In this document: in pieces, positions 1 through 33,659 of the stretch | Numbering within the stretch: position 1 is the stretch's first letter | Layout: every line of letters starts with the position of its first letter | IMG/VR virus record: IMGVR_UViG_3300042562_000149 | Span: 1-33,659 of that record | Length of the DNA stretch: 33,659 bases | Source of the DNA: a virus | Reading direction: 5' to 3' (one strand) | Notes under the pieces: generated by a model | What the model was told of the DNA's origin: nothing | What the model saw: the letters and a program-made list of their open reading frames with translations, nothing else | Database searches by the model: none | Position numbers and translations under genes: made by a program

Positions 1-58
1 AATAGATAAATACCATAAAAATTATAACTTATTATTAAAGCAGTATGAAAATAGTTAG
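1..58 (+). CDS. 3' end of DUF5672-type glycosyltransferase (partial, duplicate of 33018-33590)
   Basis: Reading in frame from base 2 gives the last 18 residues (ending KQYENS) and the stop codon at 56-58. This is the same C-terminus as the complete gene at 33018-33590, present here only because the window starts inside it. It is not an independent gene. Confidence 0.85.
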   Translation, partial: IDKYHKNYNLLLKQYENS

Positions 59-127
59 GTTTTTATTTCACATGATAGCAGGAGCGTTTTTTTTGCTAGG
101 TTTTAGCTTTATTTTATTAGCAGTAAT
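1..127. repeat. Terminal direct repeat, left copy (circular overlap)
   Basis: Bases 1-127 are identical to 33533-33659. An exact overlap of 127 bases is a common k-mer length in short-read assembly, so this most likely marks a circular or circularly permuted genome that closed on itself rather than a biological terminal repeat. Reading frames run smoothly across the join: the gene ending at 33590 has its last codons repeated at 2-58. The non-redundant genome is 33,532 bp. Confidence 0.93.
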
Positions 128-152
128 TGGTTTAATTAAATATATATGGTAA
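45..152 (+). CDS. Small single-pass membrane protein, 35 aa
   Basis: An ATG at 45 opens a 35-residue frame ending at TAA 150-152. Residues 4-32 are almost wholly hydrophobic (FLFHMIAGAFFLLGF, then ILLAVIGLI), with basic residues near both ends (K2, R5, K32), so it is predicted to span the inner membrane once. The start overlaps the end of the upstream glycosyltransferase gene by 14 bases, and the 3' end overlaps the next gene by 7, so it fits the tightly overlapping operon. I do not recognise the family. Its place inside a glycosyltransferase island suggests, without proof, a membrane partner such as a flippase-type or superinfection-exclusion peptide. It is too short to be certain. Confidence 0.55.
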   Translation: MKIVRFLFHMIAGAFFLLGFSFILLAVIGLIKYIW

Positions 153-751
153 ACTTATTTACTTCAATTTATACCGATAAAAGCGCAATTAGGCAAAAGG
201 AATTAATTTACTGCTTAAATAAGAATATAGCTAATGCGCATATTAATAAAATTTATTTATATGTTGATGGCGAAGTAGAAATTCCTGAATCTGATAAATT
301 AGTAATTATACCATTTAAGAGACCTACTTACAGAGATTTCTTTAATCTAATTGATAGAACAGTAACAAGCAGAGAGGATATTTCAATAGTTGCCAATACA
401 GATATTTATTTCAATAATACTCTAAATGGTTTAAACTTACATGAACGGCAATGCATAGCTTTAAGTAGGTGGGATGATAAGATTGGCGGGTTAAAATTAC
501 ACAATGAGAGATTTAGTCAGGATGTCTGGATGTTCAAAGGTAAGATGCGAAATGTTAATTTCTGCGATTTTTATTTAGGCATACCGGGTTGTGATAATCG
601 GATTGCTTATGAGTTACATAGCGCAGGTTATGCGCTTTATAATCCTGCTACAAGAATTCAAGCTATTCACTACCATAGAAGTGATTTGCATAATTACGAT
701 GGCAAAACATTAAAAATACAAAGACCATATTTATTTATTCCGGTAACATGA
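146..751 (+). CDS. Putative GT-A-fold glycosyltransferase, 201 aa
   Basis: This probably transfers a sugar from a nucleotide-sugar donor. The N-terminus (MVNLFTSIY) looks like the first beta strand of a nucleotide-binding fold. ANTDIYFN around residues 83-90 resembles the acidic metal-binding strand of GT-A enzymes, although a strict DxD is absent. Downstream, QDVWMFKG, LGIPGCDNRIAYEL and a His-rich HYHRSDLHNY resemble the acceptor half of small phage and bacterial glycosyltransferases. It overlaps the next glycosyltransferase by 4 bases (ATGA), which suggests translational coupling. It is one of five glycosyltransferase genes lying together across the window ends. Acceptor unknown; virion protein, host surface glycan or DNA are all possible. 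Confidence 0.6.
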   Translation: MVNLFTSIYTDKSAIRQKELIYCLNKNIANAHINKIYLYVDGEVEIPESDKLVIIPFKRPTYRDFFNLIDRTVTSREDISIVANTDIYFNNTLNGLNLHERQCIALSRWDDKIGGLKLHNERFSQDVWMFKGKMRNVNFCDFYLGIPGCDNRIAYELHSAGYALYNPATRIQAIHYHRSDLHNYDGKTLKIQRPYLFIPVT

Positions 752-1692
752 AAATCTTATTAACTCCAGGCATCTACTTACCACACCAAAGAGCCGGATC
801 AGAAATCTATTTGCACAGAGTTGTAAAATATCTAATGAGCAAAGGTCATGAGGTTAAAGCAGTTACTAGATGCCCAGAGAATTACAGTTTTGATGGCATA
901 GAAGTTTACAAAGCCAAAGACAATTACAAGCATTGCCATAATGATTTATGGGACTGGGCGGATTTAGTGTTTTGTCAACTGTCAGGCACTTACTACGCAA
1001 TGAACAAGCAAAGGCTAAAAGCTAAAAAAGTTATAAACTTTGCTCATAACAACGTAGGCTATCCGCAGGTCAACATTAGACCGAATGTTTATACTGTGTA
1101 TAACTGCGAGAATACAAAGCAAGAATTAAACTATAATCAAGAAACCTACACCTTATACGCGCCAATAGATTACAGAGATTACTCAACTGATAGACCAGAG
1201 GCAGAATACGTGACGCTGATAAATCATAACGAAAACAAAGGCGGTCAGATATTAATAGAGATAGCTAAGCGAATGCCTAAAACAAAGTTTATGGCAGTAC
1301 AAGGCGGTTACTATCATCAGATCAAAGATGAAAAGGTCAGGAATATAAAATATGTACCTTTAATTGATGATGTGCGCAAATATCTGGCAATGACTAAGGT
1401 TTTAATAGCGCCATCAGAATACGAGAGTTATGGAATGGCTCAAATAGAAGCTCTGTGTTGCAATATTCCTGTTATCTGTTCTGATATACTAGGTTTTAGA
1501 GATAGTGTCTCAGATGCAGGCATATTCGTTGATAGAAACAATATAGAGGGTTGGATAGATGCTATTACTAACATAGATACTATAGAGACTAAAAAAACGC
1601 CTTTGCAAAGGGCAAAAGAATTAGATCCTGTTAAGGAATTGCCAAAGTTTGAAAATTGGTTAAATAAAATATGTAATTTAGCGCTATTATAA
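748..1692 (+). CDS. Glycosyltransferase family 4-like (GT-B fold), 314 aa
   Basis: This is a retaining GT-B type sugar transferase by motif. The N-terminal half starts MKILLTPGIYLPHQRAGSE followed by a helix with HRVVKYLMSKGHEV, the classical GT4 acceptor-domain opening. The C-terminal donor domain holds APSEYESYGMAQIEAL, with the EX7E pair at E226 and E234, then a P-V-I-C-S-D strand and G-R-D/SDAGIFVD, as in group 1 transferases. At 314 residues it is slightly short for the family (usually 350-400) but both domains are present. It overlaps the previous gene by 4 bases and is the last member of the glycosyltransferase island before the head-tail connector genes. Confidence 0.85.
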   Translation: MKILLTPGIYLPHQRAGSEIYLHRVVKYLMSKGHEVKAVTRCPENYSFDGIEVYKAKDNYKHCHNDLWDWADLVFCQLSGTYYAMNKQRLKAKKVINFAHNNVGYPQVNIRPNVYTVYNCENTKQELNYNQETYTLYAPIDYRDYSTDRPEAEYVTLINHNENKGGQILIEIAKRMPKTKFMAVQGGYYHQIKDEKVRNIKYVPLIDDVRKYLAMTKVLIAPSEYESYGMAQIEALCCNIPVICSDILGFRDSVSDAGIFVDRNNIEGWIDAITNIDTIETKKTPLQRAKELDPVKELPKFENWLNKICNLALL

Positions 1693-1737
1693 TGGAAAAA
1701 AAAGAGTATCTAAAAGCACCTTTTAAACCTAAGCAGA

Positions 1738-2238
1738 ATGAATCAGTTAAACGTAGTGAGCCTAGCGGAGGCAAAATTATACTTGAGAATAGATCCAGAC
1801 GATACTATAGAAGATGGATTGATTACCTCATTAATAAAATCTGCGGTTAATCAGGCAGAGGAATTTACCTTACAAGTATTATGGCAAAGAGAATTGAGTT
1901 TAATTACTCCTGTTTCTGGTGCAGTTAAAATATATGAATATCCTTTGATCTCGGTTGAAACTGTGGTAGATCCTGACATGGTTGCGCTAACATTTGAAAC
2001 AATCGAAACTCAGGGATTTACTGAGGTTATATCTAGCACGGCAGGATTCAATACAGTTACATTTGTAGCAGGTTACGGATGGAATTATGAGGGCGGTTCT
2101 GAGGTTCCAGATGACATAGAAACGGCAATCAAAGAAATGATAGCTTTTTATTATGAGAATAGGGATAACCCAGTTGTTGGAATGCCTACGATTGCAACTC
2201 TTTTACTATCGCCTTACAGGCGTATAACACTATTCTAA
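1738..2238 (+). CDS. Head-tail connector protein (HK97 gp6-like), 166 aa
   Basis: This is likely the adaptor ring that docks under the portal. The opening NVVSLAEAKLYLRIDPDDTIEDG, in which a conserved SLAEAK-YLRID segment is followed by acidic residues and LI--LI--A, is the hallmark of gp6-like/Phage_connect_1 proteins, as is the C-terminal helix AIKEMIAFYYENRDNP with the final SPYRR. The length fits the family. The ATG at 1738 gives the canonical N-terminus. The stop at 2236-2238 overlaps the ATG of the next joining protein by one base, so these are read as a unit. The order connector, joining protein, gp10-like, terminator, tail tube is standard for siphoviruses. Confidence 0.85.
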   Translation: MNQLNVVSLAEAKLYLRIDPDDTIEDGLITSLIKSAVNQAEEFTLQVLWQRELSLITPVSGAVKIYEYPLISVETVVDPDMVALTFETIETQGFTEVISSTAGFNTVTFVAGYGWNYEGGSEVPDDIETAIKEMIAFYYENRDNPVVGMPTIATLLLSPYRRITLF

Positions 2239-2576
2239 TGAATCCCGGCAGATTAAATAAGCGCATTACATTTGGCACGTTTAGCTCGGTTGAAAATGCC
2301 TATCAGGATTATGTAATTACGTTTGTGCCTGTATTAGCTACATGGTCAAATATAAAGCCATACGATGGTAATAGACAGTTACAAGCGCAAGAACAGGTTA
2401 TAAACCAGTCTTATAGATTTACAATCCGGTATAGAAAAGACTTTGCACCTACAAAGGACATGAGGATTCTGTATGAGTTAAATTTTTTCACTATTCATTC
2501 AATTAGGAATGTAGATGATACATTTCGGTTTTATGAGATACTGGCATCTGTTACGGATAATACTAATGGCAGCTAA
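2238..2576 (+). CDS. Head-tail joining / head closure protein, 112 aa
   Basis: This is a small beta-rich protein of the Phage_H_T_join (SPP1 gp16-like) type that closes the connector after packaging. Typical features are the N-terminal G-R-L-N-K-R-I-T-F strand, the central WSNIKP, and YRFTIRYRKDF followed by a D-M-R-I strand and an IHSIRNVDD segment. Length is normal for the family. The start codon overlaps the stop of the connector (TAATG) and the 3' end overlaps the next gene by 11 bases. Function is inferred from motif and order. Confidence 0.8.
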   Translation: MNPGRLNKRITFGTFSSVENAYQDYVITFVPVLATWSNIKPYDGNRQLQAQEQVINQSYRFTIRYRKDFAPTKDMRILYELNFFTIHSIRNVDDTFRFYEILASVTDNTNGS

Positions 2577-3000
2577 AATAGATATTTCTAAACTTTTATC
2601 TCAAATTTCAGCATTTGATCATGATGCTAATAGGTCAGCCGTTTCTGTTACTAATGAAACAACTCAACAAATGGTTACAAATGCTCAGTTAAGAGTTGTA
2701 GTAGATACAGGTCAGTTAAGATTATCAATAGGTAAAACAACTGCTAGAGTTGGTTATAATCGCTCATTCTTTTTTGCAAATGCTCCATATGCGGCTTATG
2801 TTGAGTTTGGAACTGGGGAGGGTGTTAAAATACCAAATGGGTTTTCAGATTTAGCAGAGCCTTTTAAAGGAACAAGAATAAGAAATTATCGTGCTAAACC
2901 TTTTTTTATACCTAGCTACCTAGAGGGCATTCAACAATATCCAAAAGAATTAAGAAAAGTATTAGAAGTTCAGATAAGAAAATATAATGCAAAAAAATAA
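2566..3000 (+). CDS. HK97 gp10-like neck/tail-completion protein, 144 aa
   Basis: The true start is most likely ATG 2566 (MAAKIDISK). A longer frame opening at 2515 would add 17 residues lying inside the upstream gene. The core VDTGQLRLSIG, then YAAYVEFGTG, is the signature of the HK97-gp10 family, proteins that sit at the head-tail interface. The C-terminal part (AKPFFIPSYLEG) matches the usual P-F-x-x-P end of the family. It lies between head closure and tail terminator genes as expected. Confidence 0.83.
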   Translation: MAAKIDISKLLSQISAFDHDANRSAVSVTNETTQQMVTNAQLRVVVDTGQLRLSIGKTTARVGYNRSFFFANAPYAAYVEFGTGEGVKIPNGFSDLAEPFKGTRIRNYRAKPFFIPSYLEGIQQYPKELRKVLEVQIRKYNAKK

Positions 3001-3001
3001 T

Positions 3002-3009
3002 TACATTTG
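3002..3009 (+). promoter_or_regulatory. Possible Bacteroidetes -7 box (TACATTTG)
   Basis: TACATTTG matches the Bacteroidetes -7 consensus TAnnTTTG and lies 4 bases before the ATG at 3014. No TTTG -33 element is visible 19-21 bases upstream, so activity is doubtful. If used, the transcript would start at or near the start codon. Confidence 0.25.
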
Positions 3010-3013
3010 AGAA

Positions 3014-3436
3014 ATGAAGGATGCTAACCTATCGATACTAAATGCATATAAGACTACACTAGCTAATTTAATAGTTGGCGGTGTAACTATTCCAGTATAT
3101 TCAAAGTCAGCGCCTTTAAATAATGTCCCGGCTAAATACGTTATATTATCTAGTCAAACAAGATTGCAGGAAAAAACAAAGTGCGGTTATTGGTATTTAT
3201 GTACTATAAACGTGCAGATAGTAACTAGATACCCAAACGGAAATGGTGATTTAAGTTTTTCAATGGTTATAGGTGAAGAGATACAAAATAGAATACAAGC
3301 TACTAACTTAACTTTAAGTAACTTTATAAATGTAGATACTTTACAATTATTGACAAATGAGGTAACTTTAGAAACAGAAACAGAAAACATATTTCAATAC
3401 ATACTAACTTTTCAACACAAATTAAATAGAACTTAA
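3014..3436 (+). CDS. Putative tail terminator / tail completion protein, 140 aa
   Basis: Position between the gp10-like protein and the tail tube gene, length near 140, and pattern (a first helix, then V-P-V-Y-x-x-A-P-x-x-x-x-x-x-Y-V-I-L, a beta strand QIVTRYPNGNGD, then an I-G-E-E-I helix) match the tail terminator group that includes DUF3168-like proteins. These form a ring that ends tail polymerisation and joins the tail to the neck. The residue match is moderate, so the call rests mainly on synteny. It starts 13 bases after the previous stop. Confidence 0.65.
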   Translation: MKDANLSILNAYKTTLANLIVGGVTIPVYSKSAPLNNVPAKYVILSSQTRLQEKTKCGYWYLCTINVQIVTRYPNGNGDLSFSMVIGEEIQNRIQATNLTLSNFINVDTLQLLTNEVTLETETENIFQYILTFQHKLNRT

Positions 3437-3438
3437 TT

Positions 3439-3909
3439 ATGGCAGCAGAAACATTTTATTCAGGCAGTCTATTCATGCTCTACATTCGCACAGGTGGCGC
3501 ATGGAAGCCAGTAGCATGTTTGACATCAAACGGAATCAGCGAATCATGGGATTTTGCTGAGACAGTAACTAAATGCGATCCTGGAGTTACCAGACGCAAA
3601 CCTACTACTTATTCTTATGAAATTCCTTTTGAAGGCGTTTTTACAGATACAGTCGGTGCAGGTGGCGATACCGCTAAAGCATCATGGGACACAATTAAAA
3701 ACATTGCAAGAGCAAAGACTTTGACTGAGTATCAGGTAGCTTTATTACTTGCTAATGGTGCAGAAGATCCAAACTTTGCCGCTCAATTTGGAGCTGCTTA
3801 TTTTAGCGCATTAGAAATCACAGGTGCAGAAGGCGAGTTTATTACCTTCACTGGTACTTTGTTAGGTGATGGCGATATTACTGAGGTTGATCCTTATCCG
3901 GGTTACTAA
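3439..3909 (+). CDS. Major tail tube protein, 156 aa
   Basis: This is the likely tube subunit, placed just upstream of the chaperone pair and tape measure. It has a compact beta-rich sequence with LFMLYIR, VACLTSNGISES, TYSYEIPFEGVF and a closing TFTGTLLGDGDI. The same four blocks recur in the genes at 8687 and 9018, so the three are paralogues. The start is 2 bases after the upstream stop, and the stop abuts the ATG of the chaperone gene. Confidence 0.8.
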   Translation: MAAETFYSGSLFMLYIRTGGAWKPVACLTSNGISESWDFAETVTKCDPGVTRRKPTTYSYEIPFEGVFTDTVGAGGDTAKASWDTIKNIARAKTLTEYQVALLLANGAEDPNFAAQFGAAYFSALEITGAEGEFITFTGTLLGDGDITEVDPYPGY

Positions 3910-4263
3910 ATGGAGGGACATTTAACGTACAAAATAGGTGAAGTTGATAGGCAGATGTTCTTTGGCAATTATGCACTAGAGCAAACGCTAACTCACTTTG
4001 ATGCATCGGTAACTGATTTATCGGATTTGTTAGGTAAACAATTACTGCCGTTCTTGAGAATATTTATCTATCATGCTGCGGCTTATCCTTTATTAAAAAA
4101 AGGCGAGATATTAGACTTTACGGAGTTTGATGTACATGATTGGATTGATAATTCTGGAGGCTCAGGTGGTGAGTTTATATTAACTATATCTAAAGAAGTC
4201 TTTAGAGTGCTAGGGTTAAATACAGAGGTAACAGAACAAAAAAAAAGCAAAGCGGAAAGTTAA
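3910..4263 (+). CDS. Tail assembly chaperone, short form (G-like), 117 aa
   Basis: This lies directly between the tail tube and tape measure genes, the fixed position of the G/GT chaperones. The protein ends in a Lys-rich tail (EQKKSKAES) encoded over a run of nine A residues at 4238-4246. The frame then stops at TAA 4261-4263. The next gene continues in the -1 frame with no stop between, as expected for a frameshifted pair. G-like proteins bind the tape measure during tail assembly and are not in the virion. Confidence 0.75.
   Translation: MEGHLTYKIGEVDRQMFFGNYALEQTLTHFDASVTDLSDLLGKQLLPFLRIFIYHAAAYPLLKKGEILDFTEFDVHDWIDNSGGSGGEFILTISKEVFRVLGLNTEVTEQKKSKAES
4237..4247 (+). promoter_or_regulatory. 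Predicted -1 programmed ribosomal frameshift site
   Basis: The zero-frame codons are CAA AAA AAA AGC (4237-4248), giving a perfect A-AAA-AAA slippery heptamer at 4239-4245. Slipping back one base makes the next codon AAG at 4245, and the frame then reads KQSGKLNWNKDVLTF without a stop into the 4278-4571 frame. The product would be a 220-residue GT-like fusion. This is conserved biology in siphovirus tail genes. No downstream stem-loop was checked by folding. Confidence 0.75.
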
Positions 4264-4277
4264 ATTGGAATAAAGAT

Positions 4278-4571
4278 GTGCTGACATTTGCTTTTGGTGA
4301 GATGGGAATGATGCCCGATGAGTTTTACGCCTTGACATGGAATCAATATATATTGAAATGTCAAGGCTTTTTTAATAAAGAAAAAAAAGACTGGGAGCGG
4401 ATTGGATGGTCTACGTGGAACGGAATGAGAGTTCACGTAAATAAAGGAATGCCCAGTTTTAAAAAGTTTATGTCATTTATCTACGAAAATGATGAGATAG
4501 CAGACATGGACATAATCAAAGATCAAATGAATAAGGCGATGCTTAAATACTTACAAGATGCAAGGAATTGA
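4278..4571 (+). CDS. Tail assembly chaperone, frameshift extension (T-like domain)
   Basis: The frame is open from 4245 and has only a GTG at 4278 as an independent start. It is better read as the C-terminal half of a -1 frameshift product starting at 3910 (220 aa in total). The segment LTFAFGEMGMMPDEFYALTW is the typical start of T-domain chaperones, where a Trp-rich segment leads into a G-x-x-P-x-E-F motif. The end overlaps the tape measure start by 14 bases. In lambda, the T domain recruits tail tube subunits to the G-bound tape measure; the same role is inferred here. Confidence 0.72.
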   Translation: MLTFAFGEMGMMPDEFYALTWNQYILKCQGFFNKEKKDWERIGWSTWNGMRVHVNKGMPSFKKFMSFIYENDEIADMDIIKDQMNKAMLKYLQDARN

Positions 4572-6705
4572 GATACCTATTGGCGCACCTTTAGGCAAAT
4601 TAGATGATGATTTAAAAGGTGCTCAAAAAAAATTAAAAGGATTTACTAATACTGCTGAAACAGATTTAAAAAGTTTTTCATCTACTGCTAGTAGTACATT
4701 TAAAAGCGTAGGACTTGCTTTTGCAGGTGCTTTTAGTGTAGGTGCTTTTGTAAGTTTTGGGAAAGAGGTATTAGCAGTAACGGCTGAGTTTGAAAAGTTT
4801 GGTGCAGTTCTAGGTAATACTTTAGGCTCTAATGCTTTAGCAAAATTAAAATTGAAAGAAATTTCAGATTTTGCAGCTAAAACTCCATTTAGCGTAAATG
4901 AATTAACTGATTCCTTTATCAAGTTAGCTAATCAAGGATTTAAACCTACGGGAGATGAAATGCGAAGTCTAGGAGATTTGGCATCAAGCACAGGTAAATC
5001 ATTTAATCAATTAGCAGAGGCAATATTAGATGCACAAACTGGTGAATTTGAAAGACTAAAAGAGTTTGGAGTTAGAGCACAGGCTTCTGGTGATAAAGTA
5101 ATTTTTACTTTTAAAGGAGTTCAAACCATAGTAGATAAATCATCTGAGGCTATTAGAGGTTATGTTTTATCTTTAGGTAATGCTGAGGGTGTATCTGGAT
5201 CTATGGCAGTTATATCTGAAACATTAACAGGTAAGATTTCAAACTTAGGGGATAGTTGGGATCAAATGCTTGTATCAGTTGGAAGCAATACTTCTGGAGT
5301 GTTTACTAGCGCTATTGATTTAATAAGTCAAGCAATTAATAAAGTTACAGATTTTAATAAATCCTTAAATACAGTATCAAAATTTAAACTTGAATCAGAT
5401 TGGGGCGAAAAATTAAATAGAGCAATAAATCCTTTTGCAGAAAAAGGTTCAACATCTACAGAAAAAGCTATTTATGCTATTAAACAAGCTGATACTGAGG
5501 TTACTAAATTTGTAAGCGGAGCATTAGCAGGTGCAAAAAGCACTTCTGATTTTGGTACTGCAATAGCAACTCTGCAAAAACAAGGCAATGCTATGATTGC
5601 TGATTTTAAAATGTTTGCTCCGCAAGGATTAGTAGGGATAAAAACAACTTATGAAGAAGGAATAAAAGCCTTAAAAGAGGGCAGGACTGCTTTTGAAAAT
5701 GAATTAAAAAAGAGCACACCTGCAAAAATAAATTTAGCTGCGGAAAAAAAGGCTGCTGCTGAGGCTGCAAAATTAGCAAAAGAATCAGCTAAAACTCAGG
5801 CTGAAATAAGAGTACAAGCTCAAGCATTTGCAGGTAAACTAGTTATAGATGGTTTTACAAGAAACATTGAAGCTGAAAAGTTAGCTATTGAAAAGGAATT
5901 TGCAGGACTTGATGCATTAATAGAAGAAACAAATCCTTTTGCTAAATTATTTGAAAAGCAAGATCAAGCTAATGTTCAGTCCTTATTAAGTCCATTTAAA
6001 AAATTTAAAGTTATTTTACAAAGCGAAATATTGCCTCAGATTGGAAGCTCATTTAAAACTTTCTTTGATGATATTTTAATGCAAGGTAAGTTTTCATTTG
6101 ATTCATTAGGTCAGGCAATTGCAGCTTTAGGTCAGGCAATTAAAAATACGTTTTTATCAGTATTAGCTAATGAGGCAACTCAGGGTGTTTTAAATTTGTT
6201 AGGATCTAAAGGCGGTAAAACTGGAAAAAGTGCAACTCCATTAATATCAGGATTAGCTAAATTAATAGGAATAGGAGCAGGCGGCGCAGCGGCAGGAGTA
6301 GCAACCGCAGGTGCTTTATCTGGAGTTGCGGCAACGACTGGAGGTGTAATTTTAGGCGCACCAATAGCAGCTGCAGGAACAATAGGATTAGGAACAGTTG
6401 GAGCAGGAGTTGCAGCGGGTGGAGCAGTAGGCGTAGGAACTGCAGGAGTGGCAGCAGGAACAGTTGCATCAGGTGGATTGTTACTGCCTATTTTAGCAGG
6501 TATAGCAGCAGCAGCAGGTATTGTATCATTATTAAGTAAGAAAAAACAAGTACCTGTTCCTCAAGCATCATCAACTATCAGCACAAGTGCCGCAGGATCT
6601 GCTCAGGATTTTGGAGGTGGTAGAGTTGTATTTGAGATTTCAGGAACTAACTTAATTGGTGTATTAAATAGAGCAGGTGCTAAACTTCAAAGATTCGGAC
6701 CATAA
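4558..6705 (+). CDS. Tape measure protein, 715 aa
   Basis: This is the longest tail gene after the fibre and follows the chaperone pair. The N-terminal 35 residues form an amphipathic, Lys-rich helix. Residues about 60-230 carry the TMP_2-type pattern KEISDFAAKTPFSVNELTDS, with TGKSFNQLAEAI and MAVISETLTGKISNLGDSWD. The middle is Ala/Lys-rich coiled coil (about 395-450). Residues about 565-665 form a long Gly/Ala/Val-rich hydrophobic region that could insert in the host membrane. At roughly 0.15 nm per residue the tail would be near 105 nm, an inference. I see no embedded lytic domain. Confidence 0.88.
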   Translation: MQGIEIPIGAPLGKLDDDLKGAQKKLKGFTNTAETDLKSFSSTASSTFKSVGLAFAGAFSVGAFVSFGKEVLAVTAEFEKFGAVLGNTLGSNALAKLKLKEISDFAAKTPFSVNELTDSFIKLANQGFKPTGDEMRSLGDLASSTGKSFNQLAEAILDAQTGEFERLKEFGVRAQASGDKVIFTFKGVQTIVDKSSEAIRGYVLSLGNAEGVSGSMAVISETLTGKISNLGDSWDQMLVSVGSNTSGVFTSAIDLISQAINKVTDFNKSLNTVSKFKLESDWGEKLNRAINPFAEKGSTSTEKAIYAIKQADTEVTKFVSGALAGAKSTSDFGTAIATLQKQGNAMIADFKMFAPQGLVGIKTTYEEGIKALKEGRTAFENELKKSTPAKINLAAEKKAAAEAAKLAKESAKTQAEIRVQAQAFAGKLVIDGFTRNIEAEKLAIEKEFAGLDALIEETNPFAKLFEKQDQANVQSLLSPFKKFKVILQSEILPQIGSSFKTFFDDILMQGKFSFDSLGQAIAALGQAIKNTFLSVLANEATQGVLNLLGSKGGKTGKSATPLISGLAKLIGIGAGGAAAGVATAGALSGVAATTGGVILGAPIAAAGTIGLGTVGAGVAAGGAVGVGTAGVAAGTVASGGLLLPILAGIAAAAGIVSLLSKKKQVPVPQASSTISTSAAGSAQDFGGGRVVFEISGTNLIGVLNRAGAKLQRFGP

Positions 6706-8690
6706 TGTATAACCTTAAATACTTTTTTACCTTTTACGCAGATAGAGATACTAGGATTGAGAATGGTACTCCAGATGATTATACTTGTGATATATCGCAG
6801 TTAGATTATGATGGTGAAGTAATAGAAATTCAGGCTCAACAGAATCCTATACAGATTAACTATCAGAATACTTCAAGCAATAAGCTAGAGGCTATCATAG
6901 GCTCAGAGTGTACCTTAAACCTAATAGCTACTGAGGACTTTGAATTAGAGGATTTATATACTGAGAATGAGCGTGAGTTTTTAGTAGAGATATTTAGAAA
7001 TGGAGGCTTAATTTGGTCAGGCTTTATCATTCCAGATGGATGTCAGGAAGCGTTCACCTTTGCACCTTATCCAATTTCTGTAAATGCCGTTGATGGGTTA
7101 GGATTGCTTAAAAATCTGTCCTATGTCCAGAATGATGGTAATTTCTATTTAGGCAAACAAAGTTTTTTAGAGGTTATAAATGCCTGTCTAATTCGATTAG
7201 ATGCTCCTTCATTGGTCTTAAATACTTGCGTTAATATTTATGAAACGAGCATGACTCAGGGCAATTCATACGATCCTCTGGCATTGTCTTTTGTAAATAG
7301 TGAGAGGTACATAAAAGATGACCAATTTACTCCAATGAATTGCGAGGATGTACTAAGGTCAATACTAGAGGAATGGACTGCGGTGATGATACAAAGCGGT
7401 GGCGAATGGTATATTTATAGACCAACTGAATTGGCTTTAAGTGGTGATTTAGCATTTAGAAAATATTTAGATGGGCAAAGAGTTTATGATCAACCAACTG
7501 TTACGATTGACTTAGATGCTACTTTAGGAGGTGAGAGTGAGGGCGTTATTTTATCGCCTTATTTCCATATCAATACCGACCAGATGAAGATGATAGATAG
7601 ACCATATAAAAATGCGTCTATGGCTTATCTGTATGGTAAACTTGAGAATACAGATGAGAAATTAGCAAATCCAAATCTAACAGGAGCAGGGCAAAGTTGC
7701 GGAGGCGATCCGATTGGTCCTTGTGATAGCGTAACTATTCCCGGTTATACTAAAACAGGCACAATGTATGCAGGTTTATATCCAACTGGTGGAGTAATAT
7801 TTTACACTACAGGAGGCACTTACCCTGTATTGACTGACTATTATCAAAACAATAACTTAATTCCTGTAACATTAAACATAACTGTACAAGAGAGATTAAA
7901 ATTTATCATTGAATATGAGAATCCTGATCCTTTATATGGAACGGATATGAATTTTGTGATTAGCTTATATGATGGAATAAGCACTCATTATTTACAGGCA
8001 GATGGAAGCTGGGCAATTACACCAGCTGCTCCAGGTATTGAATATTATCAAATTAGAAGTCCAATAGGTGCAGGAGGTACGGAAACAATTATATCTAATG
8101 CCGTTCCAATTAGCGGAAATGTTACCTTTAGAATATTAGCGCCTTCAGGTACTGTAAATGATATAGTTTATACTCGGATTTCTGCTTATGTATTTTTAGA
8201 CTTTGGGGATGAGATAGGTGAGATACATACGGCAACACAAACAGGTAAATTTACTTTTGTGCCTGAGACTATCAATGTCTTTAATGGAGATAGTCCTAAT
8301 GTAATGTACGTTGGTGCTATATATCAGGATGATGAGGTTACTTTAACAGAACGATGGGTAAGGCGTGGATTATCTGAGTCTATTTTAGCAGTTCCTTATG
8401 AGGTTAATAAACAATTTCTAAGGATTGCAGTTGAAGAAAAACAAAGGTTATATGCAGGACCATTTGTAAGGTTTGAGGGTTCTATCTTTGGATATTTTAA
8501 TCCTGTGACTAGATGGTCTATTAACTCTATTACAGGGTACTTCATGAATCTAAGTTTAAACTATGATCTTCAGCAAAATATCTGCAAAGCAGTATTAGGT
8601 AGGATTGTAAATGAAGAGATAGCTTTAGATTATGTTAAAACTCCAGACTATGGAGCAACAACTCGGGTAACAGTAAAAGGAACGCCATGA
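6705..8690 (+). CDS. Distal tail / baseplate-type protein, 661 aa
   Basis: The start overlaps the tape measure stop by one base (TAATG), placing it where Dit and Tal proteins are normally coded. The first 130 residues (YFFTFYADRDTRIE, then IEIQAQQNPIQINY and GLIWSGFIIPDGC) look like an opening beta-barrel domain seen in long tail proteins of Bacteroidetes phages. The mid part has PMNCEDVLRSILEEW, and the C-terminus ends in a beta-rich domain (RWVRRGL and VRFEGSIFGYFNP). Probably the hub or distal tail component that links the tube to the fibre. I do not recognise a peptidase or glycan hydrolase motif. Confidence 0.65.
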   Translation: MYNLKYFFTFYADRDTRIENGTPDDYTCDISQLDYDGEVIEIQAQQNPIQINYQNTSSNKLEAIIGSECTLNLIATEDFELEDLYTENEREFLVEIFRNGGLIWSGFIIPDGCQEAFTFAPYPISVNAVDGLGLLKNLSYVQNDGNFYLGKQSFLEVINACLIRLDAPSLVLNTCVNIYETSMTQGNSYDPLALSFVNSERYIKDDQFTPMNCEDVLRSILEEWTAVMIQSGGEWYIYRPTELALSGDLAFRKYLDGQRVYDQPTVTIDLDATLGGESEGVILSPYFHINTDQMKMIDRPYKNASMAYLYGKLENTDEKLANPNLTGAGQSCGGDPIGPCDSVTIPGYTKTGTMYAGLYPTGGVIFYTTGGTYPVLTDYYQNNNLIPVTLNITVQERLKFIIEYENPDPLYGTDMNFVISLYDGISTHYLQADGSWAITPAAPGIEYYQIRSPIGAGGTETIISNAVPISGNVTFRILAPSGTVNDIVYTRISAYVFLDFGDEIGEIHTATQTGKFTFVPETINVFNGDSPNVMYVGAIYQDDEVTLTERWVRRGLSESILAVPYEVNKQFLRIAVEEKQRLYAGPFVRFEGSIFGYFNPVTRWSINSITGYFMNLSLNYDLQQNICKAVLGRIVNEEIALDYVKTPDYGATTRVTVKGTP

Positions 8691-9025
8691 TGTTATACAT
8701 AAACGATATACCTGTAGGGTGTTTAACCTCTGTAAGTAGATCAGAGCAGATATCTTTTATAGGTACTTGCAAGACTACACAGTCAGGCGCTCAGACGCAA
8801 TTAGGAAGGCTCTACACCTACTCAATTCCTTTTGAAGGTGTTATGACTACAGATAACAGTATAATGTCATGGACAGGCTTAAAAGCGTTAGAAAGAATTA
8901 AGGTTAATTGGGAAATTGTTGGTCCTGATATTGAAGCAGGGCAAGGATTCATTGAGAATCTTGAGATATTGGGTGAGGTTACAGATTTTATAAAATTTAG
9001 TGGGAGTATAATAGGCTATGACTAA
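8687..9025 (+). CDS. Tail tube paralogue 2, 112 aa
   Basis: It shares blocks with the tail tube protein at 3439: MLYIND-PVGCLTS, a TCK segment, TYSIPFEGVM, then ENLEILGE and FIKFSGSIIGYD, aligning with the tube protein's IRT--PVACLTS, TYSYEIPFEGVF and FTGTLLGDGD. It is closer still to its neighbour at 9018. It overlaps the upstream distal tail gene by 4 bases (ATGA) and the downstream paralogue by 8. A tube-like protein here could form an end ring or baseplate collar between hub and fibre. Structural role is inferred. Confidence 0.7.
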   Translation: MMLYINDIPVGCLTSVSRSEQISFIGTCKTTQSGAQTQLGRLYTYSIPFEGVMTTDNSIMSWTGLKALERIKVNWEIVGPDIEAGQGFIENLEILGEVTDFIKFSGSIIGYD

Positions 9026-9473
9026 TTTAATGCTTTACATCAATGACTTGCCAGTAGGTTGCTTATTAAGCAATAGCTTGAGCGAATCTATTAGTTTTAT
9101 TAAGACTTGCAAAAGCACAGAGGAAATGGGGCAAAAGCAGTTAGGTCAGTTGCATTCTTATTCTGTAAATTTTGAGGCGGTTTATGCCGTAGATCAGGCA
9201 ATCATAGGATGGAATGATATTAAGGATTTAGGCAGGTCTAGGAAGATGATGGATTGGTCTATGGTAAACCTAGATACAAACGAAGGAGATGCAGGAGAGG
9301 GATTTTTAGAGAATTTGGAGATAACGGGAACATCAGAGGATTTTATTAAATTTGCAGGAACGATAACAGGATATGGAGCAATAATTGATTCTAATCAAAT
9401 ATTCTACGTTTGGGCATCTGATACTGATACCTATGTTGATAATGGCGGTGATGAATATGTACTTGTAAATTAA
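9018..9473 (+). CDS. Tail tube paralogue 3, 151 aa
   Basis: This has the same block order as the preceding gene: LMLYINDLPVGCLLSNSLSES, a TCKSTEE segment, YSVNFEAVY, then ENLEITGTSEDF and IKFAGTITGYGAI. A C-terminal extension of about 20 residues (NQIFYVWASDTDTYVDNGGD) is absent from the 8687 product and resembles short structural tags preceding fibre genes in Bacteroidetes phages. Duplication of an ancestral tube gene is the simplest explanation. It lies 5 bases upstream of the fibre gene, so it may serve as the fibre's docking subunit. Confidence 0.7.
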   Translation: MTNLMLYINDLPVGCLLSNSLSESISFIKTCKSTEEMGQKQLGQLHSYSVNFEAVYAVDQAIIGWNDIKDLGRSRKMMDWSMVNLDTNEGDAGEGFLENLEITGTSEDFIKFAGTITGYGAIIDSNQIFYVWASDTDTYVDNGGDEYVLVN

Positions 9474-9478
9474 AAGAT

Positions 9479-12349
9479 ATGCCAGTAATTAATGGAGTTT
9501 ATTTAAAGGATTTTGCTGCTTTACCTAGCGCAGTAGTTGATGCTAACATCATACCTATTGCAATCTCAGGCAATCAGATAGCGTATAGGACAACTGTTGG
9601 AGGTATTGTTACGGATGCCAGAGTAACAAGCAAGTTACTTACAGGCTTATCGGTCACAGGAGGAGCGGTGGTTGCTACTGATACAATCTTACAAGCATTC
9701 GGCAAAGTCCAAAACCAAATTAATAGCAAAGTTAGTTCTGTTGGCTTAACGATGCCCGCTGCTTTCTCAGTTGCTAACTCACCAATTACAAGCGCAGGGA
9801 CTTTGGCAGTAACGGCAATAGGTGCGGCATCTCAGTATATTAGAGGCGATGGAGCATTAGCTGATTTCCCAACAACTGGGGGAGGTGGATCATCGGTTGC
9901 CTATTATCTAAACGGCTCAGTCAGTCAGGGTACAATAGGTGGGAATGCCTACTACGAAATGAATAAGACGCCTGTTATCGGCACAGGTACTGATTTCACT
10001 ATAGCAGCTGATGGATATATTGCTCAGTTTATAACCGATGCAAACGACCCTGCATCTTTACTAATACCGGCAGGAAATTGGAACGTAGAGATGTATTTTA
10101 GTGCATCATCTAGCGGAGGTACGCCATCATTTTACGTAGAGGTTTACAAATATAACGGCACTACTTTTACGTTGTTAGGTAGTAGCGCAACTACGCCAGA
10201 GGGCATAACAAACGGAACGGCAATAGATATTTATTATACATCGGTTGGTATTCCTGAAACAGTTTTAGCAATAACAGATAGGTTAGCTATTCGGGTTTAC
10301 GTTACGCATTCAGGCAGGACAATTACGCTACATACAGAGGACAATCATTTATCAGAGATAGTTACAACTTTCTCAAATGGATTAACGGCGCTTAACGGCT
10401 TAACAAAACAGGCTCAGTATTTTGCAGTTGGAAGTACAGGTACTGATTTTAATATTTCAAGTTCTGTTGATACTCATACTTTTAATATACCTGATGCAAG
10501 TGCGAGTAATAGAGGTTTAATAACCACAGGGACTCAGACTATTGCAGGTGATAAAACCTTTACAGGCAATATAAACGCAAGTCCAACAAGCGGAAATGCA
10601 ATACAAGCATATACAACAAGTTCGGTTGCTATTCAGGTTGGAAGTACGACAGGCGGTGGACTTTTAGCGAATTCAACAACAGGTGCAGCAATTAGCGGGA
10701 ATGCGACAGGAACTGGTGGACATGGGATAGTAGGTCAAGCATCAGGAACCGCAGGGGCAGGAGGTTATTTTTCAGGAGGTTCAAGTGCAACTTATGCAGT
10801 TTTTGCAACTGCCACAGGAAGTACAACAACTGCCTTATATGGAACTGCAAACTCTGCTAGTTATCCAGTTCAAAGATTAGTACAATTTGGTGCAGGGGCA
10901 ATTGCATTTTTTGATAATTCAGGTGGTACAGTAGTAACTATTTCAAATGCAGGTAATCTTACCGCTAATTCATTTGTTAAAACAGGAGGCACGTCATCTC
11001 AATTTCTAAAAGCTGATGGTTCGGTAGATACAAATACTTACCAAGGTGCAATTACTTTAGGCGCAATAGGAATAACTCCAAACGCAAATGCAGCGAGTTT
11101 AGTTGGCAGTATTTTAAATCTACAACCTGCCAATGCTTCATTCGGAGGCGTTGTTACCACAGGAACGCAAACAATAGCGGGTGATAAAAATTTTACAGGA
11201 AATATTGCTGCTCAGCAAATTACATCTAATCTTACAAGTGGTTATGCTTTTTTTACAAATAATATAACCAATGGTTTTGGTGGATATTTTGGTGTAAGTG
11301 GAACAGGTTCTCATAGTATTTATGCTGGAGCAGCTAGTGGCAATTCAATTCAAGCACGTAATAATTCAAGCACCTACGCAACTATAAATGTAATAAATGA
11401 TGGGTCGGGAAACATTGCTACTTTTGGAAATTCAGGCATAGGACTTGCTTCTATTACAAATGCAGGTGGTTTAACGCTTACAGGAGCATTAAGTGGTACA
11501 AGTGCTACGTTTAGTGGCAATGTAACTTTATCAGCAGCAGCTACAAATAAATATATTGAATATACTAACAATAATGGCAGTACATTAATTACAAATGCTT
11601 TAAATAATAACTCATACATAACAGGTGCTTTAAGTGGTGAAGCATTAATTTTAAGTGGGACTATTGGTAAAGGATTAAGGATTGGTAATACTGCTGATAA
11701 TGTTAGCTATTTATCATTTACATCCACAGGAGCAGCTACGTTTAGTTCATCGGTTACATCAGTTGGTAATATTGTAGCAGACTCTGCTGCATTGATGGGG
11801 CAGGTACCTACTTATGGAACATTAAACGCACAATTTTCACATAAAGATAGAGCAGGAGCAGGAGAATATTCATTCCTATCTGCATCTACAGGAGAAACTT
11901 TTATCAACTCTAAAACAGGTGCACATATTTATTTTAGAGTTAATAATGGCAATATTGGCACATTCTTTTCTACAGGAAATTTATTAATAGGAACAGGTAC
12001 AACAGATGCAGGTTACAAGCTAGATGTTAATGGAAAAGTTAGAACAAATACGGGATATGCTCAAAATAATGGTGGTGTAAGTATGGGTAGTAATGTTGCT
12101 ACGACTATTTTTACATTATCTGGAGATAGGGGATTGTATATAGTTTATGTATCATTATCAGCTGGAGATGGTTCACCAGCAAATTACTCTGCCTCAGCAA
12201 TGATAGCATTTGACACTTCTGCATCAAGAATAATGCAACAAACAGATGGCTCAAATCTTTTTATAACTATAAGTGGTAATAATATTCAAGCAAGACAAAC
12301 AAGTGGAAATACAAATACTGTATCTTATAGTTTAATAAAAATAATTTAA
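9479..12349 (+). CDS. Tail fibre / receptor-binding protein, 956 aa
   Basis: The sequence is low in Cys and rich in Gly, Ser, Thr, Ala and Asn, with many short beta-repeat turns, as in trimeric fibres. A block reading ITTGTQTIAGDKTFTGNI near residue 347 recurs near 559 as a variant (VTTGTQTIAGDKNFTGNI). KTGGTSSQFLKADGSVDTNT and a late GYKLDVNGKVRTN segment are common in Bacteroidetes phage fibres and their host adhesins. There is no visible S74 intramolecular chaperone at the C-terminus; the last 90 residues look like a small beta-sandwich that could be the receptor-binding tip. Host range is probably set here. Confidence 0.8.
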   Translation: MPVINGVYLKDFAALPSAVVDANIIPIAISGNQIAYRTTVGGIVTDARVTSKLLTGLSVTGGAVVATDTILQAFGKVQNQINSKVSSVGLTMPAAFSVANSPITSAGTLAVTAIGAASQYIRGDGALADFPTTGGGGSSVAYYLNGSVSQGTIGGNAYYEMNKTPVIGTGTDFTIAADGYIAQFITDANDPASLLIPAGNWNVEMYFSASSSGGTPSFYVEVYKYNGTTFTLLGSSATTPEGITNGTAIDIYYTSVGIPETVLAITDRLAIRVYVTHSGRTITLHTEDNHLSEIVTTFSNGLTALNGLTKQAQYFAVGSTGTDFNISSSVDTHTFNIPDASASNRGLITTGTQTIAGDKTFTGNINASPTSGNAIQAYTTSSVAIQVGSTTGGGLLANSTTGAAISGNATGTGGHGIVGQASGTAGAGGYFSGGSSATYAVFATATGSTTTALYGTANSASYPVQRLVQFGAGAIAFFDNSGGTVVTISNAGNLTANSFVKTGGTSSQFLKADGSVDTNTYQGAITLGAIGITPNANAASLVGSILNLQPANASFGGVVTTGTQTIAGDKNFTGNIAAQQITSNLTSGYAFFTNNITNGFGGYFGVSGTGSHSIYAGAASGNSIQARNNSSTYATINVINDGSGNIATFGNSGIGLASITNAGGLTLTGALSGTSATFSGNVTLSAAATNKYIEYTNNNGSTLITNALNNNSYITGALSGEALILSGTIGKGLRIGNTADNVSYLSFTSTGAATFSSSVTSVGNIVADSAALMGQVPTYGTLNAQFSHKDRAGAGEYSFLSASTGETFINSKTGAHIYFRVNNGNIGTFFSTGNLLIGTGTTDAGYKLDVNGKVRTNTGYAQNNGGVSMGSNVATTIFTLSGDRGLYIVYVSLSAGDGSPANYSASAMIAFDTSASRIMQQTDGSNLFITISGNNIQARQTSGNTNTVSYSLIKII

Positions 12350-12358
12350 TCAAATAAT

Positions 12359-12685
12359 ATGAAAAACATAACACCTATCTCTATATGGGATAACGGAACA
12401 AATCAGAGCGCATCAATCTTAAACGCCTATTGTATTAATGATAATCTAAGTACATCAGCATCGTTTTACTATTCTCTTTTGAGCGATACAATGCAACAAC
12501 TTGCTCAAGGTAATTTATCTATGTCAGGCGAAGTTTATGATGCGTGGCAGACAAATGATTATGCTTATGATTGGGTAGCTACTCAACTTAATTTAACTAT
12601 TACAGGTGATTACGTTCCTCCTGTTGTTGAGCTGATAGCAGAAGTTACGCCAGAGCCTGAGCCGACTGATAATAATTTAGAATAA
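12359..12685 (+). CDS. Small fibre-associated protein, 108 aa, unknown function
   Basis: It begins MKNITPISIWDNG just 9 bases after the fibre stop. The core has repeated small polar residues with helix-forming stretches (FYYSLLSDTMQQLAQG and VYDAWQTNDYAYDWVATQL) and then a Pro/Glu-rich acidic tail (VTPEPEPTDNN). Proteins of this shape often follow fibre genes in Bacteroidetes phages. It may be a fibre accessory or assembly protein. I do not recognise a named family. Confidence 0.6.
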   Translation: MKNITPISIWDNGTNQSASILNAYCINDNLSTSASFYYSLLSDTMQQLAQGNLSMSGEVYDAWQTNDYAYDWVATQLNLTITGDYVPPVVELIAEVTPEPEPTDNNLE

Positions 12686-12691
12686 AACAAG

Positions 12692-12699
12692 TACATTTG
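12692..12699 (+). promoter_or_regulatory. Possible -7 box (TACATTTG)
   Basis: TACATTTG fits TAnnTTTG and lies 17 bases before the ATG at 12717, at the boundary of the structural and lysis regions. No -33 TTTG is visible at the right distance, so this is a weak candidate for a lysis-operon promoter. Confidence 0.3.
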
Positions 12700-12716
12700 A
12701 TAAACCAAAAACAAAC

Positions 12717-12908
12717 ATGAAAACCAAAGAAGAAGTACAACCAGAAGTACAAACAGAAGTACAAAAATTAAAAGTTGAGTTAACAGTACAAGAATGGGAA
12801 GCAGTATTAGCAGTAATAGAGCAATCAACAAGTCCGCACATTCAAGTTAAATCAGTAGCCGCAGAATTAGTTAAACAGTTACAACCGCAAATAAAAGATG
12901 ACAAATAA
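12717..12908 (+). CDS. Small acidic/helical protein, 63 aa
   Basis: The N-terminus carries a repeat of Glu-Val-Gln units (EEVQPEVQTEVQKLKVEL), followed by a predicted amphipathic helix (VQEWEAVLAVIEQS) and HIQVKSVAAELVKQLQPQI. The second half looks like a phage helper protein that packs as a helical hairpin. It overlaps the holin-like gene downstream by 11 bases. No family recognised; it may belong to the lysis operon by position. Confidence 0.55.
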   Translation: MKTKEEVQPEVQTEVQKLKVELTVQEWEAVLAVIEQSTSPHIQVKSVAAELVKQLQPQIKDDK

Positions 12909-13068
12909 TAATGCCGATTTAGCAACCATATTAAGCATTTCAAGTGCCATAGTTAGCATTGGAAACTTTCAACCATTAGTTACCTTAGTAGCCTCTTTGG
13001 TTGCCATTATCAGTGGATTATTTGCGATTAGGTATTACTACCGAGCAACTAAAAATTTAGATGATTAA
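12898..13068 (+). CDS. Small membrane protein, holin candidate, 56 aa
   Basis: ATG 12898 opens a frame ending TAA 13066-13068, nested by overlap between its two neighbours (11 bases upstream, 8 downstream). The product starts with polar MTNNNADLATILSI, has a weak hydrophobic stretch (about residues 9-22), a strong one (27-44, LVTLVASLVAIISGLF), and ends in a charged tail RYYYRATKNLDD. This layout fits small phage holins. A second candidate lies at 14359. The assignment rests on topology and position before the M15 lysin only. Confidence 0.55.
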   Translation: MTNNNADLATILSISSAIVSIGNFQPLVTLVASLVAIISGLFAIRYYYRATKNLDD

Positions 13069-13591
13069 GAACGGACTGATATTTTTATTAATATTAATGT
13101 CCGTTTTTTTGTTTTCTCTTAAACGAAAAGATAAAACCATTACAACAACTATAGTTGATACAGTAACAGTCACTAAAGAATTTACCAAGTTTACAAAAGG
13201 CGATAAAATACCTTTTAAGATTTTAGATACTATTTATAAGCAAAATTATGATACAACATACATTGTTAAAGATTATAACCAGGCTAAAGAGTTTACTGAT
13301 AGCATCAGACAAGATAGCAACCTCTTTGTCATCCGAGATACCATCAGCCAAAATAAAGTCATTGGCAGGTCATTCCAAGTTAAAATCCAAGAAAAAACCA
13401 TAACAATTACAAACAATATACAAGTCAAACCTAAATCAGCGTTATACATAGGATTTAGAAGCGATATAAGGCAAGATATGAGCAGAGTGGAACACAACGT
13501 TAGCCTATCATTTAAAACTCGGCAGAAAGGCTTATTTAGCGTCGGTTATGGAATGAGTGGTTATTCAGTAGGTTATGCAATAAAGTTATAG
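13061..13591 (+). CDS. Membrane-anchored periplasmic protein, 176 aa
   Basis: Residues 5-20 (GLIFLLILMSVFLFSL) form one N-terminal membrane segment followed by a KRKDK stop-transfer, leaving about 155 residues in the periplasm. That part is rich in Thr, Val and Ile with repeated TITT/TVTVT strands and a helical middle, and ends in beta-strand-like VSLSFKTRQKGLFSVGYG. Similar TM-plus-periplasmic proteins stand in the lysis regions of Bacteroidetes phages. It could be a spanin-like or envelope-disrupting protein. Family not certain. Confidence 0.55.
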   Translation: MIKNGLIFLLILMSVFLFSLKRKDKTITTTIVDTVTVTKEFTKFTKGDKIPFKILDTIYKQNYDTTYIVKDYNQAKEFTDSIRQDSNLFVIRDTISQNKVIGRSFQVKIQEKTITITNNIQVKPKSALYIGFRSDIRQDMSRVEHNVSLSFKTRQKGLFSVGYGMSGYSVGYAIKL

Positions 13592-13593
13592 TT

Positions 13594-13725
13594 ATGGCAA
13601 AGGCAATAAATGTAAGTGCATACGTTAAAAAATCAAGCAAAAGAGGCGTAGCTGCAAAAAGTAAAACGAGCAGTAATAAAACGAGCAAAAATTATAAAAA
13701 AAAATATAGAGGTCAAGGGCGATAA
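13594..13725 (+). CDS. Small, very basic protein, 43 aa
   Basis: ATG 13594 (2 bases after the upstream stop) opens a 43-residue frame with 14 Lys/Arg and no acidic residues. It begins MAKAINVSAYVKKSSKRG and ends KNYKKKYRGQGR. The terminal Y-R-G-Q-G-R occurs in short basic proteins of Bacteroidetes phages. It is probably disordered and could bind nucleic acid or the acidic cell wall surface. The low-complexity, A-rich DNA makes this call moderate. Confidence 0.5.
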   Translation: MAKAINVSAYVKKSSKRGVAAKSKTSSNKTSKNYKKKYRGQGR

Positions 13726-13736
13726 ATAATAATATT

Positions 13737-14030
13737 ATGGCAATCAAACAAAATTTAACAAATCCGTTACCTGTATCATTTAAAGATTTTAGTAAAAATC
13801 CTGTAGTTGGTACAATGTTTTTAGTAATCATTGGCATTAGCGTTCTATACATAGACATTAGAGGTAACTTTAATAGTCAATTAGAGGCTCAGAGTGCTAA
13901 GATTGAAAAGCTAGAAGCCAAGATGGATGCTATGGGACAGTCACTAATTAAGTGCGAGAGCGCAATGAGTGGAGCATCTGCAAAATTAAGTACATTAGAA
14001 TCATTGGGTAAAATACAAAAGATAAAATGA
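13737..14030 (+). CDS. Membrane-anchored coiled-coil protein, inner spanin candidate, 97 aa
   Basis: Residues about 23-39 (VVGTMFLVIIGISVLYI) form one membrane helix and residues 45-95 a coiled coil with regular Leu/Ala/Met spacing (SAKIEKLEAKMDAM). The gene overlaps the following lipoprotein gene by 4 bases (ATGA). An N-terminally anchored coiled-coil protein coupled to a lipoprotein is the layout of two-component spanins, which fuse inner and outer membranes at lysis. The family is not recognised by sequence, so the role is inferred from topology and order. Confidence 0.55.
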   Translation: MAIKQNLTNPLPVSFKDFSKNPVVGTMFLVIIGISVLYIDIRGNFNSQLEAQSAKIEKLEAKMDAMGQSLIKCESAMSGASAKLSTLESLGKIQKIK

Positions 14031-14362
14031 GATATTTAGCATTCATACTGCTTTTATCTTCATGTTCTACGGCTGAAGTTGAGCAGGTAAATAAATACGA
14101 TACTTTACTCTTAAAAATAGAGAAAAGCCAAAAGGTAATGGATAGCAGTATTGTTGAGGCGACAAAGAAAGAGGCTAAAATAATTAATAAAACTGTGCAA
14201 AGCATTATTCAAGACAAAAAGCAAATAGCAGAATTAGTTACTCAGGTAGCTGAAGCAAAAGCAAACACTAGAGTTGAGATACAAGTGCAGACTATTAGAG
14301 ATACTGTTTTTGTGACAGAAAAGAAAAACTTTTGGGGTAAAAGTAAAAAGGATACATTATGA
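14027..14362 (+). CDS. Lipoprotein with coiled coil, outer spanin candidate, 111 aa
   Basis: The N-terminus MRYLAFILLLSSCST is a short lipoprotein signal: basic residue, hydrophobic core, and lipobox L10-S-S-C13. The mature protein is largely helical (KIEKSQKVMDSSIVEATKKEAKI and later QIAELVTQVAEAKA), followed by a beta segment RVEIQVQTIRDTVFV and a Lys-rich end. Paired with the anchored coiled-coil gene upstream, it fits the outer-membrane member of a spanin pair. It also overlaps the next gene by 4 bases, giving a strictly coupled lysis operon. Confidence 0.6.
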   Translation: MRYLAFILLLSSCSTAEVEQVNKYDTLLLKIEKSQKVMDSSIVEATKKEAKIINKTVQSIIQDKKQIAELVTQVAEAKANTRVEIQVQTIRDTVFVTEKKNFWGKSKKDTL

Positions 14363-14571
14363 CAGAGTTTTTTAAAGATGAGAACGGCAATCTAAGCATG
14401 AAGCGTTTATGCGGTTTGCTTTGTGTAATTGCCTTATGCGTGACTATGTACCATAACTCGTTTAGTGAGGAGCATACTGCACCATCAACTATACTTGTGG
14501 AATCAGTAGCTTTGTTGGCATTCGGTTGTTTAGGTTTGACATCAGCCGAGAAAATACTTAAAAAGAAATGA
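14359..14571 (+). CDS. Two-TM holin-like protein, 70 aa
   Basis: The protein opens TEFFKDENGNLSMKRLCG, a cytoplasmic start often seen in small holin-like phage proteins, then has a first membrane helix (about 17-33, LCGLLCVIALCVTMY), a short periplasmic loop with HNSFSEEH, a second helix (about 44-62, ILVESVALLAFGCLGLT) and a Lys-rich C-terminus (EKILKKK). The N-in/C-in topology and the position directly before the peptidase gene, with a 4-base overlap, make it the better of the two holin candidates. Confidence 0.68.
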   Translation: MTEFFKDENGNLSMKRLCGLLCVIALCVTMYHNSFSEEHTAPSTILVESVALLAFGCLGLTSAEKILKKK

Positions 14572-15017
14572 AACTATCTACACATTTAGATTTATCAGAG
14601 GTTATACGTAGCGATAGTGCAAAGCGTAATGGCATCAGCAATATGCCTACGCCAGAGCATATTGAAAACTTTAAGATATTAGCAACTAAAGTATTTGAGC
14701 CTATTAGGGAGCATTTTGGCGTTCCTATTCGTATATCATCTGGTTATCGATCAGCAGAGTTAAACAAATGTATTGGCGGATCTGCTACCAGTCAGCACTC
14801 AACTGGCGAGGCAATAGACATAGATCAAGACGGCACTACTATAACTAATAAGCAGGTATTTGATTACATAAAGGATAATCTAGCCTTTGATCAGCTGATT
14901 AATGAGTTTAATTATGCATGGGTGCATGTAAGCTATAAGGCAAATGGTAAGCAAAGAGGCGAGATCCTAGAGGCTTATAAAGAGGGTAAAGCAACTAAAT
15001 ATAAATTATATAAATAA
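14568..15017 (+). CDS. M15-family peptidase endolysin, 149 aa
   Basis: This is a Peptidase_M15_3-like zinc enzyme that cuts peptide cross-links in peptidoglycan. Visible catalytic elements are ISSGYRSAELNKCIGGS, then S-Q-H77-S-T-G-E-A-I-D84-I-D (zinc His and Asp), and FDQLINEFNYAWVH120VS carrying the third zinc ligand. There is no signal peptide, so it depends on a holin for release. It covers one domain only, without a wall-binding module, at the normal length for phage M15 lysins. It closes the lysis operon. Confidence 0.9.
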   Translation: MKLSTHLDLSEVIRSDSAKRNGISNMPTPEHIENFKILATKVFEPIREHFGVPIRISSGYRSAELNKCIGGSATSQHSTGEAIDIDQDGTTITNKQVFDYIKDNLAFDQLINEFNYAWVHVSYKANGKQRGEILEAYKEGKATKYKLYK

Positions 15018-15024
15018 TTTTTTA

Positions 15025-15032
15025 TATCTTTG
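15025..15032 (+). promoter_or_regulatory. Probable -7 box (TATCTTTG)
   Basis: TATCTTTG is a full match to TAnnTTTG, sits in the AT-rich gap after the lysin gene, and ends 3 bases before the ATG at 15036. No -33 TTTG is found at the expected distance. If active it would yield a transcript starting at about the start codon (leaderless). Confidence 0.4.
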
Positions 15033-15035
15033 TAT

Positions 15036-15200
15036 ATGTATAAAGAAATTTTAAATAAACTAAAGGTTTCAGAATCAATAAATGTAATATCACATTTTCA
15101 AGTCTGGCGTAATAACGCTAGTCAGTTACGCAAAGAAACAGGTAGAGTTTTTCATATAAGAGAGGTAAAAAATCAATGCCTTATTATTCGTATACTGTAA
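15036..15200 (+). CDS. Small protein, possible regulator, 54 aa
   Basis: ATG 15036 opens a frame ending TAA 15198-15200. The product reads MYKEILNKLKVSESINV, a polar middle with WRNNASQLRKETGRVFHIREV, and ends CLIIRIL. The basic L-R-K-E-T-G-R-x-F-x-I-R segment is shared by many short Bacteroidetes phage proteins of this length that lie at operon starts and may bind DNA, but I cannot name the family. It is the first gene after the lysis operon and may belong to the early region. Confidence 0.6.
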   Translation: MYKEILNKLKVSESINVISHFQVWRNNASQLRKETGRVFHIREVKNQCLIIRIL

Positions 15201-15230
15201 AATTGTTGTTACGTTAAAATATATATTTTT

Positions 15231-15267
15231 TATTTTGCTGGTTATTAAAATAACTTTTGTATATTTA
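15231..15267 (+). promoter_or_regulatory. Possible early promoter
   Basis: TTTTG at 15233-15237 and TATATTTA at 15260-15267 resemble the Bacteroidetes -33 and -7 boxes, with 22 bases between. An alternative -7 box, TAACTTTT at 15251, also exists. The 11-base string TATATTTATAC at 15260 recurs exactly at 18189, ahead of the second pseudoknot RNA, which supports a promoter role. It would drive the run of small genes from 15303. Confidence 0.4.
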
Positions 15268-15290
15268 TACCATGCAATAAAGCATAAAAA

Positions 15291-15305
15291 AAACTTGCAA
15301 AAATG
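15291..15305 (+). promoter_or_regulatory. Conserved leader motif AAACTTGCA before a start codon, copy 1
   Basis: AAACTTGCA followed by A residues and ATG (15303) occurs ahead of three successive small genes (15291, about 15530 and 15818). All are immediately upstream of the ATG, so this is likely a translation-initiation or mRNA-binding element. Confidence 0.5.
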
Positions 15306-15524
15306 AAAACACTAAATGAATTATTCCAACTGTTTGCAGACGCAACAAAACAAAAAGACAAAGTATTTATTAACTACTCTGGTCATGTAAATAAGATTTA
15401 TATAACTTATTACTTATTTGGGTGGAGCAGAGAAGAAAGTAACATTAAATATGAATGTGAAGTAGTATTAAATGAAGCAGGTATTCAAGAAGCATACTGG
15501 TTTTTATATAACAAACTTAACTAA
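15303..15524 (+). CDS. Small protein of unknown function, 73 aa
   Basis: It opens MKTLNELFQLFADATKQKD, a helix, followed by beta-type FINYSGHVNKIYITYYLFGW and a helix near the C-terminus (EAGIQEAYWFLYNKL). The size and alpha-beta-alpha pattern suggest a compact single domain. The ATG follows the AAACTTGCA leader motif. It is likely an early gene. Not recognised. Confidence 0.6.
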   Translation: MKTLNELFQLFADATKQKDKVFINYSGHVNKIYITYYLFGWSREESNIKYECEVVLNEAGIQEAYWFLYNKLN

Positions 15525-15529
15525 TAATA

Positions 15530-15545
15530 AAACTTGCAAAAAATG
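15530..15545 (+). promoter_or_regulatory. Conserved leader motif AAACTTGCA, copy 2
   Basis: AAACTTGCA with a following A-run ends at the ATG at 15543. The TTG inside the motif is in frame with the gene and could mislead gene callers into a start at 15534; the conserved motif argues that ATG 15543 is real. Confidence 0.5.
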
Positions 15546-15731
15546 AAAACAGGCACAGAATTAAAAGTAACAAGCAACATAAAAGAGCGTACTTTTAGGA
15601 TAAAAAAAAATAATACAATTTATAAAACCATTAGAATGAGCAAAGAGGATTTTAATGATGCTGATAATTGGACTGCTAATGACTGGCAATCTTTTTTAAA
15701 TAAAACACACGAATATTTTATAATTAAATAA
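15543..15731 (+). CDS. Small protein of unknown function, 62 aa
   Basis: The ATG at 15543 is preferred over an in-frame TTG at 15534 because that TTG belongs to the repeated AAACTTGCA leader motif. The product is basic and beta-rich at the N-terminus (ELKVTSNIKERTFRIKKN) then has a helical end (SKEDFNDADNWTANDWQ). Its stop shares its last base with the first paired base of the folded RNA at 15731. Not recognised. Confidence 0.55.
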   Translation: MKTGTELKVTSNIKERTFRIKKNNTIYKTIRMSKEDFNDADNWTANDWQSFLNKTHEYFIIK

Positions 15732-15813
15732 ACATTCCTGTTCCTGCAAGTCAGGAATATGCCGCCTCGCTTGATTAGTCAAGCGGGGATTAGGCAGTAC
15801 CGGGATGTTCCGG
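15731..15813 (+). ncRNA. GC-rich folded RNA element (three-way-junction-like)
   Basis: The 98-base gap between two small genes is clearly GC-richer than its surroundings and folds on inspection. Stem 1 pairs AACATTCC (15731-15738) with GGGATGTT (15802-15809). Stem 2 pairs TTCCTG (15741-15746) with CAGGAA (15752-15757) across a 5-base loop. Stem 3 pairs CCTCGCTTGA (15765-15774) with TCAAGCGGGG (15779-15788) across TTAG, extended below an internal loop by TGCC/GGCA (15760-63/15793-96). A competing hairpin CCGG-GATGTT-CCGG (15800-15813) would break stem 1 and allow ATTCCTG/CAGGAAT instead, so two alternate folds exist. It has no tRNA features. It may be a switch or processed RNA; function unknown. 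Confidence 0.6.
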
Positions 15814-15817
15814 ATAA

Positions 15818-15832
15818 AACTTGCATAAAATG
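15818..15832 (+). promoter_or_regulatory. Conserved leader motif AAACTTGCA, copy 3
   Basis: AAACTTGCATAAAATG directly joins the folded RNA to the start codon at 15830. As in copy 2, the internal TTG is in frame but unlikely to be the start. Confidence 0.5.
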
Positions 15833-16087
15833 AGTATACTAAAAGAAATCAAAACAAAGTACCCAGACTGCTATTACGATGCAGACATGGATGCTATTTA
15901 TTGGAACGATCAGACAATAGCAGAGGATGCTAAAGACCTAATCGAAGATCATTACGAGGGTAAGAAAACCTGGACTACTGGTAGATCTGGAAATCCAGAA
16001 GATGATACAAGGGAGCCATGTTCAGGAGAAGATTACATAATAGCAGAATTAAACCACGATTATCATTACGCATTTGACCAGATATGA
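15830..16087 (+). CDS. Small acidic protein of unknown function, 85 aa
   Basis: The start at ATG 15830 is chosen because the in-frame TTG at 15821 lies in the leader motif. The product is acidic, with many Asp, Glu, Tyr and Trp residues (KYPDCYYDADMDAIYWND, then EDAKDLIEDHYEG and SGEDYIIAELNHDYHYAFDQ). Such Asp/Tyr-rich small proteins are common in phage early regions; DNA mimicry is possible but only speculation. It overlaps the next gene by 4 bases (ATGA). Confidence 0.6.
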   Translation: MSILKEIKTKYPDCYYDADMDAIYWNDQTIAEDAKDLIEDHYEGKKTWTTGRSGNPEDDTREPCSGEDYIIAELNHDYHYAFDQI

Positions 16088-16305
16088 AACTAATAAATAG
16101 ACTAAGTCCAGAGCATTTATTAATGCTAAAGGCTGAAGAAATTAATTACCCAGAAACAACTAAAAGATTAATAGAAGAATTATCAAATACTACACATTGG
16201 GTAGATTTAAAATATTCAACAATTTGTAAATTAGTATTTAATTTAGGAATAAAAGATTATTCACCAAGCACAATAGATAAAATATTTGATAATGTTAGCA
16301 ATTAA
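16084..16305 (+). CDS. Small helical protein of unknown function, 73 aa
   Basis: The sequence is predicted to be mostly helical: LSPEHLLMLKAEEINYP, RLIEELSNTTHWVDLKY, and a C-terminal SPSTIDKIFDNVSN. The start overlaps the upstream stop by 4 bases and the end overlaps the next gene by 14, so it belongs to the same operon. Not recognised. Confidence 0.6.
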   Translation: MKLINRLSPEHLLMLKAEEINYPETTKRLIEELSNTTHWVDLKYSTICKLVFNLGIKDYSPSTIDKIFDNVSN

Positions 16306-16525
16306 ATCAACAGTATACCCAGATGGATTTAGAATCCTATGGGTAAATGGAATGCCTAAGCATCCAGAATTAATAATGGATAGTCAGCTTTATAATCGAT
16401 GGGCGGTCTATATTCACAACATGGTGTTTAATATTAAAGGCGTTAACAAGGTAAGATCTGGAGGAGTATGCTATTCAGATGGACAGGATTCAGCTTTAAG
16501 ATTAGCTAAAGAAATATTAAGATAA
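16292..16525 (+). CDS. Small protein of unknown function, 77 aa
   Basis: ATG 16292 is preferred over an upstream in-frame TTG at 16286. The product has beta strands early (AIKSTVYPDGFRILWVNG), PKHPELIMDSQLYNRWAVY in the middle and a C-terminal GQDSALRLAKEILR helix. It is the last gene before the promoter and pseudoknot RNA at 16548-16659. Not recognised. Confidence 0.6.
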   Translation: MLAIKSTVYPDGFRILWVNGMPKHPELIMDSQLYNRWAVYIHNMVFNIKGVNKVRSGGVCYSDGQDSALRLAKEILR

Positions 16526-16547
16526 AAATATTATTTATCATGTTTTA

Positions 16548-16578
16548 TTTGTATTTATAAATTATTTTTATAACTTTA
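16548..16578 (+). promoter_or_regulatory. Bacteroidetes-type promoter (TTTG-N19-TAACTTTA)
   Basis: A TTTG at 16548-16551 is followed after exactly 19 bases by TAACTTTA at 16571-16578, seven of eight positions of the TAnnTTTG -7 box. This is the best promoter in the window. The expected start point, about 5-7 bases downstream, falls on the first base of the pseudoknot RNA (16585), tying the two together. Confidence 0.65.
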
Positions 16579-16584
16579 TAACAA

Positions 16585-16659
16585 TGTCCACATTCATAAA
16601 CCAAAAACACATAACGTATAGCCTGATAGGAGTGGACACCTTGAAGGCATACGTTTTTT
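16585..16659 (+). ncRNA. H-type pseudoknot RNA with terminal U-tract, copy 1
   Basis: Stem P1 pairs TGTCCAC (16585-16591) with GTGGACA (16632-16638). Stem P2 pairs AACGTATAGCC (16613-16623) with GGCATACGTT (16646-16655), 10 pairs with one bulged A. The strands interleave, which makes a pseudoknot. Loop 1 is 21 bases and A-rich. Loop 2 is TGATAGGA and loop 3 is CCTTGAA; both recur nearly unchanged in the copy at 18210, while stem sequences differ yet still pair. P2 runs into TTTTTT (16654-16659) like an intrinsic terminator. It lies between a good promoter and the ERF gene (ATG 16664), so it is either a 5' leader control element or an independent small RNA. Confidence 0.72.
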
Positions 16660-16663
16660 CATT

Positions 16664-17203
16664 ATGGAAAAATCAGAAACAATTACAAGCCTAGCGAAAG
16701 CCTTAATAGACTTTCAGGGAAGAGTTCAGAAGATTTCAAAGGATGCTAAAAATCCATTCTTTAAATCAAATTATGCATCCTTGTCAAACATTCAAGATGC
16801 AATTAGCAAACCACTAGCAGAGTCAGGACTAGCTTATTCCCAGATGCCTAGCGGAGTAAATGGATTATCTACTATTCTAATTCATGCAGAATCAGGAGAG
16901 TATTTAATAGATACGTTTATTATGCCAGTAAGTAAGCCAAACGATCCTCAAGCAGTAGGTTCAGCCATTACCTATGCAAAGCGTTATGCATTAACTGGAG
17001 TACTAGGATTAAACATAGATGATGATGATGATGGAAACAAAGCCTCTCAGGATGTTAGACCATGGCTTAATCCAAATACAGATAAATGGACATCAGTAAT
17101 TAAAGCATTACAGGATGGATATACAATGGATGTAATATTAAAAAAATATAAGATTAGTACGGATAACCAGATGTTATTAGAAAAGGAGGTTACAAATGTC
17201 TAA
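16664..17203 (+). CDS. erf: ERF-family single-strand annealing protein, 179 aa
   Basis: ERF superfamily recombinases anneal complementary single strands and support recombination-dependent phage replication or genome circularisation. The signature is clear: KALIDFQGRVQKISKDAKNP, then YASLSNIQDAISKPLAESGL, STILIHAESGEYL, and GSAITYAKRYALTGVLGL, followed by an acidic run of five Asp (around residues 125). The C-terminal 50 residues are a likely regulatory or partner-binding extension. It overlaps the next gene by 8 bases. It is the first gene downstream of the pseudoknot RNA, which may control it. Confidence 0.92.
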   Translation: MEKSETITSLAKALIDFQGRVQKISKDAKNPFFKSNYASLSNIQDAISKPLAESGLAYSQMPSGVNGLSTILIHAESGEYLIDTFIMPVSKPNDPQAVGSAITYAKRYALTGVLGLNIDDDDDGNKASQDVRPWLNPNTDKWTSVIKALQDGYTMDVILKKYKISTDNQMLLEKEVTNV

Positions 17204-17630
17204 TGAATTACTAGAGTTAACAGGCATAATGTATGCACCTGATTTTACAAAAAAACAAGCTGAGCAGACAGGCATTAATTTAATTAATAAACTATTTGAG
17301 GATGGCAATCAAACTCCAGTACAGTTCTATTCTAACATAGCCAGATTAAAAGCAGTAATAGATTCAGCAGACAGAGCATTTAGAGATCGTTTAAACCTAT
17401 CAGCTACTGATAGCTATAATGGGGTTCTATTTACGCCAAAAAACGGAGCGGAGAGCCTTAATTATGATGATGATGATATATATGTACTGCTAGAGAATAA
17501 ACTTAAGCAAAGGCAAGAATTATTAAAGATGGCAAGTAAATCAGATGATATAATATTTGATTCTGATGGATGCGAGGTGCCAAAAGTGAGTAAGAAATAT
17601 AATAAGTCATCAATAGTAATTACGTTTTAA
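17196..17630 (+). CDS. ERF-associated protein of unknown function, 144 aa
   Basis: It overlaps erf by 8 bases. The sequence has a helical first half (KQAEQTGINLINKLFEDGN, QFYSNIARLKAVIDSADRAF), RDRLNLSATDSYNGVLFTPK, then a conserved LNYDDDDIYVLLENKLKQRQ and a polar tail. Proteins of this pattern often neighbour recombination genes in Bacteroidetes phages. It may be an accessory factor for the annealing protein, but no function is known to me. Confidence 0.65.
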   Translation: MSNELLELTGIMYAPDFTKKQAEQTGINLINKLFEDGNQTPVQFYSNIARLKAVIDSADRAFRDRLNLSATDSYNGVLFTPKNGAESLNYDDDDIYVLLENKLKQRQELLKMASKSDDIIFDSDGCEVPKVSKKYNKSSIVITF

Positions 17631-17632
17631 CT

Positions 17633-17824
17633 ATGAAAAATATTTTAGATAAAAAGAGAATTGCAAAAGCATTAGAGATGATAGTCGGGCAAAATAAAAG
17701 TCCGGCGGATGTTAGCAGGAAAATGAAAATATCAATGCCGGGCGTTTGCAGATGGATGACAAAGTATTGGTTTTATCAGAAGCCAATTAACCCAGTAGTT
17801 ATAACCTTAAAATCAGATGTATGA
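17633..17824 (+). CDS. Small helix-turn-helix protein, 63 aa
   Basis: Residues about 9-43 (RIAKALEMIVGQNKSPADVS, then RKMKISMPGVCRWMTKYWF) form a helix-turn-helix of the transposase/Xre-like kind, with S-P-A-D-V-S-R-K-M-K as the turn and first helix and S-M-P-G-V-C-R-W-M as the recognition helix. The basic surface fits DNA binding. It overlaps the next gene by 4 bases. It could regulate the replication region. Confidence 0.65.
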   Translation: MKNILDKKRIAKALEMIVGQNKSPADVSRKMKISMPGVCRWMTKYWFYQKPINPVVITLKSDV

Positions 17825-18171
17825 ATCACAGAGAATTATATGGTCATTCAATAAGAGATGGATTTAATAAATTTATTTCTAAAAATCCTCATATTTACAA
17901 ATCATTTGAGGAACAAGCATTTAGAGCAATAAAAAAGGGTAGGACTAAAATTAGTTCAGATCTAATAATTAATTATATACGATGGGAACAGTTTATAGAA
18001 AGTTCTGATGAACATTTTAAAATTAATAATAGTTACTCAGCTTATATAGCAAGGTTTTTTATACAACAAAATCCTGAATATAAAGATTTATTTAATTTTA
18101 GAAAGTTAAGAAATGAGGAGGATGGTCAATATATGTCTATTGATGAAAATGGTCAAATATCATTTCTGTAA
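17821..18171 (+). CDS. Conserved phage replication-region protein, 116 aa
   Basis: The pattern HSIRDGFNKFISKNPHIYKS, a R-A-I-K-K-G-R-T-K-I-S-S-D segment, INYIRWEQFIES and F-K-I-N-N-S-Y-S-A-Y-I-A-R-F-F matches a widespread but uncharacterised phage family whose members carry an I-R-W-E and an N-N-x-Y-x-x-x-Y-A-R signature. They usually sit in replication/recombination blocks, as here. Mainly helical; role unknown. Confidence 0.7.
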   Translation: MNHRELYGHSIRDGFNKFISKNPHIYKSFEEQAFRAIKKGRTKISSDLIINYIRWEQFIESSDEHFKINNSYSAYIARFFIQQNPEYKDLFNFRKLRNEEDGQYMSIDENGQISFL

Positions 18172-18196
18172 ATATCAAATATTTTTTCTATATTTA
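18165..18196 (+). promoter_or_regulatory. Probable promoter before pseudoknot copy 2
   Basis: TATATTTA (18189-18196) resembles the -7 box, with a degenerate TCTG at 18165-18168 in place of TTTG, 20 bases upstream. The 11-base TATATTTATAC is identical to that at 15260. A start site near 18201-18204 would lie just before pseudoknot stem P1 at 18210. Confidence 0.48.
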
Positions 18197-18209
18197 TACT
18201 AATGGCTGA

Positions 18210-18290
18210 CTTCGACAACAAGCTGATTATAAAACATTTAAACCCTTTGGGTAGATAGGAGTCGAAGCCTTGAAACCTAAGGGGTTTTTT
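18210..18290 (+). ncRNA. H-type pseudoknot RNA with terminal U-tract, copy 2
   Basis: Stem P1 pairs CTTCGAC (18210-18216) with GTCGAAG (18261-18267). Stem P2 pairs AAACCCTTTGGG... in the window AAACCCTTTGG with its G neighbour (18240-18251) and CCTAAGGGGTTT (18276-18287), 12 pairs including two G-U. Loop 1 is 23 bases and A-rich. Loop 2 is TAGATAGGA and loop 3 CCTTGAAA, matching copy 1, whereas the stems share no sequence. The U-tract 18285-18290 follows P2. It lies between a promoter-like box and the gene at 18304. Same architecture, same promoter distance and same operon-head position as copy 1. Confidence 0.72.
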
Positions 18291-18303
18291 AATTTAAATA
18301 ACA

Positions 18304-18525
18304 ATGAAAAAACACAATGGTTACAGATCTTGGAATGAATGGAATGTAAGTTTATGGATTAATAATGATGAGGCATTGTATAGGCACGCCTTAGACCTTG
18401 TAGAAAATTTTACTTTATCTCAAGCAACAAAAATATTTATGCACCACCATTGGATAACGCCAGATGGTGCAGATTATAATCGCATTTGCGTTTACAATAC
18501 CCTAAAAGAGCTAAAAAATGGATAA
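18304..18525 (+). CDS. Small conserved phage protein (NGYRSWNEWNVSLWINND motif), 73 aa
   Basis: The opening HNGYRSWNEWNVSLWINNDE followed by ALYRHAL is a sharp motif known from small proteins in many unrelated phages (I believe DUF7249-like). The rest is helical with HHHWITPDG. Trp-rich short proteins of this class have no known function to me. It is the first gene after the second pseudoknot RNA and overlaps the initiator-like gene by 8 bases. Confidence 0.72.
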   Translation: MKKHNGYRSWNEWNVSLWINNDEALYRHALDLVENFTLSQATKIFMHHHWITPDGADYNRICVYNTLKELKNG

Positions 18526-19168
18526 GCTGCAATGGTTTAAGTTTACAATTAGCGACTGGGTGATGGGCAAGATTATGAGATGCCCGGAGGTTACACAAGC
18601 GAGATTCATCTGGCTATGTTGCCAATACTGGAATAAAGAATGTGCAATGAGTTATGAGGATGCAGAGTTAGAGATCGAAAAAGAACATTTAACTAATTTA
18701 TTAAGCCGAAGGATTATATTATTAGAAGGAGATAAGATAAAAATTAAGTTTCTAGATAACCAATTAATAAACATTTTAGAGGTTAGTAAGGGCAGAAGTA
18801 TAGCAGCTAAAGCTAAATGGGATAAATTCTATGATCAAAAGAAAGATGCAAATGCTATGCAAGTCTATGCAAATGCAGAGCAAATGGATGCAAATGCTAT
18901 GCAAAACGATGCAGATAAGATAAGAGTAGATAAGAAAAGAATATATATACCTACTCTGGAAGAAGTTGAAATTTATTTTAAGGATAATGGCTACACTAGA
19001 GATTCAGCCATAAAGTCTTTTAATTATTATGCTGAGAATAACTGGAAAGATAGCCGGAATAATCAGGTAAAAAACTGGAAGCAGAAAATGCAAGGCGTAT
19101 GGTTTAAAGAAGAAAACAAAATTAAAAACGAGCAACTACCTGCTCACCTAACCAGAGTATTAAATTGA
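18518..19168 (+). CDS. Replication initiator-like protein, 216 aa
   Basis: Residues 1-100 (WFKFTISDWVMGKIMRCPEV, then ARFIWLCCQYWNKECAMSYE) follow the winged-helix, DUF1376/Lin1244-like pattern of phage replication proteins. A linker holds two DANAMQ units (110-115 and 124-129). The C-terminal domain (PTLEEVEIYFKDNGYTRDSA, then FNYYAENNWKDSRNN and WKQKMQGVWF) is typical of Bacteroidetes phage initiator or helicase-loader proteins. It directly precedes the helicase-like ATPase, and the two genes overlap by 4 bases. Confidence 0.7.
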   Translation: MDKLQWFKFTISDWVMGKIMRCPEVTQARFIWLCCQYWNKECAMSYEDAELEIEKEHLTNLLSRRIILLEGDKIKIKFLDNQLINILEVSKGRSIAAKAKWDKFYDQKKDANAMQVYANAEQMDANAMQNDADKIRVDKKRIYIPTLEEVEIYFKDNGYTRDSAIKSFNYYAENNWKDSRNNQVKNWKQKMQGVWFKEENKIKNEQLPAHLTRVLN

Positions 19169-20052
19169 TACGTAAATTTAAAGATATCGCAGATAGCTTA
19201 GAGCTGATGCGCAATACAGGAAATCCTCTGGGTGATCTAACAGGGTTTTACGGACTGGATATGCTTTACACTATAAAGCAAGGTTCTTTTACTTTTATCT
19301 TAGCCGCTCCTCATCATGGTAAATCAGAGTTTGCCTTTGAATTAGCATTTAATCAGGCAAGTAAATACGGCAAAAAATCACTTATATACTCACCAGAGAC
19401 CGGAAGCGTAGAGGATATATATGCCGAGTTTATACATAAATACACAGGTAAGCCATTTTATAAATCTATTACAGGTTGTGTAGAAGATAAAGAATATTAT
19501 CAAGCAATTAATTACATAGACGAAATGTTTAACGTAGTGGATTCAGATGATAAAAGCTACACAATTCCAGAGATTATGAAACTGGTAACGGATGAAAAGA
19601 TAATCATAACAGATCCTTATAACGAATTAAAACACGAAATGAGTACCTATAATGGCAGACAAGATTTATACATAGAGGATATAATAGGTGAAGTAAGGAG
19701 GTACTGTAAAAAGTATAAAAAACATTGGATTATTACGCTACATCCGGCGGCTCAGCAACCGCAAAAAGATGATAAGGGTAATACCTATTACGGAATGCCT
19801 ATGGCAAGAGAGGCAGCCGGAGGGCAAGCGTTGTTACGAAAAGCAATGACATGGATAAATATGTGGAGACCGCCTCATGGAATGAATGACCAGAACGGGC
19901 AACCTTATCCAGATAACATTGTGCTGATAAAAGTTGAAAAAGCAAAACCTAAAGGAGTAGCTATGCGAGGCGAAATGGTTTTACAGTTTGACTGGAAGAG
20001 AAATAGATATTTTGAATTTCCTAAATTATATGCATTTGAACATGAAAAGTAA
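19165..20052 (+). CDS. RecA/DnaB-fold replicative ATPase, 295 aa
   Basis: This is a hexameric helicase-type motor by motif. TTG at 19165 is the likely start: it overlaps the upstream TGA (TTGA) and gives the usual lead-in F-K-D-I-A-D-S-L, whereas the next Met is residue 15. The Walker A variant is AAPHHGKS (47-54), then a strand SLIYSPETGS, and a Walker B-like IIITDPYNEL, followed by TLHPAAQQP. There is no DnaG-binding N-terminal domain and the protein is much shorter than DnaB (about 450). It probably uses a host primase. A recombinase/RadA-like role is an alternative. Confidence 0.78.
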   Translation: MIRKFKDIADSLELMRNTGNPLGDLTGFYGLDMLYTIKQGSFTFILAAPHHGKSEFAFELAFNQASKYGKKSLIYSPETGSVEDIYAEFIHKYTGKPFYKSITGCVEDKEYYQAINYIDEMFNVVDSDDKSYTIPEIMKLVTDEKIIITDPYNELKHEMSTYNGRQDLYIEDIIGEVRRYCKKYKKHWIITLHPAAQQPQKDDKGNTYYGMPMAREAAGGQALLRKAMTWINMWRPPHGMNDQNGQPYPDNIVLIKVEKAKPKGVAMRGEMVLQFDWKRNRYFEFPKLYAFEHEK

Positions 20053-20386
20053 AGAGCAAATGGAGTTAGAAGCTGAGGCTTATGCCTTACACTTCCAAGA
20101 TAAAATAAAGACTTCTGAGAAACTTTTATTATTTGCAAGTATACTATGTCACCTTGATGGAGATGTATTCTTATATCGCATGAAAAGTGGATTAAATGAC
20201 AAGATACAGGAAGTTATAGATAGGAACGAAGAATTAAAACAGATATACGATCACTTTTACATAATGTCTGAGCAGATAGAACAATATAAAATAATGCTGC
20301 ACAAAAACAATAGCCGTATGTTAGCAATGGAATTAGAGAATGAAAAAGTAACTAAATTATTAACTAATTATCAGCAATGGGGTTAA
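20042..20386 (+). CDS. Coiled-coil protein of unknown function, 114 aa
   Basis: ATG 20042 (MKSKEQMELEAEAYALHFQ) is taken as start; ATG 20030 and an earlier in-frame start at 19988 would lie deeper in the helicase gene. The sequence is nearly all helix: KLLLFASILCHLDGDV, KIQEVIDRNEELKQIYD, then a coiled-coil QIEQYKIMLHKNNSRMLAME. It overlaps the helicase by 11 bases and the nuclease gene by 10. Not recognised. Confidence 0.6.
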   Translation: MKSKEQMELEAEAYALHFQDKIKTSEKLLLFASILCHLDGDVFLYRMKSGLNDKIQEVIDRNEELKQIYDHFYIMSEQIEQYKIMLHKNNSRMLAMELENEKVTKLLTNYQQWG

Positions 20387-20697
20387 AATATAAAAACATA
20401 AAAACAATAATAAACGGAATAGCCTTTGATAGTAAAAAAGAAGCCGGGTATTATGGAATACTTAGGCTTAAAGAAAAGGCTAGGTTAATACAAAGATTTG
20501 AGATGCAAGTTAGGTATGATCTGGTAGTGAACGGAATAATGATATGCTTTTATAAAGCTGATTTTGTTACGTATAAGCATGGTAAAGTCTTTGAGGTTAT
20601 TGATGTTAAGTCTAAAATGACTAAGAGTTTACCTGTTTATAGATTAAAGAAAAAATTATTAAAAGCAATTTATAATATTGATATTGTAGAAATTTAA
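20377..20697 (+). CDS. DUF1064 nuclease-like protein, 106 aa
   Basis: The layout is that of DUF1064, a PD-(D/E)XK-type fold with likely Holliday-junction or flap nuclease activity. IAFDSKKEAGYYGIL holds the N-terminal acidic residue. FEMQVRYDL, YKADFVTYKHG (catalytic Asp) and VFEVIDVKSKMT (E-x-x-D-V-K) supply the active site, and VYRLKKKLL closes the domain. It ends the replication block and probably resolves recombination intermediates before packaging. Confidence 0.82.
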   Translation: MGLKYKNIKTIINGIAFDSKKEAGYYGILRLKEKARLIQRFEMQVRYDLVVNGIMICFYKADFVTYKHGKVFEVIDVKSKMTKSLPVYRLKKKLLKAIYNIDIVEI

Positions 20698-20705
20698 TAT
20701 ATTTG
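20698..20705 (+). promoter_or_regulatory. Probable -7 box (TATATTTG)
   Basis: TATATTTG is a full TAnnTTTG match in the 53-base gap before the accessory island. A TTG at 20678-20680 is 17 bases upstream. Downstream, CAGGCA (20724-20729) pairs with TGCCTG (20738-20743) as a small hairpin in the leader of the ParB-like gene at 20751. Confidence 0.42.
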
Positions 20706-20750
20706 AAAAAAACAGGCAAAGAGCAGGCAAAAAATTATGCCTGATGGCAC

Positions 20751-21293
20751 ATGGAGAAAGTAAAAATATCAGCCATTAAGGCAAACACTAATAACCCAAG
20801 GGTAATTAAGGATGACAAGTTTAAGAAGCTAGTAGAGTCAATACGTGAGTTTCCAGAAATGTTAGAAAAAAGACCTTTAATCTGCTTTACAGATTTAGAT
20901 GGTAAGTATGTTGTACTGGGAGGTAATATGAGATTAAAGGCTGCTCAGGAAATTGGATTAAAAGAAATGCCGATAATATTAGCTGATGACTGGACACAAG
21001 AACAAAAGAATGAGTTTTTAATTAAAGACAATGTTAGTTTTGGTGAATGGGATTGGGATAATTTAGCTAATAACTGGAATGAAGAGAAGTTAACAGAATG
21101 GGGAGTAAATGTATGGCAACAAGAAACGTTTAAATACGAGCCTAATTTTACTCCTGAATCAAATTATAATGATGTTACTAAAGAGGAAATACTTTCTAAA
21201 GCAAAAGAGTTAGCCAGTAAAATGCTATCAGCACAAAAACTTGTTGATGTTATTTGTCCAGAATGTGGCAATGAGTTTAACATACAGAATTAA
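20751..21293 (+). CDS. ParB-like nuclease-fold protein, 180 aa
   Basis: Residues 1-80 match the ParB N-terminal fold: KISAIKANTNNPRVIKD, LVESIREFPEMLEKRPL and DGKYVVLGGNMRLKAAQEIG, which contains the G-G-N-x-R nucleotide-binding motif. EWDWDNLANNWNEEKLTEWG resembles the region which, in phage ParB-methyltransferase proteins, leads into a DNA methylase domain, but here no methylase follows. A C-terminal CPECGNEF looks like half of a zinc ribbon. It probably binds nucleotide and DNA as part of a modification or regulatory unit with the genes downstream. Confidence 0.78.
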   Translation: MEKVKISAIKANTNNPRVIKDDKFKKLVESIREFPEMLEKRPLICFTDLDGKYVVLGGNMRLKAAQEIGLKEMPIILADDWTQEQKNEFLIKDNVSFGEWDWDNLANNWNEEKLTEWGVNVWQQETFKYEPNFTPESNYNDVTKEEILSKAKELASKMLSAQKLVDVICPECGNEFNIQN

Positions 21294-21583
21294 TGGAGCA
21301 AGAGTTTGTAATTATAGAAGAGAAAGACTGTATTCAGATGCTTCAATCAGCTACATTTAAAGTAGCTAAAACAATGCCTAAGATTCCTCATTCTTACACA
21401 TTAAAAGAAACCTGGGTTTCTCAAAAAGATTTTAATAGTGTTGTTATGTTTATCAGAAACAATGGTTACGTGAAAATGTTTTACAGTAAGCCGTTTATGT
21501 ATTATAACATTGGAGAATATTGTTACTGGACTATGGGAAACTCGCTAGAAATAACAAAGCTAATTAATAGAGCAAAGATATGA
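21293..21583 (+). CDS. Conserved small phage protein, 96 aa
   Basis: It overlaps the ParB-like stop by one base. The central and C-terminal parts (IPHSYTLKETWVSQKDFNSV, then FIRNNGYVKMFY and YYNIGEYCYWTMG followed by LINRAK) recall a small family found near phage methylase and ParB genes in varied phages; the family has no name I can give. The compact alpha/beta pattern is clear. Its operon position suggests a role with the modification-like genes. Confidence 0.65.
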   Translation: MEQEFVIIEEKDCIQMLQSATFKVAKTMPKIPHSYTLKETWVSQKDFNSVVMFIRNNGYVKMFYSKPFMYYNIGEYCYWTMGNSLEITKLINRAKI

Positions 21584-22233
21584 AAATTGTTATCTATACT
21601 CATAAAGATAGAATTAGTTATGCATTAAAGCTTCAAGAACAAATAGAAGGATCAATAATACATTTAGATAATAAAACAGGTCATTTAAATGCAGTAAAAG
21701 ATGCATTACGTATAAATTATCAAAAAGGGTGTAATTATATTATCCTGATAGAAGATGATGTTATTTTATGTAAAAACTTTATAAGTAGTGTCCAAAAAGC
21801 TATTAACGCAAATATAAATCGTTGCCCATTGGTTTTCTTTTCTATATCTGATCAATCAAAAAAAGCTTACGATCAAGGATATCGTTGGATAAAAATGAAA
21901 ACAAATGCTTGGGCGCAATGCATTGCTTATCCAGAAGAGATAATAGAAGACTTACTTAAATACCCTGCAATTAATACAAAATTTTCTGATGTTTGGTTAT
22001 CAATGTATTGTCTAAATAATAACATTAACATAATGCAACCATTACCAAACTTTGTTCAGCACATGGAATTAAAATCTTCAATAAACAATCCAACAACTAT
22101 TGCAGGTAGAAAAAGAACTAGTAAAATTTTTGCTTCCGGTATAAATGAAAATTATCAAGATACTTATAACAATCCATTTAAATCAAGTAATAATCGTACT
22201 TTAAAGCAATACATAAATGCTTATGGTAGTTAA
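21580..22233 (+). CDS. GT25-like glycosyltransferase, 217 aa
   Basis: The N-terminus MKIVIYTHKDRISYALKLQE with an early GHLNAVKDAL and then CNYIILIEDDVILCKNF, in which E58-D59-D60 form the acidic metal-binding motif, is the usual core of GT25/LPS-type glycosyltransferases. NAWAQCIAYPEEI and FSDVWLSMY match the rest of the fold. It stands apart from the other five glycosyltransferases, inside the ParB/PAPS-reductase island, which makes DNA or base glycosylation a possible role alongside surface glycan change. It overlaps both neighbours (4 and 17 bases). Confidence 0.68.
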   Translation: MKIVIYTHKDRISYALKLQEQIEGSIIHLDNKTGHLNAVKDALRINYQKGCNYIILIEDDVILCKNFISSVQKAINANINRCPLVFFSISDQSKKAYDQGYRWIKMKTNAWAQCIAYPEEIIEDLLKYPAINTKFSDVWLSMYCLNNNINIMQPLPNFVQHMELKSSINNPTTIAGRKRTSKIFASGINENYQDTYNNPFKSSNNRTLKQYINAYGS

Positions 22234-22597
22234 GAAAGTATTATTAGTAGATATTTTACCTTATAAAAATAATGCAGTTAAGGATGGAATATTGTTTACT
22301 GATAAAGCTGATTATTATGGAATTTATGAGGATAACATATTAAAAGGTTTTTCTGCTATTAAATATAATGGAAGTAAAGCACTATTAAAATGCCAGTACG
22401 TATTACCTGAGTATAGAAAAAAAGGATTATTAATGTTAATGCTAAAGGATAATTTAGAAATATTAAAACGATCTGGGATTAAAATTGCGGAAGCCAATTG
22501 TACTAAAATGTCCGTTAATGTACACTTAAAAGTAGGAGCAAAAGTAGTAAAGGTATTTAAAAATGGCATAACACAAATTCGATATGAAAATTTATAA
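22217..22597 (+). CDS. GNAT-fold acetyltransferase-like protein, 126 aa
   Basis: Residues about 52-75 (KCQYVLPEYRKKGLLMLMLK) resemble the GNAT acyl-CoA motif A, Q/R-x-x-G-x, in which a beta strand is followed by PEYRKKG and a helix. ANCTKMSVNVHLKVGAKVVKVF matches the closing strand of the GNAT fold. At 126 residues it is minimal for the family. Phage Mom proteins that modify adenine have a GNAT-related fold, so a nucleic-acid substrate is possible in this context. This is inference, not motif proof. ATG 22217 or 22223 could start it. Confidence 0.6.
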   Translation: MLMVVKKVLLVDILPYKNNAVKDGILFTDKADYYGIYEDNILKGFSAIKYNGSKALLKCQYVLPEYRKKGLLMLMLKDNLEILKRSGIKIAEANCTKMSVNVHLKVGAKVVKVFKNGITQIRYENL

Positions 22598-23783
22598 AAA
22601 GATTAATGTTTACGATGCTGCATTAGATCGGTTACGATATATCTTTGATGAATTTGAAAATGTGGTGGTTGGATATTCAGGTGGTAAAGATAGTACTGTA
22701 ACATTAAACTTAGCAATGATTGTTGCTAAAGAAAAAAATAGGCTACCATTAAGCGTAATATTTATTGACCAAGAAGCAGAATGGCAAGGCACTATTGATG
22801 TAGTTAAAAAGGTAATGTATGATCCTAATGTAAAACCATACTGGTTTCAGATGCCAATAGTAATTACTAATAACGCATCAAGCTATGAAAGGTATTCATA
22901 TTGTTGGAACGAAGATGAAAAAGAAAAATGGATTCATCCTAAAGATGATATTTCAATAAAGGAAAACACATACGGAACTGAAAGGTTTCATGAATTATTT
23001 GAGGCTATTTTTAAAAAAGAGTTTAATACCCAGAAGAGTTGTTACCTCGCAGGAGTGCGAACAGAAGAAGCACCAAAAAGATTTATTGCACTTACAGAAG
23101 CATTAACCTATAAACATATTACATACGGCAAGATTTTAAATAAAAGCAGAGAACACTACACATTATATCCAATATACGATTGGAGTTATACCGATGTCTG
23201 GAAAGCTATCCATGATAATAAATGGGATTACAATAAAGTTTACGATGAGTATTACAGGAATGGAGTTACATTAAACAATATGCGAATATCTAATGTGCAT
23301 CATGAAACTGCTATTCAGTCTTTAATGCTTATTCAGGAAATAGAGCCTAAAACATGGGAACGAGTAGCGGCACGTATTAATGGAGCAAATACTATAAAAC
23401 ACCTTAAAAGTAAATCATTTCAATGTCCTAAAGATTTGCCATCAATGTTTTTATCATGGGAAGAATACGCAATTCATTTAGCTAATAATATTATTCAAGA
23501 GCAAAAGTATAAAGATTTATTATTAGAAAAAATAAACAAAAACAAGGAAATATATTCTGGGCGTTTAATAATTGATGATTTTTATAAAACAATAATTAAA
23601 ACAATTTTATCTTCCGATTGGGATTTTACAAAATTTCAAAACTGGCTATTAAGCGGTGATGTAGATACATATAGAAGATTTTATAAGAAAACAAATTATC
23701 TGAGAAATATGTTAAAATCAACAAAATTTTTAGAAACGCATGAAAAAGAAGAATTACTTAAATACTTTAAAACAAACAAATGA
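22584..23783 (+). CDS. PAPS-reductase-like ATP-pyrophosphatase enzyme (IbrA-like), 399 aa
   Basis: This is a PP-loop enzyme: GYSGGKDSTV at residues 30-39 holds the S-G-G-K-D-S ATP-pyrophosphatase loop, followed by a strand with LSVIFIDQEAEWQGT, the usual acidic partner. LAGVRTEEAPKRF and Y-P-I-Y-D-W-S-Y-T-D-V-W-K-A-I are typical of the PAPS-reductase superfamily, including DndC-like and IbrA-like proteins. The C-terminal extension to 399 residues resembles the DUF3440 region of IbrA. It overlaps the acetyltransferase-like gene and is followed at once by a ParB-like gene, the same gene pair as ibrA-ibrB in E. coli. It could activate or insert sulfur. Confidence 0.8.
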   Translation: MKIYKKINVYDAALDRLRYIFDEFENVVVGYSGGKDSTVTLNLAMIVAKEKNRLPLSVIFIDQEAEWQGTIDVVKKVMYDPNVKPYWFQMPIVITNNASSYERYSYCWNEDEKEKWIHPKDDISIKENTYGTERFHELFEAIFKKEFNTQKSCYLAGVRTEEAPKRFIALTEALTYKHITYGKILNKSREHYTLYPIYDWSYTDVWKAIHDNKWDYNKVYDEYYRNGVTLNNMRISNVHHETAIQSLMLIQEIEPKTWERVAARINGANTIKHLKSKSFQCPKDLPSMFLSWEEYAIHLANNIIQEQKYKDLLLEKINKNKEIYSGRLIIDDFYKTIIKTILSSDWDFTKFQNWLLSGDVDTYRRFYKKTNYLRNMLKSTKFLETHEKEELLKYFKTNK

Positions 23784-24436
23784 GTAAACTAAATGCATTT
23801 ATTAAGCAAGAATTTGAAGAGTCTTTAGATAAACAGAAATTTATTAATGATATTCGTGAGTTTATTCATAGAGATTTATCATTAATAGGAGCACAACCTA
23901 TTGATTTTGTTAGATGGGTTCCTATTGAAATGGTAGAGCCAAATGATTATAATCCTAATAGTGTTGCTAAAGTAGAAATGGGTTTGCTTTACAAATCAAT
24001 TAAGCATGATGGATATACACAACCAATTGTAACTATCTTTGATGAGCAAATAGGAAAGTATATAATTGTTGATGGATTTCACAGGTATTTTACTTGTAAA
24101 CACAATAAAGATATTTTTGATAGGAATAAAGGATTGCTGCCAATAGTTGTAATAGAAAAAGATATTAACGAAAGGATGGCTGCAACTATAAGACATAACA
24201 GAGCAAGAGGCGAGCACTCAGTATCTGGTATGAGCAATATGGTTTTTCAAATGCTTGAAAATGGGTGGACAGATGAAAATATTTGCAACCATCTTGGTAT
24301 GGAGCCAGAAGAAATACTAAAGCTAAAGCATATAACTGGGTTTAGTAAGCTATTTGAAAATAGTGAGTATAAACAAGCTTGGGAATCTAAAAAACAGATG
24401 CAATTAAGAAAACAGTTTGAAGAAATTAAAGATTAA
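23780..24436 (+). CDS. ParB-like protein (IbrB-like), 218 aa
   Basis: The ParB fold is seen in MVEPNDYNPNSVAKVEMGLL, YKSIKHDGYTQPIVTIFD and KYIIVDGFHRYFTCK, where G-F-H-R-Y is the nucleotide-binding box. RHNRARGEHSVSGMSNMV is typical of IbrB relatives, and ENGWTDENICNHLGMEPEEI adds a helix-turn-helix-like domain. The 4-base overlap with the PAPS-reductase-like gene indicates a functional pair. E. coli IbrA/IbrB act together on gene expression, but phage pairs have no settled role. Here it is the end of the accessory island. Confidence 0.78.
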   Translation: MSKLNAFIKQEFEESLDKQKFINDIREFIHRDLSLIGAQPIDFVRWVPIEMVEPNDYNPNSVAKVEMGLLYKSIKHDGYTQPIVTIFDEQIGKYIIVDGFHRYFTCKHNKDIFDRNKGLLPIVVIEKDINERMAATIRHNRARGEHSVSGMSNMVFQMLENGWTDENICNHLGMEPEEILKLKHITGFSKLFENSEYKQAWESKKQMQLRKQFEEIKD

Positions 24437-24441
24437 AACAT

Positions 24442-24702
24442 TTGAAAAATCATACTAAATTATATTTAACGTACTTTAGCTTTAATCAGGCAGATTTTAT
24501 ACCATGCGAAATTTGCGGAAGTCAGGCAGTAGATATACATCATATTGAATGTAGAGGCATGGGAGGTACTAAAGAGCCTGATAATATAGATAACCTACAA
24601 GCATTATGCAGACAATGCCATATTATGTATGGAGATAAAAAACAATATAAAGAGTTTTTAAAGGATATTCATTATGATTACAAATACTCAAGAGTCACTT
24701 AA
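24442..24702 (+). CDS. HNH endonuclease, 86 aa
   Basis: C-x-x-C at CEICG, then VDIHHIECRGMGG, DNIDNLQALCRQCHIMYGDK follow the HNH motif with a structural zinc held by two C-x-x-C pairs. The start is TTG at 24442, since no ATG occurs before the domain and the frame is stopped 12 bases upstream. HNH genes next to terminase are often needed for packaging-linked DNA cutting. It overlaps the small terminase gene by 29 bases. Length is normal for a minimal HNH protein. Confidence 0.83.
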   Translation: MKNHTKLYLTYFSFNQADFIPCEICGSQAVDIHHIECRGMGGTKEPDNIDNLQALCRQCHIMYGDKKQYKEFLKDIHYDYKYSRVT

Positions 24703-25033
24703 AAGGGGTAAAGATACCCAATTTAAAAAAGGAGTTTCTGGTAACTTAAAAGGCAGAACAAAGATAATACCTCAATTAGATGTTTTATTAGCAGATGTTC
24801 TGGGTGAGGAGAAAGATGGAATAGAGGCCGCAAAAGCTATATTAATGGCATTACGTTCTAAAGCAGTTAAAGGAGATGTTAGAGCTGCTGAGGTATTATT
24901 AGATAGAGCCTATGGTAAATCATCACAGAATTTAACAATGACAGGAGATTTTAACTTTAAAGTACCTGCTCCAGTAGTTTATAATACCGCACCTCCTCTG
25001 GCTCATTCAGAGAATGAAATAGAAGATGTTTAA
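24674..25033 (+). CDS. terS: Terminase small subunit (DUF5681-like start), 119 aa
   Basis: The N-terminus FKKGVSGNLKGRTKIIPQLD carries the G-N-x-K-G-R motif of DUF5681, often seen in phage small terminases. The central helix IEAAKAILMALRSKAVKGDV and RAAEVLLDRAYGKSSQNL are typical of the DNA-binding and oligomerisation part. It overlaps the large subunit gene by 8 bases. The function, recognition of the packaging site, rests on motif and position. Confidence 0.8.
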   Translation: MITNTQESLKRGKDTQFKKGVSGNLKGRTKIIPQLDVLLADVLGEEKDGIEAAKAILMALRSKAVKGDVRAAEVLLDRAYGKSSQNLTMTGDFNFKVPAPVVYNTAPPLAHSENEIEDV

Positions 25034-26192
25034 ATGTTCGCCTTTATTTTATAATCTATACGAATCCAAAGAAAAGGTATTAATAAATCAAGGCGGTACT
25101 TCATCAAGTAAAACTTATTCTATTATGCAGCTGCTTTTTTATAAAGCAGTTACTGAGCAAAGATTAGTAATAACTGTAGTTGGTGAGTCATTGCCTAACC
25201 TTAGAAAAGGCGCTTACCGGGATGCAGTAAATATTTTTGCTGATAATAAATACCTACAATCTCAATTAAAAGCTTGGAATAAAAGTGAAAGAGTTGTCTA
25301 TTTTACTAATGGGTCTTTAATTGAGTTTACATCATTTGAAAATGAGCAGTCAGCTAAGAATGGTAAGCGTGACTATTTATTTTTAAATGAGGCTAATGGT
25401 ATAAGCTACCAGATTTACTGGCAGTTAGCAATCAGGACTAAAAATCAAATCTACATTGACTACAACCCAACAAATGAGTTTTGGGCGCATACTAAGCTAA
25501 TCGGTCAGCCAGATACTAAACTAATAATATCAGACCATAGGCATAATCCATTTCTATCAGAACAAGACCATCAAAGAATAGAGGATATAAAAGATTTAGA
25601 TCTTGAACTTTGGCGAGTCTATGCTAGAGGCATGACCGGAAAGATTGAAGGCGTTATCTTTAGGAACTGGGGAATATGTGAGGCAATACCAGAGGATGCT
25701 GAATTAATTGCTTTTGCAATTGACTTTGGGTTTACAAATGATCCTACAGGAATAATAGAGGTTTACAAGTCTGAGGGCGAATTATGGGTAAATGAAATGT
25801 GTTATGAAACTAGATTAACTAATATGGATATATGCCAAAAGCTAAGAGATTTTGGCGTAACACCTGAACAAGAAATAATTGCAGATTCAGCAGAGCCTAA
25901 ATCTATTCAAGAAATATATGCAGAGGGATTTAATATTCATGGAGCAATTAAAGGTCCAGACTCAATTAAACAAGGCATTGACATACTAAAAAGATATAAA
26001 ATAAATATTACCGCAAATAGCCATAACTTTAAAAAGGAATTAATTAGTTACATTTGGAAAAAAGATAAAACTGGCAAGATGTTAAATGATCCTATTGATG
26101 CATACAATCATCTAATCGATCCGCTTAGATATGTGGCTCTTAATAAGTTAGCATCTAAAATAAAACAAGAATATACATTTGATTGGAACTAA
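25026..26192 (+). CDS. terL: Terminase large subunit, 388 aa
   Basis: This is the packaging motor and nuclease. The Walker A-like GGTSSSKT lies at residues 23-30. RDYLFLNEANGI holds the Walker B strand and catalytic Glu near residue 120. The nuclease domain has AFAIDFGFTNDPTG near 230, IIADSAEPKSIQEI near 285 and DAYNHLIDPLRY near 360, matching the PBSX/Terminase_3 group. The length is slightly below the usual 420-450 but no catalytic block is missing. It precedes the portal gene by one base. Confidence 0.93.
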   Translation: MFKCSPLFYNLYESKEKVLINQGGTSSSKTYSIMQLLFYKAVTEQRLVITVVGESLPNLRKGAYRDAVNIFADNKYLQSQLKAWNKSERVVYFTNGSLIEFTSFENEQSAKNGKRDYLFLNEANGISYQIYWQLAIRTKNQIYIDYNPTNEFWAHTKLIGQPDTKLIISDHRHNPFLSEQDHQRIEDIKDLDLELWRVYARGMTGKIEGVIFRNWGICEAIPEDAELIAFAIDFGFTNDPTGIIEVYKSEGELWVNEMCYETRLTNMDICQKLRDFGVTPEQEIIADSAEPKSIQEIYAEGFNIHGAIKGPDSIKQGIDILKRYKINITANSHNFKKELISYIWKKDKTGKMLNDPIDAYNHLIDPLRYVALNKLASKIKQEYTFDWN

Positions 26193-26193
26193 A

Positions 26194-27636
26194 ATGGGAG
26201 TATTTTCTAAAATCTTTAAGGCTGATATAGAAAAGGCAGCTACAAGTCAACTAGAGGCTTTAATGCCGGGACTTCAACAACAAATAACTGCTAACCTTTA
26301 TAACCAGAACGTATTTGGATGGATAGGAAACAACCAAGTGGTTGTAGACTTTGAGGATAAGGTAAAATTTGTTGAGGAGGGATTTAAGAAAAACGCTGAT
26401 ATATATACTTGTATCGATATTATATCAAAGAAAATAGCTGAGTGCGCTTATGCTTTGTATGAGGTTAAAGACGGCGTAACTAAAAAAGATATAAAGATTT
26501 TTGAAAATATGTCAATGGCTGAGGGTGCAACGGCTAAAATGAGGACGCTGCAGTTAAAAGAGCAAATGTTTAATCAGCTTGAAAGCAATCCAATTCTTGA
26601 CTTATTAGCAAAACCTAATCCTCAACAAACTTATGAAGAGTGGATGACTGATTTAGCAGGGTTTTTCTTGTGTACAGGCGATGGATATATCTTTGGTAAT
26701 GGCAAGGATCCTGTAATGACCGAGAATCAAATCTGGTCACAACTCTACTCTTTACCTAGTCAGTTTATAGAGATTATCTCAGGCGGAATGTTTGAGCCAA
26801 TTAAAGGCTATCAGATGCGCTCTATATATATGACTGAGGTTCCTATTCCTGCTAATCAAGTTGTTCACTTTAAATCCTTTAATCCTGACTTTACTTTAAC
26901 AGGAGCGCAACTATACGGACAGTCACCTATAAAAGCTATTTACCGGAATGTATTAAAAGAGAATGAGGGCGATAACGAATTATTAAAGCAAATACGTAAT
27001 GGTGGTGCTTATGGTTTTATATCACCAGATGGTGCGGGTGCAAATTTGACTAAAGATCAGATGAATGTTCTAAAAGAAAAGTTTGTTGAGGCAAAGCGTG
27101 GTGAAACTTTAATGGACAGAATATTTCCATCATCTGGTCCGTTAAAATGGACACAAATAGGAATGCCATCAACTGATTTGCAGTTAATAGAATCTCTTAA
27201 CATTGACACCAGAAAGATTTATGCAGCGTTTCACGTTCCTATTCAATTCTCAGGTAGTGAAGCCGCATCAACGGATAATAACATGGGTTGGGCATCTAAG
27301 CAGTTAATCTATAATGCAACCGCTCCATTATCTCGCAAGATTAGGGATGCTATAAATAAGTTTGTTTGTGAGCCATACGCTAAGGCATACGGGAAGAAAT
27401 ACTACTTTGATTTTGACTTTAGTTCTTATCCTGAGATGCAGGAGGACATGGAGCGCCTTACTGCATGGCTAAATCAGTCTTATTGGATTACTCCAGATGA
27501 AAAGCGTATTGCTCAGGGATATGATAAGATAAGCAGTCCAGAGATGGAAAAAATATACGTACCTGCTAACTTAGTGCCTATTGAGGAATTATCTTTAGAT
27601 CAGGCATATAACAATGCAACCATAAATGGCAAGTAG
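26194..27636 (+). CDS. Portal protein (HK97 family), 480 aa
   Basis: ATG 26194 is one base after the terminase stop and is preferred to an in-frame TTG at 26179. The protein opens with a short amphipathic helix, then KNADIYTCIDIISKKIAEC, LLAKPNPQQTYEEWM and FFLCTGDGYIFGNG, all typical of HK97-like portals. QVVHFKSFNPDF and FHVPIQFSGSEAASTDNN continue the pattern, with a C-terminal helix region near EMQEDMERL. It forms the dodecameric ring at the capsid vertex. It overlaps the MuF gene by 11 bases. Confidence 0.9.
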   Translation: MGVFSKIFKADIEKAATSQLEALMPGLQQQITANLYNQNVFGWIGNNQVVVDFEDKVKFVEEGFKKNADIYTCIDIISKKIAECAYALYEVKDGVTKKDIKIFENMSMAEGATAKMRTLQLKEQMFNQLESNPILDLLAKPNPQQTYEEWMTDLAGFFLCTGDGYIFGNGKDPVMTENQIWSQLYSLPSQFIEIISGGMFEPIKGYQMRSIYMTEVPIPANQVVHFKSFNPDFTLTGAQLYGQSPIKAIYRNVLKENEGDNELLKQIRNGGAYGFISPDGAGANLTKDQMNVLKEKFVEAKRGETLMDRIFPSSGPLKWTQIGMPSTDLQLIESLNIDTRKIYAAFHVPIQFSGSEAASTDNNMGWASKQLIYNATAPLSRKIRDAINKFVCEPYAKAYGKKYYFDFDFSSYPEMQEDMERLTAWLNQSYWITPDEKRIAQGYDKISSPEMEKIYVPANLVPIEELSLDQAYNNATINGK

Positions 27637-28756
27637 TGTTAAATACCATAAAACCTATTTAAAGCTACATAAAGAATATGAGGCTTATGCTTACCCTATT
27701 ATAAAAAAAGCTTTAGATGAGCAGACAGGTGTAGTGGCTGATTTTGTAAATGAGGATACGTTTGATAATATTGAACTATACATTCAGTTTCTAGTACAAC
27801 AAAAACCTTTGTATAACGGATTAGAACAGATCTACACAAAGGTTGGCGTTTCCGCTGCGACATTTTCCTATAACTGGATACGTAACTCAGTACCTAAAAA
27901 CAAAAAGGATTTTATTATAGATTTCTTTAATGCAGTTTGGTATGAAGAAATGGTTAATTATTTTAGACTTATTGGAGGTACTAAGGTTACCGGAATTGAT
28001 GAAACAACAAAAGATAAAGTTAAAACTGTATTAGCTAATATTTTAGGACAAAATTTGTCCAGAAGAGATCAAGCTAAACTATTTCAAAAGACATTAAATG
28101 ATCCTGCATTTAATAGGGCAAGGTCTTTAGTAATAGCTAGAACAGAATCAACAACGGCTGCAAATCACGGAATAAATGAGGGTGCTAGAAGTTCTGATTA
28201 TGAGGTTGTAAAGTTCTGGATTAATACAAAGGATAAGCGCACAAGAGATTCGCATTTGGCAATGAAACAAAAGCGCATAGGATTAAATCAACCTTTTATA
28301 GTTGGTGGAACTCCAATGATGTATCCCGGTGCAGTTGGCGCACCTGCTGCTGAGGTTGTAAATTGCCGTTGCGTAATGGCTACCGAAGCATTAAAGGATG
28401 ACGATGGTTTACCGATACTAAAACCAAGAACGCCTGACTATTTAAGAAAAGCTAAAACATATACAGATTATCCAGAGGCAGCGGTAAACAATGCTAAACG
28501 TGCATTAAAATGGGCGGAAGAAAACGGTTGGGGCGAATGCGGTACGCCAGTTGGCAAAGCAAGAGCTAGACAGTTAGCAAACAGAGAACCTTTGTCAAGA
28601 GATACGATTGCTAGAATGGCATCGTTTAAAAGGCATCAGCAACATGCCGATGTCCCTTATACAGAGGGTTGCGGTGGGTTAATGTGGGATGCGTGGGGCG
28701 GAACGGCAGGAGTTGAATGGGCAATAAGAAAATTAAAAGAAATAGATAACGATTAG
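27626..28756 (+). CDS. MuF-like minor head protein with C-terminal extra domain, 376 aa
   Basis: Residues about 130-255 form the Phage_Mu_F domain: RARSLVIARTESTTAANHGI, FWINTKDKRTRDSHLAMK and EVVNCRCVMAT, the Cys-containing end. A second domain at about 272-375 has YPEAAVNNAKRALKWAEENG, ECGTPVGKARARQLANREPL, RMASFKRHQQ and a Gly/Trp-rich MWDAWGGTAGVEWAIRKL. It is found in several phage structural proteins fused to portal, MuF or protease domains. MuF proteins enter the capsid with DNA. The extra domain's function is not known to me. Confidence 0.83.
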   Translation: MASSVKYHKTYLKLHKEYEAYAYPIIKKALDEQTGVVADFVNEDTFDNIELYIQFLVQQKPLYNGLEQIYTKVGVSAATFSYNWIRNSVPKNKKDFIIDFFNAVWYEEMVNYFRLIGGTKVTGIDETTKDKVKTVLANILGQNLSRRDQAKLFQKTLNDPAFNRARSLVIARTESTTAANHGINEGARSSDYEVVKFWINTKDKRTRDSHLAMKQKRIGLNQPFIVGGTPMMYPGAVGAPAAEVVNCRCVMATEALKDDDGLPILKPRTPDYLRKAKTYTDYPEAAVNNAKRALKWAEENGWGECGTPVGKARARQLANREPLSRDTIARMASFKRHQQHADVPYTEGCGGLMWDAWGGTAGVEWAIRKLKEIDND

Positions 28757-28781
28757 TATATTTACATAAAATTTTTTAATC

Positions 28782-29489
28782 ATGAAAGGATTATTGGAAT
28801 ATAAGAACTTTAAAGCCGAGATTAAGGACATTGATATGCAAAGGATGACTGTAACAGGTTACTTTGCTAGTTTTGGCAATGTGGATTATGATGAGGAAAT
28901 TATTATGCCCGGAGCGGCGAATAAAACAATTGCAGAACGTGGTCCTATGGGATCTAATGAGATATTCTTTTTAAATCAGCATAACTGGTCACAACCTCAC
29001 GGGAAACCGATGGTATTAGAGGCTCAGGATAAAGGTATATACTTTGAGAGTTCTATTGCACCTACAAGCTACGGAAAGGATGCGATGGTATTATATGCTG
29101 AGGGTATTGTTGTTCAGCACTCTATTGGCTTTTCAACCATTAAGGCAGACTATGACCAAAAGACAGGCATTAGAACAATTAAAGAGATAAAGTTATACGA
29201 AGGATCAAACGTAACTCTAGGCGCTAATCCAGAGACTCCATTCACAGGCTTTAAGTCTTTGACAATGGCTGAGATAAATGATCAGATAGGTAAAATGATT
29301 AAGCTGCTGAAAGATGGTAGCTTAACAGATGAAGGTTTTGGTAGATTGGAAATAGCATTAAAGCAATTTCAATTAGAGGCTTTCAATTTAGGTAAAAATT
29401 CACTATTAGATACAGAGCCGACATTAGTCACTCCAGTAAAAGATGAGCCGAATATATTAACAAGTTTAATTAACGTTTTACAAAACTAA
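28782..29489 (+). CDS. Prohead protease (HK97 family, S78), 235 aa
   Basis: VTGYFASFGNVDYDEEIIMP is the family opening. NQH67NWSQPHGKP carries the catalytic His and VVQHS114IGFSTI the nucleophilic Ser region. EIKLYEGSNVTLGANPETP is the usual closing block. The C-terminal 60 residues are helical and may act as a scaffold segment. It processes the capsid delta domain during maturation. The gene lies 3 bases before the capsid gene. Confidence 0.9.
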   Translation: MKGLLEYKNFKAEIKDIDMQRMTVTGYFASFGNVDYDEEIIMPGAANKTIAERGPMGSNEIFFLNQHNWSQPHGKPMVLEAQDKGIYFESSIAPTSYGKDAMVLYAEGIVVQHSIGFSTIKADYDQKTGIRTIKEIKLYEGSNVTLGANPETPFTGFKSLTMAEINDQIGKMIKLLKDGSLTDEGFGRLEIALKQFQLEAFNLGKNSLLDTEPTLVTPVKDEPNILTSLINVLQN

Positions 29490-29492
29490 AAA

Positions 29493-30695
29493 ATGGACAA
29501 TTTAGAATTAAAGGCTCAGGAGTTGCTAGATGCAAACAAAGCTAAAACACTAGATGAGGCAAAAGCCATCATCGCAAACGCAATCAGCGAAGCTACTAAA
29601 GCAGTTGATGCAAAGTTAGAAGATGCAGTTAAGTCTGCAAATGTTCGTATTGATGAAATGGACAAAGCATTGCTTGAAGCCAAATCAGAAAACAACAGAA
29701 TCAAAATGGATGCTCAAAGTAAAGCGCCAGTTTCTTTTAATCAGGCATTCGCTACCGCAATGGATGAGAACTCTGATAATTTAGAAAAATTTAAGAGAAA
29801 AGAAATCAAGCAATTTGCAATGGAGTTGAAAACTGTTGGTGATATGTCATTGGCTAACATCACTGATCTTGCAGCTGCAAACGTTCAGATGCTACCGGGA
29901 ATCATTCCTGCAGCACCTAGAAAATTGCACATCCGTTCATTGCTTCCAACTGGAGTTATGACTACATCTGCAATTCACTACTTACAGGAAACAGGTTCTG
30001 AAGGATCAGTTGCAGCATGGGCAGATAATTCAGGTACAAAATCTCAAATTGATTACGATTTAACTGAAGAGGTTGCACCATCTGAGTTTATTGCAGGTTA
30101 CTTGCGTATTACTCGTAAGGCGCTAGATGATATTTCTGCAATGCGTTCTTATCTTCAAAGCCGTTTACTAGAGCAGTATCTTGACGCTGAGGATAATCAA
30201 CTATTGAACGGATCTGGTGTTTCGCCAAATCTAGGTGGTTTGATTACCAATGCTGAGGCTTACTCAGGATTCCGTACCATTCAGGTTGAGAAGTTGCTAG
30301 ATTCAGTTGCACAAATTGAAAGCAATAACCACTCTGCAAATGGTATCTTATTAAGTCCAGAGCAATTCTATGCTTTAATGCTTACTAGAAGCACTACAAA
30401 TGAGTACACGCTTCCGGGTGGAGTTGCAGTTGATCTTGTAAATGGTCAAATGTTTATCTCTGGAGTTCCAATCTTCAAGTCTACTGCAATGAGCGATTCT
30501 AAGTATTTAGTTGGTGACTGGTCAAAAGGTGCGCAACTATTTGTACGTGAGAATCCGATTGTTCGTTTCTTTGAAGAAGATGGTACAAACGTTCGTGAAA
30601 ACAAGATTACAGTTCGTGTGGAAGGTCGTGTTGCTCTACCTATTTACTACACAGATGCATTTGTGACTGGTTCACTTAATGCTAATCCAAGCTAG
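29493..30695 (+). CDS. Major capsid protein (HK97 fold), 400 aa
   Basis: Residues 1-75 form an Ala/Lys/Glu-rich coiled-coil delta domain (KAQELLDANKAKTLDEAKA, ISEATKAVDAKLEDAVK) that is removed by the protease. The mature fold shows MLPGIIPAAPRKLHIRSLLP, EEVAPSEFIAGYLRITRKAL, NQLLNGSGVSPNLGGLI and, at the end, VRENKITVRVEGRVALPIYY. These match the Phage_capsid family. Codon use is slightly more GC-rich than that of neighbouring genes, as expected for a highly expressed gene. A terminator follows. Confidence 0.95.
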   Translation: MDNLELKAQELLDANKAKTLDEAKAIIANAISEATKAVDAKLEDAVKSANVRIDEMDKALLEAKSENNRIKMDAQSKAPVSFNQAFATAMDENSDNLEKFKRKEIKQFAMELKTVGDMSLANITDLAAANVQMLPGIIPAAPRKLHIRSLLPTGVMTTSAIHYLQETGSEGSVAAWADNSGTKSQIDYDLTEEVAPSEFIAGYLRITRKALDDISAMRSYLQSRLLEQYLDAEDNQLLNGSGVSPNLGGLITNAEAYSGFRTIQVEKLLDSVAQIESNNHSANGILLSPEQFYALMLTRSTTNEYTLPGGVAVDLVNGQMFISGVPIFKSTAMSDSKYLVGDWSKGAQLFVRENPIVRFFEEDGTNVRENKITVRVEGRVALPIYYTDAFVTGSLNANPS

Positions 30696-30713
30696 TTTTT
30701 TTGGTTTAATGGG

Positions 30714-30746
30714 AAAAGCCTGTCATTAATTTGGCAGGTTTTTTTT
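30714..30746 (+). terminator. Rho-independent terminator after the capsid gene
   Basis: CCTGTC (30719-30724) pairs with GGCAGG (30733-30738) over the loop ATTAATTT, six pairs with one G-U, extended by AAAA before and eight T after (30739-30746). It ends the terminase-capsid operon. Confidence 0.88.
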
Positions 30747-30770
30747 ATTTCATTATGTTATATAAATAAT

Positions 30771-30778
30771 TAACTTTG
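30771..30778 (+). promoter_or_regulatory. Probable -7 box (TAACTTTG)
   Basis: TAACTTTG is a full TAnnTTTG match just after the capsid terminator and 4 bases before the ATG at 30783. No clear TTTG lies 19-21 bases upstream. It is well placed to start the glycosyltransferase operon, perhaps as a leaderless transcript. Confidence 0.45.
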
Positions 30779-30782
30779 CTTT

Positions 30783-30959
30783 ATGTTCAAAGCCAATTTT
30801 ATAGGTCAAGCAGGATTATACAAGAATCAGGAGTATGTTATCTGTATTGGCGTTATAAATGGTTGGATTCATGTCCGCAGGAAATGCGGAGCAGGTCGAA
30901 TGAATTACCCATCAATATTAGACTTCCTGAGAGATTGGGATAACATTAGAAAAATATGA
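30783..30959 (+). CDS. Small protein of unknown function, 58 aa
   Basis: ATG 30783 opens a frame ending TGA 30957-30959. The protein reads MFKANFIGQAGLYKNQEYV, then CIGVINGWIHVRRKCGAGR, and ends YPSILDFLRDWDNIRKI. The start suggests a small SH3-like beta barrel with a C-terminal helix. It overlaps the following gene by 4 bases (ATGA) and is the first gene after the terminator. Not recognised. Confidence 0.6.
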   Translation: MFKANFIGQAGLYKNQEYVICIGVINGWIHVRRKCGAGRMNYPSILDFLRDWDNIRKI

Positions 30960-31168
30960 CACCAAAAGAAAAAGCAGAAGAGTTATTTAACAAATATGCA
31001 ACATATGTAGTAATGTGGGCTGGTGATATTAATACCACACATCAAAATTGCAAACAATGTGCATTAATAGCAGTAGATGAAATATTAAATGTTATAATTG
31101 GAAGTTACGATTATGAATTAGAAAAAATATATTGGCAAGAAGTTAAACAAGAAATAATCAACCTATAA
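30956..31168 (+). CDS. Small conserved phage protein, 70 aa
   Basis: MTPKEKAEELFNKYATYV, CKQCALIAVDEILNVI and YWQEVKQEIINL follow a pattern widespread in short Bacteroidetes phage and prophage proteins, mainly two helices with a C-x-x-C pair. The function is unknown. It overlaps the upstream gene by 4 bases and is followed by 44 bases with a short direct repeat. Confidence 0.65.
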   Translation: MTPKEKAEELFNKYATYVVMWAGDINTTHQNCKQCALIAVDEILNVIIGSYDYELEKIYWQEVKQEIINL

Positions 31169-31209
31169 CTTGACAAAAGAATTTAAAAAGTAAACCTATA
31201 AGTTAACAA
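31160..31209 (+). repeat. Short direct repeat before the glycosyltransferase genes
   Basis: AACCTATAACTTGACAA (31160-31176) and AACCTATAAGTTAACAA (31193-31209) match at 15 of 17 positions, 33 bases apart. The second copy holds a GTTAAC palindrome and ends 3 bases before the ATG at 31213. It may be an operator or the trace of a small duplication. Confidence 0.45.
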
Positions 31210-31212
31210 TTT

Positions 31213-32124
31213 ATGAGAATTTTCCATCTAGGTTTATGCGTTGGTCCTCCTCCTTTTGATTCAATGCGCAAAGCATTTTTAGCTAACTCAAGCGATTACA
31301 TAGAGTTAAGCACAGGAGACAAAGAGGTAAATAGCAAAGCTATTGCAATGGCTAAAGCATTTAAGCCTGATATTATATTCATGCAAATTCAAGCACCTAA
31401 CATCATCCAAATAGAAACTGTCAAGGAAATGAAAAAGACAGGAGCATGGATTTGTAATTGGAATGGAGATATAAGAGATGCAACTCCAAAATGGATGATA
31501 GAAATGGCTGATTATGTTGACCGCACTTTGTTTACTAATCTAAGAGATGCAAATAATATTAAGAATGGAGGCTATTTAGAGATTGGTTATGATCCTGAGA
31601 TATACACTCCAGAGGGCAATTCTTTGAACTTAAAAGAAATAGGATTTTTTGGCAATAATTACGGACATACTATGTTCCCATTGTCAAATATGAGAATAGA
31701 AATGAATGAGTTATTAAATAGGCATTATAGAGGGCAGTACGGAGTCTATGGCAATAACTGGAATAATGTCTCAGGTAATTTCAATCATAGTCAAGCAGAA
31801 GAATCAAAAGCATATAGAGGTATTAAGATAGGTATTAATTTAAGCCATTTTGATGAGCCTAAATACTCAAGTGATAGGATATTAAGGATAATGGGATCAG
31901 GGTGCTTATGCCTAGCTAAAGAATATCAATTTATGCCTTTTACAGATGGCGAACATTTAAGAACGTGGAAAACATTTCCTGAGTTAATTGAACTCATAAA
32001 CTATTATTTGGCAAATGAAGCTGAACGCAAACAAATAGCCAAACAAGGTCAGGAATATGTAAAACAACATTTTACTTTTGATAACATGATAAAGAATTTA
32101 ATAGAGATATATGAGCAAGTTTAA
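31213..32124 (+). CDS. Glycosyltransferase, GT4/CgeB-like, 303 aa
   Basis: MRIFHLGLCVGPPPFDSMRK opens a GT-B fold. PDIIFMQIQAPNIIQIETV and the D-Y-V-D-R-T-L-F-T-N region belong to the acceptor domain. EPKYSSDRILRIMGSGCLCL, followed by FPELIELINYYLANEAERKQ and QEYVKQHFTFDNM, is the donor domain of Glyco_trans_1_2/CgeB-like enzymes that use nucleotide sugars. It overlaps the next gene by 14 bases. It starts the five-gene glycosyltransferase island. Confidence 0.8.
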   Translation: MRIFHLGLCVGPPPFDSMRKAFLANSSDYIELSTGDKEVNSKAIAMAKAFKPDIIFMQIQAPNIIQIETVKEMKKTGAWICNWNGDIRDATPKWMIEMADYVDRTLFTNLRDANNIKNGGYLEIGYDPEIYTPEGNSLNLKEIGFFGNNYGHTMFPLSNMRIEMNELLNRHYRGQYGVYGNNWNNVSGNFNHSQAEESKAYRGIKIGINLSHFDEPKYSSDRILRIMGSGCLCLAKEYQFMPFTDGEHLRTWKTFPELIELINYYLANEAERKQIAKQGQEYVKQHFTFDNMIKNLIEIYEQV

Positions 32125-32860
32125 GGTATTAGGATTTATGACAATCCATTACGCAGGAGATTACTTAAAAGAGTCTTTGCTATCAGTTGTTGACCATTTA
32201 GATAAAATGGTAATTGCTTACAGTAAGCAACCATCGCAAGGTCATGGAACGCAAATGGAATGCCCAGATAATGAGCAGTATATTTTTGATACTTGTAAAG
32301 AGGTTTTAGGTGATAAAATGATTTGGGATAGGGCAGACAGATACGGAGCAGAGAATGAGCATCGCAATGTAAAATATAAATATACGCATGGCTTTGATTT
32401 AGTATTGACAGTAGATTCAGATGAGGTTTACAAATCAGATGAGTTAGAAGCATCTTTTGAGTATGCCTACTGGGGCATTGAGAGGTTTTATGGCATTGAA
32501 GGATTTATTAACTTTTGGAGGTCTTTTGACTTTGCTTGTTATGATGGATTCAGACCAATTAGGTTAGAGAATTTACATCGCAAGAATAATACCCAAAACC
32601 TAAACCTAAAGCAGACTATTTATCATTTTAGCACCTGTCAGCCTGAGCCTATTATGAGATACAAATATTTAGTATTTGGTCATGCTAATGAAGTTAAAAC
32701 AAATTGGTTAGATGAGATATTTTATAAATGGACACCAGATAATCAAATAAGCGATTTACATTGTGTTTCTTATAATTTATGGAACGCAGTATCATTTGAT
32801 AAAAATACTTTGCCTGAGAGCCTTAAAATACATAAGAACTTTAATAAAGAGTTAGTATGA
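32111..32860 (+). CDS. GT2-like glycosyltransferase, 249 aa
   Basis: KVLGFMTIHYAGDYLKESLL is the usual start of GT2-type enzymes and GFDLVLTVDSDEVY contains the D102-S-D104 motif for metal and donor binding. YGIEGFINFWRSFDFACYDG and the His-containing YHFSTCQPEPIMRYK fit the C-terminal acceptor half. The length is normal for a small inverting enzyme. It overlaps both neighbours (14 and 4 bases). Confidence 0.78.
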   Translation: MSKFKVLGFMTIHYAGDYLKESLLSVVDHLDKMVIAYSKQPSQGHGTQMECPDNEQYIFDTCKEVLGDKMIWDRADRYGAENEHRNVKYKYTHGFDLVLTVDSDEVYKSDELEASFEYAYWGIERFYGIEGFINFWRSFDFACYDGFRPIRLENLHRKNNTQNLNLKQTIYHFSTCQPEPIMRYKYLVFGHANEVKTNWLDEIFYKWTPDNQISDLHCVSYNLWNAVSFDKNTLPESLKIHKNFNKELV

Positions 32861-33021
32861 GCGATATAGATTATGCAAAAGAAATTAGGAAGCAAGTTAA
32901 CATCCTAAACGAGTTAATTAAAGAGGCTGAGGCTAATGATTTAGATATTGTTATTTGGCAGTTTGGAAAACAGGCAGAGCATACCTTACAGGTTAAGATT
33001 ACAAAAACAGTTGAGTTATGA
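32857..33021 (+). CDS. Small protein between glycosyltransferase genes, 54 aa
   Basis: ATG 32857 overlaps the upstream stop (ATGA) and the TGA 33019-33021 overlaps the next ATG at 33018, so it is linked on both sides. The product has an N-terminal helix (DIDYAKEIRKQVNILNELIK) and a short beta part (DIVIWQFGKQ, HTLQVKITKTV). This is a helix followed by a strand hairpin. No family recognised; it may be a partner protein of the adjacent enzymes. Confidence 0.6.
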   Translation: MSDIDYAKEIRKQVNILNELIKEAEANDLDIVIWQFGKQAEHTLQVKITKTVEL

Positions 33022-33590
33022 ATGCTGCCATTATTATAGATGATAGGGAAGCGATAGCAAATAAGGCTATCTCAGACCATAAAAAGTATTTATCTGATGA
33101 TTGGGTTGTTTTAAATATAAAGCCTCCTTATGAGGGCGGGATTTACCACATAAAGACTGCTCAGGTTTATAACAACATATTAACGAATGCTAACTTTTGG
33201 AAGGGTTGTATTTATGATAGGGTGCTAATATTTCAGCATGATTCAGGATTGTTAAAGACAGGAATTGAGGAGTTTTTAGAATGGGATTTTATAGGAGCGT
33301 GGATTAAGAACATACCGGGTTGCATGAACGGAGGTTTAAGCATTCGCAATCCAAAGCTAATGTATGAGATATGCTCAAAGCATCCTTATAAAGGCATGGA
33401 AAAAGATGGTAATGAAGACATTTACTTTACCAACAAGATGCGTGAATTAGGCTATAAGTTACCTGATAAGGCAACCTGCAATAAGTTTGCAGTTGAAACA
33501 GAATTTGAGTATGGCTCAGTAGGCTATCATGCAATAGATAAATACCATAAAAATTATAACTTATTATTAAAGCAGTATGAAAATAGTTAG
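33018..33590 (+). CDS. DUF5672-type glycosyltransferase, 190 aa
   Basis: RVLIFQHDSGLLKTGIEEFL, then EWDFIGAWIKNIPGCMNGGL, then SIRNPKLMYEICSK and the late G-N-E-D-I-Y-F-T are close to the DUF5672 consensus (L-I-F-Q-x-D-S, D-Y-I-G-A-P-W, N-G-G-L-S-I-R, E-D-x-x-F). KLPDKATCNKFAVETEF and a GYHAI end complete the domain. It is a GT-A type transferase by family. Its last 58 bases lie in the repeated window end, and it overlaps the small membrane protein gene by 14 bases. Confidence 0.87.
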   Translation: MNAAIIIDDREAIANKAISDHKKYLSDDWVVLNIKPPYEGGIYHIKTAQVYNNILTNANFWKGCIYDRVLIFQHDSGLLKTGIEEFLEWDFIGAWIKNIPGCMNGGLSIRNPKLMYEICSKHPYKGMEKDGNEDIYFTNKMRELGYKLPDKATCNKFAVETEFEYGSVGYHAIDKYHKNYNLLLKQYENS

Positions 33591-33659
33591 GTTTTTATTT
33601 CACATGATAGCAGGAGCGTTTTTTTTGCTAGGTTTTAGCTTTATTTTATTAGCAGTAAT
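33533..33659. repeat. Terminal direct repeat, right copy (circular overlap)
   Basis: Exact second copy of bases 1-127. It holds the 3' end of the DUF5672-type glycosyltransferase gene and the first 27 codons of the small membrane protein gene that is complete at 45-152. One copy should be dropped when the genome is circularised. Confidence 0.93.
33577..33659 (+). CDS. Small membrane protein, 5' part (duplicate of 45-152)
   Basis: This is the first 27 codons of the same 35-residue protein that is complete at 45-152, cut by the window end within the repeated 127 bases. It is not a second gene. Confidence 0.55.
   Translation, partial: MKIVRFLFHMIAGAFFLLGFSFILLAV

Follow-up and report, generated by a model that had tools for sequence, protein, structure and literature searches.

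A predicted kissing-hairpin leader RNA ahead of replication and recombination genes in Bacteroidota phages

Attenuator leaders that work through an intrinsic terminator place a structured leader behind a promoter, close it with a hairpin and a U-tract, and have the start codon follow soon after. The Bacteroidota phage RNA described here shares all of these parts, and differs in that the loop of the terminator hairpin would kiss the 5' hairpin of the same transcript through a 7-bp pseudoknot and in that we recognised no antiterminator helix or conserved leader peptide. The rep-gene attenuators of plasmids pT181 and pIP501 use antisense RNA; attenuation in the leader of a replication gene is what we propose here too. 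H-type pseudoknot and kissing-loop riboswitches (preQ1, SAM-II, purine) are likewise small pseudoknotted or kissing-loop leaders with conserved unpaired bases, whereas the phage RNA has no Rfam match and no link to a metabolic pathway. HK022 carries two put RNAs (putL and putR), each about 70 nt long with two stem-loops, near its two early promoters (PMC9378689). They share with our RNA the place in a phage operon leader (presumably an early one here), the length of about 70 nt, the two stem-loops positioned just after a promoter-like box and, for the clade of our window, the occurrence as two per genome; here the hairpins kiss, a U-tract follows the second of them, and the host phylum differs.

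The sequence-only reading did not recognise the element as a named RNA family, and this leader RNA of Bacteroidota phages is indeed absent from the Rfam 15 catalogue. At the gathering threshold nothing in the window matched, the two copies drew only chance-level hits below threshold (the best being trpB, at 23 bits versus 59), and a search of 14 loci that included examples of subfamilies B and C (see below) returned tRNAs only. No description of the class was found in the literature covered, which is the open part and takes in few subscription papers and preprints.

The window, by which we mean the whole virus record of 33,659 bases, contains GATAGGA-N7-CCTTGAA at 16625-16645 (+) and 18254-18274 (+) and nowhere else; the chance expectation is 0 (none in 100 shuffles). 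In both copies the N7 pairs with a 7-nt strand that starts 40-44 nt upstream (TGTCCAC/GTGGACA in copy 1, CTTCGAC/GTCGAAG in copy 2), and a long stem is followed by T6. Folded alone, this stem beats nearly all shuffles, with z about -3.7. The two copies first noticed by eye, each with a 7-bp pseudoknot, a second stem (then named P2, here P3) and T6, are real. Judged from its pairing, the RNA is two hairpins, H1 and H2, joined by a 7-bp loop-loop kiss. In H2 the internal loop GAU/UGAA separates the outer stem P3 from an inner helix of 3 bp, which is capped by a loop of 8 nt; the U-tract stands immediately at the end of the hairpin, the layout of an intrinsic terminator. The pseudoknot 5' strand of copy 1 lies near the predicted transcript 5' end. 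The features of the two copies are these:

16548..16551 (+): possible -33 TTTG element of the copy-1 promoter, from the sequence, 19 nt before the -7 box
16571..16578 (+): putative -7 box of the copy-1 promoter, TAACTTTA, from the placement of TAnnTTT[GA] across members
16585..16591 (+): copy 1, pseudoknot 5' strand TGTCCAC, complementary to 16632-16638, with covariation
16592..16613 (+): copy 1, A-rich linker, from the sequence; serves as the 5' UTR in relatives without the RNA
16614..16654 (+): copy 1, putative terminator hairpin H2, by fold and model R1 (52.6 bits)
16614-16623/16646-16654 (+): copy 1, stem P3 of H2, with A16620 bulged
16628-16630/16639-16641 (+): copy 1, inner helix of H2
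A16631 plus 16632-16638 (+): copy 1, loop of H2, the latter stretch being the pseudoknot 3' strand
16654..16659 (+): copy 1, U-tract (T6), from the sequence, kept in all homologues
16664..17203 (+): ERF-family ssDNA-annealing protein, first gene after copy 1 (Pfam ERF, 1.1e-26; PHROG Erf-like, 3e-45)
18189..18196 (+): putative -7 box of the copy-2 promoter, TATATTTA, from the sequence and the placement of TAnnTTT[GA] across members
18203..18225 (+): copy 2, hairpin H1, TGGCT 18203-18207 with AGCTG 18221-18225, from homologues
18210-18216 (+): copy 2, pseudoknot 5' strand CTTCGAC, inside the H1 loop
18226..18239 (+): copy 2, A-rich linker, from the sequence
18240..18287 (+): copy 2, putative terminator hairpin H2, by fold, model R1 (74.7 bits) and covariation
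18240-18252/18275-18287 (+): copy 2, stem P3 of H2; the internal loop is GAU/UGAA
18257-18259/18268-18270 (+): copy 2, inner helix of H2
A18260 plus 18261-18267 (+): copy 2, loop of H2, the latter stretch being the pseudoknot 3' strand
18285..18290 (+): copy 2, U-tract (T6), from the sequence
18304..19168 (+): first two genes after copy 2, encoding a DUF7249 protein of 73 aa (match 5.5e-10) and then a protein of 216 aa

The C-terminal part of the 216-aa protein resembles that of the replication initiators in relatives (it shares a C-terminal stretch with proteins of L048, L130 and L138); in the relatives, Lin1244_N is present or PHROGs for replication initiation are matched. A small ORF between the two copies (17634-17825, +; roughly 63 aa, judged by eye) has a sequence that resembles a helix-turn-helix.

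About 40 distinct relatives with the same architecture and heavy compensatory change were found in contigs of Bacteroidota phages. A pattern scan of viral contigs that required the U-tract returned 28 stretches, nearly all of them true by independent pairing tests, and replacing the U-tract by a promoter-like TTTG yielded more members, all of which have U-tracts too; one or the other requirement was added because a loose variable-gap pattern gave mostly chance matches. Since an exact-motif search makes the motif look invariant, we also fetched 80 loci by their ERF protein alone. The U-tract is present in every homologue, including those retrieved without requiring it.

Comparison of these members establishes the structure. 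Among 23 members, all 11 pairs of P3 are changed on both sides (82 double-changed cells versus 24 in shuffles), and 95.3% of the cells of outer stem and inner helix are paired, versus 69.3% in shuffles. In 23 of 24 distinct members every pair of the pseudoknot can form, although 15 different sequences are used, and none of 666 swapped controls matched; over the 14 gapless full-length members the full structure, H1 and pseudoknot included, is 97.8% paired, versus 25-46% for slid versions. Many members are close kin, so independent events are fewer than these member counts; the covariance E-values are rough. The stem covariation that had been read from two copies, and that a lack of compensated homologues would have spoken against, is thereby amply confirmed.

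Two details of the original drawing had to be changed. What had been taken as an A-rich loop of 21-23 bases is not all loop, and in most copies the first strand of the pseudoknot (the former P1) sits in the loop of H1. This hairpin reaches at least five Watson-Crick pairs in 28 of 40 members (19% of swapped controls do the same), and its arms differ among homologues (TAGCT/AGCTA, AGTTATTT/AAATAACT, AAGTTAG/CTAACTT and others). Copies at the ERF position leave just 5-6 nt between promoter and pseudoknot strand, so that H1 is weak there or missing; copy 1, one of these, has a weak A/T version or none. The joiners, in turn, had been described as unpaired conserved loops, and they are partly paired. 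Their variants at ERF-fetched loci (GATTGGA with CCATGA(A/T), GATGGGA with CCCTGAA, GATGGGA with CCTTGA(C/G)) indicate that they form a 3-bp inner helix, AGG/CCU but also UGG/CCA and GGG/CCC, in which the first pair covaries as A-U, U-A, G-C or G-U. In a further variant, GAGGGA with CCTGAA, one U is gone from each side, and two U residues probably face each other in the joiner region. A resemblance of the joiners to the L1 stalk of 23S rRNA was set aside because the pairing partners differ.

The elements follow one another in the order promoter, leader, U-tract and start codon. In 39/40 members a TAnnTTT[GA] box is present in the stretch 5-22 nt upstream of the pseudoknot 5' strand, its end being 5-16 nt from that strand; the background in equal windows further upstream is 3.6%. 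TAnnTTTG is the -7 box of Bacteroidetes, and a TTTG at -33 belongs to the same promoter consensus (PMC7366714), in agreement with the Bacteroidetes-type promoter that had been noted before each copy. In 37/40 members the start codon comes 9-25 nt behind the first base of the U-tract, and in the other 3/40 the distance is 34-52 nt. At the shorter spacing there is no space for a second promoter before the gene, and by position the RNA and the downstream gene would share a transcript, with the promoter upstream, the start codon close behind and no promoter between. As to a possible leader peptide, 35/40 members have an ATG ahead of the H2 loop, in many cases no later than the point where the transcript is predicted to begin; it is not conserved in alignment A3, where L249, L290 and L297 lack it.

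Most of the downstream genes encode replication initiators (Lin1244_N/DnaD-like), ERF annealing proteins, helicases (DEAD/SNF2) or nucleases of the HNH and GIY-YIG kinds; YopX and KilA-N proteins occur as well. These annotations bear out the placement at the head of a replication/recombination operon. The same RNA stands before different first genes in phages Freya and Danklef. Their leader RNAs (L189/L192 in Danklef, L190/L191 in Freya) are identical, and the sequences part directly after the U-tract, Danklef having an extra small gene between RNA and replication gene.

Loci that lack the RNA are, in our view, the strongest evidence for an optional cis-regulatory leader. When L292 and L296 are compared with L276, the promoter, the A-rich linker and the gene start align with two gaps only, one of 12 nt that holds the pseudoknot 5' strand and one of 54-59 nt that holds the hairpin and U-tract. 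Exactly both interacting parts are missing, which argues that the pseudoknot halves are gained or lost together, and the same promoter would lead to ERF via a short 5' UTR. At the same ERF locus, L289 has an RNA of different sequence and the same topology.

We consider it likely from these comparisons that the RNA is a cis-acting transcription-attenuator leader of replication/recombination operons in Bacteroidota phages. Because H2 is built like a transcription stop signal, the RNA probably sets how much of the replication operon is made. RNA polymerase would start at the TAnnTTTG promoter, and the nascent transcript would present H1 (for copy 1, the first pseudoknot strand alone), followed by the A-rich linker and H2. 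A 7-bp kiss would join the loops of H1 and H2, and H2 together with the U-tract would act as an intrinsic terminator at which some transcripts stop ahead of the start codon. The extent of read-through would then set operon expression, which may be constantly low or may rise once the kissing or terminator structure is undone. We infer termination at H2, its regulation and an effector from this layout; inspection of the folds showed no competing antiterminator helix. The effector would most likely be a host factor or a small molecule, since no phage protein is common to all carriers: blastp found no protein family common to the 13 carrier phage sequences, some of which are incomplete contigs. 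No regulator encoded by all of these phages was found in that comparison (the best family occurs in 6/13 sequences, and the top families look structural), which makes a host factor, a small molecule or attenuation at a fixed level the likelier option.

Of the three roles first offered, a leader or attenuator fits best. Autoregulation by the product is unlikely since the following genes differ, and the same protein is not found behind every copy. The remaining role, that of a small, stable RNA (about 75-95 nt) which is autonomous, acts in trans on host or phage targets and merely neighbours the early genes, seems unlikely to us. The predicted promoter and terminator of its own, and the sealed 5' and 3' ends, would suit it. 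Its placement is not independent of the gene, with the U-tract adjoining the start codon at a near-fixed short distance (37/40 members); no other promoter can fit into the 4 nt between U-tract and ERF at copy 1; no obvious conserved exposed stretch for binding targets is seen except the A-rich linker; and the internal-loop sequence is swapped in subfamilies B and C.

Two further readings appear improbable. As in HK022, the two-hairpin RNAs stand directly after operon promoters, and the lack of a phage protein common to all carriers would agree with a put-like element whose nascent RNA binds RNA polymerase, which then resists the later terminators of the early operon; however, a U-tract follows H2, a feature that the put description consulted (PMC9378689) does not include, and the spacing to the start codon is under a constraint for which a put element has no need. 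The other is translational control or 5' stabilisation, in which the knot would block or space ribosome loading or shield the mRNA from 5'-end decay, and the U-run would be just an A/U-rich initiation region. H2 does end 9-25 nt before the start codon, H1 begins about at the transcript start, and where relatives lack the RNA, the A-rich linker serves as a short leader. Yet every member, in all subfamilies, keeps a U-run right at the base of the stem, which is more specific than A/U-richness, and the linker that serves elsewhere as leader precedes H2. A metabolite riboswitch that senses, for example, a nucleotide is very improbable, for although the compact pseudoknotted leader, terminator and conserved internal loop resemble one, the downstream genes (replication, recombination, homing) belong to no single pathway, and subfamily C swaps the conserved internal loop for a sarcin-ricin-type motif with the rest unchanged, which indicates a structural role for the loop.

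The attenuator reading concerns an RNA restricted to phages. Blastn found it in the cultured Polaribacter phages Freya (phage-host pair HaHaR_3_91/Freya) and Danklef (R2A056_3_33/Danklef) and in no further isolates. About 790 Bacteroidota genome searches with model R1 gave no real locus besides a contig of a Lacinutrix MAG, which is why we regard the RNA as phage-linked. A bacterial housekeeping RNA was rejected on this account; the subfamily C pattern likewise has one real locus, on the same contig, its match in G672 being without a stem. Pattern matches in genome contigs were all judged to be chance by the pairing test, except L187. Six other loci fit the pattern (L025, L066, L148, L231, L238 and L250) and were set aside as apparently coding or without promoter, P3 or U-tract. 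Matches of model R1 at 4318-4373 of the window and at L223 (genome G576) are simple hairpins without joiners; the former (+) is AT-rich and terminator-like, is followed by T6 and lies in the structural gene region.

The sequence-only reading spoke of two copies per genome. This holds for the window and its close relatives, and nearly all loci with an ERF at least 71% identical to that of the window carry a copy before ERF and/or about 1.6 kb further on; other long sequences mostly have one subfamily A copy.

A topology-only search (stem, 7-nt pseudoknot and U-tract, with no joiner sequence) over 2.5 Mb of fetched loci recovered mostly the same class and exposed subfamily C; 1.1 Mb of shuffled sequence gave a single hit. 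The 9 members of subfamily C have the internal loop AGUA/GAA, the inner helix GAG/CUC, a U-tract, an ATG 9-19 nt after the U-tract start, 6 different pseudoknot sequences and an H1 paired over four pairs (9/9). Its internal loop is of the bulged-G or sarcin-ricin type. Subfamily B keeps the topology, has GGCGGGT/CCCAAA as its joiners and does not vary in its pseudoknot, CTGGAAG/CTTCCAG. It is found at the ERF position in L138 and L289 and also in L352, L361 and L365, and occupies the spot where relatives carry subfamily A or nothing. The Lacinutrix contig has both subfamilies A and C.

The internal loops of the subfamilies are GAU/UGAA, GGC/AAA and AGUA/GAA. It is possible, though we hold this tentatively, that these are interchangeable modules of a new superfamily of phage gene-control RNAs in which a kiss between first hairpin and terminator hairpin would set termination, so that replication genes across Bacteroidota phages are timed or dosed by a host signal. 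A terminator of this kissing type, whose internal loops can be exchanged, also offers a good subject for work on RNA structure and co-transcriptional folding. Regulatory RNA of Bacteroidota phages is little known, and this class is compact and has strong comparative support; its loci form a natural series, some carrying the RNA, some a different subfamily and some neither. Since cultured Polaribacter phage-host pairs carry the RNA, the timing of phage replication becomes testable.

G018 (99.6 kb) carries subfamily A plus a further variant about 2.6 kb from the subfamily A copy (L388:10150-10196); the variant's internal loop is GATTA/GAAA and its pseudoknot GTGGAGG/CCTCCAC. Another conserved element that looks like an RNA, without Rfam match and often near tRNA genes, occurs in the phage contigs L397, L404, L405, L409 and L414. 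It reads (G)AAGCTTGATACCGG...AAAGTAGAGATAWAACCGCTCGAAGCC, followed by T5-7, and its closing stem differs among these loci; one example is around 4780-4860 (+) of L405.
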